Assembly (NCBI RefSeq): GCF_030036535.1
Contig: NZ_CP080388.1
Coordinates: forward strand, 1,302,001-1,366,000
Source of the DNA: Agrobacterium cucumeris
Lineage (GTDB): Bacteria > Pseudomonadota > Alphaproteobacteria > Rhizobiales > Rhizobiaceae
Length of the DNA stretch: 64,000 bases
Direction of reading: 5' to 3'
Both the position numbers and the translations under genes were made by a program. Position 1 is the first letter of the stretch. Every line of letters starts with the position of its first letter. Positions 1 to 64,000 of this stretch are shown here, in pieces. Below the pieces are notes generated by a model. The model did no database searches. It worked only from the letters and a program-made list of their open reading frames with translations, and had not been told where the DNA came from.

Positions 1-396
1 GTCGCTGGCCAGAATGACGATCTGGTCCTCGCCCCAGCTGAAACTCTTATATTCCCGCATCCCTTCCAGATGGGGATAGTCGGGATTGTTGCGGGTGAAA
101 CTGCGAATTCTCGGATAGGAGACGGAACCATCCGCATCCCGGCTGATGCTGCCGTCCGCCTCTTTCTCCGGTTCGAGCGTTAGCACGCCGATACCCAGCA
201 GCCGGGTGTAATTTTCAAGGCCGACAAACTCGGTCGGATTGGGAGACGTCAGCCGCTGGTTGGTGAAGGAAAAACCGAGCCCCAGCAGAAAGGGCGTGAT
301 CAGGAACAGCCCGATCAGCACCATCGCCGGTGCAGCCATGAGCCAGCCCGTGACGCCGTCCCGGGTGAGTTTTCCCTTTGAAGAAAAGAACGCCAT
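1..396 (-). CDS. Sugar ABC transporter permease, MalF type (N-terminal part)
   Basis: Inner-membrane permease of a carbohydrate ABC importer; the window edge cuts the gene after about 132 codons, so the EAA loop is not visible. The N-terminus has one clear membrane segment (about residues 17-40, APAMVLIGLFLITPFLLGLG), then the typical FVGLENYTRLL stretch near residue 52 and a long polar periplasmic loop, as in MalF/AglF-like permeases. The start is the ATG at 396, 12 bases after the stop of the binding-protein gene, so the two form one operon. The sugar cannot be told from this fragment. Confidence 0.85.
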   Translation of the reverse strand, partial: MAFFSSKGKLTRDGVTGWLMAAPAMVLIGLFLITPFLLGLGFSFTNQRLTSPNPTEFVGLENYTRLLGIGVLTLEPEKEADGSISRDADGSVSYPRIRSFTRNNPDYPHLEGMREYKSFSWGEDQIVILASD

Positions 397-408
397 CGAT
401 CACGACCC

Positions 409-1677
409 CTATTTGGGTTGGTAACCGGAATTGCGCTCAATGTTGTTGTTTATCTCATCCGTTGCATTGTCCAGCGTATCGGCAACATCCGCACCGTTGG
501 CAATATCGGAAAGAGCCTTGGAAAAGACCGGCGAGATGAAGGCGTAAGCCGGAGTGACCGGACGCAACGTTCCCTGGCGCTTGGACAGTTCGAAGAAAAC
601 CTCGAGCGGGCCACCCTGCTTGTAATTCTTCGTCATCTGGGCAGCCGAGGAGGTGGCCGGGATGAGGCCGACCGCATCGGAGAACTGCGCGAGATATTTG
701 TCCTGGATGGCGAATTCGATGAAGGCGGACGCGCCTTGCGGATGCTTGCTGGTGGCCGACACACCAAACTGCCAGGATCCGGCACCGATCTTCGGTCCCT
801 GCCCGAAATCAGGCGCTGGCAGGAACAGCAGGTCGTCGCCATATTTCTCCAGCGCCTTCACCGCAACCCAGTTGCCCATCCATTGCAAGGCGTGGCGACC
901 TTCCAGAAAACCGGTTTCATGATCGGCAGGCGATTGTGACGTTCCGGGTGCCAGCTTCTTCTCAAACAGAGACTGCCACCATTCTCCGAACTTGACGGCA
1001 CTGTCGCCGTTGAGGAAGTTCTCGGCGGTTTGATAATCTTTCTTGTCAATCAGGCTGCCGCCGAAGCTCTCCAGAAACGGGCTGAAGGCATAGCTGTACC
1101 ATTCGGTTTTATCGGCCATGCCAAGGTCTATCGCATATTCGAACTTGCCGCCGGCCGCGATTTTCTCGAGCGCCGCATTGAACTCCTCGCCGGTCCACGG
1201 CTGTTCCAGTGTGGGAATGCGAATGCCGTTTTCATCGAGAACCGATTTGCGGGCGAAGACCGCAACGGCCGCATCCCACAGGCCGACGGAATAGAGCTTG
1301 TCTCCCCACTTGCCCACGGCGCCGGGCAGGAAATTTTCAAGCTTTGCCTCATCGATCCGCAGTGGCTGCAAATAACCCGACCACGCCCAGTTCGGCATGT
1401 TCGGCCCATCGACATCCAGAATGTCGGGCAGCTTGTTGGAAAGTGCGGCGGCGGTGACGGATTCGTTATAGGCACTCTGCGGAAACTCCTGAAGCGAGAC
1501 TCGCCAGTCTGACTGGGACGAATTGAAGTCCTCGATGATGCCGGCCAAAATCTTGCGTTCTTCAACATTGCCCGCGCCGTGATACCACATCGTCAGGTCG
1601 GTCTGCGCCAGTGCTGCAGTGGAAAAAAACATCGACAGGGCGGTGAATGCGCCCGCAAAAATGGCTTTGGTGCTCAT
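409..1677 (-). CDS. Sugar ABC transporter substrate-binding protein
   Basis: Periplasmic solute-binding protein of family 1 (MalE-like), 422 aa, which delivers a carbohydrate to the permease encoded just downstream. A Sec signal peptide covers about residues 1-24 (cleavage after STAALA), followed by the usual LTMWYHGAG start of the mature domain. Motifs LPDILDVDGPNMPNWAWSGYL and ALQWMGNWV fit extracellular sugar-binding proteins. A strong AGGAGGAGGA ribosome site lies directly before the ATG at 1677. The substrate is not identifiable from sequence alone. Confidence 0.9.
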   Translation of the reverse strand: MSTKAIFAGAFTALSMFFSTAALAQTDLTMWYHGAGNVEERKILAGIIEDFNSSQSDWRVSLQEFPQSAYNESVTAAALSNKLPDILDVDGPNMPNWAWSGYLQPLRIDEAKLENFLPGAVGKWGDKLYSVGLWDAAVAVFARKSVLDENGIRIPTLEQPWTGEEFNAALEKIAAGGKFEYAIDLGMADKTEWYSYAFSPFLESFGGSLIDKKDYQTAENFLNGDSAVKFGEWWQSLFEKKLAPGTSQSPADHETGFLEGRHALQWMGNWVAVKALEKYGDDLLFLPAPDFGQGPKIGAGSWQFGVSATSKHPQGASAFIEFAIQDKYLAQFSDAVGLIPATSSAAQMTKNYKQGGPLEVFFELSKRQGTLRPVTPAYAFISPVFSKALSDIANGADVADTLDNATDEINNNIERNSGYQPK

Positions 1678-1759
1678 GGGTGGTCCTCCTCCTGAAGAAG
1701 GGTAACTTCACCATCCAGAGATTGTTCCGAAGAAAATCAGCTGCAAAGACAAGCGCGGG

Positions 1760-2092
1760 ATGGGACCCTTGGTCGCATCGGATGATCTTATAGAAACGGA
1801 CGTTGAGGACAGGTCATGGCTTTCCAACCTCGATGTCAGGTTCGAAATAAAGCCGACGCTGCGCTTCAATCACTATACCGAAACCATCTTTGCCGCACGT
1901 GAAGGGCAGGGGCTGGCGCTTGGCTGGGGGCTTCTGGTCAAGACCTTCCTGGACGACGGGACGCTGGTGCCCTTTGATGACACCCGCATGCCTTCCGGCG
2001 CCCGTTACAACATTGTCCTGCCGATCAAATCGCGAAGGACAATGGCGATCGACCGCGCGGCGGCCTGGCTTACTGCGGCGCTGCATGGGTAA
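1760..2092 (+). pseudogene. LysR-type regulator, C-terminal remnant
   Basis: This 110-codon frame resembles only the last part of a LysR effector-binding domain: the NHYTETIFAAREGQGLALGWGLL stretch followed by TLVPF and YNIVLP is typical of GcvA-like LysR C-termini. No helix-turn-helix or first half of the effector domain is present. The open frame extends upstream only to about 1706 without resembling LysR. It therefore looks like a decayed regulator, perhaps once serving the neighbouring sugar transporter. Whether the piece is translated is unknown. Confidence 0.6.
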
Positions 2093-2109
2093 ACGGCGGG
2101 ATACATCGC

Positions 2110-3060
2110 TCAGTAACTGACCGTCACAACGACAGTATCGCTGTAAACTCCCGGTGCCGGTGTATTCTGCGCCGGGACGCGCCCATAGACGGTCAGTGTT
2201 TGCAGGGTACCGGTTCCGGTGCCCGTGGTGATTTGGCCGGCCGCACTTCCCCAGACATTCGTGCGGTTGACGTCGCGATAGAGCCCGTAGGTTATCGATC
2301 CGCCAGCCAGCACCATCCGGCGCGACGCCGGCGGGCTGTTGCTCAGGCCGCCGTTGAGCGCGACGCTGTAATTCAGGTTGCTGGTGCAGGTTAGCCCGAT
2401 GGCCCCCGTTGCGTCGACTGCGGTGTTGAGAACGCCATGACTACCGAAATTGATGTTCTGTGCCGAGACAATGCAGGTCGGCGAGACCGCAGCTGTAACA
2501 TTGAAGGGCACCTGTGTCGGGTTCTGGGTTATGTCGGAGCAGTTCGGTGCCAATAAAAGAAATGACGTATAGGTGAAGCTGGTCTCGGCACCGGCAAAGC
2601 TGGAGAGATAAGGGCCACGGGCGGCAGCGGCCTGACCGGCGGTAATCCTGCCGTAAACGGTACGGGTTGTGCTGTTGAGAAGGAGGGGCAGCGCCATATC
2701 GATGGGCGGAGGTGATCCAAGCGCGGGCTGGGTGACCGATCCCCATGGCGTTGTGCGCCCGGAGTTCTGGTACAGCTGATAATTGAGGACGTTGCTACCT
2801 TGCAGCATCCGTCGGATGCCGCCCGATTGCCCGCCACTACCGGCATTGATGTTGGGGCAAATGCGGATGGAAAGCGCCAGCGACAAAGGGTTGGAGCAGG
2901 TCACCGACAATGTGGCGGTGGTATCCACGGCGCTGCCGCTTGTAAGGTTGACGAAGCCGAAACTCATGTCCGACATGCTGAAGCTACAGCTTTGCGCCAG
3001 AACCGGTGTCCCGGACAGGAAAGCGGCGATGGCAAGGGCAGCGCGGGTCAGATCCTTCAT
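2110..3060 (-). CDS. Spore coat U-domain fimbrial tip-like protein (two SCPU domains)
   Basis: Secreted protein of about 316 aa with a Sec signal peptide (residues 1-22, ending GTPVLA) and two tandem spore-coat-U/pilin domains. Domain 1 begins CSFSMSDMSFGFVN and domain 2 begins CIVSAQNINFGSHG; each ends in the YGR-x-G/VTVSY-type final strand. A two-domain SCPU protein as last gene of an archaic chaperone-usher operon matches the CsuE-like tip adhesin. The ATG at 3060 is chosen because it overlaps the usher stop (ATGA) and has a GGAG ribosome site; a start 15 bases upstream is less likely. Confidence 0.85.
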   Translation of the reverse strand: MKDLTRAALAIAAFLSGTPVLAQSCSFSMSDMSFGFVNLTSGSAVDTTATLSVTCSNPLSLALSIRICPNINAGSGGQSGGIRRMLQGSNVLNYQLYQNSGRTTPWGSVTQPALGSPPPIDMALPLLLNSTTRTVYGRITAGQAAAARGPYLSSFAGAETSFTYTSFLLLAPNCSDITQNPTQVPFNVTAAVSPTCIVSAQNINFGSHGVLNTAVDATGAIGLTCTSNLNYSVALNGGLSNSPPASRRMVLAGGSITYGLYRDVNRTNVWGSAAGQITTGTGTGTLQTLTVYGRVPAQNTPAPGVYSDTVVVTVSY

Positions 3061-5495
3061 TGAACGCTCCTGCATGTGGCTTCAAGGGTGGCGCGTGTCT
3101 TGGCGGCAGGGGAGACGGTAATCTGCGCTTCGCACTCTCCCTTTGTGGGTTGCGTGATGGAAAGCCGATGTGTTTCGCCGATATTATCGAGATAGGCCTG
3201 TCCGTCATAACCAACGATGAAGTCACGCTCACCGTCGATCTTGCCGGTCGATCCGGTTTCGATAAACTGGCCGCTTTCATCCTTCAGCGTCACCAGCGCC
3301 ACCTGCCCCTCGGTTTCCACCTTGAAGTTGACGACTGCTCCGGCGCGTTCTGTCGGTTTGACGGTTTGTTTTGTCGTGTCGATGCGGGCATCGACGGGAA
3401 GATTGCTGGGGTCCAGCGTGATGTTGTTGACGTCATAGGATCGCAGGTTCGGAAGCAGTATCTTTCCGCGTCGGTTCGTCTGGCCGATCGGGCGGTTTTC
3501 CAGCAGAATATCGACACCGGGTGCGCCCGCATCCACGACGGCGAAGGCGTCATCGATCCGGTTTCCAATAAAGACATCGCCACCGGCCAGCGCTATTGAT
3601 CCGTCGATCTGGGCATAGGCCTGTGTCGTGCGGTTGAATTGATCGACGCCGGCCGACACACGCGCGACGCTGCCGCGATAACTGCCGGAGGCGGAGGCGA
3701 TATCGTTGCCGCCCATCGAACCGCGCAGGCGCCAGCCATAACTTCCTTCCGCCTGCTCCTCGGATTTTCCGACTTCGGCCGTCATGGAATATCCGTCCGC
3801 ATCGGAGGACATGCCGGCTGAACCGGAGACGCCGCCGCCAAACGACCAGGAGAGGCCGGCATAGATGCCATAGGAATTGCTGTCCTCGAGGTCCTTATAA
3901 GCGGTGATGAAGATATTGCCGTTTTCGCCGAAGGGCCGCGTGGCGGAAAGGCCAAGCAGCCGGGATTTTCTTTCATCGAAGGTTTCCAGCTGTGTGTAGG
4001 AGAAGTTAAGGCTCGTCTCATCGAAGCCGAGTTGCGTGGACACGGAAATCTGGTCGAGCGCGCGCGGTGGCCGCGCACTGAGCAGGCCGGCTATCGTGCG
4101 GACTTTTGATGTATCGGCGGAAACGGATGCCATGTCGTTATAGTCGCCGAATGTCCGTTGCGAGCGGGCGTTTAACCGTACTCCAAGCAATTCGGCTTCG
4201 ACATTTGCGGAAAGCTGATAACCGCTTTCTGCGCCAAACCGGCTCGATGCGCCCGAAATCGCCGCCAGTCCATGGGCTCCAAGCGTGAAGACGCCGCCGA
4301 AGCCGATATTGTAGAAATCCTCGCCGCCTTCGGCGTGGCCCTCCAGCGTCAACCCGTCCGACAATCCATAGCGCACCGTCGCCGAGCCGAGTGGCCTGTC
4401 ATCATAATCGAAAGACGAGGTGCCGTAATTGCTCCGGGCAAAGCCAAGCTCGGCCGAAAAATCGATGAGACCCTTCGCGAGCAGATCCGGCGAGGTGTAA
4501 AAAGGCGTTTCGGACACGGTTTCACGCCCCAGCGCATCCCGCACTACCAGTCTTGCATTGCCCGCGCCGCTGATGACCGGAAGATTGGTGATGGAGAATG
4601 GTCCCTCGGGAACATCCTGCGACAGGCGGCGGATATTGTTGACATAGACATCGACGGTGGAGGGCACCGCAGCGGAGCCTGCGAATTCCGGCATCGGCAT
4701 GGTGACGATATCCGGCCGCAGATCGAAGTTTCGGCGGATCTGCACGCCGCCCAACCGCGTTGGACGTGTCCAGCTCAGCCCCCCGGTAATCAGGTCTCCG
4801 GCCCGGTATGTCGTCAGGCTGTCCTCATCGGAGTAGCTCCAGGTGGTGTCGAGGCGCTGAGTGTCGAATTGCGACAGGCGTGATGTGCTCAGGACCTGAG
4901 ACGAAGACAGCACGCCCAGCGGGCCAAACACCCGGCTTTCCAAAAGGGCGGAGACACCGTTGAAGTCGGTCAGATCCGACCATTTGTTGCCGCCGGACGA
5001 GCCGTAGATCGTGTAGTTCACCAGACCTCCAAAATCGCCAGTGGCCTTGTCCTGCACATCCTCGTTTTCCTCCTCGACGCTCCTGCCGGATGCGTCAATG
5101 ACCTTGCTCGCCCGTGCCGCCGTGGGCAGGGTGAAATGGACCGACTGCGTGCTTTCATCATAACGGGTCACCACATCCGGCAGCCTGGAGACATCGATCC
5201 AGCCATCATCGCCTGCCGCGCTCTCAACCGGAGAAATCCCGATGTTTTTCAGCTGTTCCGGTTCGATAAGAAGCGACCCGGCGTCGTTTTGACGAAATGT
5301 GGCGATCAGTTCCGTTGAAACATCATTGATGTAGACTTCGAGCTGCAATTGCCCGGCTTCTTTTGCAGCAAAAGAAGTGGGCGGCGTCGCAGGGGGCAAA
5401 TCCTGCGCCACGGATAAACTGCTCGATGAAAAGATCGTCAAACCTGCAATCGTCAAAACGGCAAGGTCAGCCGCCGTTGACGCGCGCCGTCGCAT
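3057..5495 (-). CDS. Fimbrial biogenesis outer membrane usher
   Basis: Outer-membrane usher of about 812 aa (CsuD/PapC-FimD family) through which pilin-chaperone complexes are assembled and exported. Signal peptide up to LSVAQ (about residue 30); N-terminal periplasmic domain with LQLEVYINDV; beta-barrel centre with repeated Gly/aromatic strands and the YVNNIRR-x-VPEGPF plug-region signature (about residues 275-300); C-terminal domains with GVDILLENRPIGQTNRRGKILLPNL, typical of ushers. The gene overlaps the chaperone gene by 29 bases and the tip gene by 4, so translation is coupled. Confidence 0.93.
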   Translation of the reverse strand: MRRRASTAADLAVLTIAGLTIFSSSSLSVAQDLPPATPPTSFAAKEAGQLQLEVYINDVSTELIATFRQNDAGSLLIEPEQLKNIGISPVESAAGDDGWIDVSRLPDVVTRYDESTQSVHFTLPTAARASKVIDASGRSVEEENEDVQDKATGDFGGLVNYTIYGSSGGNKWSDLTDFNGVSALLESRVFGPLGVLSSSQVLSTSRLSQFDTQRLDTTWSYSDEDSLTTYRAGDLITGGLSWTRPTRLGGVQIRRNFDLRPDIVTMPMPEFAGSAAVPSTVDVYVNNIRRLSQDVPEGPFSITNLPVISGAGNARLVVRDALGRETVSETPFYTSPDLLAKGLIDFSAELGFARSNYGTSSFDYDDRPLGSATVRYGLSDGLTLEGHAEGGEDFYNIGFGGVFTLGAHGLAAISGASSRFGAESGYQLSANVEAELLGVRLNARSQRTFGDYNDMASVSADTSKVRTIAGLLSARPPRALDQISVSTQLGFDETSLNFSYTQLETFDERKSRLLGLSATRPFGENGNIFITAYKDLEDSNSYGIYAGLSWSFGGGVSGSAGMSSDADGYSMTAEVGKSEEQAEGSYGWRLRGSMGGNDIASASGSYRGSVARVSAGVDQFNRTTQAYAQIDGSIALAGGDVFIGNRIDDAFAVVDAGAPGVDILLENRPIGQTNRRGKILLPNLRSYDVNNITLDPSNLPVDARIDTTKQTVKPTERAGAVVNFKVETEGQVALVTLKDESGQFIETGSTGKIDGERDFIVGYDGQAYLDNIGETHRLSITQPTKGECEAQITVSPAAKTRATLEATCRSVQ

Positions 5496-6186
5496 TGACG
5501 GGGCCGCCTTCGCTCTCAGCCGAAATCTTCAGTGTGCCACCAGCTTTTTTGCTGCCGGTTGCCGGAACAAGAAAGCTTGCGCCGGATTTGCCAAGCACAT
5601 AGCCCACCAGGCCCTGTTGCTGGGCAATTGCTTGCCCGTTGCCACCCAGAACTTTCAGGTTGGCGATCCGTATCCGTTTCTGACCATTGTTGGAAACGGA
5701 TACCCTGTAACCTTTGCCCTGTGGCGTTATCGACCAGACCGGCTCGGCATCGCCTGTGGAAGCGGGCGAAAAGAAAACCGGGATGGAGTGGCGAACGACC
5801 AGACTGACCGTGCCGGACTGGGGTCTTCCCGCAGCGGGCAATTCATCCACGATGACGCGGTAGCTCTCTTCCGCCCTGATGGGTGTTTTGGAAAGCCGGA
5901 CGATCCGGATAAGGTTCTCGGCGCCCGGCTTCAGCTGCGTCATCGGCGGGCTGGCGACGACGTCCTCCGCCGCGGTGTAGACGTCCGAGCCGTTTTGCTG
6001 GGTCCAGCGGAATATCCTGACCTGAACGTTGATCGGCGTTTTCGCATCATTCCATATGCGCAGGCTGGACGCCGCCGCCGGCGCCCTTAAATCCAGAATG
6101 ACTGGTGAAACCCGCAAAGATGCGGCGTGTGAAGGTGAGACACTCAAACCGGCAATAAACGCAGCCGCTAAGGTAAAAAGACGCAT
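5467..6186 (-). CDS. Periplasmic fimbrial chaperone (PapD-like)
   Basis: Chaperone of about 239 aa that caps pilin subunits by donor-strand complementation before they reach the usher. Signal peptide ends near SPSHA (residue 21). The N-terminal Ig-like domain has LRVSPVILDLRAPAAASSLRIWND, an archaic (CsuC-type) pattern, and the ESYRVIVDELP segment corresponds to the conserved G1-strand region. It lies between pilin and usher, with 21 bases after the pilin stop and a 29-base overlap into the usher, supporting one transcript. Confidence 0.9.
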   Translation of the reverse strand: MRLFTLAAAFIAGLSVSPSHAASLRVSPVILDLRAPAAASSLRIWNDAKTPINVQVRIFRWTQQNGSDVYTAAEDVVASPPMTQLKPGAENLIRIVRLSKTPIRAEESYRVIVDELPAAGRPQSGTVSLVVRHSIPVFFSPASTGDAEPVWSITPQGKGYRVSVSNNGQKRIRIANLKVLGGNGQAIAQQQGLVGYVLGKSGASFLVPATGSKKAGGTLKISAESEGGPVNATARVNGG

Positions 6187-6207
6187 GCGCGATCCTCCCT
6201 ATGGCGA

Positions 6208-6705
6208 TCAGTAATTGAGCGTGGCCGTCACCGTATCGGTATAGACGCCGACCGCAGGTGTCGTCTGGGCAGGTACGCGCCCATAGACCGTGAATGTTTG
6301 CGGCGCTCCGGTTCCCGTTCCTGTCTGGCGATCCGTCCCCACGGTGTTGCCCCACACCGTGGTATGTGCCGCAGTCGTATAGAGTGAATATGCAATGGTG
6401 GCACCCGCCGGGGACGTCATCAGGCGGCTGGCGACAGTGGCGCCCGAACCGGCGCCGGCGCTCAGGCCAAGGCTGAAGGGTGTGCTGGAGGTGCATTGAA
6501 CGACGACCTGACTGGTCGCGTCGATATTGTTGCTGATGACACCATTGGTGCCGAAATTCAGATTGCCGGCCGAGTTGATCTGGCATGCCGCCTGAATGGT
6601 GATCTGTACCGTGAAGTTTGAAGTGGCGACCTGCGCCATGCCTGATGACGGCGCAAGGGCGAACGCCGCAAGTGATAATAGGTAGCCTGATGTTGCGAAC
6701 TTCAT
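6208..6705 (-). CDS. Spore coat U-domain major pilin-like protein
   Basis: Single SCPU-domain protein, about 165 aa, the probable major subunit (CsuA/B-like) of the archaic fimbria. Signal peptide ends SSGMAQ; the mature domain starts with two-strand pilin features (FTVQITIQAACQINSAGNLNFG) and ends TVYGRVPAQTTPAVGVYTD plus TATLNY, the C-terminal strand pattern shared with the tip protein at 2110-3060. The ATG at 6705 is preferred over an upstream in-frame ATG at 6747 because GGGGAGAG lies just before it. First gene of the four-gene operon. Confidence 0.85.
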   Translation of the reverse strand: MKFATSGYLLSLAAFALAPSSGMAQVATSNFTVQITIQAACQINSAGNLNFGTNGVISNNIDATSQVVVQCTSSTPFSLGLSAGAGSGATVASRLMTSPAGATIAYSLYTTAAHTTVWGNTVGTDRQTGTGTGAPQTFTVYGRVPAQTTPAVGVYTDTVTATLNY

Positions 6706-7034
6706 GCTCTCTCCCCAAGCGGCTGCGCTGCAGATTTCCTCGGTCACAACGCAGGATCACCCCAATAGCGGGTAATTAGAATAATCTAATACTCGCTTCG
6801 ATTTGGTTAACAAATCCTTAACGGCGGGGCCTAGAAAACTACAGGATGAAATACAGCATAAAGTACAACCGTAAATTCTGTGGTATTCGCGGATGAGAGA
6901 GTAGATAAATCCTCGAAAAAATTTAGATAATCAGTGGCTTGTCCATTTCCTCGCAGTGAGGTTGGATGTGATGGTGCACACTTGGATGAAGACGCCAGAT
7001 TGTGACCTTTGGCCGATGGCCATATAGGGAGCCC
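6706..7034. other. Intergenic region between fimbria operon and hutC
   Basis: AT-rich stretch of about 330 bases holding the promoter region of the fimbria operon (reading left) and the tail end of hutC transcription. No convincing gene is seen. A CtrA-type box lies inside it and is listed separately. Confidence 0.6.
6807..6822 (-). promoter_or_regulatory. Putative CtrA box upstream of the pilin gene
   Basis: TTAACAAATCCTTAAC matches the alphaproteobacterial CtrA consensus TTAA-N7-TTAAC exactly and sits about 100 bases upstream of the pilin ATG at 6705. CtrA is the cell-cycle response regulator that controls polar organelle and pilus genes in Caulobacter and relatives. The match is seen; the regulation is inferred. 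Confidence 0.5.
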
Positions 7035-7775
7035 TTATTCCTGACTTTCGAGTCGATAACGGCTTCCGGGATATAATAACCGTACCGATGTTACCGCACG
7101 GCTTGAAGACCATGTCCGTCGCCGAACCTGCAGGCAGGGTTCGTGACGGCCGATCGCCAGCAACTTGCATTCCCATGGCTGGGGCGCTGCTGCCTCGATG
7201 AACTGTTCGGTCCGGGAAATTGGCGCCAATGCCGTCAGATAGGCATTTGGCGTCGTCAAGCTGAAGTCCTGTCGCAGATAGTCCGGGGCGACCGCGGCAT
7301 TCACGAAACGATCTTCCAGCTGGATCGGCACGTCGTCTTCGTGATGAACGATGATCGAATGGAAAATCGTAGCGCCAACGTCGATCTCCAGCGCGGAAGC
7401 AAGATCGGGACCGCATACTTCGGTCTGCGCCAGGATCAGGCTGGCCTGGTGGGAGGAGCCCCGTTCCTTGATCTCGTCGGCGATGTTGCGCACACCCATC
7501 ATCGCGGCGCTTCTCTTTTTTGATGCGACGAATGAGCCGCGTCCCTGAACACGCACGATGACACCTTCGGTCGCAAGCTCCCGCAGGGCACGGTTTGCCG
7601 TCATCCGGCTGACGCCCAGCATCTCCACCATCTCGTTCTCGGAAGGAACCCGGTGGTGAAGGGGCCATTCGCCGCTTGCGATCTTTGCCTTGATTTGCGT
7701 TTTCACACGCTCATAGAGCGGCAGAGAAGGATACTCGCTGGATGTTGCGAGGTCGCTTTCGATCACGGACGGCAT
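7035..7775 (-). CDS. hutC: GntR/HutC-family transcriptional repressor
   Basis: Regulator of 246 aa. N-terminal GntR winged helix (about residues 18-85, with VPSENEMVEMLGVSRMTANRAL as recognition region and RVQGRGSFVA wing) followed by a UTRA effector domain (about 100-240; PIQLEDRFVN and LQVRRRTW are HutC-like). Known HutC proteins repress histidine-use genes and are released by urocanate. It is divergent from hutX-hutW-hutV-hutH, and two similar 18-bp dyads in the gap are likely its operators. Full length, no defects seen. Confidence 0.88.
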   Translation of the reverse strand: MPSVIESDLATSSEYPSLPLYERVKTQIKAKIASGEWPLHHRVPSENEMVEMLGVSRMTANRALRELATEGVIVRVQGRGSFVASKKRSAAMMGVRNIADEIKERGSSHQASLILAQTEVCGPDLASALEIDVGATIFHSIIVHHEDDVPIQLEDRFVNAAVAPDYLRQDFSLTTPNAYLTALAPISRTEQFIEAAAPQPWECKLLAIGRHEPCLQVRRRTWSSSRAVTSVRLLYPGSRYRLESQE

Positions 7776-7876
7776 TTAAACTCCCTGAAAATCGGCATGC
7801 TGCCTAAAATATAACCAGCATTTCGGACGCATGCAAAATATCATCTTTGCGCTTGCTTGTCTCCTAAAACCATGCA

Positions 7877-7894
7877 AAGTTACATATACAACTT
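7877..7894. promoter_or_regulatory. Putative HutC operator 1
   Basis: An AAGTT-N8-AACTT dyad with a TGTATATGTA core on the minus strand, about 100 bases upstream of hutC. It matches the second dyad at 8213-8230 in 15 of 18 bases when read on the minus strand. The TGTA half-site resembles the known HutC recognition core TGTA-N2-TACA. Confidence 0.5.
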
Positions 7895-8212
7895 GTGAAA
7901 CATCGATGGGACTTGAAAAGTCGATCTTTTGCAGGCGCATTTTTCTCGTAAGTGGCTGAAGTGAGGATGTTTGCGTGCCGACCCGCTCCGAAAGGGGAAT
8001 GCAGTCTGGCTCGCCGATATCGGGAGAAAGGGCTGTGAATGCGTGGTTATGAACCGTTTACGGCTTTATTGGTTTGCAGGCGGCCGCATATGTTTCGGCG
8101 CGAGACAGCTGGATTGGCCGCGTTCAGGGTTCGAGCGGTGCCGGTTCTCCAGGCGCTCTTTCATCGCCCTTCCTGCTTGCCGCCATTCTCCGCCATCAAA
8201 GCCGATTTCGTA

Positions 8213-8230
8213 AAGTTGTATAGTGAACTT
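8213..8230. promoter_or_regulatory. Putative HutC operator 2
   Basis: AAGTTGTATAGTGAACTT, an AAGTT-N8-AACTT dyad about 180 bases before the hutX ATG and 15/18 identical to the dyad near hutC. The pair suggests that HutC controls both its own gene and the hutXWVH operon. Confidence 0.5.
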
Positions 8231-8411
8231 AAGGAGAGCTATTTTCGTTGCCGGCAGGGGGTAGGTGTCTTGATCGGACCTGCGCCAAACAGTCTCGCTG
8301 ACCGGGCGAAAGGTCGACATTCCTTCATTATATTTTCAGGGAGATCCTGCGCCGGCACCGCATGAATTTGTGCCGACAACATGCCAACCATCAATCAAAA
8401 AGGGGAATAAG

Positions 8412-9449
8412 ATGTTGAATGTAAAATTTAAATTCGCGCTCGCCGCCACGGCCCTGTTTGCGGCGCTGCCCTTGGGCTCGGCCCATGCAGCCAGCTATTG
8501 CGGCGAGGGAAAGACTGTCACTTTCGCTGGCATCGACTGGGAAAGCGGCGCCTTCATCACCGAAGTCATGAAGGCCATCCTGTCGAAGGGATATGATTGC
8601 AAGGTCGATTCCATTCCCGGCAATTCGGTGACCCTGGAACAGGCCACGGCCAATAACGACGTCCAGATTTTTGCCGAGGAATGGATCGGCCGGTCTGACG
8701 TCTGGAACAAGGCTGCTGCCGCAGGACAGGTTACCTCGGTCGGCAAGACCTTCGTCGGCGCTTCCGAAGGCTGGTTCGTTCCTGAATATCTGATCAAGGG
8801 TGACGCGACAAAGGGCATAGAGGCAAAGGCCCCCGACCTGAAAAGTGTCGAGCAGCTTTCCGATCCGAAGATCGCCGCCCTTTTTCAGGATCCTGAAGAG
8901 CCGTCCAAGGGACGTTTTCTCAATTGCCCTTCGGGCTGGACCTGTGAGGGTGTCAATACCGCCAAGCTTCAGGCCTACAAGCTCGACACGACCTACGTGA
9001 ACTTCCGCCCGGGCACTGGTACAGCGCTGGATGCGGGGATCAGCGCCGCCTATCTTCAGGGTGAGCCGCTGCTGTTCTATTACTGGAGCCCGACCGCAAT
9101 CATGGGCAAATACAAGCTCGTGCAGCTTTCCGAGCCGGCCTACACCGAAGCCTGCTGGAAGGACCTGACAAGCGCCGATGGCAAGCGGGAGGCCGGATGC
9201 GCTTTCCCGGCGGTTGAGGTCGCCTATGGCGTCAACAGCGACTTCGCGAAGGCCGCGCCGGATATCATCGAAATCCTCGGCAAGGCGACCTTCCCGCTCG
9301 AAGAGGTCAATTCCAGCCTCGCTTATATGGTTGACGAAAAGGCCGATGCAGTGGCCGCAGCGACGCGCTTCCTGAAGACCAAGGGCGACATCTGGGGCGC
9401 ATGGGTGTCGCCAGAGGCCAAGACCCGTATCGAAGCCGCGATCAAGTAG
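8412..9449 (+). CDS. hutX: Glycine betaine/histidine-type ABC transporter substrate-binding protein
   Basis: Periplasmic binding protein of about 345 aa in the OpuAC/ProX family. A Sec signal peptide ends SAHA (about residue 28). The domain pattern (VTFAGIDWESGAFITEVMKAIL near the start; later ALDAGISAAYLQGEPLLFYYWSPTAIMG) is that of quaternary-amine/histidine binders. In Sinorhizobium the HutXWV system of this type takes up histidine, proline and betaines. The ATG at 8412 has AAGGGG eight bases before it and is preferred to an upstream in-frame start. Adjacent to hutW, hutV and a hutH homologue, so histidine is the likeliest ligand. Confidence 0.87.
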   Translation: MLNVKFKFALAATALFAALPLGSAHAASYCGEGKTVTFAGIDWESGAFITEVMKAILSKGYDCKVDSIPGNSVTLEQATANNDVQIFAEEWIGRSDVWNKAAAAGQVTSVGKTFVGASEGWFVPEYLIKGDATKGIEAKAPDLKSVEQLSDPKIAALFQDPEEPSKGRFLNCPSGWTCEGVNTAKLQAYKLDTTYVNFRPGTGTALDAGISAAYLQGEPLLFYYWSPTAIMGKYKLVQLSEPAYTEACWKDLTSADGKREAGCAFPAVEVAYGVNSDFAKAAPDIIEILGKATFPLEEVNSSLAYMVDEKADAVAAATRFLKTKGDIWGAWVSPEAKTRIEAAIK

Positions 9450-9459
9450 TAATCACGGG

Positions 9460-9484
9460 GCCGCATGCCGGATTGGCATGCGGC
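9460..9484 (+). terminator. Hairpin with T-rich tail between hutX and hutW
   Basis: Perfect 10-bp stem GCCGCATGCC/GGCATGCGGC with a 5-base loop, followed by TTTTCTCTTTT. It lies 10 bases after the hutX stop and 70 before hutW, so it is best read as a partial terminator or mRNA-stabilising hairpin that raises binding-protein output over the permease. Confidence 0.75.
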
Positions 9485-9553
9485 TTTTCTCTTTTCCCGT
9501 CAGAGCCGTGACCGTCGGGGACGGAAGACGGCAAAGTGCGAGGACGCCACCCG

Positions 9554-10411
9554 ATGTTTCCTGAAACTCTTCATATTTCCATTCGTGGCCCGATCAACGA
9601 CTTCGTCCAGTCGCTGGTGGTCAATTACGGCTTCGTCTTCAAGGCTATTTCGCAGACCATTCTGCAGGTTATCCTGTTCATGGAATGGATATTGCGCGGC
9701 CTGCCATGGTGGCTGGTCCTGCTTGCCTTCCTGGTGCTCGCATGGTTTGCCGCGCGCAAGATCTCGCTTGTCGTCATGGTCGGGGTCATGCTGCTCGTCG
9801 TCGGCGCCCTCGGGCTTTGGGACCTGACGATGCAGACGCTGGCGCTGATGCTCATCGCCAGCCTGATTTCCATCATCATCGGTGTTCCGGTCGGCATCTG
9901 GCTCGCCAAGAGCCAAATCATGCGGCGTATCACGCTGCCTGTCCTCGACGTCATGCAGACGATGCCGAGTTTCGTTTATCTGATCCCGGCAATTATGCTT
10001 TTCGGCCTCGGCAAGGTGCCGGCGGTGCTCGCGACCATCATCTACGCCGTACCACCGCTGATCCGCCTGACCGATCTCGGCATCCGCCAGGTGGATCGCG
10101 AAGTGGTGGAGGCGGCAACCGCTTTCGGCAGCAGCCCGTCGCAGATCCTGTTCGGCGTCGAACTACCGCTGGCCACACCCACGATCATGGCCGGCCTGAA
10201 CCAGACGATCATGATGGCTCTTTCCATGGTGGTGGTCGCTTCGATGATCGGCGCGCGTGGTCTGGGCGAACAGGTCCTGAACGGGATTCAGACACTGGAT
10301 GTCGGAAAGGGTCTCGAGGCAGGTCTGGGCATCGTCATTCTCGCCATCGTCCTCGACCGTATTACGCAGGGCTTCGGCCAATCCAGCCGGAAGGAGCGCG
10401 GCGATGACTGA
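9554..10411 (+). CDS. hutW: Glycine betaine/histidine-type ABC transporter permease
   Basis: Inner-membrane permease of about 285 aa, ProW/OpuAB family. Several membrane helices are clear (WWLVLLAFLVLAWFA, LALMLIASLISIIIGVPVGI, MALSMVVVASMIGA). The EAA-like loop for contact with the ATPase is at EVVEAATAFGSSPSQILFGVELPLATPTIMAGLNQ split around residues 180-215. The ATG at 9554 is used; GAGG lies about 10 bases upstream. The last 8 bases overlap hutV, indicating tight coupling. Confidence 0.87.
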   Translation: MFPETLHISIRGPINDFVQSLVVNYGFVFKAISQTILQVILFMEWILRGLPWWLVLLAFLVLAWFAARKISLVVMVGVMLLVVGALGLWDLTMQTLALMLIASLISIIIGVPVGIWLAKSQIMRRITLPVLDVMQTMPSFVYLIPAIMLFGLGKVPAVLATIIYAVPPLIRLTDLGIRQVDREVVEAATAFGSSPSQILFGVELPLATPTIMAGLNQTIMMALSMVVVASMIGARGLGEQVLNGIQTLDVGKGLEAGLGIVILAIVLDRITQGFGQSSRKERGDD

Positions 10412-11234
10412 TATCGCAATCCGTAACGTTTCCAAGATTTTCGGCGGCAACTGGAAAGCCGCGCTCGCCATGACGAAGGACGGCGCCGACAAGGCTGAAA
10501 TATTGGCCAAGACCGGTTGCAGCGTCGGCCTCGATGATGTCAGCCTCGATATTGCTGGCAGCCGCATCTTCGTTATCATGGGGCTGTCGGGTTCCGGAAA
10601 ATCGACGCTTGTGCGCCATATCAACCGCCTGATCGAACCGACGAGCGGTGAAATCCTGGTTGGCGGCAGCAATGTGCTTGATCTTAACGCCAAGGACCTG
10701 CGGGATTTCCGCAATCGCCGTGTCAGCATGGTGTTCCAGAATTTCGGCCTCATGCCACACCGCACGGTTATGCAGAATGTCGTTTATGGCCAGCGTGTAC
10801 GCGGGCTTTCGAAGGCGGAAGCAAACCCGATCGGCATGCAATGGATCGAGACCGTCGGGCTTGCCGGTTATGAAAACAAGATGCCCCATCAGCTTTCCGG
10901 CGGCATGAAGCAGCGTGTCGGCCTTGCGCGGGCTCTCGCGGCCGATACCGACGTTATTCTTATGGATGAGGCATTTTCCGCTCTCGATCCGCTGATCCGC
11001 GCCGATATGCAGGATCAGCTTCTGCAGCTGGAGAAGAACCTCTCGAAAACCATCGTCTTCATCACGCATGATCTTGATGAGGCGCTGCGTATCGGTGCGC
11101 AGATCGCGATTCTAAAGGACGGGAAACTGGTGCAGGTCGGGACGCCGGACGATATTCTCAATCGTCCCGCCAATGATTATGTCGCCCGCTTCGTGCAGCG
11201 CCGCACGGGTGCGGCGGTCGCCCACCATGATTGA
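10404..11234 (+). CDS. hutV: Glycine betaine/histidine-type ABC transporter ATPase
   Basis: ATP-binding subunit of 276 aa, ProV/OpuAA family. Walker A GLSGSGKST (about residues 58-66), Q-loop MVFQNFGL, signature LSGGMKQRVGLARAL (about 158-172), Walker B VILMDEAFSALDP and switch histidine FITHDLDEA. It lacks long C-terminal CBS domains, ending soon after VARFVQRR. The start at 10404 has an AAGGAG site and overlaps hutW by 8 bases; its end overlaps the hutH homologue by 8 bases. Confidence 0.9.
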   Translation: MTDIAIRNVSKIFGGNWKAALAMTKDGADKAEILAKTGCSVGLDDVSLDIAGSRIFVIMGLSGSGKSTLVRHINRLIEPTSGEILVGGSNVLDLNAKDLRDFRNRRVSMVFQNFGLMPHRTVMQNVVYGQRVRGLSKAEANPIGMQWIETVGLAGYENKMPHQLSGGMKQRVGLARALAADTDVILMDEAFSALDPLIRADMQDQLLQLEKNLSKTIVFITHDLDEALRIGAQIAILKDGKLVQVGTPDDILNRPANDYVARFVQRRTGAAVAHHD

Positions 11235-12732
11235 GAGCGTTATCATCGATCAGGGTATCTCGTGGCGGGATGTCGCCATGGTGGCAAAAGGTGCACGAAT
11301 GCAGCTTGCCGATGCCGCGTGGAAGCGTATCGCCGCCGCGCGTGACATTGTCGAGGCGCTGGTGTCGAAAGGCGTGCGCGGCTATGGCATCAATACCGGT
11401 GTCGGTGCCCTGTGCGATGTGATCGTGGACAGGGATCGGCAACAGGTTCTGTCGCGAAACATCCTGCTCAGCCATTCCTGCGGGGTCGGAGAGCCGCTGG
11501 GGCGGGAGCAGACACGTGCGATCATGGCCGCGCAGATCGTCAATTTCGCCCATGGTTTTTCCGGCGTCCGCGTGGAAACCGTCGAGGCGCTGCTGGCGCT
11601 TTTGAATGCGGATGTTTTGCCCGTCATTCCCTCACGCGGTTCGGTCGGATATCTCACCCATGCTGCGGCAATCGGGCTGGTATTGATCGGCGAAGGCGAA
11701 GCGGTGCGTGATGGCGAAAGGCTTTCCGGCCGGCAGGCGCTGGGGGCTGTCGGTCTCTCTCCGCTTGTGCCTCTGGCCAAGGAAGGGCTGAGCCTCGTCA
11801 ACGGAACGCCCTGTGCCACCGGACTTGCCTGCCTGGCGCTGTCGCAAATGGAAAATCTGCTGGACTGGGCGGATGCGGCGGCGGCAATGAGCTATGAAAA
11901 TCTGGGCGCGCAATCCGATCCTTTTTCGGCAGCGCCGCTCGCTCTGCGCACATCTCCTGGGCTTCAGGCCGTTGGGAACAATCTCCGCCGTCTGCTGGCG
12001 GATAGTCCCCTCTTGGCGCGCTCGGCGGGGTCGCGCACGCAGGATCCGCTCAGTCTTCGCGCCGTGCCGCAAATCCATGGCGCCATTCGCGACAGCGTCG
12101 CTCAGATCGGCGAAGTGGTGAATCGCGAACTGGCAAGTGTTACGGACAATCCCGTCGTTACCGGTTCGCCTGATATGCCGCAGGTGCATTCGCAGGCCCA
12201 TGCGGTTGGCGCGGCATTGGGGCTTGCCATGGATGGTCTGGCCATAGCCGCTGCAGAACTGGCAAGCATTGCGGAGCGCCGGATCGACCGTCTCGTCAAT
12301 CCGCTGGTCAGCGGCCTGCCGGCTTTTCTGGCGGAAGGCAGCGGTGTCTGCTCCGGTTTCATGATCATTCAATATACGGCAGCGGCGCTGGTGGCGGAAA
12401 ACCGGCGGCTGGCTGCGCCCGCCAGTCTGGATGGCGGCATTACCTCTGCCTTGCAGGAGGATATTCTCACTCACGCCACGTCGGCGGCCGACAAGGCGCT
12501 TTCCATCATCGCCAATCTGGAAACGATTCTTTCAATCGAGATCATGTGTGCGGCGCAGGCTTATGACATGCAACCTGGAAACGCCGGCATGGCGCCCGGC
12601 ACCAATGCCCTCTACCAGCGTGTTCGCGCAGACGTTCCCTTTTACCGCGATGACCGGCCGCTCAATTCCGTGCTTGCCATGGTCGAAAAGCTGCTGCGTG
12701 GCACGAGTGCCGGGATTGAGCATCTGTCATAA
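11227..12732 (+). CDS. hutH: Histidine ammonia-lyase homologue lacking the MIO triad
   Basis: Aromatic amino acid lyase family protein of 501 aa, fourth gene of the hut operon (8-base overlap with hutV). Family landmarks are present: the catalytic-loop Tyr in GYGINTGVG (about residue 53), LSHSCGVGEPL, LVNGT, SLR, SGFMIIQYTAAAL and the QED motif. The segment that normally reads GSVG-ASG-DLAPL reads GSVGYLTH (about 139-146), so the Ala-Ser-Gly that cyclises to the MIO electrophile is absent; QDPYSLR is also QDPLSLR. Normal MIO-dependent histidine deamination is therefore doubtful. The reading frame is intact and full length, so this looks like a diverged paralogue (hutH2-like), not decay. Confidence 0.8.
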   Translation: MIESVIIDQGISWRDVAMVAKGARMQLADAAWKRIAAARDIVEALVSKGVRGYGINTGVGALCDVIVDRDRQQVLSRNILLSHSCGVGEPLGREQTRAIMAAQIVNFAHGFSGVRVETVEALLALLNADVLPVIPSRGSVGYLTHAAAIGLVLIGEGEAVRDGERLSGRQALGAVGLSPLVPLAKEGLSLVNGTPCATGLACLALSQMENLLDWADAAAAMSYENLGAQSDPFSAAPLALRTSPGLQAVGNNLRRLLADSPLLARSAGSRTQDPLSLRAVPQIHGAIRDSVAQIGEVVNRELASVTDNPVVTGSPDMPQVHSQAHAVGAALGLAMDGLAIAAAELASIAERRIDRLVNPLVSGLPAFLAEGSGVCSGFMIIQYTAAALVAENRRLAAPASLDGGITSALQEDILTHATSAADKALSIIANLETILSIEIMCAAQAYDMQPGNAGMAPGTNALYQRVRADVPFYRDDRPLNSVLAMVEKLLRGTSAGIEHLS

Positions 12733-12781
12733 GCGTCGGTGATGCGCCGCCGGTGACGAATTTTATCCACCGGCGTCGTCT

Positions 12782-13681
12782 TCAATCCAGCATCACCATA
12801 TGCGCGGGCAGTTGCTCCTCGAAAAACCTCGAGAAGGTCGCGATGCGGGGCGGCAGCTTCTGGTAGGGCGGATAATAGAGCGTCAGCCAGAGTTCCGGCG
12901 GCGACCAGCCGCGCAGAACATGTGTCAGCCGGCCGCTGCGGATATGTTCGGCGATATGAAACCCCGGCAACATGGCCACCCCGGAACCATCCGCCGCCAA
13001 ATCTGCCAGAACCTCGCCATTATTGGCGCTGAATCTGCGGCCGGCGGAAATCGTGATGCTTGATCCGCCATCCGAAAGGACCCAGTTCTCCCGCCGGCTT
13101 TCACCGCTATAGGCAAGGCAGTCGTCGGGCGTCAGCTCGCCTGGATGTTCCATCTGCGTGAACCGGCTGCCCGGCGCCGCCACCAATATTCTCGGCACGG
13201 CCCTGATCTTGCGCCAGATGGTGAATTTGTCTGATGGAGCAGACGAAATGCGGATCGCGAGGTCGTAGTCGTCATCGACGATGTTGACCAAGCCGTCGGA
13301 CAGCGAAATCTCGAAGCACATTTTCGGGTAAAGTTCCCGGAAACCCGAGAGTATCGGTGGCAAAACGGTTTTCCCGAGCCATGTCGGCGCGCTGATCCTC
13401 AGTCTTCCCTGATCGGCCTTGTGAGCATTCCTGACGTCGCGCCGGGCATTTTCGAGCGCTTCAATTGCCGGCTGTATCTGCGCGGCGAAAACGGCTCCGT
13501 CGGTCGTCAGCGACACCTGGCGGGTGGTGCGGACGAATAATTGCACGCCGAGATCACATTCAAGCGCGGCAATGGCGCGGGTGACGGCTGCTGCCGTCAT
13601 GCCCAGTTCGCGGGCCACCTGCGCGAAGTTGCGCTTTTCGGCCGCCATCAGAAATGTTTTGAGAGCTTTGTGGTCGTTCAT
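12782..13681 (-). CDS. LysR family transcriptional regulator
   Basis: Regulator of 299 aa with the LysR helix-turn-helix at about residues 18-40 (FAQVARELGMTAAAVTRAIAAL) and an effector domain beginning near residue 90 (GRLRISAPTWLGKTVLPPIL). It belongs to the CrgA/AaeR-like branch with a short C-terminus. It is transcribed away from the ring-cleavage cluster that starts at 13799 and is its likely regulator; the 117-base gap has a TTGCA-N9-TGCAA dyad typical of LysR boxes. Confidence 0.9.
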   Translation of the reverse strand: MNDHKALKTFLMAAEKRNFAQVARELGMTAAAVTRAIAALECDLGVQLFVRTTRQVSLTTDGAVFAAQIQPAIEALENARRDVRNAHKADQGRLRISAPTWLGKTVLPPILSGFRELYPKMCFEISLSDGLVNIVDDDYDLAIRISSAPSDKFTIWRKIRAVPRILVAAPGSRFTQMEHPGELTPDDCLAYSGESRRENWVLSDGGSSITISAGRRFSANNGEVLADLAADGSGVAMLPGFHIAEHIRSGRLTHVLRGWSPPELWLTLYYPPYQKLPPRIATFSRFFEEQLPAHMVMLD

Positions 13682-13721
13682 CTCTATTATTTCAAAAACC
13701 GCAATTCAGTCGCAAGAAATA

Positions 13722-13740
13722 TTGCAATTCTTCGATGCAA
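13722..13740. promoter_or_regulatory. Putative LysR box in divergent promoter
   Basis: TTGCA-N9-TGCAA inverted repeat between the LysR gene and the dioxygenase gene. TGCAAT elements recur before the DoxX gene (about 18015-18055), suggesting a second control point for the same regulator. Confidence 0.45.
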
Positions 13741-13798
13741 TCAAGCGGCGTATATCTTTGTCATCGAAACGGACACACCAACGAAGAAAGCGCCGACG

Positions 13799-14731
13799 AT
13801 GATCAAGGATATCAAGGGCCTGCACCACGTTACCTCCATGGCGTCGGATGCGCGGCAGAATAACAGTTTTTTCACCGAAACGCTCGGCCTGCGCCGGGTG
13901 AAGAAGACCGTCAACTTTGATGAGCCCAGCGTCTATCACCTTTATTACGGTGATGAAACGGGAACGCCCGGCACGGTCATGACCTATTTTCCCTTCGCCC
14001 AGATGATGGCCGGTCGTCCCGGTGTCGGTGAAGTGGGCGAGACCCAGTTCTCCATTCCGAAGGGTTCGCTCGGCTTCTGGAAAGATCGTCTCATTGCCAA
14101 AGGTGCCGCCGGCATTCAGGCCGACACGGTTTTCGGCGACAATCGCCTGCGCTTCACCGGTCGCGATGGCGACGGTCTCGCGCTGATCGAAACCGGCAAT
14201 GATGCACGTGCTGGCTGGTTGGCCGAAGGCATATCAGAAGAAAACGCCATACGCGGTTTCACCGGCGCGCGCTTCAATCTTCACGACACGGCTGCGACCG
14301 AGGAGCTTCTGCGTTTCATGGGTTATGAGCGGGCCGAAGTTGAAGGGAACGTCACCCGTTTCGCCATCCCTGGTGGCAATGGCGCGGATACGATCGATCT
14401 GGCGGCGCTGCCGAAGACACCCTTTGCCCGCCCCGGAGCCGGTTCGGTGCACCACATCGCTTTTGCGGTCGAGAACCGCGAAAAGCAGCTCGAAGTGCGT
14501 AAGGCGCTGATGGATACCGGCTATCAGGTAACCCCGGTCATCGACCGCGATTACTTCTGGGCGATCTATTTCCGCACCCCGGGCGGTATCCTGTTCGAGA
14601 TCGCCACCAATGAACCGGGTTTCGACCGGGACGAGGATACCGCGCATCTTGGTGAAGCACTCAAGCTGCCGAACCGGTATGAGCCGTTCCGCAACAAGAT
14701 CGAGGCGAGCCTGGTTCCGCTTGCCGCCTGA
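13799..14731 (+). CDS. Ring-cleaving dioxygenase, VOC superfamily
   Basis: Protein of 310 aa with two glyoxalase/VOC modules: module 1 begins IKGLHHVTSMASDARQNN (residues 4-21) and module 2 has VHHIAFAV (about 220) with the metal-ligand pattern His, His and Glu (IAFAV; GILFEIATNEPGF near 265). This is the MhqO/LinE-like hydroquinone-cleaving group, which opens quinols and helps cells survive quinones. The ATG at 13799 is chosen because homologues begin near IKGLHH; a longer open frame upstream overlaps the LysR promoter. Confidence 0.83.
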   Translation: MIKDIKGLHHVTSMASDARQNNSFFTETLGLRRVKKTVNFDEPSVYHLYYGDETGTPGTVMTYFPFAQMMAGRPGVGEVGETQFSIPKGSLGFWKDRLIAKGAAGIQADTVFGDNRLRFTGRDGDGLALIETGNDARAGWLAEGISEENAIRGFTGARFNLHDTAATEELLRFMGYERAEVEGNVTRFAIPGGNGADTIDLAALPKTPFARPGAGSVHHIAFAVENREKQLEVRKALMDTGYQVTPVIDRDYFWAIYFRTPGGILFEIATNEPGFDRDEDTAHLGEALKLPNRYEPFRNKIEASLVPLAA

Positions 14732-14874
14732 GACGGATCGCTGATCCGAAAAGACTGACCGATACACATTCACGCCTTTTAAAGATGGCTGCCCGCGCCG
14801 GGCAGTCCACTGGCGAAGCCTTGTCAATTTCCACCGCCGCAGATCGGCAATCACCACCTGAACGGAGAACGAAA

Positions 14875-15567
14875 ATGTCCAAGCTCGAAGTCCTGACCCC
14901 CGCCAACAGCCAGTTGATCTTCATCGACCAGCAGCCGCAGATGGCTTTCGGTGTGCAATCGATCGATCGTCAGACCCTGAAGAACAATGTCGTCGGCCTC
15001 GCCAAGGCTGCCCGGATATTCAACATCCCGACGACCATCACGACGGTCGAAACGGAAAGCTTCTCCGGCAACACCTTCCCGGAATTGCTCGCGGTTTTCC
15101 CGGAGAATGATATCCTCGAGCGTACCTCGATGAATTCCTGGGATGACCAGAATGTCCGCGACGCCCTGGCGAAGAACGCTGCCGGTGGCCGCAGGAAGAT
15201 CGTCGTTTCCGGCCTCTGGACGGAAGTCTGCAACACCACCTTCGCGCTCTCGGCGCTCCACGATGTCGCGGATTACGAGATCTACATGGTGGCGGATGCT
15301 TCCGGTGGCACCTCTGTTGATGCACACAAATATGCGATGGACCGCATGGTGCAGGCCGGTATCATCCCGGTCACCTGGCAGCAGGTGCTGCTTGAGTGGC
15401 AGCGCGACTGGGCACGCAAGGAAACCTATGACGCGGTCACCTCGCTGGTGAAGGAACATTCCGGCGCCTATGGCATGGGCATCGACTATGCCGTCACCCA
15501 CGTCCATGGCGGTGAAGAACGCGTCAAACACGGCAAGCGCATCGGCCCCAACCCAGCCCAAAAATAA
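14875..15567 (+). CDS. Isochorismatase-family hydrolase
   Basis: Cysteine hydrolase of 230 aa in the isochorismatase/nicotinamidase fold. FIDQQPQMAFGV holds the catalytic Asp (about residue 20) and VVSGLWTEVCNTTFALSAL carries the nucleophilic Cys near residue 120 with the preceding cis-peptide region. YcaC-like proteins share this pattern; the true substrate is unknown. It has a GGAG site before the ATG at 14875 and follows the dioxygenase in the same direction, so a shared stress or degradation role is likely. Confidence 0.83.
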   Translation: MSKLEVLTPANSQLIFIDQQPQMAFGVQSIDRQTLKNNVVGLAKAARIFNIPTTITTVETESFSGNTFPELLAVFPENDILERTSMNSWDDQNVRDALAKNAAGGRRKIVVSGLWTEVCNTTFALSALHDVADYEIYMVADASGGTSVDAHKYAMDRMVQAGIIPVTWQQVLLEWQRDWARKETYDAVTSLVKEHSGAYGMGIDYAVTHVHGGEERVKHGKRIGPNPAQK

Positions 15568-15579
15568 GCTTTCAACCGC

Positions 15580-15616
15580 GCCGCACCGGAAGGATCGATG
15601 TCCCCTCCGGTGCGGC
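15580..15616 (+). terminator. Inter-cistronic hairpin, weak terminator
   Basis: Stem GCCGCACCGGA/TCCGGTGCGGC (11 bp) followed by TTTCAT, between the isochorismatase-family gene and the XapX gene. The short T-run suggests partial termination or processing. Confidence 0.5.
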
Positions 15617-15639
15617 TTTCATCCATCTAGGAGGTTCCC

Positions 15640-15930
15640 ATGAAAGTCTATCTTCTGTCGCTTGGCGCCGGCCTGCTGGTCGGCATTGTTTACAGCCTGC
15701 TCAATGTGCGTTCACCTGCGCCGCCCATCATCGCTCTTGTCGGCCTGCTTGGCATATTGCTTGGGGAACAGGTCATTCCTTTTGCAAGGTCGATCATCGG
15801 CAAGGAACCGGCCGCCGTTTCGTGGATCAACCAGATCAAGCCGCATGTGTTCGGCCATATGCCGAAGGGCAGCGGAGAGACCGTGGATCTCGCCAGAGCG
15901 AAACAGCCTGTGGATGGGGAGAGAAGCTGA
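15640..15930 (+). CDS. XapX domain small membrane protein
   Basis: Protein of 96 aa with two hydrophobic helices (LLSLGAGLLVGIVYSLLNV and ALVGLLGILLGEQVIPFA), the XapX signature with APPIIALVGLLG between them. XapX proteins are small, of unknown function, and often sit beside hydrolases or degradation genes. An AGGAGG site precedes the ATG. Its stop overlaps the start of the amidohydrolase gene (TGATG). Confidence 0.85.
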   Translation: MKVYLLSLGAGLLVGIVYSLLNVRSPAPPIIALVGLLGILLGEQVIPFARSIIGKEPAAVSWINQIKPHVFGHMPKGSGETVDLARAKQPVDGERS

Positions 15931-17912
15931 TGCCGACGCGACGCACCTTTCTCGGCGCGGCATCGAGCCTTGCCTTTCCGCATCTCTTTTCACCGGCCAA
16001 GGCCGCTGATTCCATTCAGACCGGAGCTTATTCCATGTATCCCGACACCATTCTTCACAATGGCCGCCTGACGACGCTTGACCGCGGCAATCCGAATGCA
16101 ACGGCAGTTGCCATCAGGGATGGTCTGTTTGTTGAAGTGGGAACCGATGCCGATGTCATGGCGCTCGCCGGGCCGGAGACGAAAGTCATCGATCTGAAGG
16201 GTAAACGTGTGCTGCCCGGCCTGATCGACAATCACACTCACGTCGTTCGCGGCGGCTTGAACTTCAACATGGAACTGCGCTGGGATGGTGTGCGCTCGCT
16301 GGCGGACGCCATGGACATGCTGAAACGTCAGGTGGCGATCACGCCCGCCCCGCAATGGGTGCGCGTCGTTGGCGGCTTCACCGAGCATCAATTCGTCGAA
16401 AAACGCCTGCCGACCATTGAGGAAATCAATGCGGTGGCTCCAGATACGCCGGTCTTCCTGCTGCATCTCTATGATCGGGCGCTGCTGAATGGTGCTGCGT
16501 TGCGCGCGGTTGGTTATACGCGGGATACGCCGAACCCGCCCGGCGGCGAGATCACTCGCGATGCGAACGGCAATCCCACGGGCATGCTGCTCGCCAAGCC
16601 GAATGCCGGCATCCTCTATTCGACACTCGCCAAGGGACCGAAGCTGCCGCTCGATTATCAGGTCAACTCCACCCGTCATTTCATGCGTGAACTGAACCGG
16701 CTGGGTGTGACCGGCGTGATCGATGCGGGTGGCGGTTTCCAGAATTATCCCGATGACTATGAGGTCATCCAGAAGCTTTCCGACGAAGGCCAGATGACCG
16801 TGCGTCTTGCCTACAACCTCTTCACGCAGAAACCCAAGCAGGAAAAGGAGGATTTCCTCAACTGGACCTCTTCGGTCAAATACAAGCAGGGCAATGACTA
16901 TTTCCGGCACAATGGTGCAGGTGAGATGCTGGTCTTTTCCGCTGCCGATTTCGAGGATTTCCGCCAGCCACGACCGGACATGCCGCCGGAAATGGAAGGC
17001 GAACTGGAAGACGTCGTCCGAATTCTTGCGGAGAACCGCTGGCCCTGGCGTCTGCACGCCACCTATGACGAGACGATCTCGCGGGCTCTGGATGTCTTCG
17101 AAAAGGTCAACCGGGATATTCCGCTCGAGGGCCTGAACTGGTTCTTCGACCATGCCGAAACCATCTCGGACCGCTCCATCGACCGCATCGCAGCGCTTGG
17201 TGGTGGCATCGCCACCCAGCACCGCATGGCCTATCAGGGCGAATATTTCGTCGAACGGTATGGACAGGGAGTTGCCGAGGCGACGCCACCGATCCGGAAA
17301 ATACTCGACAAGGGCGTCAATGTCTCTGCCGGTACCGATGCCACCCGCGTCGCCTCGTACAATCCGTGGGTTTCCCTTTCGTGGATGGTAACCGGCAAGA
17401 CCGTCGGCGGCATGCAGCTCTATCCACGCGCCAATTGCCTCGATCGCGAAACGGCACTGCGCATGTGGACCGAAAAAGTCACATGGTTCTCGAACGAGGA
17501 GGGCAAAAAGGGCCGCATCGAAAAAGGCCAGTTCGCCGATCTGGTGGTGCCGGACAAGGATTATTTCGCCTGTGCCGAGGATGAAATTTCCTTCCTCACC
17601 TCCGAGCTGACCATGGTTGGCGGCAAGATCGTCTATGGTGCCGGTGATTTCAGGGCACTCGATGAGAACGACGTGCCTCCCGCCATGCCCGACTGGTCGC
17701 CGGTTCGTGCTTTCGGGGGTTATGCCGCCTGGGGTGAGCCGCAAGGGGCTGGAAAGAACTCGTTGCGACGGGCGGCAATCACGTCCTGCGGCTGCGCCAG
17801 CGATTGCGGTGTGCATGGCCACGACCATGCCGGAGCCTGGACATCGAAGCTGCCCATCGCCGATCTGAAGGGCTTTTTCGGAGCGCTTGGCTGCTCGTGC
17901 TGGGCGGTTTAA
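15930..17912 (+). CDS. Tat-exported amidohydrolase, YtcJ-like
   Basis: Metal-dependent hydrolase of 660 aa. A twin-arginine signal is visible at TRRTFLGAASS (residues 3-13), ending about SPAKA. The amidohydrolase-3 domain starts TILHNGRLTTLD and holds the metal motif DNHTHVVRGG (about residue 105), an internal GVIDAGGG, the RLHATYDETISRA segment and FFDHAETIS. The last 60 residues form a Cys/His-rich tail with CGCASDCG, HGHDH and CSC, unusual for the family and perhaps metal-binding. The substrate is not known; the cluster suggests an aromatic-derived or formamide-type compound. Translationally coupled to XapX. Confidence 0.82.
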   Translation: MPTRRTFLGAASSLAFPHLFSPAKAADSIQTGAYSMYPDTILHNGRLTTLDRGNPNATAVAIRDGLFVEVGTDADVMALAGPETKVIDLKGKRVLPGLIDNHTHVVRGGLNFNMELRWDGVRSLADAMDMLKRQVAITPAPQWVRVVGGFTEHQFVEKRLPTIEEINAVAPDTPVFLLHLYDRALLNGAALRAVGYTRDTPNPPGGEITRDANGNPTGMLLAKPNAGILYSTLAKGPKLPLDYQVNSTRHFMRELNRLGVTGVIDAGGGFQNYPDDYEVIQKLSDEGQMTVRLAYNLFTQKPKQEKEDFLNWTSSVKYKQGNDYFRHNGAGEMLVFSAADFEDFRQPRPDMPPEMEGELEDVVRILAENRWPWRLHATYDETISRALDVFEKVNRDIPLEGLNWFFDHAETISDRSIDRIAALGGGIATQHRMAYQGEYFVERYGQGVAEATPPIRKILDKGVNVSAGTDATRVASYNPWVSLSWMVTGKTVGGMQLYPRANCLDRETALRMWTEKVTWFSNEEGKKGRIEKGQFADLVVPDKDYFACAEDEISFLTSELTMVGGKIVYGAGDFRALDENDVPPAMPDWSPVRAFGGYAAWGEPQGAGKNSLRRAAITSCGCASDCGVHGHDHAGAWTSKLPIADLKGFFGALGCSCWAV

Positions 17913-18133
17913 GCCCGACCCGCTGAATGCCAGATCGACCATGCGGGCAGCGGATTGTCGCTGCCCGCATCCGACGCGAAGGAAGCCCTCTCAGGCGGGC
18001 TAATGTTGCGAAATATGCAATTATATCGAAACTATTGATGCAATTGTTGGCGATAATTGTTTCAGCCAATATCGCTCCATCAGATGAACGCAGTGCCGGT
18101 CGAACCGAACGGCCAAGATCGCAGGAGCAGACA

Positions 18134-18574
18134 ATGACCGAACCATCTTCAACACTTCGCCCTCACGGGCTTCTTACGGGCGTTGTTGCCTCGCCTGTCA
18201 CACGAATCCTTGCGCTTCTGGCGCTTTGCTCGGCCTATATTCAGGGGCCGCTGACCAAGATTTTCGACTTTCCCGGTGCGATTGCCGAGATGAACCATTT
18301 TGGGCTTCATCCCGCTGCGGTCTTTGCCGTTGTCGTCATTGTGTTCGAGCTTACCGCCTCGGCCATGGTGGTTTCCGGCTTTCTGCGCTGGGCAGGCGCT
18401 CTGGCGCTTGCGGGCTTCACGCTTCTGGCCACCTTCATTGCTCTTCGGTTCTGGGAAATGGCACCCGGCATGGACCGCATGATGGCAACCAACGCCTTCT
18501 TTGAACATCTGGGTCTGGCTGGCGCCTTTGTTATCGTCGCCGCAATCGATCTCACGAAAGGAACAGGCAAATGA
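18134..18574 (+). CDS. DoxX family membrane protein
   Basis: Integral membrane protein of 146 aa with four predicted helices (ILALLALCSAYIQGPLTKI, HPAAVFAVVVIVFELTASAMVV, ALALAGFTLLATFIAL, LAGAFVIVAAIDL). The PLTKIFDFPGAIAEM segment is typical of DoxX proteins, which are linked to quinone or thiosulfate redox and oxidative stress. GGAG lies before the ATG at 18134. The stop overlaps the MFS start as ATGA, so the two are co-translated. Confidence 0.83.
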   Translation: MTEPSSTLRPHGLLTGVVASPVTRILALLALCSAYIQGPLTKIFDFPGAIAEMNHFGLHPAAVFAVVVIVFELTASAMVVSGFLRWAGALALAGFTLLATFIALRFWEMAPGMDRMMATNAFFEHLGLAGAFVIVAAIDLTKGTGK

Positions 18575-20169
18575 ATGCCGCAAAATCCTCAACGAGCAGC
18601 TTTGCTCCGCTTGCGCAGCCGGTTTTTGCCGTCCTCTGGGCCGCAACCGTGCTCGGCAATACCGGCAGTTTCATGCGCGATGTCGCCAGTTCGTGGCTTA
18701 TGACCGATCTTTCGGCCTCGCCGGCGGCAGTCGCCATGGTCCAGGCGGCGGGAACCCTACCGATCTTTCTGCTGGCGATCCCGGCCGGCGTGTTGACGGA
18801 TATTCTCGACCGTCGCAAATTTTTGATTGCGGTCCAGCTGCTCCTGGCCTCTGTCAGCCTCACCCTCATGGTTCTCGCCCATACTGGATTGTTGTCCGTC
18901 AGCGCCCTGATCGGCCTTACCTTCCTTGGCGGTATCGGTGCGGCGCTGATGGGACCGACCTGGCAGGCCATCGTGCCGGAACTGGTGAAACGCGAGGATA
19001 TCAAAAGCGCTGTCGCGCTCAATTCGCTGGGCATCAATATTGCCCGTTCCATCGGTCCTGCGGTCGGCGGCATATTGCTTGCTGCCTTCGGTGCGGCCGT
19101 TACTTACGGTGCAGATGTCGCCAGCTACTTTATCGTCATCGCGGCGCTCCTGTGGTGGCCGCGGGCGAAGAACGCCAATGATGTGCTGGCGGAAGGTTTC
19201 TTCGGCGCATTCCGGGCCGGCCTTCGTTACACGCGCGCCAGCCGGCCGCTGCATGTCGTCCTGCTGCGGGCTGCAATCTTCTTTGCATTCGCCAGTGCCG
19301 TCTGGGCGCTTCTGCCACTGGTCGCACGGCAATTGCTCGGCGGAGATGCCAGCTTTTATGGCATTCTGCTCGGCGCGGTCGGTGCCGGCGCCATTGGCGG
19401 CGCCCTGATCATGCCGAAACTGCGCGCCCGTTTTGATGCCGACGCCCTGCTTCTGGGGGCTGCTGTCATTACCGCGCTTGTCATGGCCGGTCTGTCGTTT
19501 GCTCCGCCCAAGTGGCTGGCCATCGTCATCCTGCTGTTTCTCGGTGGTGCCTGGATCACGGCACTGACGACGTTGAATGGCGCGGCCCAGGCCATTCTGC
19601 CGAACTGGGTGCGTGGCCGTGGGCTGGCGATCTATCTTACCGTCTTCAACGGCGCGATGACGGCAGGCAGCATCGGCTGGGGCGCTGTTGGCGAAGCGGC
19701 AGGCGTGCCCGGAACGTTGCTGATCGGCTCTGCCGGTCTGTTTATCGCCGGTCTTGTCATGCATCGCCTGAAATTGCCTGCTGGCGATGCCGATATGGTA
19801 CCGTCCAATCATTGGCCGGAACCGCTGGTTGCCGAGCCGGTGGCCCATGACCGCGGCCCGGTGCTGATTCTGATCGAATACAACGTCGAAAAGCATCATC
19901 GCAGCGCGTTCCTGCATGCGCTTGACGAGCTTTCCCAGGAACGCCGGCGTGATGGTGCCTATGGCTGGGGTGTCACCGAGGACTCCGCCGATCCGCAGAA
20001 GATCGTTGAATGGTTCATGGTGGAATCCTGGGCGGAACATCTGCGCCAGCACAAACGGGTCTCCAACGCCGACGCGGATCTACAGGGCAAGGTGCTTGCC
20101 TATCACTCGGGGCTGGAAAGACCAGTCGTGCGGCACTTCCTGACGATCAATCGTCCGGGAAGAGCATGA
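18571..20169 (+). CDS. MFS transporter with C-terminal antibiotic-monooxygenase-like domain
   Basis: Protein of 532 aa. Residues about 10-410 form a 12-helix major-facilitator exporter of the MFS_3/EntS type (GVLTDILDRRKFLIAVQ in the loop after helix 2; RSIGPAVGGILL). Residues about 425-530 form a soluble ferredoxin-like domain (VLILIEYNVEKHHRSAFLHAL and WFMVESWAEHLRQHKRV) resembling antibiotic-biosynthesis monooxygenase (ABM) folds. Such fused exporters are known but the substrate is not. It closes the LysR-controlled cluster and is followed by a strong terminator. Confidence 0.82.
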   Translation: MNAAKSSTSSFAPLAQPVFAVLWAATVLGNTGSFMRDVASSWLMTDLSASPAAVAMVQAAGTLPIFLLAIPAGVLTDILDRRKFLIAVQLLLASVSLTLMVLAHTGLLSVSALIGLTFLGGIGAALMGPTWQAIVPELVKREDIKSAVALNSLGINIARSIGPAVGGILLAAFGAAVTYGADVASYFIVIAALLWWPRAKNANDVLAEGFFGAFRAGLRYTRASRPLHVVLLRAAIFFAFASAVWALLPLVARQLLGGDASFYGILLGAVGAGAIGGALIMPKLRARFDADALLLGAAVITALVMAGLSFAPPKWLAIVILLFLGGAWITALTTLNGAAQAILPNWVRGRGLAIYLTVFNGAMTAGSIGWGAVGEAAGVPGTLLIGSAGLFIAGLVMHRLKLPAGDADMVPSNHWPEPLVAEPVAHDRGPVLILIEYNVEKHHRSAFLHALDELSQERRRDGAYGWGVTEDSADPQKIVEWFMVESWAEHLRQHKRVSNADADLQGKVLAYHSGLERPVVRHFLTINRPGRA

Positions 20170-20176
20170 AGCAAGG

Positions 20177-20200
20177 AAAAGGGGCCGACTGGCCCCTTTT
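20177..20200. terminator. Rho-independent terminator between MFS gene and proC
   Basis: AAAAGGGGCC-GACT-GGCCCCTTTT stem followed by TTATT; the A/T arms let it act in both directions, fitting the convergent genes on each side. Confidence 0.88.
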
Positions 20201-20229
20201 TTATTGCTGAGCAAAGACAATCCGGCCGG

Positions 20230-21012
20230 TTATTTGGTGATCCGCTCCAGCACACGGCTCAATGCCTCTTTCAATGCGCGCGAACCGCCATTGCCGTCAA
20301 AATCCAGCAATACCTGTTCGTTGAGGCCGCCCTTGGTGGCGAATTCACGGCTGATATCAGTGAAATCAGTATCCTTGCCGGCCAGCACCGCCACCTCGGA
20401 AAGGCCGGCGAAGAGGGGAGCAAGATAGGCGCGGCCCTTTTCTTCCGGCAGGCCGTTTTCCGCCAGCCATTCCGTCGTATGTTGAAGGATACCGAAATAG
20501 GTGGCCATCAGGGCGCTTGCGGCGGCCAGCAGGTCGTATTCCGCCTTGGTCTCGCATTCAACCGCATTGCCGAGCACGTTGAAAATCGCTGCCGTATCCG
20601 TATCGGCAGGATAAACGGCGGTGACACCCTTGCGCCGCGCCACGAAGGGCAGGGGGATCGCCTGGGTGAGCCGCACATCCGCACCGATCCAGTCGAGAAG
20701 GGCTTGCCGGCTGGTGGCGGCAACCACGCTGATGACCTTCTGCCCCTCCCGGAACTGCAGGGGTCTGGTGACTTCTTCGGCGATCTGCGGGCGGATCGCC
20801 AGCACGACGGTATCGCAGCCGTCAACGATTGCCTGATTATCGTCGGCAACAGTCACCTGCGGGAAATCGGCGGCGAGCTTTGCGGAAATATCCGCGCTGC
20901 GCTGCGACACCATGACATGCGGCACGGCGACGGGCTTGCCAAGCAGGCCTCGCACCATCGCGTCGGTGATCGCTCCGGTTCCGATGAAACCGATTTTCTG
21001 GGGAAGGGACAT
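20230..21012 (-). CDS. proC: Pyrroline-5-carboxylate reductase
   Basis: NAD(P)H-dependent enzyme of 260 aa for the last step of proline synthesis. Rossmann motif GFIGTGAITDAMVRGLL (residues 6-22) and the C-terminal domain with LAAASALMATYFGILQ and the ATKGGLNEQVLLDF signature (the ProC TPGG-like loop, here TKGG). The ATG at 21012 has GGAG at correct spacing; longer open sequence upstream is not needed. The departure from the classic P5CR signature means a ProC-like paralogue with another imine substrate is possible. Confidence 0.8.
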   Translation of the reverse strand: MSLPQKIGFIGTGAITDAMVRGLLGKPVAVPHVMVSQRSADISAKLAADFPQVTVADDNQAIVDGCDTVVLAIRPQIAEEVTRPLQFREGQKVISVVAATSRQALLDWIGADVRLTQAIPLPFVARRKGVTAVYPADTDTAAIFNVLGNAVECETKAEYDLLAAASALMATYFGILQHTTEWLAENGLPEEKGRAYLAPLFAGLSEVAVLAGKDTDFTDISREFATKGGLNEQVLLDFDGNGGSRALKEALSRVLERITK

Positions 21013-21382
21013 GATGACTCCGCGGCTGCAATGGGGCCGGATCGGCCGTGTTTTACGCAGGACGGTAACGCGTGTCCTGAACTGAAGATGAGACATTGGG
21101 CCAGAAAACCGGTCTGCCGGCAATGTTAATTTTTCTTCCGGATCCGCCTGCCGGAAGTAAATGTGCTCCGCATGGGAATCTCGTCAGCAATCTGATTTTC
21201 CTTTTATTTTAGCAACTTATCGCGATCGATTTTGCACTTTGAAGCAGGACCGACATGAAGAGCCGGTGCCGGTCGGCCAAAATATTTCACTTGATATTTA
21301 CATTCGGAATGTATGTATATGGCACCGAAAGATCGGACGCTTGTGATGTGTCCGGCAGCTCGTTTGCATCAAAAGGTGAAAA
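21013..21382. other. Intergenic region before the RND efflux operon
   Basis: About 370 bases between proC and the pump operon. No gene is supported. It contains the AcrR-like dyad at 21299-21313 inside a longer 25-base element shared with 26493-26517. Confidence 0.6.
21299..21313. promoter_or_regulatory. Putative AcrR/TetR operator 1
   Basis: TACATTCGGAATGTA is a perfect 6-bp inverted repeat with a 3-base spacer; with the following TGTAT it closely resembles the E. coli AcrR operator half AATGTATGTA. It lies 70 bases before the pump adaptor gene. The surrounding 25 bases (21296-21320) match the element at 26493-26517 in 20 positions. Confidence 0.65.
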
Positions 21383-22537
21383 ATGGTCGAGAAAAGTCAG
21401 TGGCGGCGCGGGCAAACGGTGGCCCTTGCGTTGATCCTATCCTGTGTCCTCTATCCCGGAAGAGTGCTCTCGCAGCAACAACCCACCCCGTCGGTCACGG
21501 TTGAAACCGCCAAGGCGGCGGATTTCACGCTGACTGCGCGTTTGCCCGGACGTATCAAACCATCGACGATTTCAGAGGTACGGCCGCAGGTCTCCGGCAT
21601 CATCCGGGAACGACTGTTTGAGGAAGGCGCACGTGTCGAGGCCGGTCAGGTTCTCTACAAGATCGAGGATGAAACCTATGTTGCGGCGGTGGAGTCGGCC
21701 AAAGCCAACGTCGCCCAGGCGCAAGCCAGCTACGATTTCGCCCTCGTCGATGCGCGCCGTGCTGAGGAGACATTTGCCAATAATGTAAGCTCGGCGTCGA
21801 ACCGCGATAACAAGATTGCGGAGAGAAACAAGACGCAGGCCGCACTTCAGGTGGCGCGGGCACAGCTGACGACAGCGGAGATCGACCTCGAGAGAACAAC
21901 GATCCGCGCGCCAATCTCCGGCATCATCGGGTTTTCGGAAACGACCGCCGGTGCGCTTGTGGCTGCGCAGCAGACGACGGCTTTGACCACGATCCGCGCG
22001 CTCGACACGATCTATGTCGACGTAACCCAGTCGGTAAACGATCTGTTGCGGTGGAATGCCGACAAAAGGGTGGGGGGCAGCCAGTCCCAGTCCGTTGCAA
22101 CGATGATCCTTCCGAACGGCCAGACTTATCCGGTAAAGGGTGATCTGAAGGCGGCCGAACCCAGGGTCGAACCGACGACAGGCATGGTCACGCTTCGAAT
22201 CTCTTTCTCCAACCCGGATAACAGGCTTTTGCCGGGCCTCTATGTCGAGGTTGAACTGCCGCAGGCCGTTACCAAGGACGCGATCCTCGTTCCGCAAAGC
22301 GCCGTGATGCGCAATGCCAAAGGCGAGGCCTCCGTCTGGATCGTGGAGGGCGGCAAGATTGTTCCCCGTCCGGTAACCATCGTCACTGGTGCCGGCAATC
22401 GCTGGGTCACCAGCAGCGGCCTGAAACCGGGGGACCAGATCGTCATGTCCGGTTTCCAGAAGGTGGCACCCGGTGCTTCGGTGGAAATAGAGCAACAGCC
22501 AGCGGCCCAGCAGGCTGCCCGGGTCGGGAGTAACTGA
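21383..22537 (+). CDS. RND efflux periplasmic adaptor subunit (AcrA/MexA-like)
   Basis: Membrane-fusion protein of 384 aa that links the inner-membrane pump to an outer-membrane channel. N-terminal signal to about residue 33 (no lipobox), lipoyl/barrel-sandwich halves around ISEVRPQVSGIIRERLFEEGARVEAGQ split at residues 55-80 and TTIRAPISGIIGFSE (about 170), a coiled-coil hairpin between them, and a beta-barrel with TYPVKGDLKAAEPRVEPTTG. No tolC gene follows, so a channel encoded elsewhere is needed. The arrangement with a downstream tetR recalls the isoflavonoid-induced IfeAB pump of Agrobacterium, but identity is not proven. Confidence 0.9.
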   Translation: MVEKSQWRRGQTVALALILSCVLYPGRVLSQQQPTPSVTVETAKAADFTLTARLPGRIKPSTISEVRPQVSGIIRERLFEEGARVEAGQVLYKIEDETYVAAVESAKANVAQAQASYDFALVDARRAEETFANNVSSASNRDNKIAERNKTQAALQVARAQLTTAEIDLERTTIRAPISGIIGFSETTAGALVAAQQTTALTTIRALDTIYVDVTQSVNDLLRWNADKRVGGSQSQSVATMILPNGQTYPVKGDLKAAEPRVEPTTGMVTLRISFSNPDNRLLPGLYVEVELPQAVTKDAILVPQSAVMRNAKGEASVWIVEGGKIVPRPVTIVTGAGNRWVTSSGLKPGDQIVMSGFQKVAPGASVEIEQQPAAQQAARVGSN

Positions 22538-22540
22538 TCC

Positions 22541-25500
22541 ATGGCGCGGTTTTTCATAGACAGACCCATTTTCGCCTGGGTCATCGCGATCATAATCATG
22601 GGCCTCGGCGTCCTGTCGATCATGAGACTGCCGATCTCGCAATATCCCTCGATCGCCGGTCCATCCGTGGTCATCGGCGCGACCTATCCCGGCGCATCCG
22701 CCGAAACGGTCGCGGATACGGTGGTGCAGATCATCGAGAAGGAAATGACGGGCCTTGACGGGCTGCGTTACATCGACTCGTCGACGACCTCTACCGGTCG
22801 CGCCACCGTGACACTCACATTCAATCTCGGCACGGATCCCGACATCGCCCAGGTTCAGGTCCAGAACAAGCTGAGCCAGGCTGAAGCGAGCCTGCCTTCG
22901 GAAGTGACGCGTCAGGGCGTGACGGTTGAGAAATCGACAACCGGCTTCCTGATGGTGATCGCGCTGATCTCTGATGACGGAGCCCGAAGCGCCATCGATC
23001 TGGCCGATTATCTGAACTCCTACATGGTCGAACCGGTGTCGAGACTGAAGGGTGTCGGCAAGGTTGAAGTGTTCGGGTCGGAATATGCGATGCGGATCTG
23101 GCTCGATCCGCAGAAGCTGAAATATTACGGCCTCTCTCCCACCACCGTCATTAATGCGATCAGCGCCCAGAATGCGCAGATATCGGCCGGTTCCTTCGGC
23201 GCGATGCCGGCACCGGAAGGTCAGCAGCTCAATGCCACCGTCACCGCCCAGTCCCTCCTGAAGACGCCGCAGGATTTCGAGCGCATCGTGCTGCGTGCCG
23301 ATACCGATGGCGGGCTGGTGTTGCTGCGTGATGTGGCGCGGGCGGAACTCGGAACGGAAAACTACGAGATTTCCAGTTTCTACAACGGCAAGCCGTCGTC
23401 AGGCATGGCGATCCAGTTGGCATCCGGCGCCAATGCGCTTGAAACGGCGGAACTGGTGAAGGCCAAGATGGCCGATCTCGGCGCATTCCTTCCCGCCGGC
23501 GTGAGCTATGTCATTCCCTATGATACGACGCCGTTTGTCTCGCTTTCCATCGAGGCCGTCATTCACACGCTCATCGAAGCGATCGTGCTGGTCGTGTTCG
23601 TGATGCTGATCTTCCTGCATAATTTCCGCGCGACGCTGATCCCGACGCTGGCCGTGCCGGTGGTTCTGCTTGGAACCTTCGGCATCATGGCGGCGCTCGG
23701 ATTCTCGATCAACACGCTCACCATGCTGGCCATGGTTCTGGCGATCGGTCTGCTTGTCGATGATGCGATCGTGGTGGTGGAAAACGTCGAGCGCATCATG
23801 CGTGACGAGCACCTCGATCCCGTCGCGGCCACAAAAAAGTCGATGGGAGAAATCCAGGGGGCACTCGTGGGCATCGCCATGGTGGTTTCCGCCGTCTTCG
23901 TGCCCATGGCGTTTTTTGGCGGCGCAACGGGGGAAATGTACAAGCAGTTCTCTGTGACCATCGTTGCGGCCATGGCGCTCTCGGTGCTGGTTGCTCTCAT
24001 CTTCACACCGGCGCTCTGCGCGACGATGCTGAAGGCCCATGATCACAATGCCAAGCCGGGTCTTGCCAGCCGTTTCAGCAACTGGTTCGAGCGCAATTTC
24101 TCATGGCTGACGACGCGATACGGCAATATCGTCAGGGCTTCGGCGAAAAGGCCGGTCAGGATGTTCCTTGTCTACCTGCTTCTGGTGGGCGCCATGGTCT
24201 TCCTTTACCAGAAGACGCCAACCTCGTTCCTTCCCGATGAAGATCAGGGAACCCTGCTCACCATCATCCAGACACCGCCCGGTTCCACCGCGCAAAATAC
24301 CGAGGAGGTTCTGGGCAAGGTGGAGAAATACTACATGAATGCCGAAGCCAAGAACGTCGAGTCGGTCTTCTCGGTTCGTGGTTTTTCCTTCGCCGGTCAG
24401 GGGCAGAACATGGGCATGATGTTCGTCAAACTGAAGGACTGGGAAGAGCGCAAGGGTAAGGACAACTCCGCCCAGGCCATCGCCGCGCGCGCTTTCGGGC
24501 CCTTGATGGGCGGCATCAAGGAAGCGATCGTCGTTCCGCTGGTGCCGCCGGCGGTCACGGAACTCGGCAATTCCAACGGCTTTACCGCCTTCCTTCAGGC
24601 GCGTTCCGGCCAGAGCCATGAGCAGCTTCTGGAAGCGCGCAACATGCTGCTGGGTCTTGCGGCCCAAAGCCCGAAACTCATGGCTGTCCGGCCGAACGGC
24701 GTGGAGGATGCTTCTCAGTTCGAACTCAACATCGACTGGGGCAAGGCCGGCGCTGTTGGCCTCAGCGCTGCGGATGTCGGGTCGTTCCTGACCACCGTCT
24801 GGTCGAGTTCCTACGTGAACGACTTCCTTTACGAGGGACGCATGAAGCGCGTTTACGTGCAGGGCGAGCCCTTGGCACGCACCGGGCCGGAAGATCTTGC
24901 TCTCTGGCGGGTGCCGAATGCAAATGGCGATTTCGTCGATCTTTCGACCATCGCCAGCCAGAACTGGGTCTTCGGGCCTCAGCAGGTCAGCCGTTATGAC
25001 GCCCTGCCCGCCATGTCGATCGAAGGGTCGGCGGCTCCGGGCTTCTCCTCCGGTGAGGCGCTGGCGGAGATGGAGGCGCTTGCCGCGAAACTGCCGCCGG
25101 GCTTCAGCCTGCAATGGACGGGAATGTCGCTCGAGGAAAAGGATGCCGGTGCCGGCGCCTTACCTCTCTACGGGCTGGCATTGGCAACCATGTTCCTTTG
25201 CCTTGCGGCTCTTTATGAAAGCTGGACCATTCCCGTTGCGGTTCTGCTCGCCATGCCGGTCGGTATTCTCGGTGCGCTTCTGGGCGCATGGATCGGTGGG
25301 CAGTCGAACGGCGTCTATTTCCAGGTGGGTCTTCTGACCGTGGTCGGCCTGACGGGCAAGAACGGCATCATGATCGTCGAATTTGCGCGAGAGCGAATGG
25401 CGCAGCTGGGCGAAAGCGCATTCGAGGCGGTTTGCGAGGCGGCGAAACTTCGCTTCCGGCCGATCCTGATGACCTCGCTTGCCTTTGGCCTCGGTGTCAT

Positions 25501-25681
25501 TCCGCTGGTCATATCGACGGGTGCCGGCGCCGGCGCGCGCCAGGCTATCGGCTTTGCCACCTTCTTTGGAACGGTGACGGGGACTTTGCTGGCGATTGTT
25601 TTCGTGCCGGTCTTCTTCGTGCTGATATCGGGAATATTTAGCCGCAGAAGCGTAAAGGTGGCGGAGCCGAAAACCGCCTGA
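22541..25681 (+). CDS. RND efflux transporter, HAE1 family (AcrB/MexB-like)
   Basis: Proton-driven drug exporter of 1046 aa, the usual HAE1 length. Twelve helices and two large periplasmic loops; the proton-relay Asp pair is in GLLVDDAIVVVENVERI (about residues 403-420) and the relay Lys in GLTGKNGIMIVEFARER (about 940). The N-terminal FIDRPIFAWVIAIIIMGLG is the family start. It begins 3 bases after the adaptor stop. Substrates are likely hydrophobic compounds; plant flavonoids are possible by analogy only. Confidence 0.93.
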   Translation: MARFFIDRPIFAWVIAIIIMGLGVLSIMRLPISQYPSIAGPSVVIGATYPGASAETVADTVVQIIEKEMTGLDGLRYIDSSTTSTGRATVTLTFNLGTDPDIAQVQVQNKLSQAEASLPSEVTRQGVTVEKSTTGFLMVIALISDDGARSAIDLADYLNSYMVEPVSRLKGVGKVEVFGSEYAMRIWLDPQKLKYYGLSPTTVINAISAQNAQISAGSFGAMPAPEGQQLNATVTAQSLLKTPQDFERIVLRADTDGGLVLLRDVARAELGTENYEISSFYNGKPSSGMAIQLASGANALETAELVKAKMADLGAFLPAGVSYVIPYDTTPFVSLSIEAVIHTLIEAIVLVVFVMLIFLHNFRATLIPTLAVPVVLLGTFGIMAALGFSINTLTMLAMVLAIGLLVDDAIVVVENVERIMRDEHLDPVAATKKSMGEIQGALVGIAMVVSAVFVPMAFFGGATGEMYKQFSVTIVAAMALSVLVALIFTPALCATMLKAHDHNAKPGLASRFSNWFERNFSWLTTRYGNIVRASAKRPVRMFLVYLLLVGAMVFLYQKTPTSFLPDEDQGTLLTIIQTPPGSTAQNTEEVLGKVEKYYMNAEAKNVESVFSVRGFSFAGQGQNMGMMFVKLKDWEERKGKDNSAQAIAARAFGPLMGGIKEAIVVPLVPPAVTELGNSNGFTAFLQARSGQSHEQLLEARNMLLGLAAQSPKLMAVRPNGVEDASQFELNIDWGKAGAVGLSAADVGSFLTTVWSSSYVNDFLYEGRMKRVYVQGEPLARTGPEDLALWRVPNANGDFVDLSTIASQNWVFGPQQVSRYDALPAMSIEGSAAPGFSSGEALAEMEALAAKLPPGFSLQWTGMSLEEKDAGAGALPLYGLALATMFLCLAALYESWTIPVAVLLAMPVGILGALLGAWIGGQSNGVYFQVGLLTVVGLTGKNGIMIVEFARERMAQLGESAFEAVCEAAKLRFRPILMTSLAFGLGVIPLVISTGAGAGARQAIGFATFFGTVTGTLLAIVFVPVFFVLISGIFSRRSVKVAEPKTA

Positions 25682-25693
25682 GGTCGATGCATT

Positions 25694-25727
25694 GCCGTCT
25701 CGCCGTGATGAGTTGCGGCGGGACGGC
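25694..25727 (+). terminator. Hairpin after the RND pump gene
   Basis: GCCGTCTCGCCG pairs with CGGCGGGACGGC (12 bp, one G-T wobble), 12 bases after the stop and followed by a T-rich GGTTTGCTTTTG. Likely separates the pump from the tetR gene. Confidence 0.7.
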
Positions 25728-25795
25728 GGTTTGCTTTTGCCGGGCTGGTCCATGTAGAAAGCAACGGCGAAATTCAGTCATGGGAGTTTAGAGAC

Positions 25796-26419
25796 GTGAG
25801 GAGAACCAAGGAGCAGGCGGCGGAAACCGGTCGCCAGATCTTGCAGGCGGCAGAGACCCTGTTTCTGGACAAGGGCTACGACAATGTCAGCCTGGAAGAA
25901 ATCGCTGCTCTTTCCGGTGTGACCCGGGGTGCAATCCATTGGCATTTCAAGAACAAGCACGGGCTTCTGCTCGCTCTCCGAAACGAGGCGCAGGAACCGT
26001 TTCGGCGATTTGCCGACGAACTTTCCGAAGGCCGCAGCTCCGCTTCCATCGAAAAACTCGGTGACATCATAGCCGACACCTTCAGGCTACTGGAGCAGGA
26101 TCCGCGTCAACGCGGCCTGCTGCGGGTGATGATGCGGCTCGATATCGTTCTGGCGGAAAAGGATGAGGCCGCACAAAACACGTTTCCCGAGGAAATGCAT
26201 GAATTATTCGTGCGCATATTCAGGGCAGTCGAGCGAAACCCCGGAATGGTGAAACCGTGGACGCCGGAAAAGGCTGCCTCCATGCTTTATGCGGCCATGG
26301 GCGGTCTCATTACGGAATGGGCGCTAAGCAAGAGCGTCTTTACGCTCTCCGAAGACGGGAGCCTTCTGGTCGCGACTTTGCTCGCCGGAGTTCAGCAAAA
26401 ACACCAAGGCCTCAACTGA
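25796..26419 (+). CDS. TetR/AcrR family transcriptional regulator
   Basis: Repressor-type protein of 207 aa. The TetR DNA-binding domain occupies about residues 10-56 (ILQAAETLFLDKGYDNVSLEEIA, GVTRGAIHWHFKNKHGLL), followed by an AcrR/TtgR-like C-terminal ligand domain. Start is the GTG at 25796: the only upstream ATG in frame is cut off by a TAG. Likely target sites are the two AcrR-like dyads before the pump operon and after this gene. Confidence 0.9.
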   Translation: MRRTKEQAAETGRQILQAAETLFLDKGYDNVSLEEIAALSGVTRGAIHWHFKNKHGLLLALRNEAQEPFRRFADELSEGRSSASIEKLGDIIADTFRLLEQDPRQRGLLRVMMRLDIVLAEKDEAAQNTFPEEMHELFVRIFRAVERNPGMVKPWTPEKAASMLYAAMGGLITEWALSKSVFTLSEDGSLLVATLLAGVQQKHQGLN

Positions 26420-26495
26420 ACCAATCCTGACAAAATTACCCCAGGCAAACCACGCCTGACATGCGCTGGTGACGGAAGATGACTAGGTTCGAATT

Positions 26496-26510
26496 TACAA
26501 ACGTGTTGTA
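26496..26510. promoter_or_regulatory. Putative AcrR/TetR operator 2
   Basis: TACAAACGTGTTGTA, a 5-bp inverted repeat with 5-base spacer, inside a 25-base element (26493-26517) matching the pump operator region in 20 positions. It is 77 bases after the tetR stop and about 100 before the next membrane-protein gene. Confidence 0.6.
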
Positions 26511-26615
26511 TGTATATATAAAGACATGGCTACTGTTGCCCCGGCAAGCAGGGCTGGTTGACCGGTGTGATCCCGAAAGCGAACCGGTTGTCCAATGGAG
26601 GAGGCGGTTCCGAAA

Positions 26616-27419
26616 ATGATGAAGGATCGGGAAAATATTTCGCGCCAGTCTCTTGCCCTTCGCGGCAGTCTGGCCGTTTCCACGGGTTACGGAGGTTCCG
26701 TGCCTGCTCCGTCTTCGACAAACATGGCCCTGACGTATCGTCCCCTGCCGTCAGGGCCAATGATGTCCGCAACGCTCATTGCCGGACATCGGACGGGGCA
26801 CGTTTTCCCCCACCAGCGTGCCCCGTCGTTTCTCCCGCGGCTTCGCCGCCTCATCCGCAGTGGCCGGGAGGTCGGCCAAAACCGCTTCAGGAAACCGTCC
26901 GACTGGCTGAGAGTCGTCGCGCTTGGCGTCATTCTGGTCGATTTTGCCGTGTTGTCCCTCGCCAACAGGTTTCTCGACCGGAACTTTGAAGGTTATCTGC
27001 CGGGCCTCGGGCCAATGCTGGGCGGATTGCTGTTTGCAATCATCATCATGCGGCTTGCGCGCCCCGCATTTTATCCGGACTGGATTGCCATCGGCGCCCT
27101 TCAGGCAGCGATGGGATGTATCGTCTGTGTTGATGAGAGCCTTCGGTCGTCTGCAGCCTTTCTGCTTTTCTGCTGTCTGTTTCTTGGTCTTTCGTTATTG
27201 CGGCTCTGGGTTGGAGAAACGATCCGTCCCCACCGGGGTGCTCCATCCCTGCTCGCAGGCGGCTTGACCACCCTCTTCTTTGTCGCATGGCTGGTCGCGG
27301 ATCGCTCCTTTGGACTTGGAGGGGGCCCGGACATCATTCTGGCGGCAGATCTCCTGGTGGCAGGCTTCACGATGGTGTCGTTCGGGCTTTCGCTGCGATC
27401 CGGCAAGGGCCAGCATTAA
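26616..27419 (+). CDS. Uncharacterised six-helix membrane protein
   Basis: Hypothetical protein of about 267 aa. The first 80 or so residues are polar and poorly conserved in character; six hydrophobic helices follow from WLRVVALGVILVDFAVLSLA to LLVAGFTMVSFGLSL, a size and layout like HdeD acid-resistance proteins, though I cannot assign the family. Start is uncertain: ATGs at 26595, 26616 and 26763 are in frame; a GGAGGAGG run supports 26616. The AcrR-like operator upstream links it to the pump regulator. Confidence 0.6.
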   Translation: MMKDRENISRQSLALRGSLAVSTGYGGSVPAPSSTNMALTYRPLPSGPMMSATLIAGHRTGHVFPHQRAPSFLPRLRRLIRSGREVGQNRFRKPSDWLRVVALGVILVDFAVLSLANRFLDRNFEGYLPGLGPMLGGLLFAIIIMRLARPAFYPDWIAIGALQAAMGCIVCVDESLRSSAAFLLFCCLFLGLSLLRLWVGETIRPHRGAPSLLAGGLTTLFFVAWLVADRSFGLGGGPDIILAADLLVAGFTMVSFGLSLRSGKGQH

Positions 27420-27676
27420 GGAGCGCGAAATCTGTTGGAGGAACATAGGCAAGAAATTGTCGGATATGGCGCTATCGGCTTTTTCATGCGGAAATTCGAT
27501 TATCCCGTCGCGCATTTGCGGTGATAGCGCTTGTTGCACCCTTGCTTTTCAAAGGGCTTTCCCGCTTCCGGCAGGACGAGGATTGAACGGTGAGGCGGGC
27601 AGTCCGAGGGGACTGCCGCCTGTTGCTTTGAAGCGGAGGATCATACAAAACTGGGCAAAACTACAGAGCGAGCCCC

Positions 27677-28561
27677 ATGGTACGGAAAAGTCTTACGCCG
27701 CAGATCGTCGGAAACGTCATTGAATTCATCCAGACGAACGGCATCGGCAAGGGTGAGCATCTTCCTCTTCAAATGCTGGCTGACGCCTTCCGTGTCTCGC
27801 GTGCTCCCATCATGAGCGCGCTCAAGCAACTCGAGATCCAGGGCGTCGTGCGGGCGGAGCCCAATCGCGGTTATTTTCTCGCGGTCGAACCCGGCAGTCT
27901 TCAGGATATGAAATCCGCAGGTGTTGAAGACGGTGAGGGTGACGAGGCGATCTATTTCCGCATCGCCGAGGATCGCCTCGCCGGCAAGCTCGACGAGCGC
28001 ATGAGCGAAAATGAACTCATGCGGTTTTACGATCTTCCGCGCACCAAGCTTCTGAGGGTCCTTCGGCGTATTGCGGAAGAGGGCTGGATCGAGCGTCTGC
28101 CCGGCAATGGCTGGGCGTTCACGCAGGCGCTGACGTCGAAGAAGAGTTATGAGGACGGTTATGCCTTTCGCGCCGTGATCGAGCAGCAAGCCATGCTGCT
28201 GCCGAGTTTCGAGCCCAACGCGGAGGGTCTGAAGCGGGCGCGGGAGGTTCAGATGCGGTTGCGCGACGGCGGATATGAAACATGGTCGCGCGCCGAAATC
28301 TTCAAGGCCAATAACGAATTTCACGAGATGCTCGTCGCCTGCTCGCAGAATGAATTTTTCCTGGATGCGATCAGACGCATCAACCGTCTGCGCCGGCTTA
28401 TCGAATACCACATCACCATCGACCGCAGCCGCCTGCCCCGGCAGACGGAGGAACATCTGCAAATTCTCGACCTGATCGAACATGGTCGCCGGAACGAAGC
28501 CGCCGCTTTTCTCTACACCCACATCATGGGTGCCAGCCGCATCAAGTCTCCCAAGGTCTAG
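27677..28561 (+). CDS. GntR family regulator with two winged helices and an FCD domain
   Basis: Protein of 294 aa. A first GntR-like winged helix spans about residues 5-70 (LPLQMLADAFRVSRAPIMSAL), a second about 90-155 (MSENELMRFYDLPRTKLLRVLRRI plus WIERLPGNGW), then an FCD ligand domain (about 160-285) with His residues in NNEFHEMLV, TEEHLQIL and YTHIMG able to bind metal or a carboxylate. Standard FadR-type regulators have one winged helix, so the tandem is notable. The aconitase gene follows by 160 bases; control of that gene by citrate or a related acid is plausible. Confidence 0.85.
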   Translation: MVRKSLTPQIVGNVIEFIQTNGIGKGEHLPLQMLADAFRVSRAPIMSALKQLEIQGVVRAEPNRGYFLAVEPGSLQDMKSAGVEDGEGDEAIYFRIAEDRLAGKLDERMSENELMRFYDLPRTKLLRVLRRIAEEGWIERLPGNGWAFTQALTSKKSYEDGYAFRAVIEQQAMLLPSFEPNAEGLKRAREVQMRLRDGGYETWSRAEIFKANNEFHEMLVACSQNEFFLDAIRRINRLRRLIEYHITIDRSRLPRQTEEHLQILDLIEHGRRNEAAAFLYTHIMGASRIKSPKV

Positions 28562-28665
28562 ATCACTAACCTCCCTCACTGTGAGTTGGATTGCTTGCCT
28601 GGTTCGTGTCCTTCACCGGGTGAAAAGGCAATCAATTTATTGTCGAGATAATTGCATTTTGTGAT

Positions 28666-28676
28666 TACATTATGTA
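28666..28676. promoter_or_regulatory. Small dyad before the aconitase gene
   Basis: TACATTATGTA, a perfect 5-bp inverted repeat with a 1-base centre, 48 bases before the aconitase ATG. It is a candidate site for the GntR regulator encoded upstream; the match to a FadR-type site is only general. Confidence 0.35.
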
Positions 28677-28723
28677 TGTGAATTGTCACTTACAAAGCAA
28701 GCAATGATAACGTCTGCGGGGGG

Positions 28724-31366
28724 ATGGCCGTGACGCTCGACCAAAACAATATGCGAACGACATTCGAGATAAACGGCGTCAGCTACGACATCATCGATCT
28801 CCCCGCAGAGGCGGGGGACTGTCTGGCCCGCATGCCCTATGTGCATCGCATATTGCTGGAGAATGTGCTTCGCACCGGAGACGACGACGCTGTACGGGCG
28901 AAAGCGGCGATGATCGACTGGCTTGAAACCGGTGTTAGCGAAGTCGAAATTCCGTTCCTGCCGAACCGGGTCCTGATGCACGACACGACCTGTGGTCCGG
29001 CTTTGGTCGACATTGCCGGAATGCGTTCTGCGCTTGCAGAAGCCGGGGGCGATCCCGCCCGGCTCAATCCAGTTGTTCCAGTGGATGTCTCGACCGACCA
29101 TTCCGTTGCCGTGGACGTGTTTGCGACCTCATCGGCGCTCACGCGCAATATGGAACGTGAATATGAGCGAAATTCGGAACGATACAGCTTCATGAAATGG
29201 GCGACAAATACGCTTGCCGATTTTCGGACCCATCCCCCCGGCACGGGCATCATGCACACGCTTAATCTCGAGCGCCTGGCAACCGTGGTGACCTCGCAGC
29301 GGCGCGACGGGATATTATGGGCCATGCCGGACACGCTGATCGGTACGGACAGCCATACGCCGATGATCAATGGCATCGGAGTGCTTGGCTGGGGTGTCGG
29401 CGGGCTTGAGGCAGAAAGCGTATTTTTCGGCATGCCCGTCGCCCTTCGCGTACCTGACGTCGTTGGCGTCCGGCTGACAGGAGCGTTGAAAGAGGGCGTG
29501 CTTGCCACCGATCTCGCGCTGGTCATCACGCATCTGCTGCGTCAGATCGACCTTCAGGATAAATATGTCGAGTTCTATGGTCCGGGTGTTTCCGGCCTGA
29601 CGGCGGGTGACCGGGCGGTCATCGCCAATATGACGCCGGAATTCGGAGCGAATAGCGGTTATTTCCCGATAGATCGTCAGTCCGTTGACTATCTGCTCAG
29701 GACCGGGCGCACACCGGATCACGCGGCCTTCGTCGAGGCTTATGCTAGACGTGTCGGAATCTGGTTCGACCCCGATGCCAATCCCCGCTACACCGCAACC
29801 ATTGATCTCGACCTTTCAAGCGTCGAACCAAGCCTTGCCGGACCATGCCGCCCTCAGGACAGGATTTCGGTCCGCGCGACGCGCCATGCGATTTCCGCCA
29901 TGAAGAAGGCCGGCACGATTTCCCTGGAAGGTGAGCCGAATGATGGCGCCGTCGCAATCGCGGCGATTACCAGCTGCACCAACACGTCCGATCCCCGGCT
30001 CGTGATCGCCGCCGGGCTTCTGGCCCGTAAAGCCAATGTTTACGGTCTGCGCCCGCCGCATTGGGTAAAAACCTCGACTGCTCCGGGTTCACCGACGGCG
30101 GAGCGTTATCTCCAGCGTGCGGGGCTGATGACCGATCTGGAGGCCGTTGGTTTTGGCATTGTCGGTTATGGCTGCACCACCTGCATCGGTAATTCCGGTT
30201 CACTCACCAGTCCGGTTGCAATGGCAATGGCGGAACGGGACATTCTTCCCGTGGCGGTTCTCTCCGGCAACCGCAATTTTCCCGGCCGGGTTCATCCGCA
30301 GCTGGAAGCCGGGTTTCTGGCCTCGCCGCCCATGGTCGTGGCCTTCGCGCTGGCCGGTACGGTCGAGCTCGATATCATGAATGATCCTCTCGGTATCGCA
30401 GAAGACGGTACTCCCGTAACGCTTCCGATGATCTGGCCGACCGCTGCCGAGATCGATGCGGCCATGGAGATGGCGTCAAGGGTCGAGGATTTCGCGCCGG
30501 CCTATGACGCGGCCGAGGCAAGCAAGGCGTGGAAAGAGCTTCCCGCGCCCACAACGACACTTTTCCCCTGGGATGAAAAATCGACCTATATCCGCCGGCC
30601 GCCTTTTTCCGGCTTCGGCAAGGGAACGAGGCTTGGCGCCTATCAAGCCCATCCTATTCTCGTGCTCGGCGACGACATCACCACCGATCATATCTCGCCC
30701 GCGGGTGCCATTCCCGCGACGGGCGACGCCGGACGGCATCTCATTGATCGTGGCGAGAATCCGCTTGATCTCAATGTCTTTTCTTCACGGCGCGGCAACT
30801 GGGAAGTCATGATCCGTGGCCTCTTTACCAACAGGACCGTGCGCAATCTTCTGGCGGTGGATATTCCTGCGGGCTCTACCATTCATGCGGGAACGGGAGA
30901 AGTTCTCCCGCTCTGGGATGCTGCCCAGCGATACGAAGCCGAAGGCAAATCCGTTGTCGTTGTGGCGGGTGAACGTTATGGAATGGGATCTTCCCGCGAC
31001 TGGGCCGCAAAGGGTGTCGCCCTCCTGGGTGTTCGGGCGGTTCTGGCGGCAAGTTTCGAGCGCATTCACCGCTGGAACCTGATCGGCATGGGTGTCCTGC
31101 CACTGCGGCTTCCGCAAGGGCTGAAGCCCGAACAGCTTGAATTGACCGCCCGCGACACAATCATGGTCAACGCCGATGTCCTGTCGATCGCACCCCGTTG
31201 CGCGATACCCGTTACGATCACGCGGCCCAGCGGGGTTTCGATCTCTTTCGAGGCATCTGCGGCGATCGAAACCCGGGCGGAAATCGCCATTTTGCGTGCT
31301 GGCGGGGTCCTGCCCCTGATCCTTGAGCGCCTGCACCGGCCTGCCGGGGAACGTCAGCGCGCCTGA
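28724..31366 (+). CDS. acnA: Aconitate hydratase AcnA/IRP1 type
   Basis: Fe-S hydratase of 880 aa that interconverts citrate and isocitrate (or a methylated analogue). Family motifs include GTDSHTPMINGIGVLGWGVGG (first part about residue 205), ITSCTNTSDPRL with the first cluster Cys, GYGCTTCIGNSG with the other two, SGNRNFPGRVHP, GDDITTDHISPAGAIP and MGSSRDWAAKG with the active-site Ser/Arg. All catalytic features are intact. The genus normally has a housekeeping acnA elsewhere, so this regulator-linked copy is probably a paralogue; 2-methyl-cis-aconitate chemistry cannot be excluded. Confidence 0.9.
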   Translation: MAVTLDQNNMRTTFEINGVSYDIIDLPAEAGDCLARMPYVHRILLENVLRTGDDDAVRAKAAMIDWLETGVSEVEIPFLPNRVLMHDTTCGPALVDIAGMRSALAEAGGDPARLNPVVPVDVSTDHSVAVDVFATSSALTRNMEREYERNSERYSFMKWATNTLADFRTHPPGTGIMHTLNLERLATVVTSQRRDGILWAMPDTLIGTDSHTPMINGIGVLGWGVGGLEAESVFFGMPVALRVPDVVGVRLTGALKEGVLATDLALVITHLLRQIDLQDKYVEFYGPGVSGLTAGDRAVIANMTPEFGANSGYFPIDRQSVDYLLRTGRTPDHAAFVEAYARRVGIWFDPDANPRYTATIDLDLSSVEPSLAGPCRPQDRISVRATRHAISAMKKAGTISLEGEPNDGAVAIAAITSCTNTSDPRLVIAAGLLARKANVYGLRPPHWVKTSTAPGSPTAERYLQRAGLMTDLEAVGFGIVGYGCTTCIGNSGSLTSPVAMAMAERDILPVAVLSGNRNFPGRVHPQLEAGFLASPPMVVAFALAGTVELDIMNDPLGIAEDGTPVTLPMIWPTAAEIDAAMEMASRVEDFAPAYDAAEASKAWKELPAPTTTLFPWDEKSTYIRRPPFSGFGKGTRLGAYQAHPILVLGDDITTDHISPAGAIPATGDAGRHLIDRGENPLDLNVFSSRRGNWEVMIRGLFTNRTVRNLLAVDIPAGSTIHAGTGEVLPLWDAAQRYEAEGKSVVVVAGERYGMGSSRDWAAKGVALLGVRAVLAASFERIHRWNLIGMGVLPLRLPQGLKPEQLELTARDTIMVNADVLSIAPRCAIPVTITRPSGVSISFEASAAIETRAEIAILRAGGVLPLILERLHRPAGERQRA

Positions 31367-31421
31367 CGCCCCTTTTGTGGGCTTTCGCGGACAATGGACG
31401 CTCGGCGCCGCCGTGAATGCT

Positions 31422-32168
31422 TTAGTGTCCCGGATGCAGTGCATCGTTGAGATACATGCAGGTGAGCATGGTGAAGACATAGGCCTGAATGCCGGCCATC
31501 AGGAATTCCAGAGCCGTGATGGCGACCGTCATGAAGAGTGGCGCGATGGCGCCGATTACCCCCAGCGCATTGATGCTGGCGAGGGAGGCGACAAAACCCG
31601 CAAAGACCTTCAGGGTGATATGGCCCGCAAGCATGACCGCAAACAGGCGGACGGAATGGCTGACGGGGCGCGAAATATAGGAGATGATTTCGATCGGCAC
31701 GATGATCGGCGCCAGGATTGCCGGGATTCCAGCGGGTTTGAATAGGCCGAAAAAACCAATGCCGTGTTTGAACAGGCCATAAAGCGTGACGGTGCCGAAC
31801 ACCATCATGGCGAGGCCGAAGGTGACGATGATCTGGCTCGTTACGGTAAAGGCATAAGGGAACATGCCGATCATGTTCGCGAAGAGGATGAACATGAAAA
31901 GCGAGAACACGAAGGGGAAGAACCGCATCCCCTGTTCGCCGGCATTGTCACGCAGGGTCTTGGCAACGAACAGGTAAAGCATCTCCGCGCTCGATTGCCA
32001 GCGGCCGGGCACGAGGCGGGCCTTGCCGGTTGCCAGAAGCAGGAATGAACTGGCCAGTGTGACGGTGAGAAACATGTATGCCGAAGCATTGGTGAAGCTG
32101 AGGTCGATACCCCCGACTGTAATTTCAACGAGAGGTTTGACTTCGAATTGGTCGATGGGGCCGGCCAT
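31422..32168 (-). CDS. atpB: Orphan ATP synthase F0 subunit a
   Basis: Membrane protein of 248 aa matching F0 subunit a over its full length: [47 protein letters not shown] and the proton-channel helix [19 protein letters not shown] (listed as separate pieces). The essential Arg (aR210 of E. coli) is kept; the usual Asn four residues later is Val. No other ATP synthase genes are nearby, so it cannot be the main F0 operon. The ATG at 32168 has GAAGGA before it. A guanidine-II-like RNA element and a 40-codon leader ORF lie upstream. It may replace subunit a in an alternative F0 or act alone in ion leakage. Confidence 0.87.
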
Positions 32169-32178
32169 GACAGGTCCT

Positions 32179-32301
32179 TCAGTAAATTGCGACAATGACG
32201 GGGATGCGCCGGTGTTCGAAGTCGCGGCTGTGCCGGACGCAGGAAGACCGTGCGTGTGGTGGAAAGTCAGAAATAGGGAGGGTGTTCGGTATATCGGCCA
32301 T
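32179..32301 (-). CDS. Possible 40-codon leader ORF before atpB
   Basis: Starts at an ATG 22 bases after the last hairpin of the RNA element at 32324-32363, preceded by GGGA, and stops 10 bases before the atpB ATG. The peptide begins [13 protein letters not shown] and ends PVIVAIY. Position suggests translational coupling of atpB to the RNA element. A competing frame through a TTG at 32312 would instead extend atpB. Coding is unproven. Confidence 0.3.
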
Positions 32302-32572
32302 TCTGATCCCAAGATTGAGAGTCAGGGCCGTCCCCGGAACGTTTCAAGGCACGGGTCGTCCCGCGCGAGGGCTTTCTAGCCAAATCGGTGGCAGGTGGCA
32401 ATCGTTTTCGGGCAAACGCATCGGCGCGGGAAAACCGGACCAGATGGTTGGCGACGAGAACGAATATCAAGGCCGCTGAAATCCGCGTCACCCAGCCTGG
32501 CGAGCGTTGATTTGCACTTTGTGTGACCGTTTCTGAAATGTCCCGATAAAGCATTTGCGGAGCGTTCCACAT
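32267..32572 (-). CDS. Small one-helix membrane ORF between two RNA elements
   Basis: Open frame of 101 codons beginning 18 bases after the hairpin pair at 32591-32633, the same spacing as chaA after its own element, with a weak GAGA ribosome site. One hydrophobic helix is seen ([19 protein letters not shown], about residues 27-45). The frame runs on through the next RNA element at 32324-32363, so the true end or even coding status is uncertain. No family is recognised. Confidence 0.4.
32324..32363 (-). promoter_or_regulatory. Guanidine-II (mini-ykkC)-like RNA element C, before atpB
   Basis: Two hairpins on the minus strand: CGGG-ACGA-CCCG (32352-32363) and GGGG-ACGG-CCCT (32324-32335) with a 16-base linker. 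Tandem short GC stems with ACGR loops define the guanidine-II riboswitch. A possible promoter TTGCCA-N17-TAGAAA lies just upstream on the same strand. Confidence 0.65.
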
Positions 32573-32590
32573 CGTGAATCTCGCGATCAT

Positions 32591-32633
32591 GGGGTCGTCC
32601 CCGTTCGGTTTGAAGCGCGCGGGCCGTCCCGCG
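32591..32633 (-). promoter_or_regulatory. Guanidine-II (mini-ykkC)-like RNA element B
   Basis: Hairpins CGCGGG-ACGG-CCCGCG (32618-32633) and GGGG-ACGA-CCCC (32591-32602) with a 15-base linker, 11 bases downstream of the chaA stop and directly before the small ORF at 32572. It would act on a chaA read-through transcript or one with its own promoter. Confidence 0.7.
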
Positions 32634-32644
32634 ATGCCGTGGCC

Positions 32645-33796
32645 TCAGGCCGTAAACAACAGGAGGCCAAAGATGACGAACAGCATCAGATGCAACAGTC
32701 CCTGCGCCGCCGAGGTTCGCCTGCCCAGATAGGTCAGGGTTGTCAGCGCAACCGTCAGGGCAAACAGGATGGTTTCGGTGGGCGAAATTCCGAAGATCAC
32801 CGTTTTGCCGGTGACCAGGCCAACCGTCAGGACCGCCGGGACCGTGAGCCCGACAGTTGAAACGAATGCGCCGAGGCACAGATTGATTGCCCGTTGTGTC
32901 TCGTTGTTCAACGCGGCCTTTACGGCCGTGATTGATTCGGGTGTAAAGACGATGATCGCAATAAGAACGCCGCCAACGGCCACCGGGGCGCCAGCCTGCG
33001 CAACGCCGTAATCAATGACGATGGCAAGGTCATGTGCGAGCAGTACGATCGGCAGCATCAATCCGATCAGAAACATCGAATGAACGATGTTCTTTTTGCG
33101 GGCATGACCGTCCGTCGGATGGTCTGGAGCCTGACGCTCGACGGGTTCTGTCAGCCTGATCGACATCCGGCCCGGTGCCGGTTGCATGAAGTGGCTGCGG
33201 TAGCGGCCCATCTGGAGGGCGAGGAAACTGCCATAGACAATCACGGTCACGAGAGAGATGACGATGGCCTGGAGAGCGGTAAACGTGCCATTGCCTGCGG
33301 AGAGCGTGTTTGGCACCAGAAGCGCGACGCCGGCCAGAACCACCGTCATCGCAATGAAGGAAACGGCGCCGGGCGCATTATATTCCTGCTCGCCATAACG
33401 CATCGCGCCCGCCAGAAGGCAGATACCTGTCACGAGGTTGAGGATGATCATCATCACCGCGAATATGGAATCTCTTCCGATTGTCGGCGCTTCATTCGGC
33501 CCCAGCATCACCGCCGCAATCAGGATCACTTCGATTGCAACGATCGACAGCGTGAGAATGAGTGTTCCGTAGGGTTCACCCAGTTGATGTGCCAGCTCAT
33601 CGGCCTCTTTCACTACCCCGAAAGCCGCCATAAGGATCGTGGCGAAGAGAACGAGAAAGCACGAGATGGCAATGGTTGGCGTCATATCAGGCGAGAGCCA
33701 TGACTGGCCGGACAGCTGGAAAACGGCGACGACCAGCCAGGCCACGACGAGTTTCGGCCAGGGAGTGCGGAGAAAGGATGGAGATTTGTCAGACAT
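32645..33796 (-). CDS. chaA: Ca2+/H+ antiporter, ChaA/CaCA family
   Basis: Inner-membrane cation/proton exchanger of 383 aa with about 11 helices. The two CaCA alpha-repeat motifs are visible: LSIVAIEVILIAAVML (about residue 88) and VFTPESITAVKAALNN then QRAINLCLGAFVSTVG (about 285-320), holding the transport Glu residues. E. coli ChaA moves Ca2+, Na+ and K+ against protons at alkaline pH. A guanidine-II-like RNA element lies 18 bases before the ATG and GAGG is the ribosome site. The RNA context raises guanidinium or another monovalent cation as a substrate. Confidence 0.88.
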   Translation of the reverse strand: MSDKSPSFLRTPWPKLVVAWLVVAVFQLSGQSWLSPDMTPTIAISCFLVLFATILMAAFGVVKEADELAHQLGEPYGTLILTLSIVAIEVILIAAVMLGPNEAPTIGRDSIFAVMMIILNLVTGICLLAGAMRYGEQEYNAPGAVSFIAMTVVLAGVALLVPNTLSAGNGTFTALQAIVISLVTVIVYGSFLALQMGRYRSHFMQPAPGRMSIRLTEPVERQAPDHPTDGHARKKNIVHSMFLIGLMLPIVLLAHDLAIVIDYGVAQAGAPVAVGGVLIAIIVFTPESITAVKAALNNETQRAINLCLGAFVSTVGLTVPAVLTVGLVTGKTVIFGISPTETILFALTVALTTLTYLGRRTSAAQGLLHLMLFVIFGLLLFTA

Positions 33797-33814
33797 TGCA
33801 GGCGACCTCTATCT

Positions 33815-33856
33815 GGGGTCGTCCCCGGCAATCTGTCGCATTCGGGTCGTCCCGAA
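33815..33856 (-). promoter_or_regulatory. Guanidine-II (mini-ykkC)-like RNA element A, before chaA
   Basis: Two perfect hairpins on the minus strand, TTCGGG-ACGA-CCCGAA (33841-33856) and GGGG-ACGA-CCCC (33815-33826), joined by 14 bases. Identical stems and loops occur in known mini-ykkC RNAs. The second stem ends 18 bases before the chaA ATG, next to its GAGG ribosome site, as expected for translation control. Confidence 0.75.
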
Positions 33857-33969
33857 CGAAGCTCTGTCAAGCTGTTGATGTCAGCGATAGCATGGCAGGG
33901 TTCCTGAAAGCAATGGCGCAGTCGGGCCACCGCCTTGATGACAGGCGCCATTGGTGATAGCACGCAGTT

Positions 33970-34013
33970 GTGCAGGACGACCTGCGCCATCCGGATCAAT
34001 TGGGGACGGCCCT
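33970..34013 (+). promoter_or_regulatory. Guanidine-II (mini-ykkC)-like RNA element D, before mrpF
   Basis: Plus-strand hairpins GTGCAGG-ACGA-CCTGCGC (33970-33987, one wobble) and GGGG-ACGG-CCCT (34002-34013), linker 14 bases. Divergent from element A, 113 bases away. A 19-codon leader ORF and mrpF follow. Confidence 0.65.
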
Positions 34014-34041
34014 GTGTCTAAAGAACACGTGGAGCAAGGCC

Positions 34042-34101
34042 ATGATCTCTCATAACTGCCCCGAACAGACCGGTATTTTTTCTTCAGCACGACCCTGTTG
34101 A
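34042..34101 (+). CDS. Possible 19-codon leader ORF before mrpF
   Basis: ATG preceded by a good GGAGCAAGG ribosome site, peptide MISHNCPEQTGIFSSARPC, stop 3 bases before the first possible mrpF start. mrpF itself has a poor ribosome site, so coupling through this ORF is likely. It parallels the leader ORF before atpB. Confidence 0.4.
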   Translation: MISHNCPEQTGIFSSARPC

Positions 34102-34110
34102 GCGGTGCCG

Positions 34111-34398
34111 ATGATGTTGAGCGCCGACATTATTTACTGGTCCGCCACCCTTGCCCAGGGCATGCTTCTGCTTGCCATGGTATTCGCCGCATATCGGCTG
34201 ATCAAGGGTCCAAGGGCCCAGGATCGTGTCATGGCAATTGATACGATTTACAATATTGGAATATTGCAGGCGCTGGTGCTGGCGATCAAAACCGGAAACG
34301 CCCTGTACCTTCCCTTCATTCTGATACTCGCAATTCTCGGCTTCGTTTCGACGGTCGCACTTGCGAAGTTTCTGATGCGAGGTGAGGTGATCGAGTGA
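34111..34398 (+). CDS. mrpF: Orphan MrpF/PhaF antiporter subunit
   Basis: Small membrane protein of about 95 aa with three helices and the MrpF hallmark YRLIKGPRAQDRVMAID (about residues 29-46) and LGFVSTVALAKFLMRGEVIE at the end. MrpF is normally one of six or seven subunits of the Mrp/Pha Na+(K+)/H+ antiporter and is linked to cholate and Na+ efflux; none of the partners is nearby. Starts at GTG 34105, ATG 34111 or ATG 34114 are all possible. Placed behind a guanidine-II-like RNA element. Confidence 0.85.
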   Translation: MMLSADIIYWSATLAQGMLLLAMVFAAYRLIKGPRAQDRVMAIDTIYNIGILQALVLAIKTGNALYLPFILILAILGFVSTVALAKFLMRGEVIE

Positions 34399-34454
34399 TG
34401 CGGCATCATTTCCGGGGCGTATAACGGGTCTCGTGGAGTGTCTAAAGAACAGAA

Positions 34455-34484
34455 AAGCGCGGCCATCTTAGATTGGCCGCGCTT
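34455..34484 (-). terminator. Terminator of the yqiK operon
   Basis: Perfect 11-bp stem AAGCGCGGCCA/TGGCCGCGCTT with an 8-base loop; on the minus strand it is followed by TTCTGTTC after a T-rich arm, so it ends the flotillin operon. It may also stop mrpF transcripts from the other side. Confidence 0.8.
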
Positions 34485-34533
34485 GATATTCTTGCCGAGA
34501 CGAGTGCCGGACGGAAGGACTGCCGAGACCCTG

Positions 34534-36225
34534 TTAAGTCTCCTTGCGTGGCTGTTTTTCCGAGGTTGGCCGATCCGTGCCATTCGTGATCGAGGCTGCG
34601 AGGAGGGCCTGTGTCGGGTCCGCTCCCTTGAAACCGGCCTGTGCGAGGATTTCATCGAGAACCGGCTTCTGCGCGGTGAAGCTCAGCAGCTGGCTTGAAA
34701 GATCGCCCAGGCCATTGCCACCTTGTCCGTCGCTGCCGCCACCGAGTGCGCCGGCCAGATTTCCGGCGCTGAAGATGCGGATATCGGAAATCTTCTCGAT
34801 CGGCTTCATCGCTTCGGCCAGCGCCTCGGGGATGATGGCGATCCTTGCGCGGGCAAGTTCGAATTCGATGATGTCGCCGGAAAGCGCATTGCGGGCATCG
34901 TTTTTCGCACGCTCCGCCTGCGCCTCGGCATCACCGAGCGCGATGACGCCTTCGGCGCGGATTTTGGCGGCCTGTGCTTCGGCCTCGGCACCGATCTTGG
35001 CGGCGGCGGCGAGGTTTTCCGCAGCTTCACGTTCGGCTTCCGCCTTCACGGTGATCGCCGTCGCTTCCTGTTCGGCCGCCTTGCGAGCGTCGATCACGGC
35101 AATGCGTTTGGCACGTTCGGCGATTTCCACTTCGCGGGCGGTTGCCACCTGTTCTTCGGCGGTGATGGCGGCTGCCTTGGCTTCATCCGCCTTGGCACGT
35201 GCGGCCTGTTCCTGCTCCACCTTCTGGGCAACGGCGATTGCGGCTTCGATCCGGGCGGTTTCGGTGATCTTGCGGGCTTCCGCCTCGCGCTCGGCGATGC
35301 CACGCTCGGCCTCGATGCGGGCGGTCTCGCGGGCCTGGCGGGCTTCCGCATCCCGCTCGGCAATGCCCCGTTCGGTATCGAGCTTTGCGGTCTCCTCGTT
35401 CAAGCGGGCGGCCTGTTCGGCACGTGCGGCTTCTGCCCGTGTTTCCGCGGTCTTGTTGGCGATATCACGTTCCTGCGTCAGTTCCGCATCGCGCTGTTCG
35501 CGCTCGATGGTCAGGCGGCGCAGCACGGCTTCGCGGTCCTTGGTGGCGATTTCGACTTCGTTGTCGCGGACGATCTGGTTGCGCTCGCGTTTGCGCTCCT
35601 CGGTGATCCGCGTCAGCGCCGTCAGGCCTTCCGCATCGAAGGTGTTGTTGGGGTTGAAATGCTTGATGTCGGTCTGGTCGAGCCGCGTCAGCGACACCGA
35701 TTCCAGCTCCAGACCGTTGGACTGCAGGTCATGGGCGACGGCCGCCTGCACGGATTTGACGAATTCGGCGCGCTGTTCCTGCAGGTCGCGCAGCGACATG
35801 GTTGCGGCGACCGAGCGCAGGCCGTCGACGAACTTCGCCTCGACCAGGGATTTCAGCGCATCGGCGTCGTTTGTCCGGTCGCCAAGCGTCTGGGCAGCGA
35901 GCGCGATATTTTCGGCGTCCGGTTTTACGCGCACATAAAATTCGGCGGTGATATCGGCGCGCATGCGATCCTTGGTGATCAGCGATTCATGTTCGGATCT
36001 CTTCACTTCCAGCCGCAACGTGCTGAGCGAGACCCAGGAATAGGAGTGGAAGATCGGCAGAATGATTGCGCCGCCGTCGAGTACGACTTTTTTGCCGCCA
36101 AGGCCGGTTCTGACATAGGCCTTGTCGCGCGTCGAGCGCGTATAAAGCGATGTCATGATGATGCCGATGACGACGATCGCCGTGACGATGGCACCGGCAA
36201 TCAGGCTCAAAGAAAAGAAGTCCAT
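34534..36225 (-). CDS. yqiK: Flotillin-like SPFH protein (YqiK family)
   Basis: Membrane-anchored scaffold of 563 aa. One N-terminal helix (residues 5-28, SLIAGAIVTAIVVIGIIMTS), an SPFH/band-7 domain (about 30-215; FYVRVKPDAENIALAAQTLG), a very long Ala/Glu-rich coiled coil (about 225-450) and a Gly-rich C-terminus. Bacterial flotillins organise membrane microdomains and answer envelope stress. Downstream of yqiJ and a PspA-like gene, with 28 bases to yqiJ. Confidence 0.9.
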   Translation of the reverse strand: MDFFSLSLIAGAIVTAIVVIGIIMTSLYTRSTRDKAYVRTGLGGKKVVLDGGAIILPIFHSYSWVSLSTLRLEVKRSEHESLITKDRMRADITAEFYVRVKPDAENIALAAQTLGDRTNDADALKSLVEAKFVDGLRSVAATMSLRDLQEQRAEFVKSVQAAVAHDLQSNGLELESVSLTRLDQTDIKHFNPNNTFDAEGLTALTRITEERKRERNQIVRDNEVEIATKDREAVLRRLTIEREQRDAELTQERDIANKTAETRAEAARAEQAARLNEETAKLDTERGIAERDAEARQARETARIEAERGIAEREAEARKITETARIEAAIAVAQKVEQEQAARAKADEAKAAAITAEEQVATAREVEIAERAKRIAVIDARKAAEQEATAITVKAEAEREAAENLAAAAKIGAEAEAQAAKIRAEGVIALGDAEAQAERAKNDARNALSGDIIEFELARARIAIIPEALAEAMKPIEKISDIRIFSAGNLAGALGGGSDGQGGNGLGDLSSQLLSFTAQKPVLDEILAQAGFKGADPTQALLAASITNGTDRPTSEKQPRKET

Positions 36226-36253
36226 GGTGAATTAACCCCTGTTGTGCCCGCTA

Positions 36254-36892
36254 TTATGAATTTTTCAGATCCGGCGGTGCGGGGATGGCCTGGAAAAGCC
36301 CATCCGCCCCATCGACGATCAATACCTGCGCACCCGTATCGATCGTGTGACCGGATGCGGCCTGCGCACGCAGGAAGTGAATATTGTCATGCCGGTCCTT
36401 GACCCGCACGGTGCCGGGCTTGCCCTGATCAAGCGGCCCGATGGTGACGACGCCTGTGAGCCCCAGAAAGTCGGCCTGCTCGAGCGCGTTGGTCTCATCG
36501 CGTGGAATGACCTTTGCAACAGCAAGGCTGAGCGACCGCGTGGCCGGAATGGCCGCAGCAACCGCGCCGGTCATGGCCAGAGGGAGTGGCAAGGGCCCGA
36601 GAAGCACTGTGGAAGCGACCCCCTGAATGAAGAAACCGGTAACGGCAAAAACCGAAAGCAGAATGACCGCGAGAACAAGCAGCGGCACGCCGCCGGCGTT
36701 GAGCCAGGACATCCAGCTTCCCAGCAGCCCCGCTTCGGTATCGCCCGGCGCATGGTAGCTGAAACTGTCGTCCAGCAGTCCGGAGGCCGATACACCTACC
36801 AGGACCGAGACGAGTTCGACAATGCCGAGACCGGCGACCGTCAAGAGGGCGATCCAGAAGGGGGCTGTGCCTGGCTGGACAATGCCTTCCAT
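36254..36892 (-). CDS. yqiJ: YqiJ-like membrane protein with OB fold
   Basis: Protein of 212 aa, partner of YqiK flotillins (NfeD-like). Three membrane helices (FWIALLTVAGLGIVELVSVL; VPLLVLAVILLSVFAVTGFF; LPLPLAMTGAVAAAIP) precede a C-terminal OB-type beta domain (about 145-205, GLTGVVTIGPLDQGKPGTV and AQVLIVDG). The start overlaps the PspA stop by one base (TGATG), so pspA-yqiJ-yqiK form one operon, as in enterobacteria. Confidence 0.87.
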   Translation of the reverse strand: MEGIVQPGTAPFWIALLTVAGLGIVELVSVLVGVSASGLLDDSFSYHAPGDTEAGLLGSWMSWLNAGGVPLLVLAVILLSVFAVTGFFIQGVASTVLLGPLPLPLAMTGAVAAAIPATRSLSLAVAKVIPRDETNALEQADFLGLTGVVTIGPLDQGKPGTVRVKDRHDNIHFLRAQAASGHTIDTGAQVLIVDGADGLFQAIPAPPDLKNS

Positions 36893-37539
36893 CAGCGTTC
36901 GCCCTCCCGGAAAGCCTTGAGCCGCGCTTCGATGGCGCTCTGTCGCTGCATGCGGCCCAGCTCCTCCACCTCGGCTGCGCCGGTATTGGGCTTGGCCGGT
37001 GTGCCGGTCACCCTTTCGATCGCTTCCAGCGCCTCGGCCAGACGGCGGTCATTGCGCTGGGACGGGGTGGCGTCCACGCTGGCAGGTGCGGCGCGTTCGG
37101 CACGCTTGGCATCTTCGAGCCGCTTTTGCGCATCCGCCTTTGCAGAGGCGATGCTGCGCAAGGTGGTTTCCGCCTCGGCAATTTCGGCGGCATTCTCGAG
37201 GATCGCCTTGTTCAGCGCTTCGCGCTGCGCCTCCAGATCGATCTGCAGCCCGGTTGCGGCCCGTGCCAGATCTTCACGGCCGTTTTCCAGCCCGATCCTG
37301 ATCTTGTCGTCGAGGTCGCTGATTTCTTCATCGAGATCGGCGGCCTTCGATTTGAGGCGATGGCCGGCGGCAACCGCCACGCCCAGGGCCGTTCGCGCTT
37401 CCTCGGCGATCTTGGCAATTTCCCGCACGGCCTGTTGTGCAACGGCGACCGGATTGGACGCCTCGGCCGCGTCGACGGCATTGTTCATGACACCGGCGAT
37501 GACACGCCCGAGCCGCCCGAGAATACCTTCATTGTTCAT
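36892..37539 (-). CDS. PspA/IM30-like protein
   Basis: Coiled-coil protein of 215 aa of the PspA/YjfJ family, which bind and stabilise the inner membrane. It begins MNNEGILGRLGRVIAGVMNN and continues as a long helix rich in Glu/Lys/Ala (about 40-150). The ATG at 37539 is preceded by a perfect GGAGG 6 bases upstream, so PspA on its own is likely made from here. The same frame is open for another 155 codons upstream with a TnpB-like segment, so a longer fusion form is also possible. First part of the pspA-yqiJ-yqiK operon. Confidence 0.83.
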   Translation of the reverse strand: MNNEGILGRLGRVIAGVMNNAVDAAEASNPVAVAQQAVREIAKIAEEARTALGVAVAAGHRLKSKAADLDEEISDLDDKIRIGLENGREDLARAATGLQIDLEAQREALNKAILENAAEIAEAETTLRSIASAKADAQKRLEDAKRAERAAPASVDATPSQRNDRRLAEALEAIERVTGTPAKPNTGAAEVEELGRMQRQSAIEARLKAFREGER

Positions 37540-38004
37540 CGAAGCCTCCCTGTTCGGTTGGAAGCCGGTTTTTATGCCGGCATGGATGCTGATGGTTTCG
37601 CCCTCGAAAACGAGGCGCGCTTCTGAAAAGTCATTCCAGCCGTCGTGATAACCACGCACGGTGTAGGGCACGACGACGCGGCCCGAGAGGGTGGCGATGC
37701 TGAGGCTGTCAGGACCCTTTACCGAAAACAGCTTGCTGTCGAGCGGGATGTCGCGCACCGGCTCCTGCGGATCACGCTGGCTATGGTCGCGCAAAGCCAG
37801 CGTCACCATGCGGGATGGGAGGCCTGTCTTGACCCTGATTTCCTCGTAAGCTGCGGCATGCAGCGCCACGAGGTTGGCGCCTTCGGTCTGATCGAGGATT
37901 GCCATCGCACGTCGATAGGCAAGCAGCGTTTCTTCAAGGGAAGATCGATCTTCCCTTGAAAGATTGAGTACCAGAACGACGTTGGACAGAAGTTTCGTGC
38001 TCAT
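37540..38004 (-). pseudogene. TnpB N-terminal-like segment in frame with PspA
   Basis: Starting at ATG 38004, 155 codons read without stop into the PspA gene. The pattern matches the wedge/REC part of one branch of IS200/IS605 TnpB proteins: LEETLLAYRRAMAILDQ, then LHAAAYEEIRVKTGLPSRM, then LSIATLSGRVVVPYTVRGY and SEARLVFEG. The RuvC nuclease domain and zinc ribbon are missing and no IS ends are recognised. It is either a truncated TnpB remnant that lost its stop or an exapted domain fused to PspA. The segment also holds the palindrome at 37933-37960. Confidence 0.55.
37933..37960. repeat. 28-bp perfect palindrome
   Basis: Each arm is TTCAAGGGAAGATC or its complement with no spacer, lying in the codons for LSREDRSSLEE of the TnpB-like segment. 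A perfect 28-bp palindrome inside coding DNA is very unlikely by chance. Confidence 0.9.
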
Positions 38005-38015
38005 GTGAAATACAT

Positions 38016-38036
38016 AAAGCACTCCATTGGTGCTTT
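38016..38036. promoter_or_regulatory. Dyad before the TnpB-like/PspA frame
   Basis: AAAGCAC-N7-GTGCTTT, a perfect 7-bp inverted repeat ending 12 bases before the ATG at 38004. It could be an operator or an RNA hairpin masking the start. Confidence 0.4.
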
Positions 38037-38096
38037 CAAGGGGCGGCGCCAGTTTTTTCAACTCTGCATAAGCTGATTTCCCGCTTCAGATGTAAT

Positions 38097-39635
38097 TTAT
38101 AATGTACCGAACCACCGGCCAGCAGCTTCTGTAAGTTCCTCCTTGTCAGGAGTTGACGCCGTGGCCCAGGCGACGATGCCATCGGGACGCACGAGCACGG
38201 CGCTTAAGTCGAGGTGGTTGACGGCATTGCCCGCCACATAAGCAATTCGCCCGTTCCAACGGCCTGCAAGCGCTTGAAGCGATGCATCCGCGCCAAAGTC
38301 CAAAAGCAGAGCTTTGCCTTCTCTCAGAAGTTCGCCGGTCTTCCTTCCATCGGTCAGTACGAAATCCGGAACGCTGCGGCCGACAAGCGGATTTTGGCCG
38401 CCAAGCTCATAGTGCAGGGAAACACCCCAGACACGCTCGGCGAAATATGTCGCGCCATCGCGGGTCTCGATGAGATCGCGGATGATGGCTTCCAGCGCCC
38501 TTGTGCTCCGGCTCGGGCGCATGAGAGCGACCTGCGCGCGCGACCAGTCGAGGACCTGTGCTCCCACCGGGTGCCGCTCGCCGGTATAGGTGTCCAGCAA
38601 TCCGTCCGGGGCATCGCCGCGGATTGTCGCTGCAAGTTTCCAGCCAAGATTGAACGCATCGCCCAGCCCGAGATTAAGCCCCTGTCCGCCAAGCGGGGAA
38701 TGTATGTGCGCGGCATCGCCCGCAAGCAATATTCGGCCGTTGCGGTAAGTCGTGGCCTGATAGGCGCGATCCGTCCATGTCGTTGCAAGGCTGAGGCCCG
38801 TGACCCTGACGTCGGTGCCGGAAACATGCCGCAGCACTGTCTGCACATGCTCCGGCGTTATCTGCTGGGTTCGGTGGAAACGACCGCTGTCGAAATCGAC
38901 CATCGCGATGGTTCCGGGCTTTTGATAGGTGTACATGCCGGTCGACGTGTAGTGACGGCCCGGAGCGAGCTTTTCAGGGTCAGCCATTTCGACCTTAACG
39001 GAATAGCCGGTGAATTCGGGATCGGTACCGACGAAATCGAAGCCGCCCGCCTTGCGCACCGTGCTGCGGCCGCCATCGCAGCCAACAAGCCACCGTGCGT
39101 GAAATGTCTGGCCGCCGGCGTAAACGGTCACCCCCGCATCCGACTGCTCGATGCCCTCGACGCCAAGGCCGCGTCTGATCTCGGCGCCCATTGCGGTTGC
39201 ACGTCTTTCCAGAACGGTTTCGATCTCTTCCATGCTGGAAGCGATGGTAACCGGCGTCGAATCCGACAAGCGATAGGTCCATTTCGACGTGTCGATATTA
39301 TCGTGGAAGAACTGGATGCCGGCAAAGTGGCCACCCGGCCGGCGTTGCTGCTGCATCCAATGCGCGGTCAAGCCATGGCTGCCGTTTGGCTGTTCTTTCG
39401 CTGGCTGCTTTTCGGTTATGTCCTCCGGCAGGCCGCGGCGGTGGAAACTTTCGATGGTGGGCACAGACAAACCACGCATGCCGAAGGGAAGTTTCTTAAG
39501 CGGAGAGGAAGGGTCGGGGGCCTGTTCCAGCACCAGAACCGAAACCCTGGCCAGGCGTAGCTCGCAGGCGAGAAACAGACCGACAGGACCAGCGCCGGCA
39601 ATCACGACATCGTAAATCTGAGGGGTATTTGACAT
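38097..39635 (-). CDS. FAD-dependent aromatic monooxygenase
   Basis: Flavoprotein hydroxylase of 512 aa in the PheA/TetX/rifampicin monooxygenase group. FAD motif VVIAGAGPVGLFLACELRL (residues 10-28), DG motif GCDGGRSTVRK (about 190) and the second FAD motif LLAGDAAHIHSPLGGQGLN (about 305-323). A C-terminal thioredoxin-like domain follows. It hydroxylates aromatic compounds with NAD(P)H and O2; the substrate is unknown. Transcribed alone, with about 260 bases of empty sequence before the neighbouring gene. Confidence 0.88.
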   Translation of the reverse strand: MSNTPQIYDVVIAGAGPVGLFLACELRLARVSVLVLEQAPDPSSPLKKLPFGMRGLSVPTIESFHRRGLPEDITEKQPAKEQPNGSHGLTAHWMQQQRRPGGHFAGIQFFHDNIDTSKWTYRLSDSTPVTIASSMEEIETVLERRATAMGAEIRRGLGVEGIEQSDAGVTVYAGGQTFHARWLVGCDGGRSTVRKAGGFDFVGTDPEFTGYSVKVEMADPEKLAPGRHYTSTGMYTYQKPGTIAMVDFDSGRFHRTQQITPEHVQTVLRHVSGTDVRVTGLSLATTWTDRAYQATTYRNGRILLAGDAAHIHSPLGGQGLNLGLGDAFNLGWKLAATIRGDAPDGLLDTYTGERHPVGAQVLDWSRAQVALMRPSRSTRALEAIIRDLIETRDGATYFAERVWGVSLHYELGGQNPLVGRSVPDFVLTDGRKTGELLREGKALLLDFGADASLQALAGRWNGRIAYVAGNAVNHLDLSAVLVRPDGIVAWATASTPDKEELTEAAGRWFGTL

Positions 39636-39894
39636 GAAATGCTCCTTTGGTCGTTCGACCGGAGCAGCTCATCGTTTTGAGAACCACACGGACGAACAAT
39701 TTGACGCCCTGACAGCGTCGTTGTTCGTCGTGGGACTCATGCACGCGTCATGGACAGAGCTTTCGTTTCCGAAAGGACTTGGGCTAGACCACACCAAGTC
39801 GTGCCTTTTTCGACATTTCTTCTATAGTGCCGAACCGGCCGGTCGGCAAGACGGGATACTTGCTTTCCGGCCGTGGCTTCGCAGACAGGCCATT

Positions 39895-41712
39895 TCAGCC
39901 TGCTTTTGCCGGATCGGCTTTGCGTGGTCCGAGATAGGGCTTGCGCTCGTTCTCCAGCGTATTGGCCGCATGGCGAAGCCGCAGCAGATCCTTGCGGGCG
40001 ACGAGACCAAGAAGGCGACCGGTTTCCGCATCGACGACAGGGATGCGGCCCGTGTCGGTCGCAAGCATCAAATCCGCGACATAACCGATGGTATCCTCCG
40101 GATGCGCCACGGGAGCCGAGGTGTCGGAAACGCGCTCGTCGAGGCTCTGATCGGCAAGCGCCGGGTTCTGCTGCCATTGCAGCGCATCGCCGCGTGAAAC
40201 GATGCCTTTCAGCACGCCTTGTTGATCGACAACAGGATAAATCCGATGCGTGTTTTCGGTGGTTGCGAAGAACGCGGAGGCATCGCCGACGCGCATATCC
40301 GCCGGCAACGTATCGACCGTATCGATCATGATGTCGCGTGCTCGGGTATATTCGAAGGGGTCGATGCCGTATTCGCGGGTAATATGCTGGCCACGCCGCG
40401 CGATCTTTTCCGTCAGGATCGACCGGCGCAGCAGAAGCACCGTTACCGCATAGGCGGAAATGGTGGCGGCGAGCAGTGGCAGCAGGGTTGAGACGTCTCC
40501 GGTCAGTTCAACTGCAAAGAAGGTGCCGGTCAGCGGCGCACGCATCGTCCCGCCCATCATCGCTGCCATGCCCAGAAGCGCCCAGAAACCGGGATCGCCG
40601 GGTAGCACCAGACCGACCAGCCATCCAAGCGCGCCGCCGAGGATGAGGAGGGGTGCGAGCACGCCGCCCGATGTACCTGACGAAAGCGATATGAGCCAGA
40701 TGGCGGACTTGACCAGCAATATTGTCAGCACCGCCTGCGGCAGCAATCGGCCGTTGAGAAGGCCGTCGATAATGTCGTAACCAACCCCCAGCGCACGGGG
40801 CTCGATGAGGCCACCGAGACCAACGGCAAGGCCGCCGATTGCCGGGCACCACATCCAGTGGATCGGCAGCGCCTCGAAGGCATCTTCGATCCGGTAGAGC
40901 AGGGTCGTCAGAAGGCCCGATTGCAGGCCGGCGATGATACCCACCATGGCGCACAGGCCGATGCCCCACCATGGCAGGTCCATGTGGAATTGCCGGGGAA
41001 AGAGCGCGCCGGATTCGAAAAGGAAAGGACGCCAGCACGCCGAAATGCAGGTGGCGAGGGCGACGGGAATGAAGCTTCTCGGTTTCCATTCGAACAGCAG
41101 CAGTTCAACGGCGAGTGTCAGGGCGGCGATCGGCGAGCCGAAGATCGCGGTCATGCCGGCTGCCGCACCTGCGACGAGAAGGGTCTTGCGCTCGGCTGCG
41201 CTCAGATGGAAGCACTGGGCAAATAACGATCCGATCGCGCCGCCGGTCATGATGATCGGCCCTTCCGCACCGAACGGCCCGCCGGTGCCGATGGAGATTG
41301 CCGAGGAGAGCGGCTTCAGGACGGCGACCTTCGGCGACATGCGACTGCCGCCGATGAGTATGGCTTCGATCGCTTCGGGAATGCCGTGGCCGCGGATTTT
41401 CTCCGATCCGTACCGGGCCATCAGGCCGATGACGAGGCCGCCAAGCACGGGGATTGCCACCATCCACAACGAACGTGGCGCTTCGGCGGGAGAGCTGGCT
41501 GCCATGCTCAGCTGTCCGAACCAGGCGAGATTGGTGACAAGCGCGATCAGGCTCACCAGCAGCTTTGCGGCGAAAGCGCCGCCGGTGCCGACGATCAGCG
41601 CCATGCCGATAAGGGCTAGAACGCGGCGGTCGGTCGTAAAATCGCCCGCTTCACGCCGGGCAAGGCCGCCCGTGAAATCGTGTAGCCGGCGGTGAGGCGT
41701 GGTTTTCGGCAT
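39895..41712 (-). CDS. ClC chloride channel/antiporter with CBS domains
   Basis: Membrane protein of 605 aa. The ClC core (about residues 30-430) shows GHGIPEAIEAIL, GGPFGAEGPIIMTGG with the gating Glu, and GTSGGVLAPLLILGG. Two CBS domains follow (about 445-595: THRIYPVVDQQGVLKGIVSRGDAL split, and DTGRIPVVDAETGRLLGLV). E. coli ClcA-type proteins exchange two Cl- for one H+. The ATG at 41712 is preferred over a TTG at 41778. The next gene, a MarR regulator, is divergent. Confidence 0.9.
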   Translation of the reverse strand: MPKTTPHRRLHDFTGGLARREAGDFTTDRRVLALIGMALIVGTGGAFAAKLLVSLIALVTNLAWFGQLSMAASSPAEAPRSLWMVAIPVLGGLVIGLMARYGSEKIRGHGIPEAIEAILIGGSRMSPKVAVLKPLSSAISIGTGGPFGAEGPIIMTGGAIGSLFAQCFHLSAAERKTLLVAGAAAGMTAIFGSPIAALTLAVELLLFEWKPRSFIPVALATCISACWRPFLFESGALFPRQFHMDLPWWGIGLCAMVGIIAGLQSGLLTTLLYRIEDAFEALPIHWMWCPAIGGLAVGLGGLIEPRALGVGYDIIDGLLNGRLLPQAVLTILLVKSAIWLISLSSGTSGGVLAPLLILGGALGWLVGLVLPGDPGFWALLGMAAMMGGTMRAPLTGTFFAVELTGDVSTLLPLLAATISAYAVTVLLLRRSILTEKIARRGQHITREYGIDPFEYTRARDIMIDTVDTLPADMRVGDASAFFATTENTHRIYPVVDQQGVLKGIVSRGDALQWQQNPALADQSLDERVSDTSAPVAHPEDTIGYVADLMLATDTGRIPVVDAETGRLLGLVARKDLLRLRHAANTLENERKPYLGPRKADPAKAG

Positions 41713-41924
41713 GGCATTTTCCGTTGCTGTGATGTTGATGGCGGCGTCAATACATCGTAATACGATATAAATCAACACGGGTGTGGGGAAGTGGCGCGCC
41801 GATCAGCCGCTCCGCACTGGCGGAGCAGGCCGTCCTGCGCTAAGCCGGACGAATGGCGCCGGGGAGATATTTCCGCCTTGAGCGCCTTGAGCAGGATGAA
41901 TCGCAGAGATCGGGAGTGTGGAAA

Positions 41925-42356
41925 ATGCCAAAGGACAGGCTGAGCGATGCCGATTACGAGGCCCTTTCCAACCTGCGCTACACGCTGCGCCGCTTCATGG
42001 ATTTCAGCACCTCTGCAGCGCAAGAGGAGGGGCTTCCGGCCCAGCAACATCAGGCGTTGCTTGCCATCCGCGGGCATCGCGATGAAGAGGCGATGACCGT
42101 CGGCAGGCTTGCCGAGCGGTTGCTGATCGCACCCCATTCGGCAACGGAACTGGTGGGCCGGCTGGTCACCGCCGACTATGTCACCCGGCACACTGACCCT
42201 GCCGACCGGCGGCGCCAGACGCTGGCGCTGACGGACAAGGCGCAGGCCGTTCTGGAACGGCTGACCGCCATCCATCTTACCGAAATCCGCGAGATGGCGC
42301 CACGGTTGATCGATATTCTCAAGACATTGGAAGAGGCGCGCGAGCCGCTGAAATAG
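41925..42356 (+). CDS. MarR family transcriptional regulator
   Basis: DNA-binding protein of 143 aa with a MarR winged helix: QQHQALLAIRGH, MTVGRLAERLLIAPHSATELVGRL as recognition region (about residues 55-80) and the wing DPADRRRQTLALT. The ATG at 41925 has GGGAG upstream. It is divergent from the ClC gene across 212 bases and may control it; ligand unknown. Confidence 0.88.
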   Translation: MPKDRLSDADYEALSNLRYTLRRFMDFSTSAAQEEGLPAQQHQALLAIRGHRDEEAMTVGRLAERLLIAPHSATELVGRLVTADYVTRHTDPADRRRQTLALTDKAQAVLERLTAIHLTEIREMAPRLIDILKTLEEAREPLK

Positions 42357-42388
42357 GCGGCGCTATCCGCTGCTACCCTGAGGCCGTA

Positions 42389-43237
42389 TCAGGGCCGATG
42401 TTCCCGGAATGCAGCGGCAAGCGTGCGCAACGCCTCGCGGGATCTGCTGTCGGTGAGGGTGGAGAACATCACGACCTCGGTGGAGGGCAGCGACGGCAGG
42501 CCGAAGCGCTGGCTGACCTCGACCGTGCCGGGCGGTGCAAGACGGCAGGAAAAGGCGGAAATGGCAAGACCGGCGGAGACCGCGGCCGTAACCATCGACG
42601 AGGTGCCGCCAAGAAACACTTCCGTCCAGGCAATGGCGGCCGAATCCAGCGCGCGGGCGGCAATGTCGCGCACGCCGCAGGCGGGTGAAAGCGCTGCCAG
42701 CCGCAGGAGCTCGCCCTGCCGGTGTTCGAACTGCGGAGCGGCGTACCAGCCGAAATGCTCCGCCCCCAGCACCTCGCCGTCGCGCCGGTCGTCTTCACGC
42801 CGGATGATCGCGGCGTCGATTTCTCCACGGTCGAATGCGTCCAGCAGCACGCGGGAATTGTCCATGCGCACTTCGATCGTCAGCCCCGGATCATGAGCAT
42901 TAAGCCGCGCCAGAAGGGTTGGCACCTCCGGCCCCGCAACATGGGCGGCAATGCCAAGGCCGAAACGGCGGCGCGGGGATGAAAGGCCGGCAAGGGCACG
43001 ATCATGCGCGGCGAGGAATTCGCGGGCGGGCGCCAGAAACACTGCACCTTGCGCTGAAAGCCGCACGGACCGGGGCGTGCGCTCAAGCAGCCGCTGGCCC
43101 AGCCGGTCTTCCAGCCGCTTGAGCTTGACGCTGATGGCGCCCTGCGTGGTTCCCAGTGCTTCGGCAGCGCGGGTGAAGCTCTGCATATCGGCAATGGTGA
43201 CAAAAGCCTCGACGGCATCCACATCCAGCGTGCGCAT
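42389..43237 (-). CDS. LysR family transcriptional regulator
   Basis: Regulator of 282 aa with an N-terminal LysR helix-turn-helix (about residues 5-60; FVTIADMQSFTRAAEALGTTQGAISVKLKRLE in pieces) and an effector domain ending AAAFREHRP. The ATG at 43237 is chosen because LysR proteins begin close to the DVDAVEAF helix; a longer upstream frame would overlap the divergent MFS promoter. It likely controls the DHA2 exporter gene that starts at 43371. Confidence 0.88.
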   Translation of the reverse strand: MRTLDVDAVEAFVTIADMQSFTRAAEALGTTQGAISVKLKRLEDRLGQRLLERTPRSVRLSAQGAVFLAPAREFLAAHDRALAGLSSPRRRFGLGIAAHVAGPEVPTLLARLNAHDPGLTIEVRMDNSRVLLDAFDRGEIDAAIIRREDDRRDGEVLGAEHFGWYAAPQFEHRQGELLRLAALSPACGVRDIAARALDSAAIAWTEVFLGGTSSMVTAAVSAGLAISAFSCRLAPPGTVEVSQRFGLPSLPSTEVVMFSTLTDSRSREALRTLAAAFREHRP

Positions 43238-43370
43238 ATCGGTAATTCCAATTTGTTGTCTCTGAAATAGCCAATCATCCAATTCAGTTATGGTCAAGCT
43301 TTGGCTAGTTTGCGTCCGGTTCCGCAGACCGGATTTCGCTTTTGCGATCCGACCCATGAAAGGCTGAAGA

Positions 43371-44891
43371 ATGACCCTTGCCGTTACCGCACCCGCGGGC
43401 AGCAGAAGCGCGATGGCGCTCGCTGCCGTTTGTCTTTCCGCCCTGATGTTCGGACTGGAGATTTCCAGCGTCCCGGCGATCCTGCCGACACTCGAACAGG
43501 TGCTGCATGCGGATTTCCGGCAGCTTCAGTGGATCATGAATGCCTATACGATCGGCGTGACGGTAGTGTTGATGGCGACAGGCGCGCTGGCCGACCGCTT
43601 TGGCCGCAAGCGTGTCTTCATTGCCAGCATTGCCGCTTTTGCGCTTTCGTCCCTTGCCTGCGGAATGACGGAAAATGTGGTGGTGCTGATTGCGGCACGT
43701 TTCCTCCAGGGGCTGAGCGGCGGTGCGATGCTGGTGTGCCAGATCGCCATCCTGTCGCACCAGTTCCGCACGGCCGGTGAACGTGGCATGGCATTCGGCT
43801 GGTGGGGCATCGTCTCCGGCGTGGGGCTGGGCTTTGGCCCGATTATCGGCGGGGCCATCGTCGCGTTGTGGAGCTGGGAATGGGTGTTCCTCGTTCACGT
43901 GGCGCTCAGCGCCGGCACTTTGCTGCTTGCAGTGGGCGGCGTGCGGGAATCGTTTGATCCGGAAGCGACCCGCCTTGATCTTGCCGGCATCGCCACGCTG
44001 TCGCTGGCCGTGTTTCTCCTTGCCTTTTTCATCACGCAAGGCCCTGAACTCGGCTTTGCCAGTCAGGCCGCGCTTTTGATCCTCGCTGGGTCCGTCGCAA
44101 GCTTCATTGCCTTTCTCATCGTGGAAAAGCTCACGCCAAGGCCGATGTTCGATTTTTCCGTGTTCCGCATCCGGCCGTTTTCCGGGGCCATCATCGGCTC
44201 GGCGGCAATGAACATCAGCTTCTGGCCCTTCATGATCTATCTGCCGATCTGGTTTCAGGCGGGTCTCGGTTATGACAGCGTCGCCGCCGGACTTGGCCTG
44301 CTTGCCTACACGCTGCCGGCGCTGGTGATGCCGCCGCTGGCGGAGCGCCTGTCCCTGCGTTATCAGCCTCGTCTTGTCATTCCGGCCGGGTTGTTCACCA
44401 TCGGTCTCGGTTTCATGCTGATGAAATTGGGCAGCGGCATCGAAAATGCCAACTGGCTCACCATGCTGCCCGGCTGCATTCTCTCGGGCATCGGGCTCGG
44501 TTTGACCAATACGCCGGTCACCAATACGACCACGGGTGCGGTGCCGCCGGCGCGTTCCGGCATGGCGTCCGGCATCGACATGAGTGCGCGCATGATCTCG
44601 CTCGCCATCAATATTCCGGTCATGGGTTTCATTCTGGTGGAGGGCGTCCGCTCTTCGCTTCAGGCAAATCTACCATCCGGCACGGATATGAACGCATTGC
44701 AGTTGCTCGCTGAAAAGGTTGCGGCGGGAACCGCGGAAGCGTCGGCGCAGGGCCTGTCGGAGGTGCTCGTCCATCAGGCGCTGGCGGATGGCTTCGGCCT
44801 GGTCATGCTTTATGCCGGTATCAGTGTCTGGCTGCTTTCCGCCATCAGCTTCGTGGTCTTCGGCCCGGTGCGAAAACCCGCCTGCGATTAA
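43371..44891 (+). CDS. MFS drug exporter, DHA2 family (14 helices)
   Basis: Transporter of 506 aa. The DHA2 motif LEISSVPAILPTLEQVL in helix 1, GALADRFGRKRVFIASI (motif A, about residue 70), and GIVSGVGLGFGPIIGGAI (motif C, about 150) identify an EmrB/QacA-type proton-coupled multidrug exporter with 14 helices. It is divergent from a LysR gene with a 133-base gap. No EmrA-like adaptor is nearby. Confidence 0.9.
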   Translation: MTLAVTAPAGSRSAMALAAVCLSALMFGLEISSVPAILPTLEQVLHADFRQLQWIMNAYTIGVTVVLMATGALADRFGRKRVFIASIAAFALSSLACGMTENVVVLIAARFLQGLSGGAMLVCQIAILSHQFRTAGERGMAFGWWGIVSGVGLGFGPIIGGAIVALWSWEWVFLVHVALSAGTLLLAVGGVRESFDPEATRLDLAGIATLSLAVFLLAFFITQGPELGFASQAALLILAGSVASFIAFLIVEKLTPRPMFDFSVFRIRPFSGAIIGSAAMNISFWPFMIYLPIWFQAGLGYDSVAAGLGLLAYTLPALVMPPLAERLSLRYQPRLVIPAGLFTIGLGFMLMKLGSGIENANWLTMLPGCILSGIGLGLTNTPVTNTTTGAVPPARSGMASGIDMSARMISLAINIPVMGFILVEGVRSSLQANLPSGTDMNALQLLAEKVAAGTAEASAQGLSEVLVHQALADGFGLVMLYAGISVWLLSAISFVVFGPVRKPACD

Positions 44892-44910
44892 TGTACCGCA
44901 GGCGAATGAG

Positions 44911-44945
44911 GCGCACCCCCACCGGTTTTGCCGATAGGGGTGCGC
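44911..44945. terminator. Hairpin between convergent MFS and copper genes
   Basis: GCGCACCCC pairs with GGGGTGCGC across a 17-base loop, midway between two convergent stops. No clear T-tail, so termination is only inferred. Confidence 0.45.
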
Positions 44946-44971
44946 GCTGGTCCTTGCGGGTTCCGCCGCTG

Positions 44972-45256
44972 TTATTTCAGCTGCGTCACGGTCAGCTTGC
45001 CGTTCACCCGCTCGGCCACGAATTGCACTTTCGCGCCTTCCTGCAATTTCGCCAGCATGGCTTCGTCCTTGACGTCGAAGACCATGGTCATTGCCGGCAT
45101 GTCCAGATTTTTCAGTTCCTCATGGATAAGCGTGACTTTTTTAGCCTTGGTATCGAGTTTCTTCACCGTGCCGGCGGTGAATTCCTGTGCGAAGGCGCCG
45201 GCGGCAGAGGCGAAAAAGAGGGCTGCGGCGAGGGTGGTGTTGATGACTGTTTTCAT
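44972..45256 (-). CDS. cusF: CusF-like periplasmic copper-binding protein
   Basis: Exported protein of 94 aa with a Sec signal (to GAFAQ) and a single CusF beta-barrel. LKNLDMPAMTMVFDV carries the Met-rich copper site seen in CusF. It is the last gene of the copper operon and would hand copper to partner proteins. The His and Trp of E. coli CusF are not obvious, but HEELK upstream supplies a His. Confidence 0.88.
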   Translation of the reverse strand: MKTVINTTLAAALFFASAAGAFAQEFTAGTVKKLDTKAKKVTLIHEELKNLDMPAMTMVFDVKDEAMLAKLQEGAKVQFVAERVNGKLTVTQLK

Positions 45257-45276
45257 GGATCGGTTTCCTTGTTTGC

Positions 45277-45756
45277 TTACTTTTTGGCAACGGTGACATC
45301 GCCGTGCATGCCGGCGTCGTAATGTCCGGGCACAAGGCAGGCGACCTTGAAGACGCCGTCATTGGTGAACCTCCAGACGATTTCTCCCGTCTTGCCAGGC
45401 GCCAGGCGGATGGCGTTCGGATCGGCATGTTCCATCTCGGGGAATTTCTCCATCAGCCCCTTGTGTTCCATGACCTTCGCTTCTTCATCGAGAACGAATT
45501 CATGATCGAGCTCGCCTTCGTTCTTGACGGTGAAGCGGATGGTCTGGTCCTTGCGGACCCTGAAGCTGTTGGGCGTGAAGATCATCTTGCCATCCGGTGT
45601 TTCCTTCATGCTGACGCGGATGGTCTGGGTGACTTTCGTGGCGTCGCCGGGCTCACCCACTGCCATCGCCTCGCTGTGTCCGCCGGCGTGGCTGCCGGCC
45701 GCGAGAGCGGGGGTCGCAAGTGCTGCCAGCACAAGGCCAAGAATTGCAGTGTTCAT
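45277..45756 (-). CDS. Exported cupredoxin-like protein
   Basis: Protein of 159 aa: signal peptide to TPALAA, a His-rich stretch (GSHAGGHSEAM), then a plastocyanin/cupredoxin fold with FTPNSFRVRKDQTIRFTV and a type-1 copper loop CLVPGHYDAGMHG giving Cys, His and Met. Such proteins occur in CopA/CusF-type copper operons and carry copper in the periplasm. The ATG at 45756 follows AAGGAAA; a longer open frame overlaps the oxidase gene. Confidence 0.87.
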   Translation of the reverse strand: MNTAILGLVLAALATPALAAGSHAGGHSEAMAVGEPGDATKVTQTIRVSMKETPDGKMIFTPNSFRVRKDQTIRFTVKNEGELDHEFVLDEEAKVMEHKGLMEKFPEMEHADPNAIRLAPGKTGEIVWRFTNDGVFKVACLVPGHYDAGMHGDVTVAKK

Positions 45757-45790
45757 GTCGTTTTCCTTTTTCGTTTGGGAATGTTGATGA

Positions 45791-47149
45791 TCAGCCATGG
45801 TTCGAATGGGCCGATGGGGGCTGCGTGCTTGCATCTTTGGCTTTGGGTGCGTCGGGCAGGTTGCCCGTCCACTCAAAGGCCTGTGTGCCGGGCGGGTTTT
45901 GATACCAGCCCGGATCGGCGTAATCGCCTGCGGAGATACCTTCGCGGACCTTCACCACCGAGAACATGCCGCCCATTTCGATGGGGCCGTGCGGACCCCA
46001 ACCGGTCATCATGGGCACGGTGTTTTCGGGTATCTCCATCGACATTTCGGCCATGTCAGCCATGCCGGCAGTGCCCATCGGCATGTATTCGGGGCGGATC
46101 TGCCGGATTTTCTTGGCGACTTCCTTTTTGTCGACACCGATGAATGTCGGGATTTCGTGACCCATGGCGTTCATGGTGTGGTGCGACTTGTGGCAATGGA
46201 TCGCCCAGTCGCCCTCATATTTGGCGTCGAACTCGTAAGCGCGCATCGCGCCGACGGGAATGTCGATGCTGACTTCCGGCCACCGCGCCTCGGGTCGCAC
46301 CCAGCCGCCATCGGTGCAGGTGACCTCGAAGTCGTAACCATGCATGTGGATCGGATGGTTGGTCATGGTCAGGTTGCCGACCCGCACCCGCACCCTGTCG
46401 TTTTTCGACACGACCAGCGGATCGATGCCGGGAAAGACCCGGCTGTTCCAGGTCCAGAGATTAAAATCGGTCATCTCCATGACACGGGGCACGTAAGTTC
46501 CCGGGTCGATGTCGAAGGCGCTGAGCAGGAACACGAAGTCCCGGTCCACCGGCATGAATGCCGGATCCTTGGGATGCACGACGAAAAAGCCCATCATCCC
46601 CATGGCCATCTGCACCATCTCGTCGGAATGCGGGTGGTACATGAAGGTGCCGGATTTCACGAGATCGAACTCGTAAACGAAGGTTTTGCCAACCGGAATA
46701 TGCGGCTGCGACAGGCCGCCGACACCGTCCATGCCCGAAGGCAGGATCATGCCATGCCAGTGAACCGTCGTATGTTCGGGCAATTTGTTGGTGACGAATA
46801 TACGCACCCGGTCACCCTCCACAGCTTCGATGGTCGGGCCGGGGGATTGGCCGTTGTAACCCCACAGATAGGCGGTCATGCCTTCGGCCATCTCGCGTTC
46901 CACCGGTTCGGCGACGAGGTGGAATTCCTTGACGCCGTTGTTCATCCGGAAGGGCAGTGTCCATCCGTTGAGGGTGACGACCGGGTTGTAATCCGGGCCG
47001 GTTGAGGGGCGGGTGGGTGCCTGGGTCGCAGCGCCTTCCATGCTGGCTGCTTCCGGCAGGCCCATATTGGAAGTCTGCGCCCAGGTTTTGGAGGAGACGA
47101 GCGCCGCGCCGGCGGCGCCTGCTCCAAGCAATTGTCTTCTGCTGAACAT
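45791..47149 (-). CDS. Multicopper oxidase, CopA/CueO-like
   Basis: Periplasmic laccase-type oxidase of 452 aa. Tat signal SRRQLLGAGAAGAALVSS (residues 3-20). Copper ligands lie in HWHGM (about 130), HPHSDE (about 170), HPIHMHG (about 290) and HCHKSHHTM (about 340), giving type 1, 2 and 3 sites. A Met-rich region (MGTAGMADMAEMSMEIP) follows, as in copper-resistance oxidases. Start 47149 is favoured; an ATG at 47167 overlapping the TolC stop is possible. Oxidises Cu(I) to the less toxic Cu(II). Confidence 0.92.
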   Translation of the reverse strand: MFSRRQLLGAGAAGAALVSSKTWAQTSNMGLPEAASMEGAATQAPTRPSTGPDYNPVVTLNGWTLPFRMNNGVKEFHLVAEPVEREMAEGMTAYLWGYNGQSPGPTIEAVEGDRVRIFVTNKLPEHTTVHWHGMILPSGMDGVGGLSQPHIPVGKTFVYEFDLVKSGTFMYHPHSDEMVQMAMGMMGFFVVHPKDPAFMPVDRDFVFLLSAFDIDPGTYVPRVMEMTDFNLWTWNSRVFPGIDPLVVSKNDRVRVRVGNLTMTNHPIHMHGYDFEVTCTDGGWVRPEARWPEVSIDIPVGAMRAYEFDAKYEGDWAIHCHKSHHTMNAMGHEIPTFIGVDKKEVAKKIRQIRPEYMPMGTAGMADMAEMSMEIPENTVPMMTGWGPHGPIEMGGMFSVVKVREGISAGDYADPGWYQNPPGTQAFEWTGNLPDAPKAKDASTQPPSAHSNHG

Positions 47150-47163
47150 TCCCGTTTCCTTTC

Positions 47164-48624
47164 TCAATGACCGCCGCCTGCCGGCGCTTCCGCCGATGCG
47201 ACTTCGGTTTCGGCCGCGGCACTGCCCGTGCTTCCGCCATAGATGACGGGGGCAAGGTTGGCTTCGGCCAACCAGAAGTCGCGCTTGGCGTTGACTGCGA
47301 GGATGGTGGATTCGATTTTTTCGCGGGTATCGGCGATCAGCTCGAAGGTGCTGGTAATCATGCCGTTATAGGACAGCAGTGACTGCTCCTCGATCGCGCT
47401 GCGCAGGGGCAGGACATTGTTGCGGTAGTGGCGCGCAATGTCGTAATTCGACCTGTAGGCCAGATGGGCGGAACGGGCCTGCGAACGGATGTCGACGGCC
47501 AACCCGGCCAGCTGGTTGGCCGCCCGCATATAGGCGAGCTCGCCCTTGCGCAGACGCGCCTGCCCGGAATCGAAGATCGGGATCGTGAAGGACAGCGAGC
47601 CGGTTCTTGCAATGTCCGAACGGGTGGCCCCGTCCTCGCGCTCGCGTTCCTTCTCCCAGTTTCCGGCGAGCTCGATATCGGTGACGATGCGGGTGGCGTC
47701 TTCCAGACGATAGGATTGCGCGGTTGCCTGCAATTCGAGGCGGGCCACCTGCAAATCCATGCGTTTGTGAATTGCTTCCGCCTCGATATCGTTGCGCGCT
47801 ATCAGGGTCTTGGGCAGGGAAGGAAGCCGGTTGGGTATCTGGAACTCGGCGTCCGTGCCGGAAAGGCCCATCAGCCGGATCAGCTCTTCCTTGGCGAGTT
47901 TTGCTGCCAGTCGCGCCTTTGCCGTTTCTCCCGTCAGTTCGGCATAGAATACATGCTCGCGGGCCTGGTTGGCCTTGGGCATCGAGCCCGCTTCGCCGAT
48001 CTTTTTCGCAAGTTCCGAAGAGGCGTCGGCCGCGACCTTCGCCTGGTTGAGATAGGCGACGTTTTCCCAAGCGGCCACGGCGTTGATCCATGCCCGGCGG
48101 GTTTCCGCAGCAAGCGATACGGTGGCGATCGCCGCATTGACCTGAGCCTGACGGAAGCGTGTATCCGCCAGCCTGATATTCTTGTCGTAGGTCGCCAAAG
48201 CGAGAATATTGGCGGTGACGGCTCCTTCAAGCACGCGATACATGGCGAGCCCGGGCGTTCCGATGCCGTTCAGGTTGACGGAAAAAGTCGGAAAGACGGA
48301 GAGTTGCGTCTGCCAGGCGTCGGCAGCGCTGTCTCCAAGATCCGCATAGGATGCCTGCAGCCCCTTGTTGTTCAGCAGTGCGACCTGAACGGCGGTTTCG
48401 ACGTCGATGGTCTTTTTGGCCATCAGCGCCTTGACGCGGTCGCGCACCACCTGCGCCTGCTGCTGGTTCTGCACCCAGACAGTCTGCTTGCCGGTTGCCT
48501 TGGCGCTTTTCAGTGTCGCATCGGCAAAGCCCGCATCCTTGGCGGCATAATCGGTCGTAACACAGCCTGCCGCGATGAGAGGAAACAGAAGGGAGGATAC
48601 CAGTCTGATAGGACGCATGATCAT
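47164..48624 (-). CDS. TolC-family outer membrane lipoprotein
   Basis: Outer-membrane channel protein of about 486 aa with a lipoprotein signal (LLFPLIAAGC, Cys near residue 20) and two TolC/OEP repeats of long helices (ETAVQVALLNNKGLQASYADLG about 75; DIEAEAIHKRMDLQVARLELQA about 285). CusC/NodT group. There is no RND pump or adaptor gene next to it, so its partner is elsewhere or it serves copper export with the oxidase. An AGGGAGG site precedes; the ATG at 48624 overlaps the previous stop. Confidence 0.85.
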   Translation of the reverse strand: MIMRPIRLVSSLLFPLIAAGCVTTDYAAKDAGFADATLKSAKATGKQTVWVQNQQQAQVVRDRVKALMAKKTIDVETAVQVALLNNKGLQASYADLGDSAADAWQTQLSVFPTFSVNLNGIGTPGLAMYRVLEGAVTANILALATYDKNIRLADTRFRQAQVNAAIATVSLAAETRRAWINAVAAWENVAYLNQAKVAADASSELAKKIGEAGSMPKANQAREHVFYAELTGETAKARLAAKLAKEELIRLMGLSGTDAEFQIPNRLPSLPKTLIARNDIEAEAIHKRMDLQVARLELQATAQSYRLEDATRIVTDIELAGNWEKEREREDGATRSDIARTGSLSFTIPIFDSGQARLRKGELAYMRAANQLAGLAVDIRSQARSAHLAYRSNYDIARHYRNNVLPLRSAIEEQSLLSYNGMITSTFELIADTREKIESTILAVNAKRDFWLAEANLAPVIYGGSTGSAAAETEVASAEAPAGGGH

Positions 48625-48848
48625 CACGCGCCTCCCTTTACCGGCGCCTGTGCATCGTTCAGACCACGCCAGGGTTTCGGATCGACGGGAACGCGGTGCG
48701 TGTAAGCTCCGATCGGGTTTTGATAGGGTATGGGCCTGACGCTGGAGACAGTGTCGGGGCTGTTGGTCGATACGACGACTTCAGGTAAGGTGGCTGCGCA
48801 TCCGCCCGCAAAAAGCGGCAGGGCAACCACCAGGAACAAACGTTTCAT
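48624..48848 (-). CDS. Small lipoprotein of the copper operon
   Basis: Peptide of 74 aa with a lipobox (LPLFAGGC, Cys at residue 17) and a short proline-rich mature part (SSVRPIPYQNPIGAYTHRVPV). No family is recognised beyond its place at the head of the copper operon; stop overlaps the TolC-like start (TGATG). Confidence 0.7.
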   Translation of the reverse strand: MKRLFLVVALPLFAGGCAATLPEVVVSTNSPDTVSSVRPIPYQNPIGAYTHRVPVDPKPWRGLNDAQAPVKGGA

Positions 48849-48934
48849 GGTGAAAATCCGGGAATAAGATCATGATTGCTCCAGCACGCTCACGCATGCA
48901 GGTGCAGGAAAGCCCGCTAAGCGGTTCCGGATAT

Positions 48935-49327
48935 TCAGATATTAGGGGGGCGTTGAAGCTTCGGTGCCAGACCGGCGGCATGCGTATCGTCGATAAACGC
49001 ACGCAGGGAAATGATGGTCGGATGGCTCAGGGATGAAGAGGGGCACGGAATGGCCGCGACACCACAATAATCCTGGCAGCAGGAATTCTTCGATTTTTCC
49101 TTGCTGGCGTGGTCGTGTTGATCGGCGTGGTCGCCGTGATCCTGAACGGCGGCGTCATGGTGACCCCGTCCAGCCGAATGGTCGTTCTCGATCTGGGAGA
49201 TCGGGACGTCGTTTTCGGCATGCATTGCGGCATTGACGGTGGAAACGCTGTAGCCCGCCAGTGACAGTACCATCACCAGTCTGAACAACAGGGCCATCAA
49301 TTTCGATGCTCGCAACATCCCATTCAT
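48935..49327 (-). CDS. Exported His/Cys-rich protein, possible metal binder
   Basis: Protein of about 130 aa with an N-terminal hydrophobic signal (LFRLVMVLSLAGYSVSTVNA) and a middle part rich in His and Asp (HHDAAVQDHGDHADQHDHA) followed by CCQDYCG. This composition suggests Cu or Zn binding and resembles small proteins found before copper genes (DUF2946-like). Starts at 49318 or 49363 are also possible. Same strand as the copper operon, 86 bases upstream of the small lipoprotein. Confidence 0.6.
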   Translation of the reverse strand: MNGMLRASKLMALLFRLVMVLSLAGYSVSTVNAAMHAENDVPISQIENDHSAGRGHHDAAVQDHGDHADQHDHASKEKSKNSCCQDYCGVAAIPCPSSSLSHPTIISLRAFIDDTHAAGLAPKLQRPPNI

Positions 49328-49401
49328 GCGCTGTAGAAGAGCCGCAGTCCTGAAATTTGTCAATGGGTATCGCCCATAACCATCAACAAATAGGTTGGGC
49401 T

Positions 49402-49719
49402 CTACCGATCCAGCGCAACGATGCCCATCTCCAGTGTCTTTCCTGCCCAGAGCCCGCTCATGACGGTCTTCGTAAAACGACGGTCCGCAACTGTGAAGTT
49501 CTCCCCGAGAAAAAGCGGTCGCCTCTGTTGGGAAATTTCGCCGACAAGAAACTTCGACAGCGGTTTCTGCGGCAATTCATCATGGGGCGGCGGCAATTTC
49601 CGCTTTGCCGGAAAAGCGGCCAGAAACCCGCACCACCGAAAGGTGATGACAGGATTGGCGGCAACGCGCATCTGGAAGAGGACGGTGCGCTTCCAGTGCG
49701 CGCGCCAGACGAAGGTCAT
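49402..49719 (-). CDS. Hypothetical protein
   Basis: Frame of 105 codons with strong third-position GC bias, supporting coding on this strand over the overlapping plus-strand frames. It contains FLGENFTVADRRFTKTVM and GLWAGKTLEMGIVALDR, which look like a conserved soluble domain, but I do not recognise the family. No good ribosome site is seen at 49719, so it may be a truncated piece. Confidence 0.45.
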   Translation of the reverse strand: MTFVWRAHWKRTVLFQMRVAANPVITFRWCGFLAAFPAKRKLPPPHDELPQKPLSKFLVGEISQQRRPLFLGENFTVADRRFTKTVMSGLWAGKTLEMGIVALDR

Positions 49720-49776
49720 GATAGTCCAGAGCAGGGTGAATTCGGTTCGCGATTACGGCCGTAACCTTATCCGTTC

Positions 49777-50709
49777 TTAGAAAATCTCCATGAATGCGTC
49801 GTCGAGAATAAGCAGCTTGCGCGCCTGTGTGCGGGCATATTCCTCGTAAAACCCCTGTGAGATCCAGAGGGCGGAACGGCCCCGCTGCCCGGTCCAACCG
49901 ATGCCACCGATCATTTCGGCCGCCGCAAGTTTGCGGCTGACATGGGTCCGCGACAGTGAAAGCGATTGCGCCAGTTGTGAGGCCGTCCTCACATCCGTCA
50001 GGTGCCTGCCATGTTCAAGAGGGCTTTCCCAGTCGATACCGGCAATCAGGCGGTCCATCAGCAAGCCGCCCGCATCGAACCAGTTGAAGATGATGGACAG
50101 CGGGCCGGGGCAGCGCACCTCCGGATTGGATAACAGCGCCTGTGCCACGCGAGGATGGATATGTCCGAGCATGATTTGGGACCCTTCGATGAAGCGTGAG
50201 GCCCTCAGCCCCTCGTCGATAAGGTCCAGTGCCTGAAAACGGACGTCATACCAATGGGCGAGCATCGCCAGCGTCAATGGTGAGGGTGCTACGCCATCGA
50301 CCCTGTCGCTGTCGGATTGGGTCACCGGTCTCGTCAGCCCGCGTTTCAGCGCCTGCTTGAAGAAAGTGTAGGCACCCTCGTGGCTGGCGAGGCTGTTCTT
50401 CAGCGCCAGCTGTGCGAAATCCTCGCGGGTCAGGAAGGGTTCTCCCGTTTCCGTCTCGCAGATGCTGCGCTTATGGAAATAAAGCGCCACCAGCGCGTGG
50501 CAGAGAAGCCGGCTCTGACGTGTGGCGAAAAGCGCAGTCATCTCGGGTGAACCTTCATAAAGGCTTATGAAGCTCCCGGCCAACAGGCGCAACGCGGCCG
50601 TGAAAGATGCGGTTTGAACCAGCGCGTCGATTTCGTTCAGGGGTGGCCTGCTGCCCCTCGTGGCATTATCCGGCAGCCGGGAAATCGCAAAATCGAAAAA
50701 ATTGGTCAT
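49777..50709 (-). CDS. Winged-helix protein of unknown role
   Basis: Protein of 310 aa, mostly helical, with a likely C-terminal winged helix (about residues 235-285: TDVRTASQLAQSLSLSRTHVSRKL, IGWTGQRGRSALWIS). The N-terminal 200 residues match nothing I know. The ATG at 50709 has GAGGAG at correct spacing. Probably a transcription factor; it lies between two unrelated genes and is followed by 57 bases to the next. Confidence 0.7.
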   Translation of the reverse strand: MTNFFDFAISRLPDNATRGSRPPLNEIDALVQTASFTAALRLLAGSFISLYEGSPEMTALFATRQSRLLCHALVALYFHKRSICETETGEPFLTREDFAQLALKNSLASHEGAYTFFKQALKRGLTRPVTQSDSDRVDGVAPSPLTLAMLAHWYDVRFQALDLIDEGLRASRFIEGSQIMLGHIHPRVAQALLSNPEVRCPGPLSIIFNWFDAGGLLMDRLIAGIDWESPLEHGRHLTDVRTASQLAQSLSLSRTHVSRKLAAAEMIGGIGWTGQRGRSALWISQGFYEEYARTQARKLLILDDAFMEIF

Positions 50710-50828
50710 GGCGCGCGCTCCTCGAATTGCCGGCATCACCTCTCTATGGAGGTGCATGGATTGAACGATCCATGGGCCTTACAGGGGCGGGGATGAGGCG
50801 TCTTCTCATTGCGCGCAGAGGCGAAATT

Positions 50829-51728
50829 TTAAACTGCGGGTGGGCCCATGAGGCGGGCATCGCCCGGCGCCATGCCATAGGCGGCGGCAAACACCCGGTA
50901 GAAGGTGGCGAGGCTGTCGAAACCGCAGCCATGCGCAATCTGTATGATCGGCAAGGCGGGAAATTCCAGCAGCAGCCGTTTTGCCTCCTCGATCCGCATG
51001 GCGGACAGGGTGCGGGAAAATGACAGTTCCGCGCCTTCGAACACGACGTGTAATTGCCGCAGTGAAATTCCCAGTTCTTTCGCCACTGCGGCGGGCGTGA
51101 GGTTTTGGCGGGATTTTTTCCGCATCATGATGTCCTGGGCCGCGTAACAAAGCCCGGTTCGAAGGGCGGCGCGCACCTCCGGCATGGCGGGAGAAAGCCG
51201 CCCGCGCGCCGTCATCGCAAGCCGGGTAATGTGGGTCACATCGCGGGCGGGATCGATGAGTCGGCCATGATCGGTATTCAGCGCGTTGAAGAGCGCCCGG
51301 AACGGCCGGGAGAAGGCGGCATTGTCTGCATAGCGGGCCGCAAACAGGTCATAGGTCGTCTGCCCGAGCATGACCTCGTAATCGACGGGGATTTTGAGCA
51401 TCCGGAAATGAAAATGGTCTTCGCTGCCCGGTATGCCGGCATAAGGCAGATCCGAATGGTTGATGGTGATATCGCCGCCGCCGACGGCATGAACCCGGTC
51501 CCTGCCCGTGTAGAGCAGCCCGGAACCCCTGATCTGCAGGCCGATGCAGAGGCTGTCGCCGGCAATACGGGCAATGTCGGCTTCCGTGCGATCAACCCGG
51601 TAGGAGGAGGCGCGCATCTCGCTCACGACGGCGTTGGCGATGGCGCGCGCCTGAAATGATCCCTGAAAGCTGTGGCGGCGATCCCGCGCAAGCTCGATCG
51701 TTACGCCAAACAGGCTTTTGCCGCGCAC
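50829..51728 (-). CDS. AraC family transcriptional regulator
   Basis: Regulator of 299 aa: an N-terminal AraC-type sensor domain (to about residue 170) and two helix-turn-helices (about 205-295; LTPAAVAKELGISLRQLHVVFE and IIQIAHGCGFDSLATFYRVF). The first start codon available is GTG 51728, but the same frame continues upstream for 23 codons in AraC-like sequence (FLPEYRFDQWRE) to an ACG at 51797 that sits 8 bases after GGGGAGG, where an ATG would be expected. The start may have mutated. Confidence 0.82.
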   Translation of the reverse strand: MRGKSLFGVTIELARDRRHSFQGSFQARAIANAVVSEMRASSYRVDRTEADIARIAGDSLCIGLQIRGSGLLYTGRDRVHAVGGGDITINHSDLPYAGIPGSEDHFHFRMLKIPVDYEVMLGQTTYDLFAARYADNAAFSRPFRALFNALNTDHGRLIDPARDVTHITRLAMTARGRLSPAMPEVRAALRTGLCYAAQDIMMRKKSRQNLTPAAVAKELGISLRQLHVVFEGAELSFSRTLSAMRIEEAKRLLLEFPALPIIQIAHGCGFDSLATFYRVFAAAYGMAPGDARLMGPPAV

Positions 51729-51827
51729 CTCGCGCCATTGATCAAAGCGGTACTCGGGCAGGAAATCGTCGGTTGCGAAGCGGATGATGGTATTCGTGGC
51801 CTGGTCCTCCCCGACGATCCCGGCGGC

Positions 51828-52274
51828 CTATTTTTCTGTTGCGCGAAATCGAAGATGAACGAGCGGATAGGGTCGCCCCTGTCCGTCAAGATCGGAGCGG
51901 CCTGTCGGCTCGAAACCCAGCTTACGGTAAAAGCCCATGGCCTCGATGTTCTGTTCGTTGACATCGGTGGTCAGCTCGGGATGCGCGGCGATGGCCGCCT
52001 GCACCAGCGCCTTGCCGATGCCTTTGCCGTGATGATCCGGATCGATGAAAAGCGCCTCCATGTGCCCTTCATGCAGAAACATGAAGCCGAGCGGGTCATC
52101 CGAAGCATCGACCGCAAGCGTCAGGGGCATTTGCGGGAGGAAGGCTTTGACTTCCTCTCCGATCGCGGCGCGATCCGCCGGAAGAAGGAAGCCGTGGGTG
52201 GCATCGACGGCCCGGCTCCATATGTCGAGGATGCGGGTTGTGTCGCGGGTGGTGGAGGGGCGAAGTGTGATCAT
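51828..52274 (-). CDS. GNAT family N-acetyltransferase
   Basis: Acetyl-CoA-dependent acetyltransferase of 148 aa with the GNAT core: GFMFLHEGHMEALFIDPDHHGKGIGKALV in pieces (residues 63-92; motif A Q/R-x-x-G-x-G/A as HHGKGIG) and VNEQNIEAMGFYRKLGFEPTG (motif B). YjaB-like, probably acting on a small amine or protein; the substrate is unknown. It is on the same strand as the AraC gene downstream. Confidence 0.87.
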   Translation of the reverse strand: MITLRPSTTRDTTRILDIWSRAVDATHGFLLPADRAAIGEEVKAFLPQMPLTLAVDASDDPLGFMFLHEGHMEALFIDPDHHGKGIGKALVQAAIAAHPELTTDVNEQNIEAMGFYRKLGFEPTGRSDLDGQGRPYPLVHLRFRATEK

Positions 52275-52457
52275 GTCCCACCCTTAGCAATTGCGATCTT
52301 TTCACGCCATGGGGCCGCCTTCATCTTTTTCGCGAGCACCTTTGCGGTCGATGAATTTCCGGGCCTGAAGCGGTCGATTTTTAGCTCCGCTGTCCAGCCG
52401 GATTAACGGAGCAGAGAATTTTCGCGAAAAAAGCGCTTGCAAAAACGGCGATAAAAA

Positions 52458-52486
52458 AAATAGATAAAAAGGAGTTCTATCTATTT
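52458..52486. promoter_or_regulatory. Putative BioR operator upstream of bioB
   Basis: AAATAGATA-N11-TATCTATTT, a perfect 9-bp inverted repeat made of two degenerate copies of the BioR core TTATCTATAA. It lies 23-51 bases before the bioB ATG. BioR is the GntR-type biotin repressor of alphaproteobacteria; its gene is not in this window. Confidence 0.6.
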
Positions 52487-52508
52487 ATTTTGAAAGAGAG
52501 GCTGTCAA

Positions 52509-53528
52509 ATGGATCAGATGATTGTGCCAATCGCCCGAAATCGGGCTGAAGTTCCCGTAATTGAAGCAAGCTCGGCACTCGAAGAAGCAAAAATTATCTA
52601 TAATTTACCGTTTAACGATCTGCTTTTCCAAGCCCAACAGGTGCATCGCCGTCATTTCGATGCCAATGCCATCCAGATGAGCAGGCTCCTGTCCATCAAA
52701 ACGGGTGGATGCCCTGAAGATTGCAGTTACTGCAGCCAATCCGCCCGCAACCCAACGGGTCTGAAGGCCTCCAAGCTCATGGAAGTGGAGCGGGTGCTGG
52801 CGGAGGCGCGCAAGGCGAAGGAAGGTGGGGCGACGCGTTATTGCATGGGTGCAGCCTGGCGCAACCCGAAGGAACGCGACATGGAGGCGGTGGTGGCCAT
52901 GGTCGAGGGCGTCAAGGCTATGGGTATGGAGACCTGCATGACGCTCGGCATGCTGACGCCGGAGCAATCCGAACGGCTCGCCGATGCCGGGCTCGATTAT
53001 TACAATCATAATGTCGATACGTCCGAGCGCTTTTATTCACAGATCATCACCACCCGCACTTTTGAGGATCGGCTGGAAACGCTCGCCAATGTCCGCGATG
53101 CGGGTATCAAGGTCTGTGCCGGCGGCATTCTCGGCATGGGAGAAACGGTCGAGGACCGCATTTCGATGCTGGTGACGCTTGCCAATCTGCCGGTTCCACC
53201 GGAAAGCGTGCCGATCAACATGCTGATCCCGATCCCCGGTTCCAAGCTCGCTGACGCCGATCCGGTCGACCCGATCGATTTTGTCCGCACCATCGCACTG
53301 GCACGAATCCTGATGCCGCGTTCGCATGTGCGGCTTTCCGCCGGGCGCACCGAGATGAGCGACGAGACGCAGGCGCTCTGTTTTCTGGCCGGGGCCAATT
53401 CCATTTTCGTCGGTGAAACGCTGCTGACGGCCGATAATCCGGGTGAGGATCACGATACGGCACTGTTCCGGCGTCTGGGTCTTAAGCCGATGGAGTTGCA
53501 GCCTGCACAATCGGGAGAGGGCCGGTGA
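52509..53528 (+). CDS. bioB: Biotin synthase
   Basis: Radical-SAM enzyme of 339 aa that inserts sulfur into dethiobiotin. The 4Fe-4S motif CPEDCSYC (about residues 73-80) and the 2Fe-2S ligands in YCMGAAW, ETCMTLG and an Arg in the VRLSAGR motif (about 275) are all present. An exact BioR consensus palindrome falls in its codons 29-32. GAGAGG precedes the ATG. First gene of bioBFDAZ. Confidence 0.96.
52594..52603. promoter_or_regulatory. Exact BioR palindrome inside bioB
   Basis: TTATCTATAA, the BioR consensus, at codons for Ile-Ile-Tyr-Asn of bioB; AT-rich codons here (ATT, TTA) differ from the surrounding GC-rich use. Could act as a roadblock operator with the upstream site. Confidence 0.55.
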
Positions 53529-54670
53529 ACGCATCGGCACTCTCCGCTTACGAGGTGAAACTTGCCGGCCTGCACCGCAAATCGCGTCTACGGGCGCTCT
53601 CTCCCCATGAGGGGATCGATTTCACCTCCAACGACTATCTCGCGCTTGCCGATGCACCCCGGCTGAAGGCGGCGATTACCGAAGCAATCGAAAGGGGCGT
53701 GCCGGTTGGCGCTGGTGGCTCACGCTTGCTTCGCGGCAACCACCCGGAACATGAGGCGTTGGAGGCGGAGGCAGCAGCATTTTTCGGCACGGAAAAAACG
53801 ATCTATTTCGGTAGCGGTTTCGCCGCCAATGTCGCACTTTTTTCCACCTTGCCGCTGCGGGACGATCTTGTGCTCTACGATGCGCTGATCCATGCGAGCG
53901 TGCATGATGGTATAGCGGCCGGCAAGGCGCAGGCGCTCGCTGTGCCGCATAACGAGGTCGAGGCATTCGAGCGGGAAATAAGCCGCTGGCGTCAGGCTGG
54001 CGGTCGTGGACGGCCGTGGATCGCGGTTGAAAGCCTTTATTCCATGGATGGCGACCGGGCGCGGCTTGCGGCGCTTGCCGATCTTGCCGAACGACATGGC
54101 GGTTTTCTTGTGGTCGATGAGGCGCATGCCACCGGCGTTTTCGGACCCGGTGGTCGTGGCCTTGCGGCAGAACTGGACGGGCGGGGCAACGTGGTGGCGC
54201 TGCACACCTGCGGCAAGGCTCTTGGCCTTTCCGGCGCACTTCTGAGCTTGCCTGCGGTTCTTGCCGACTACCTCATCAACCGCGCCCGGGGCTTCATCTA
54301 TTCCACCGCGCCTTCGCCGCTAATGGCAGCGGCGGTGCGGGAAGCCTTGTCGATCATCGCCGAGGAAGGTTGGCGGCAGTCGCGGCTGGCGGAACTGATA
54401 AATTTTGCCGGTGAAGAACTAAACTCCCGGCTCGGGGTCACACCCAGCGGTTCGCAGATCATGCCGGTGATGATCGGCGACAACGCCCGTTCGCTCGGCA
54501 TAGCTGCGCACCTGCGTGAAAGCGGTTTTGACGTACGGGCGATCCGCCCGCCGACGGTGCCGGAGGGAACGGCGCGCCTGCGTCTTTCCATCACGCTGAA
54601 TGTGGATGAGAGCCAGATTGCCGGTATGGTCGGGCAGCTTGCCTTCGCATTGAAGGAGAAACGGGCATGA
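53525..54670 (+). CDS. bioF: 8-amino-7-oxononanoate synthase
   Basis: PLP enzyme of 381 aa that joins pimeloyl-ACP (or -CoA) and alanine. The start is GTG, overlapping the bioB stop (GTGA). Motifs [20 protein letters not shown]-like [12 protein letters not shown] (about 60), [11 protein letters not shown] (about 198) and the PLP-Lys segment [12 protein letters not shown] (about 233) are present. Overlaps bioD by 4 bases. Confidence 0.94.
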
Positions 54671-55305
54671 GCCTTCGTTTCGTTATTTCCGGCACCGATA
54701 CGGGCATCGGCAAGACGGTTTTTGCCGCAGCGCTTACCCACGCCCTGCAGGCTTCCTACTGGAAGCCGGTCCAATCCGGGCTGGAAGAGGAGACCGATAG
54801 CCAGACCGTGGAGCGGCTGGGTGGTGCGCCGCGCACCCGCATCCTGCCGGAAGCGTATTGCCTCAAAATGCCTGCCTCGCCGCATCTTTCGGCGCGTCTC
54901 GAGAATGTGACGATCGATCCCGCACTCCTGCAACCGCCGGAAATAAGAGGGCCGCTGGTAATTGAAGGGGCGGGCGGGCTTCTGGTGCCGTTGACCGACA
55001 GATTGCTGTTTGCCGATATCTTCGCCGGCTGGCAAATCCCGCTGATCCTTTGCGCCAGAACTGCGCTCGGCACCATCAACCACACGCTGCTGTCGCTTGA
55101 GGCGCTGCGGTTGCGGGCCATTCCGGTGCATGGCCTGGTTTTCATCGGCGATGAGCACGCGGAAAATGAGCGCATCATCACCGATATCGGCGGGGTTCGT
55201 GCACTCGGCCGTCTGCCGCATCTGTCTCAGATGACCGCCGGGGCGCTGCATCAGGCTTTCGCTCAGCAATTTAATCCTGCCGATTTTCTGGAGGTGACGG
55301 CATGA
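54667..55305 (+). CDS. bioD: Dethiobiotin synthetase
   Basis: ATP-dependent carboxylase/cyclase of 212 aa. P-loop [15 protein letters not shown] (residues 8-22), [13 protein letters not shown] (about 37) and [12 protein letters not shown] (about 102) are the BioD signatures. Coupled to bioF and bioA by ATGA overlaps. Confidence 0.94.
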
Positions 55306-56591
55306 GCCCTTCGCCCATCTGGCATCCCTTCACCCAGCACGGGCTGGAGCCGCCGATGAAACGCATCGTGTCGACGCAGGGTGCCTATCTCGTCGATGAG
55401 GATGGCACTCGGCTGTTCGATGCGATTTCATCCTGGTGGGTCATCACCCATGGTCACCGGCACCCGGCGATCATGGCCGCCATCCGTGCCGCGACAGAGG
55501 CCTTCGATCAGGTGATTTTTGCGGAGTTTTCCCACGAGCCTGCCGAGACGCTGGCAAGAGGGCTGATCGACATTGCCCCCGCCGGGCTGGAACACGTGTT
55601 TTATTCCGATAGCGGCTCGACCGCAGTGGAAGTGGCACTGAAAATGGCGCTCGGTTATTTCCATAATCGCGGAGAAAAGCGCGATCGCATCGTGGTGATG
55701 GAACATGGCTATCATGGCGATACGATCGGCACCATGTCCACCGGCGAACGTGGTGTGTTCAATGCCGCTTACGAGCCGCTGCTCTTCGGTGTCGACCGTC
55801 TGGCTTTTCCGGAACAGGGCAGCGCGCAGGCCACCCTCGATATTTTTGAACATTTCTGCCGTTCAGGCCGTGTCGCCGCCCTGTTGATTGAGCCGCTGGT
55901 GCTCGGCGCCGGCGGCATGAAGATGTATGGTGCTGATGTTCTGGTCGGGCTGAAACAGATTGCCGAACGCCATGGCTGCCTGTTCATTGCCGATGAGGTT
56001 ATGACCGGCTGGGGCCGGACCGGAAGTCTTTTCGCATGCGAGCAAGCCGGAATTTCTCCGGATATTCTGTGCACGTCGAAGGGCCTGACCGGCGGTTCCC
56101 TGCCGCTGGCGGCCACGCTGTGCAGCGGCGATATCTTCGATGCGCATTTTTCGACCGACCGCCGCAAGACCTTTTTCCATTCGAGTTCCTACACCGCCAA
56201 TCCGATTGCCTGCGCCGCTGCCGTCGCCAATCTCCAGGTCTGGCGGGATGAACCGGTGGCGCAGCGTATCGGGCAACTGGAACAGACGCTGGGCGACCAT
56301 CTGCGGCGCTTTGCCGAAGACAGACGTTTCACCAATATCCGGCAGGCGGGCACCATAGCTGCACTCGATCTCGTGGCGCCTTCCGGTGGTTATCTCGCCG
56401 AAGCGGGACCGCGTATGCGGGGCCTGTTCCGCGAGCGCGGGCTTGTCATCCGCCCGCTCGGCAACGCGGTTTATCTTATGCCCCCCTATTGTTCGACATC
56501 AGACGATCTGGCCCGTGCCTTCGACGCCATCGATGAGGTGGCCTCGATCGTCACCGAAGCCATTGACATACCTGCGACCGGAATCGTGTGA
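55302..56591 (+). CDS. bioA: Adenosylmethionine-8-amino-7-oxononanoate aminotransferase
   Basis: PLP transaminase of 429 aa using SAM as amino donor. WHPFTQH near the start, [14 protein letters not shown] (about 45), [15 protein letters not shown] (about 100), [15 protein letters not shown] (about 228) and the PLP-Lys in [12 protein letters not shown] (about 258) match BioA. Overlaps bioD by 4 bases; 45 bases to bioZ. Confidence 0.94.
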
Positions 56592-56636
56592 CACCGGACA
56601 TCCGCATCCTCCTGAAGATTCTTGAAAGACCAGACA

Positions 56637-57623
56637 ATGCAGACACTTTCTTCGCGTATGGCCGGCTTTGGACATGCCGTTCCGGGGCGGTGCGTCGGCA
56701 ATGACGAGATAGAGCTGCGCCTTGGGCTGGAGACCGGCTGGATCGAGCGGCGAACCGGCATCCGCAGGCGTTATTGGGCGCAGGAAGGCGACACGCTAAG
56801 CGGCCTTGCCGCCGAAGCCGGCCGCATGGCGCTGGAAGATGCGGAAATCGCCCGTGACGATATCGCGCTCACATTGCTGGCAACTTCCACGCCGGACCAT
56901 CTCTTGCCACCCTCCGCACCGCTGCTTGCCCATCGGCTGAGCCTGGCGCAATCGGGCGGCATCGATCTCGCCGGCGCCTGTTCCGGCTTTCTTTATGCGC
57001 TCACCCTTGCCGATGGTTTTGTCCGCACCCATGGTCGCGCCGTGCTTGTCGTGGCGGCCAATATTCTGAGCCGCCGCATCAACCTTCAGGAAAGGGCGAG
57101 CGCTGTCCTTTTTGCCGATGCTGCCGGGGCGATTGTGCTTAAACCGTGCCGGGAAGCGCAGCGTGGCCTGCTTTCGGCCGATCTGCGGTCTGATGGCAGC
57201 GGTTACGATCTGATCCGGATAGCCGCAGGCGGCAGCAGCCAGCCGTTCTCCGCTGACACGCCCACCGGGGAAACGCTGATGACGATGCGCGACGGCCGCG
57301 AGGTCTTCTCCCGCGCCGTGGCGTTGATGACCCGGACCTCACAGCGTGTGCTGCAACAGGCGGAGCTATCGGCGACGAATATCGACCGTTTCGTGCCTCA
57401 TCAGGCCAATGCCCGCATGTTCGATGCCGTTTGCGACAATCTCGACATCGACCGGCAAAAAACCGTCCGCACGGTCGAGAGCTTCGGCAATTCCTCTGCC
57501 GCGACCATTCCGCTGTCGCTCTCCGTGGCCAATGCTGAAAGGCGCATCGCAAAGGGCGAGACGTTATTGCTCACCGCCGCAGGAGCCGGTTTGACCGGCG
57601 GGGCAATTGTTTATCGGCACTAG
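56637..57623 (+). CDS. bioZ: BioZ, KASIII-like pimeloyl-ACP precursor synthase
   Basis: Condensing enzyme of 328 aa with the FabH fold. Catalytic Cys in [12 protein letters not shown] (about residue 108), His in VPHQANARM (about 254) and Asn in GNSSAATIP (about 284). In Agrobacterium BioZ condenses glutaryl-CoA with malonyl-ACP to start pimeloyl-ACP synthesis, replacing the BioC-BioH route. The ATG at 56637 gives the usual length; an in-frame TTG 15 bases earlier is weaker. Confidence 0.92.
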
Positions 57624-57694
57624 CGCGGTAACATTGCGCAGAACGAAACGCGAAATATGTCGGTGGGTAGATGTTTGATTTTATTTGAAGAAAT

Positions 57695-57768
57695 TGGCTG
57701 GGGAACCTGGATTCGAACCAAGATCGACGGAGTCAGAGTCCGCTGTTCTACCATTGAACTATTCCCCA
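57695..57768 (-). tRNA. tRNA-Gln (anticodon CTG)
   Basis: Minus-strand cloverleaf: acceptor TGGGGAA/TTCCCCA, D-arm GTTCAATGGTAGAAC, anticodon arm GCGGA-CTCTGAC-TCCGT with anticodon CTG, T-arm with GGTTCGAATCC. Discriminator G and CCA are encoded. Confidence 0.96.
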
Positions 57769-57890
57769 AAGGCGTGAAGCGCGTGGCGCGTTTGCTTTGG
57801 TGGGTCGTCATATAGATGATTTATGCCGGGGCGCAAGTCGAAAAAATCGAAAAATGCGTTTTCACCCCTCTTTTGCGTTTCATCCCCGGA

Positions 57891-58328
57891 TCAGAGCCTT
57901 GCGCGGGTGGAACGCGGGGTAGAAAGCAGCAGGCTGGTCTCGCTGCCGGTGATGCCGGGCACCAGGCGGATGCGGCGCAGCACGGCGTCGAAATCGCTGA
58001 GTGTGGCGGCGTTGAGTTCCACGATCAGGTCCCAGCGGCCATTGGTGGTGTGGATCTCGGATATTTCCGGGAAGCCGCCAAGGGTGCGGATGACGCGGTC
58101 CGTCACATGGCCTTCAATCTCGATCATCATGATACCGCGGATTGCCGCTTCCACCGCATCGGCGCGCAGGATGACGGTGTAGCCGATGATGGTGCCGTCG
58201 TTTTCCATTCTTTCGATGCGGGAGCGAACCGTGGCGCGCGAGGTTTCCGTCTCCACTGCAAGATCGGAAATGCTGCGCCTGCCGTTGTGCCGCAAAAGGG
58301 TGACGAGCCGTTCGTCGAGATTGTCCAT
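57891..58328 (-). CDS. Lrp/AsnC family transcriptional regulator
   Basis: Regulator of 145 aa: N-terminal helix-turn-helix (DERLVTLLRHNGRRSISDLAVETETSRATVRSRIERM in pieces, residues 4-40) and a C-terminal RAM ligand domain (about 65-140, EIEGHVTDRVIRTLGGFPEI). ATG 58328 gives a normal Lrp length. It is divergent from the arginase/ornithine cyclodeaminase genes and probably activates them in response to arginine or ornithine. Confidence 0.9.
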   Translation of the reverse strand: MDNLDERLVTLLRHNGRRSISDLAVETETSRATVRSRIERMENDGTIIGYTVILRADAVEAAIRGIMMIEIEGHVTDRVIRTLGGFPEISEIHTTNGRWDLIVELNAATLSDFDAVLRRIRLVPGITGSETSLLLSTPRSTRARL

Positions 58329-58458
58329 GATTACCAGTTTGATAAAGTGATTTTGCCAGATTGATAGTTCATTTCGATAATCTTGCCAATATTTGATGTT
58401 CAATCCGCCATATCTCTATGGTTTAGTGATGGTGTTGGTTGGGAAAGCGAGGACGGGA

Positions 58459-59379
58459 ATGGATATCAGGCTTATTGGTGCACCTCTGCAGATCGGAGCG
58501 GGGCAATTGGGATGCGAAATGGGACCGAGCGCCTATCGCATCGCCGGCCTCATGCGTGCGCTGGAGGATCTGGGGCACCGGGTGGTCGATACCGGCAACG
58601 TGACGCCGGCGCCGCTGAAGGAATTTCACCACCCCAACCCGGCCGTGCATCATCTGGAAGAAACCGTGGCCTGGACCGAGGCGCTGACGGAGGCGGCCTA
58701 TCGCGAGAGTGCGGATGCCGTGCCGATCTTTCTTGGCGGCGACCATGCGATTTCGGCAGGAACCGTGGCTGGCATGGCGCGGCGGGTTGCCGAGACGGGC
58801 CGGCCGTTTTTCGTGCTGTGGCTTGATGCCCATACCGATTATCACACGCTGGAGACGACGCGCAGCGGCAATCTTCATGGCACGCCCGTTGCCTATTTCA
58901 GCGGCCGTGACGGGTTTGCCGGTTATTTCCCGCCGCTCTCCCACGCCGTGCCGGAAGAAAATATCGGCATGATCGGTATCCGCAGCGTCGATCCCGCCGA
59001 AAGGGCGGCGCTGGAAAAGAGCGGCATCACCGTGCACGACATGCGCTCCATAGACGAGCACGGCGTTGCGGTTCTGCTGCGCGAATTTCTCGCCCGCGTT
59101 CAGGCGGCAAATGGTTTGCTGCATGTCAGCCTCGATGTCGATTTTCTCGAGCCGTCGATTGCGCCTGCGGTCGGCACCACCGTTCCCGGCGGCGCGACGT
59201 TCCGCGAAGCGCATCTGGTGATGGAAATGCTGCATGATAGCGGGCTGGTCTGCAGTCTCGATCTTGTGGAACTCAACCCGTTCCTTGATGAGCGCGGCAG
59301 GACGGCGACGCTGATGGTCGATCTCGCCGCCAGCCTGATGGGCAAGCGGGTCATGGACCGCCCGACGCGGGCAGGCTGA
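58459..59379 (+). CDS. rocF: Arginase
   Basis: Mn-dependent hydrolase of 306 aa that splits arginine to ornithine and urea. Manganese ligands are in GGDHAISAGTVAG (about residue 98), WLDAHTDYHT (about 125) and SLDVDFLEPS (about 228); ELNPFLDE near the end is typical. AGGAC lies before the ATG at 58459. Followed by ocd after 13 bases, forming a two-gene arginine-to-proline route also known from nopaline catabolism. Confidence 0.93.
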   Translation: MDIRLIGAPLQIGAGQLGCEMGPSAYRIAGLMRALEDLGHRVVDTGNVTPAPLKEFHHPNPAVHHLEETVAWTEALTEAAYRESADAVPIFLGGDHAISAGTVAGMARRVAETGRPFFVLWLDAHTDYHTLETTRSGNLHGTPVAYFSGRDGFAGYFPPLSHAVPEENIGMIGIRSVDPAERAALEKSGITVHDMRSIDEHGVAVLLREFLARVQAANGLLHVSLDVDFLEPSIAPAVGTTVPGGATFREAHLVMEMLHDSGLVCSLDLVELNPFLDERGRTATLMVDLAASLMGKRVMDRPTRAG

Positions 59380-59392
59380 AAGGGGTGATGCG

Positions 59393-60448
59393 ATGACCGT
59401 GATACCGAACCTCAATATCGTTCCCTTCGTCAGCGTCGACCATATGATGAAGCTCGTTCTGCGGGTGGGAATCGACACCTTCCTGCGCGAGCTTGCCGAT
59501 GTGGTGGAGGAAGATTTCCGCCGCTGGGAGAGCTTCGACAAGACGCCACGCATCGCTTCACATTCGAAGGAGGGCGTCATCGAGCTGATGCCGACTAGCG
59601 ACGGCACGCTATACGGCTTCAAATATGTCAACGGCCATCCGAAGAACATGAAGGAAGGCCGCCAGACGGTGACGGCCTTCGGCGTGCTTTCCGATGTGGG
59701 TAACGGCTATCCGCTGCTTCTGACTGAAATGACGATCCTGACGGCGCTGCGCACTGCCGCTACTTCGGCCGTTGCCGCCAGGCATCTTGCCCGCCCCAAT
59801 TCCCGCTCCATGGCCATCATCGGCAATGGCGCCCAGAGCGAGTTCCAGGCGCGCGCTTTCAAGGCCATCCTTGGCATCGACACGTTGCGGCTTTTTGATA
59901 TCGACCGGTCGGCCAGCGAAAAATGCGCCCGCAATCTTGGCGGACAGGGTTTTGCCATCGAAATCTGCAATAGCGCTGAGGAGGCGGTGGAAGGCGCGGA
60001 TATCATCACGACAGTCACCGCTGACAAGCAATATGCGACGATCCTGACCGACAACATGGTTGGCCCCGGCATTCATATCAACGCCGTCGGCGGTGATTGT
60101 CCGGGCAAGACGGAACTGCACCGGGATATCCTGCTGCGATCCGATATTTTCGTCGAATATCCGCCGCAGACGCGCATCGAAGGCGAAATCCAGCAATTGC
60201 CGGCGGATTATGCCGTGACCGAGTTATGGCAGGTCATTGCCGGCGAAAAACAGGGCCGGACCGGCGAGAGGCAGATCACCCTGTTCGACAGCGTCGGCTT
60301 TGCAACGGAAGATTTCTCCGCGCTGCGCTATGTGCGCTCGAAACTGCCGGGCACCGGTCTTTATGCGGAGCTGGATCTCCTGGCTGATCCGGATGAGCCA
60401 CGCGATCTGTTCGGCATGTTGCTGCGTTGTGAGGCGGCTCTCGCCTGA
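59393..60448 (+). CDS. ocd: Ornithine cyclodeaminase
   Basis: NAD-linked enzyme of 351 aa converting ornithine to proline and ammonia (mu-crystallin family). KYVNGHPKNMKEGRQTV near residue 85, the Rossmann stretch MAIIGNGAQSEFQARAF (about 138) and INAVGGDCPGKTEL (about 225) are diagnostic. Works with the arginase just upstream; the pair allows use of arginine or opine-derived ornithine as nitrogen source. Confidence 0.94.
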   Translation: MTVIPNLNIVPFVSVDHMMKLVLRVGIDTFLRELADVVEEDFRRWESFDKTPRIASHSKEGVIELMPTSDGTLYGFKYVNGHPKNMKEGRQTVTAFGVLSDVGNGYPLLLTEMTILTALRTAATSAVAARHLARPNSRSMAIIGNGAQSEFQARAFKAILGIDTLRLFDIDRSASEKCARNLGGQGFAIEICNSAEEAVEGADIITTVTADKQYATILTDNMVGPGIHINAVGGDCPGKTELHRDILLRSDIFVEYPPQTRIEGEIQQLPADYAVTELWQVIAGEKQGRTGERQITLFDSVGFATEDFSALRYVRSKLPGTGLYAELDLLADPDEPRDLFGMLLRCEAALA

Positions 60449-60476
60449 GAGGACAGATTCAAGGTGGGGCTGGCGC

Positions 60477-61361
60477 TCAGCCGGCTCCCGCGCTTTTCTT
60501 CCGGCCGACCACATGTTCCCGCCAGATGGTGAAGAGGCCGGCGGCAATGACGATTGCTGCGCCCAGAACCATGTTTGACGTCACGACCTCGCCATAGATG
60601 GTGACGCCGATGATGGAAACGAGCACGAGCTGATAATAGGAGAACGGCTGCACGGAAGCTGCATCCGCCAGTTCGAACGCTTTTATCAGGCAATAATGAC
60701 CGCTCATGCCGGTAATGCAGAGCGCCAGCATCCATCCCCAGTCATAGGGCGCGAGGCTGACCCAATAAAACGGCCCGACCAGCGTCAGGGCCACTGCACC
60801 GGCCACACCGGTGTAGAAAAAGCTCGTCATTGCCGTATCGCTCCGGCTGCCGAGGCGGGTGAGCACGCCGTAAAGTGCCAGCATGAAGGCGGCGATGAAG
60901 GTTATGATCAGGCTGTTGTCGAAACCTTCGCCATCCGGCTTCAGGATGACGAGAACCCCGATGAAGCCGACAAAAATGGCGCACCAGCGTCGCCAGCCGA
61001 CCTTTTCGCCAAGCAGCGGCACGGAAAGTGCAGCGACGATGAGCGGCGCGGAAGCGATGATCGAGTGGCTGTGCGCCAGCCCGACAATGGCGAAAGAGAA
61101 GATCGAAAAAACGATCTGTACCGCCAGCAGAACGCCGCGGCCGATCTGCAGCCACGGACGGTTGGCCATGACGGCACCCCGGATGCCGCCCGCCGACCTT
61201 GCGGCCATCAACAGAACGAAGACGGCAAAGGCCCAGTAGCGCAGCATGGCGATGAAGACGGGCGGATAGGCGCTGCCCAGATGTTTCGAGATGCCATCCT
61301 GCGCCGCAAATATCGTGAAGGCGACAAGCGCATATAGAAAACCGGTCTTGGGTGATGGCAT
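60477..61361 (-). CDS. EamA/DMT family transporter
   Basis: Membrane exporter of 294 aa with ten helices and two EamA repeats (GFLYALVAFTIFAAQDGISK at the start; FITAFM-like IITFIAAFMLALYGVLTRLG in the middle). The ATG at 61361 suits the family; an in-frame ATG at 61430 would add a polar tail. Substrate unknown; possibly an amino acid or a metabolite from the neighbouring arginine genes. Confidence 0.83.
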   Translation of the reverse strand: MPSPKTGFLYALVAFTIFAAQDGISKHLGSAYPPVFIAMLRYWAFAVFVLLMAARSAGGIRGAVMANRPWLQIGRGVLLAVQIVFSIFSFAIVGLAHSHSIIASAPLIVAALSVPLLGEKVGWRRWCAIFVGFIGVLVILKPDGEGFDNSLIITFIAAFMLALYGVLTRLGSRSDTAMTSFFYTGVAGAVALTLVGPFYWVSLAPYDWGWMLALCITGMSGHYCLIKAFELADAASVQPFSYYQLVLVSIIGVTIYGEVVTSNMVLGAAIVIAAGLFTIWREHVVGRKKSAGAG

Positions 61362-61567
61362 GAAAAAACCGCTGTCCGGCTGCGTGCCGGCAAAAGAGGA
61401 TTCGGCGTGAATGAGGTGGGTAACAGCCATATGTTACGGCCGCACCTTGTCAGACAACCTTATTTTCCGAATAGCTGCCATGCAAGTCCGGCGGCTGCCT
61501 TTTTGACAGGCAGCCTGTTTCCGGAGGCGCGGGGAATAATCGGCTTTTCTCAAAAAAACCGGAAAAC

Positions 61568-61594
61568 TCACCCTCGGGCCAAACCCGAGGGTGA
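61568..61594 (-). terminator. Hairpin terminator after iolG
   Basis: Perfect 11-bp stem TCACCCTCGGG/CCCGAGGGTGA with 5-base loop; on the minus strand it is followed by TTTTCCGGTTTTTTTG. The CCCTCGGGTTTGGCCCGAGGG type of hairpin recurs in rhizobial intergenic DNA. Confidence 0.75.
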
Positions 61595-61608
61595 CGATGA
61601 GACCGGCT

Positions 61609-62601
61609 TCAGCCGATTGTCACGGCCGTCTTGGAGGTCGCGGATTTCAGCGCGGCGTCGGCCAGTTTCAGCGCGATCAGACCGTCCTTGATGGAGGGCG
61701 ACGGCGCGACGTTATTCTCGATGCTGTCGATGAAAGCGGTGATTTCCGCCGCATAGGCCGCCGTGTAACGCGTCATGAAGAAATCATGCAGCGGCGGGCG
61801 GGTATAACCGTCGGCATTGGCGATCTCGATGGAGACCGGACGCTGGTTTTCGGCCGCTGCCGAACCGAGAGAACCATGCACTTCGATACGCTGGTCGTAA
61901 CCATAGGTCGCGCGGCGGGAATTCGAAATCACCGCCTGCCTGCCGCTTTTCGTTGTCAGAATGATGCTGGCGCTGTCGAAATCACCAAGCGCGCCGATTT
62001 CCGGATTGACGAGAACCGAACCGGTGGCAAACACGCTGTCCACTTCTTCGCCCAGGAGGAAGCGGGCCATGTCGAAATCATGAATGGTCATGTCGCGGAA
62101 GATGCCGCCGGAAACCTTGATATATTCAGCCGGCGGCGGGCCAGGGTCGCGGCTGGTGATGGTAACCATTTCCACCTTGCCAATGCGGCCATCTTCGATT
62201 GCCTTATGCACGGCCTGAAAATGCGGGTCAAAACGGCGGTTGAAACCGAGCATCACCTTCGCGCCGGTTTCTTCAACCACCTTGGCGCAGGCTTCCGCGC
62301 GGGCAACATCGAGATCAACGGGCTTTTCGCAGAAGATGGCCTTGCCGGCGCGGGCGAAACGCTCGATCAGGTCGGCATGGGTGTTGGTCGGTGTGCAGAT
62401 GATGACGGCGTCGATCGTTTTGTCGGCCAGAACCTCGTCGATCGTGCTGACCTTGCACTGCGCTTCGCGGGCAATTGCTTCCGCGGCACCGGCCATGGCG
62501 TCGACAACGGCCACCAGCTGCGCACGGCTGTCGGTGGTGATCGCCTTGGCGTGGACCTTGCCGATCCGTCCAGCGCCGAGCAGTGCCAATTTCGTAACCA
62601 T
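61609..62601 (-). CDS. iolG: Inositol 2-dehydrogenase
   Basis: NAD-dependent sugar-alcohol oxidoreductase of 330 aa (Gfo/Idh/MocA family). Rossmann motif LALLGAGRIGKVHAKAI (residues 5-21), IICTPTNTHADLI, the EKP motif CEKPVDLD with catalytic Lys (about 95), and the DMTIHDFDMARFLLG catalytic segment (about 170). It oxidises myo-inositol to scyllo-inosose. An IolR-type operator lies 70-90 bases upstream, supporting induction by inositol. Confidence 0.92.
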   Translation of the reverse strand: MVTKLALLGAGRIGKVHAKAITTDSRAQLVAVVDAMAGAAEAIAREAQCKVSTIDEVLADKTIDAVIICTPTNTHADLIERFARAGKAIFCEKPVDLDVARAEACAKVVEETGAKVMLGFNRRFDPHFQAVHKAIEDGRIGKVEMVTITSRDPGPPPAEYIKVSGGIFRDMTIHDFDMARFLLGEEVDSVFATGSVLVNPEIGALGDFDSASIILTTKSGRQAVISNSRRATYGYDQRIEVHGSLGSAAAENQRPVSIEIANADGYTRPPLHDFFMTRYTAAYAAEITAFIDSIENNVAPSPSIKDGLIALKLADAALKSATSKTAVTIG

Positions 62602-62673
62602 CTTTCCTCCGGTTCCTCATACCCGCCCTCACTCCCGGAGAGACAGAATATGAATGCAAACAATGTTTCGATA

Positions 62674-62689
62674 TGGAATATATGTTCCA
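62674..62689. promoter_or_regulatory. IolR-type operator before iolG
   Basis: TGGAATATATGTTCCA, containing GGAA-N6-TTCC, the palindrome reported for IolR sites in Sinorhizobium inositol genes; located 73 bases before the iolG start. Confidence 0.75.
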
Positions 62690-62833
62690 TTTTGCTAGAT
62701 CGACATCGGAAGCGTGTCAAGCGTTTTGACAGCGGCAGGCAAGGCCGAAATCATTCGCCCCTGGAGGTCACGCGATGTGGCTGCTGATCATACCGAAAGG
62801 CAGGTTGAGCCGAAGCCCAAACGCTGCCGGGCG

Positions 62834-64000
62834 TCAATTGGTGGAAGGTATCTGCACGGCATTCTGGGGAAGGGCATAGACCTCGACTGGCGTTTCAAGG
62901 CCGCGCAGCAGCCATGGACCCAGATTTTCCAACCTGTCCCCATTTCCGGCCATACGAACGAATTCCTCGGAAAACAGCACGTTGCGGCCGGTTTCCTTGG
63001 TCAGTGTTTCCAGCCGCGAGGCGATGTTGACGGCGGGGCCGATGACAGTGAAATCGAGGCGGGTTTTTGAGCCGATATTGCCATACATGACATCGCCGAC
63101 ATGCACGCCGATGCCGTAACCCAGGGGATCATGACCCTTCTGGCAATTGATCTCATTGAGGGCAACAAGACCCTTTTGCGCGCTGGCGATGGCTTTCAGC
63201 AGGTTTTCACAGGCCTGCGGATCGCTGAGCGGAAAAATCGCCAGCAGCCCGTCACCCATGAATTTCAGGATTTCTCCGCCGAATTCTTCAATGGGGTCGC
63301 ACATGGCGTCGAAATAGCCGTTCAGAAGCTCGATCACGTCATCGCGCGGCCAAAGGTCGGAAATATGGGTGAAATTGCGCAGGTCGCAGATCAGGATCGC
63401 CGCTCCCACCGTTATGCCGCTACCGCGTGTCGTGGCGCCGTTGAGAATTTTCTCGCCCGCATGCGGACCCACATAAGTTTCCAAAAGCGTGCGCGTCATG
63501 CGGTTTTTGAGGCGTATTTCACTGACCAGCGCCAAAGCCGGCAGCAGGTTTTTCAGGGCCGCGATTTCGCTGTCGGAAAAACCGCCCGGCTGGTCACTGG
63601 AGAATGTCGCGACGTGGCGCTTTCCGAAAGTGTGCTCGATCGGCCAGGCGCAATAATCCGTCAGCCCTTCGGCCCGCAGCTCGTCATAGATCGTATAACC
63701 GGGTTCATCGATGTCATCGCCATTCAGCCGGTGGCGGACTTCCGTCGCACCCTGGTGGATGTCGTTGATGGGGCTGTTGAGATATTCGGGCGTGCTTTCC
63801 GAGCCGTAACCATAGGTGGCGATTTCGGCGGTGGGCATGCCGGCTTTCCACAATATCCGCGCGCCAAGCCATTGCGGGTGGCGGATGCGGAAAGCAAGAA
63901 CGCCCCTTGCGATGGAGATTCCGCTTGCCCGCAGCCTGTCGCAAAGCTCCACGAATATCTCGTCGATAAAACGCTCGTCCTTGGTGCCGGTCACGAGCCA
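62834..64000 (-). CDS. Class III adenylate/guanylate cyclase (may run past window end)
   Basis: Protein of at least 386 aa. An N-terminal sensor-like region (to about residue 175) is followed by the cyclase domain: metal Asp in AILICDLRNFTHISD (about 198), FMGDGLLAIFPL with the second Asp (about 245), and TRLDFTVIGPAVNIASRLE (about 315) with Asp at the base-reading position. Makes cAMP (or cGMP). A GTG at 63994 could be the start, but the frame stays open to the window edge, so the 5' end may be missing. Confidence 0.85.
   Translation of the reverse strand, partial: WLVTGTKDERFIDEIFVELCDRLRASGISIARGVLAFRIRHPQWLGARILWKAGMPTAEIATYGYGSESTPEYLNSPINDIHQGATEVRHRLNGDDIDEPGYTIYDELRAEGLTDYCAWPIEHTFGKRHVATFSSDQPGGFSDSEIAALKNLLPALALVSEIRLKNRMTRTLLETYVGPHAGEKILNGATTRGSGITVGAAILICDLRNFTHISDLWPRDDVIELLNGYFDAMCDPIEEFGGEILKFMGDGLLAIFPLSDPQACENLLKAIASAQKGLVALNEINCQKGHDPLGYGIGVHVGDVMYGNIGSKTRLDFTVIGPAVNIASRLETLTKETGRNVLFSEEFVRMAGNGDRLENLGPWLLRGLETPVEVYALPQNAVQIPSTN

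Follow-up and report, generated by a model that had tools for sequence, protein, structure and literature searches.

Regulons under fluoride riboswitches include fluoride-sensitive enzymes, for example enolase and pyrophosphatase. For guanidine, the target of its harm in bacteria is, to our knowledge, unsettled. Guanidine-II riboswitches (mini-ykkC, RF01068) usually precede gdx or a guanidine carboxylase gene, and the gdx (SMR) regulons, as described in sections of a guanidine review (PMC12186494), likewise place proton-coupled export genes under this RNA class; the main text of that review has zero occurrences of 'ATP synthase'. A precedent for a riboswitch-controlled ATP synthase is provided by Na+-I riboswitches located before Na+-driven ATP synthase genes (excerpts of PMC9971707). 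In searches of the open PMC literature, including excerpts of PMC7266159, PMC13064478, PMC12452182 and PMC12342949, we found no ATP synthase, chaA or mrp gene preceded by a guanidine riboswitch (mrp was not specifically sought, and the original mini-ykkC gene tables were outside the scope). The RNA class of the locus described here is already known, and no published account of the regulon was found in this literature.

The window, the whole stretch of DNA that was analysed, comprises 64,000 nucleotides of the Agrobacterium cucumeris genome (contig NZ_CP080388.1, positions 1,302,001 to 1,366,000). A prediction made from these letters had placed four tandem-hairpin elements of mini-ykkC/guanidine-II design in it, and an Rfam covariance search recovered all four as RF01068 matches, with positions agreeing to 0-4 bases:

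Guanidine-II riboswitch A, 33814..33858, minus strand; 40.3 bits; leader of the ChaA-like gene, with counterparts in relatives
Guanidine-II riboswitch B, 32590..32633, minus strand; 36.2 bits; 11 bases past the chaA stop, ahead of the small ORF
Guanidine-II riboswitch C, 32323..32367, minus strand; 37.4 bits; leader of the orphan F0 subunit a gene
Guanidine-II riboswitch D, 33971..34014, plus strand; 31.8 bits; leader of the orphan mrpF gene

The RF01068 gathering score of 32 bits was passed by A, C and B, with D 0.2 bits below it. Counterparts of D in seven other genomes of the genus scored 33.7-38.2 bits in six (G005, G015, G042, G047, G048 and G050) and 31.7 bits in G049. Both loops of all four elements read ACGR (ACGA or ACGG) on GC hairpins, as had been proposed, and the proposed linkers of 14-16 bases were roughly right, although the lengths run from about 12 to 16, according to where the end of P1 is set. 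At E <= 0.001, RF01068 matched five sites in the whole 5.7-Mb genome. Four of these lie inside the 1.7 kb considered here, and the four-element cluster is also present in seven other genomes of the genus. Stem covariation in relatives, which the original prediction had named as a check, was evident as 65 two-sided changes, compared with 18.7 +/- 3.5 after shuffling, in an alignment of 45 sequences, rows that had been selected by RF01068, itself favouring pairing; the changes fell in six pairs of stem 1 and one pair of stem 2. The RNA model R2 was used in place of R1, in which the second stem was two columns off. Chance hairpins were ruled out by the genome-wide count, the recurrence and the covariation.

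As originally assigned, the genes following the elements comprise a Na_Ca_ex/ChaA-like gene, an ATP-synt_A gene, an MrpF_PhaF gene and a small ORF, the last of which matched no family:

ChaA-like (CaCA) cation/proton antiporter gene, 32645..33796, minus strand; 383 aa; Pfam Na_Ca_ex 7.1e-20
Small one-helix ORF, 32267..32572, minus strand; start ATGTGG; ATGATGTGG in relatives; no family match
Orphan F0 subunit a gene (AtpB paralogue), 31422..32168, minus strand; 248 aa; Pfam ATP-synt_A 5.1e-63; H171, R174 and V178
Orphan mrpF/phaF gene, 34105..34398, plus strand; 97 aa; GTG start, with ATG at 34111 also possible; Pfam MrpF_PhaF 3.3e-16

The antiporter warrants only the label 'ChaA-like', its protein falling below the NCBIfam cut-offs for ChaA (190.8 vs 505 bits) and CaCA2 (184.5 vs 317.45 bits). 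Nine aligned sequences of the small ORF are gap-free from its start to element C, with an excess at third codon positions (762 vs 478/428). In one relative (L057) it ends after 55 aa, and its conserved core looks like about the first 55 residues. The mrpF product matched the NCBIfam K+/H+ antiporter subunit F at 106 bits (cut-off 93). It carries the MrpF_PhaF domain but its gene stands outside any mrp operon, while the two other mrpF genes of the genome adjoin other mrp genes (recognised by eye).

Additional features were found near riboswitches C and D:

Promoter-like TTGCCA-17-TAGAAA, 32373..32401, minus strand; directly ahead of riboswitch C; found by eye in aligned sequences and retained in relatives
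Promoter-like TTGATG-17-TAGCAC, 33935..33963, plus strand; directly ahead of riboswitch D; found by eye in aligned sequences
Upstream ORF, 32179..32301, minus strand; 40 aa; its TGA stop overlaps the ribosome-binding region of the F0 subunit a gene
Upstream ORF, 34042..34101, plus strand; 19 aa; lies in the interval from riboswitch D to mrpF and stops 3 bases ahead of the mrpF start

A consensus promoter scan returned four sites, with neither by-eye site ahead of C or D among them. The 40-aa ORF is open in 9/9 aligned genomes of the main clade, but because its codon-position pattern is weak (223, 176, 256) we regard it as a leader ORF and not as a proven protein. The 19-aa ORF has equal length in five relatives and is absent from L056, L057 and L188 (by eye). 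Many upstream ORFs in other genera also end near the F0 subunit a start, an observation made with no chance control and suggestive only.

When A, C and D are folded computationally without ligand, the 3' half of P2 is predicted to mask the next translation start, which is the anatomy of an ON switch. In the minimum-energy folds, CGACC of A pairs with GGUCG of the chaA start region, CGGCC of C pairs with GGCCG at the start of its upstream ORF, and P2 of D pairs with the start region of the 19-aa ORF; in B, P2 stays intact with no clear start masking. A partition-function comparison, limited to elements whose start site could be recognised no more than 45 bases away, near relatives included and B left out, gave the P2 3' strand a mean probability of downstream pairing of 0.60, against 0.30 when the downstream bases were shuffled (111 distinct elements; Wilcoxon P ~1e-12), with values of 0.81 for A, 1.00 for C and 0.97 for D. 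The probability of the closed P2 hairpin was no different from the control (0.22 vs 0.24), and only the pairing partner differed. Plain complementarity between start region and P2 was weak (3.91 vs 3.73 bases, t = 1.9, n = 116) and was dropped as a general rule. Without ligand, the P2 3' half (RCCC) would pair with the next start region, namely the chaA start for A and, for C and D, the starts of their short upstream ORFs. Guanidinium would stabilise the P2 hairpin, freeing the start and turning translation initiation on, and the four riboswitches, one ahead of each of the four genes, would exert their control at this step.

A-D are very probably guanidine-II riboswitches acting as ON switches, with guanidine as the presumed ligand. 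That their ligand is instead some other small cation (Na+, Li+, Ca2+), or a guanidino compound other than guanidinium, has a few points in its favour: the cation-antiporter context, the reported binding of methyl- and aminoguanidine to the class about as well as guanidine (excerpts of PMC12335538), and the control of some Na+-driven ATP synthase genes by Na+-I riboswitches (PMC9971707, in part). We consider it very improbable, given the ACGR motif in both loops of every element and the F0 subunit a gene adjoining gdx elsewhere. The ion-sensing classes (Na+ or Li+) initially held open as alternatives had no Rfam match, and no riboswitch family other than RF01068 appeared at gathering scores in the window or up to E 5 in 31800-34500. 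A dedicated guanidinium regulon, as first suggested, is well supported; this search gave guanidine-II matches but none to an ion riboswitch.

The orphan F0 subunit a gene is an AtpB paralogue with a putative role in F0. Its product is 63% identical to the canonical copy of the same genome; the canonical atpB lies elsewhere, adjoining atp genes (recognised by eye), and the orphan lies outside the atp operon. In a phylogenetic tree, 58 paralogue and 21 canonical rows separated with 100/100 support (L101, which is the same locus as L036, the broken copy L149 and identical sequences were left out). The paralogues were likewise a separate clade in a second tree of named-genome rows, from which 22/80 rows, all Val-type, had been removed by hand to thin near relatives. 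Every paralogue genome among the matches listed (49) has at least one further atpB match. Across 394 genomes of the family, in which paralogue and canonical copies were told apart by alignment start and score, guanidine-II was present in 185 and the paralogue in at least 50, and most guanidine-II genomes fall outside the set in which the paralogue was listed. This clade with its own residue signature was invisible to the original prediction and is the larger finding.

The signature residue is Val178, present in 58/58 paralogues, compared with Asn in 21/21 canonical copies at the position of E. coli N214. The catalytic Arg174 as well as Glu160, Ser163, His183, Glu221 and Gln228 are conserved in 58/58 paralogues. 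In E. coli, aN214 is an input-channel residue beside aR210, and aN214L moves the pKa values of both half-channels (excerpts of PMC9447477). Asn at this position does not strictly define AtpB, as a few other species, with no known guanidine link, have hydrophobic residues there (PMC9447477). Fixed differences between the two clades were not concentrated near the channel when compared with conserved positions (P = 0.25; 0.019 vs all positions). One genome of the family (L149) has a broken F0 subunit a copy behind its element and another (L096) only a remnant of the gene, as might be seen if these were decayed riboswitches, or chance hairpins, ahead of genes no longer important; the E-values, recurrence, covariation and strong residue conservation make such a reading extremely unlikely.

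Association of the riboswitch with this clade was examined in other genomes. Outside the genus, guanidine-II was found upstream in 45/48 paralogue loci of the family, and in named genomes in 68/69 Val-type loci, a figure that is not an independent count because the R2 model was built from elements of partly recurring loci; 36 of the 69 were already in the first sets, and 32/33 of the others had the element. No upstream element was found for L136, L140, L141 or L185. Canonical-type loci had none (0/20 up to E 0.5; 0/11 named Asn-type), so that canonical atpB under the same control was ruled out. Because all Val-type proteins form one clade, the pairing of Val with the riboswitch counts as one inherited association. 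Within 3-kb flanks of the 69 Val-type loci, gdx stands beside the F0 subunit a gene in 23, chaA in 10 and both in none. In the present cluster, none of the genes preceded by A-D is a known guanidine gene, and the single SMR gene of the genome lies away from all five guanidine-II elements.

Two further explanations were considered. The F0 subunit a paralogue, MrpF and the small ORF may work outside F0 and Mrp as a separate guanidinium channel or antiporter, as their orphan status, with no recognised F0 or Mrp neighbours, and the compactness of the cluster would allow. This appears improbable, however, with the checked working residues of F0 kept in 58/58 paralogues except at Asn214, and mrpF in the flanks of just 5/69 Val-type loci. 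Alternatively, the spare subunit a may join F0 for proton economy, an altered pH dependence or leak sustaining proton-coupled export. Of the four genes, three have products in proton- or cation-transport families, Gdx brings in two protons for every guanidinium (sections of PMC12186494), and the pKa shifts of aN214L are in line with such a change, but proton economy alone does not explain why the subunit is tied to guanidine and not to a pH or salt signal, and we rate it as rather unlikely. The coupling of export to proton flow, as first suggested for the regulon, is plausible.

On balance, we slightly favour the explanation that guanidine induces exporters together with a spare stator subunit of the ATP synthase that may tolerate guanidinium. 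Guanidine would switch on a small set consisting of a ChaA-like antiporter, a one-helix protein, an MrpF paralogue and the spare F0 subunit a. The ChaA-like antiporter would be a guanidinium/H+ exporter, adjoining the F0 subunit a gene where gdx stands in other genera. The spare subunit a would combine with the usual c-ring, b subunits and F1 and would keep the synthase running as guanidinium enters; the chance that it is guanidinium-tolerant falls a little short of even. The catalytic arginine of subunit a carries a guanidinium group that free guanidinium resembles, and the free ion could become lodged in the input half-channel; a Val next to this arginine, where canonical copies have a polar Asn, would hinder it. 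The half-channels seem not to exclude Ag+ (excerpts of PMC6377231). The riboswitch linkage and the telltale residue beside the essential arginine together hint that guanidine interferes with ATP synthase. More tentative is the full assignment in which guanidinium blocks the normal turbine, the Val-type subunit a replaces the normal one in F1F0, MrpF is a spare Mrp/Pha part and the ChaA-like protein is a guanidinium/H+ antiporter.

A guanidine-linked second AtpB, kept across Hyphomicrobiales and changed at the proton input site, makes the F0 turbine a candidate target of guanidine. If this is correct, a riboswitch would alter the make-up of ATP synthase and not merely its amount, and the guanidine regulon would extend from export and breakdown to target protection. 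The elements share with known guanidine-II RNAs the two GC hairpins, ACGA/ACGG loops, covarying stems and a predicted translational ON switch, but differ from the usual arrangement in lying four within 1.7 kb on both strands, one per gene, and in preceding ChaA-like, small ORF, F0 subunit a and mrpF genes in place of gdx or guanidine carboxylase. In the Na+-I case the ligand and RNA class are different, and whole Na+-driven synthase complexes are described (PMC9971707, in part), compared with a lone second subunit a here. This subunit resembles F1F0 subunit a (AtpB) in family, catalytic Arg and the other checked channel residues, and departs from canonical AtpB as a second copy outside the atp operon, in a separate clade, with Val at E. 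coli position 214 and a guanidine-II leader. The proposed logic is that of the fluoride regulons, a toxic ion turning on an exporter and a copy of its likely target; the ligand, RNA and target are different, and in the present case the copy departs from the canonical subunit next to the catalytic residue.

Searching the window with the Rfam model RF01068 (Guanidine-II, gathering score 32) returned a match at each of the four guanidine-II-like elements claimed in the original prediction. A, B and C scored above 32, and D was recovered just below it in a laxer search:

Guanidine-II elements in the window
33814-33858, minus strand: element A, before a ChaA-like gene; Rfam RF01068, 40.3 bits
32590-32633, minus strand: element B, before a small ORF; Rfam RF01068, 36.2 bits
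32323-32367, minus strand: element C, before F0-a, an orphan F0 subunit a gene; Rfam RF01068, 37.4 bits
33971-34014, plus strand: element D, before an orphan mrpF; RF01068, 31.8 bits, laxer search

Across the 5.7-Mb genome, five RF01068 matches were obtained at E <= 0.001, namely A-D and one elsewhere. Stem covariation in relatives had been named as a further check. A 45-sequence guanidine-II alignment, all rows of which were chosen via RF01068 and are thus biased toward pairing, showed pairing in 92.1% of cells and 65 two-sided changes vs 18.7 ± 3.5 in shuffles, so that covariation supports the guanidine-II structure.

Only 17 bases separate A from the ChaA-like gene, and no clear promoter for A was seen in the sequence or in alignments inspected by eye. 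B lies after the chaA stop and before the small ORF, a position from which we infer that it is carried on the chaA transcript. A promoter-like hexamer pair kept in relatives was recognised by eye at both C and D, positioned for transcripts to begin near the 5′ end of each element; the pairs are absent from the promoter consensus-scan list. Between C and F0-a is a 40-aa upstream ORF, its stop overlapping the F0-a ribosome-binding region, which is open in all nine aligned main-clade genomes and has a weak codon-position pattern. A 19-aa upstream ORF between D and mrpF has equal length in five relatives and is absent at loci L056, L057 and L188 (alignments by eye). The small ORF after B looks coding from its substitution pattern, with 762 third-position changes vs 478 and 428 at the other positions in an alignment without gaps; in one relative it stops after 55 residues.

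When A, C and D were folded to minimum energy, the first hairpin (P1) formed and the second (P2) opened, its 3′ half pairing with a start region: that of chaA for A, of the 40-aa ORF for C and of the 19-aa ORF for D. P2 of B stayed intact. For the 111 distinct elements that have a start site recognisable within 45 bases, downstream pairing of the P2 3′ strand had a mean probability of 0.60, vs 0.30 once the downstream bases were shuffled (Wilcoxon P about 1e-12); the values for A, C and D were 0.81, 1.00 and 0.97. The probability of a closed P2 hairpin hardly differed from the shuffled control (0.22 vs 0.24), and a plainer test on run length gave a weak result (3.91 vs 3.73 bases, n = 116). 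Because the P2 3′ half masks start sites in these folds, guanidinium holding P2 closed is predicted to turn translation on, making the elements translational ON switches. This predicted behaviour agrees with that of the class in print, described as a translational ON switch in the available text of PMC12186494.

All 39 genus genomes searched contained at least one guanidine-II match: five in 8 genomes, four in 1, three in 1, two in 9 and one in 20. The eight five-match genomes, the window's own among them, each had four of these elements clustered with the chaA-like, small ORF, F0-a and mrpF genes. Among the genus genomes examined, mrpF was not found at the G019 cluster, the G014 cluster held just chaA-like and F0-a, and G007 and G043 had F0-a alone of the cluster genes.

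F0-a is a paralogue of atpB: the window's genome also carries a canonical atpB, which shares 63% identity with it and has atp genes beside it (recognised by eye). An atpB match was present in 385 of 394 family genomes and the window-type F0-a in at least 50 (49 full-length, one broken), each of the 49 carrying one or more additional atpB matches. One branch (support 100/100) separated the two kinds in a tree built from 58 paralogue and 21 canonical rows. A second tree that took in named genomes gave the identical split (SH-aLRT 98) between 47 Val-type and 19 Asn-type rows, named for the residue four after the catalytic Arg. A broken paralogue 3′ of its element at L149 and an F0-a remnant 5′ of a riboswitch and gdx (an SMR gene) at L096 point to loss of the paralogue in places.

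An upstream same-strand guanidine-II element was found at 45 of 48 fetched paralogue loci outside the genus (L102-L149), comprising 28/28 in the first batch, 15/20 at gathering score, and L134 and L135 with a model built here. Neither RF01068 nor this model found one upstream at L136, L140 or L141, and 20 canonical atpB loci gave no guanidine-II match up to E 0.5. GTDB species genomes were then scanned with an alignment of eight paralogues, and the best 80 of 206 loci were kept. Within these best 80, 69 loci were Val-type and 11 Asn-type; the model built here placed an upstream element at 68/69 Val-type loci, the sole exception being L185 (Shinella daejeonensis), and at 0/11 Asn-type loci. The locus sets overlap (36 of the 69 had been fetched previously, 31 of these within the 48), and 32 of the 33 non-overlapping Val-type loci carry the element. 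Named Val-type carriers among the best 80 of 206 include Agrobacterium, Rhizobium, Shinella, Ensifer, Phyllobacterium, Mesorhizobium, Aminobacter, Nitratireductor, Pseudaminobacter, Kaistia and Afipia, MAGs of Devosia and Reyranella, and several Brucella species of the former Ochrobactrum group. Since all Val-riboswitch loci form one clade, the association counts once in evolution; it has persisted through considerable divergence and spans several families. In a Devosia MAG (L238:2794-2971, approximate) the element and F0-a are separated by a 58-aa ORF whose product resembles a two-helix membrane protein.

Arg174, Glu160, Ser163, His183, Glu221 and Gln228 were kept in 58/58 paralogues and 21/21 canonical proteins. 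They were matched to E. coli channel residues around aR210 by spacing, and in the Arg region also by a Paracoccus alignment. Residue 178 is Val in 58/58 paralogues vs Asn in 21/21 canonical proteins, and residue 171 His vs Leu in the same proportions. L248 and L249, Asn-type loci with His171 and without the element, make Val178 the better marker. Fixed differences were not concentrated round the channel after allowing for conservation (P = 0.25; 0.019 vs all positions).

The position of Val178 corresponds to E. coli aN214, according to the available text of PMC9447477 an input-channel residue by aR210 and aQ252; the c-ring carboxylate is protonated from water bound there, aN214L altered the pKa of both half-channels, and glycine or hydrophobic residues are natural there in a few species. 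A close rival reading of the Val change is that it adjusts proton flow to meet the cost of export. The best reading is guanidine-induced export together with a putative guanidinium-tolerant spare subunit a. Guanidinium would turn on export, by the ChaA-like protein here and Gdx elsewhere, and also a spare stator subunit a carrying Val at the input site. Guanidinium is similar to the end group of the catalytic arginine side chain, and it could act as a competitor for the c-ring carboxylate or occupy the Asn site; the spare subunit would assemble into normal F0 and tolerate it.

At the 69 Val-type loci, gdx was downstream of the Val-type gene at 23 and a ChaA-like gene upstream at 10, and the two occurred together within 3-kb flanks at none. 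gdx adjoins F0-a at 10 of 50 family loci (L100-L149), and at several loci F0-a and gdx have separate elements, one each. The window's genome has a single SMR gene, distant from all five guanidine-II elements. The presence of the ChaA-like gene where gdx is missing suggests, without proving, that its product is a guanidinium exporter.

The genome's fifth element lies directly 5′ of a PACE-family (BTP, chlorhexidine efflux) gene (L003:1501-2001; C1:1373606), the family being named for L003. Elements also stand immediately 5′ of PACE-family genes in many other genomes, at L039, L040, L043, L046-L048, L051-L054, L064-L070, L085, L089 and L097. Chlorhexidine is a bisbiguanide, and together with these elements this raises the possibility of guanidinium or another guanidino compound as a natural PACE substrate. 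At L041, L042, L049, L050 and L061-L063 the element precedes a UAAP1/DUF1989-like gene, a setting known for guanidine breakdown; the family was tested for L041 and judged by eye for the rest.

The orphan MrpF resembles the genome's PhaF-type copy; two other mrpF genes adjoin other mrp genes (recognised by eye). By its TGN motif the orphan (34105-34398 and relatives, n = 9) has Pro and the two canonical copies Glu or Asp, and with just two such copies Pro is not callable as a signature. Between mrpF and a flotillin-like gene, a strong stem followed by T-rich sequence (34455-34484, minus strand) is a likely terminator. Flotillin-like, YqiJ-like and weak PspA/IM30-like (below the Pfam cut-off) genes stand in a row adjoining the cluster (34534-38061), perhaps a membrane-stress set. 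Elsewhere in the window, a GntR/FCD regulator (27677-28561) has two Pfam GntR stretches, with winged-helix matches at the N-terminus and near residue 110, suggesting two DNA-binding domains.

The RNA class guanidine-II is itself known, as is its position 5′ of efflux and guanidine-breakdown genes (available text of PMC12186494). The open PMC literature searched gave no guanidine riboswitch linked to chaA, mrpF or subunit a of ATP synthase. Riboswitch control of ATP synthase genes does have a precedent in the Na+-I riboswitch systems, under which such genes are placed in the available text of PMC9971707.
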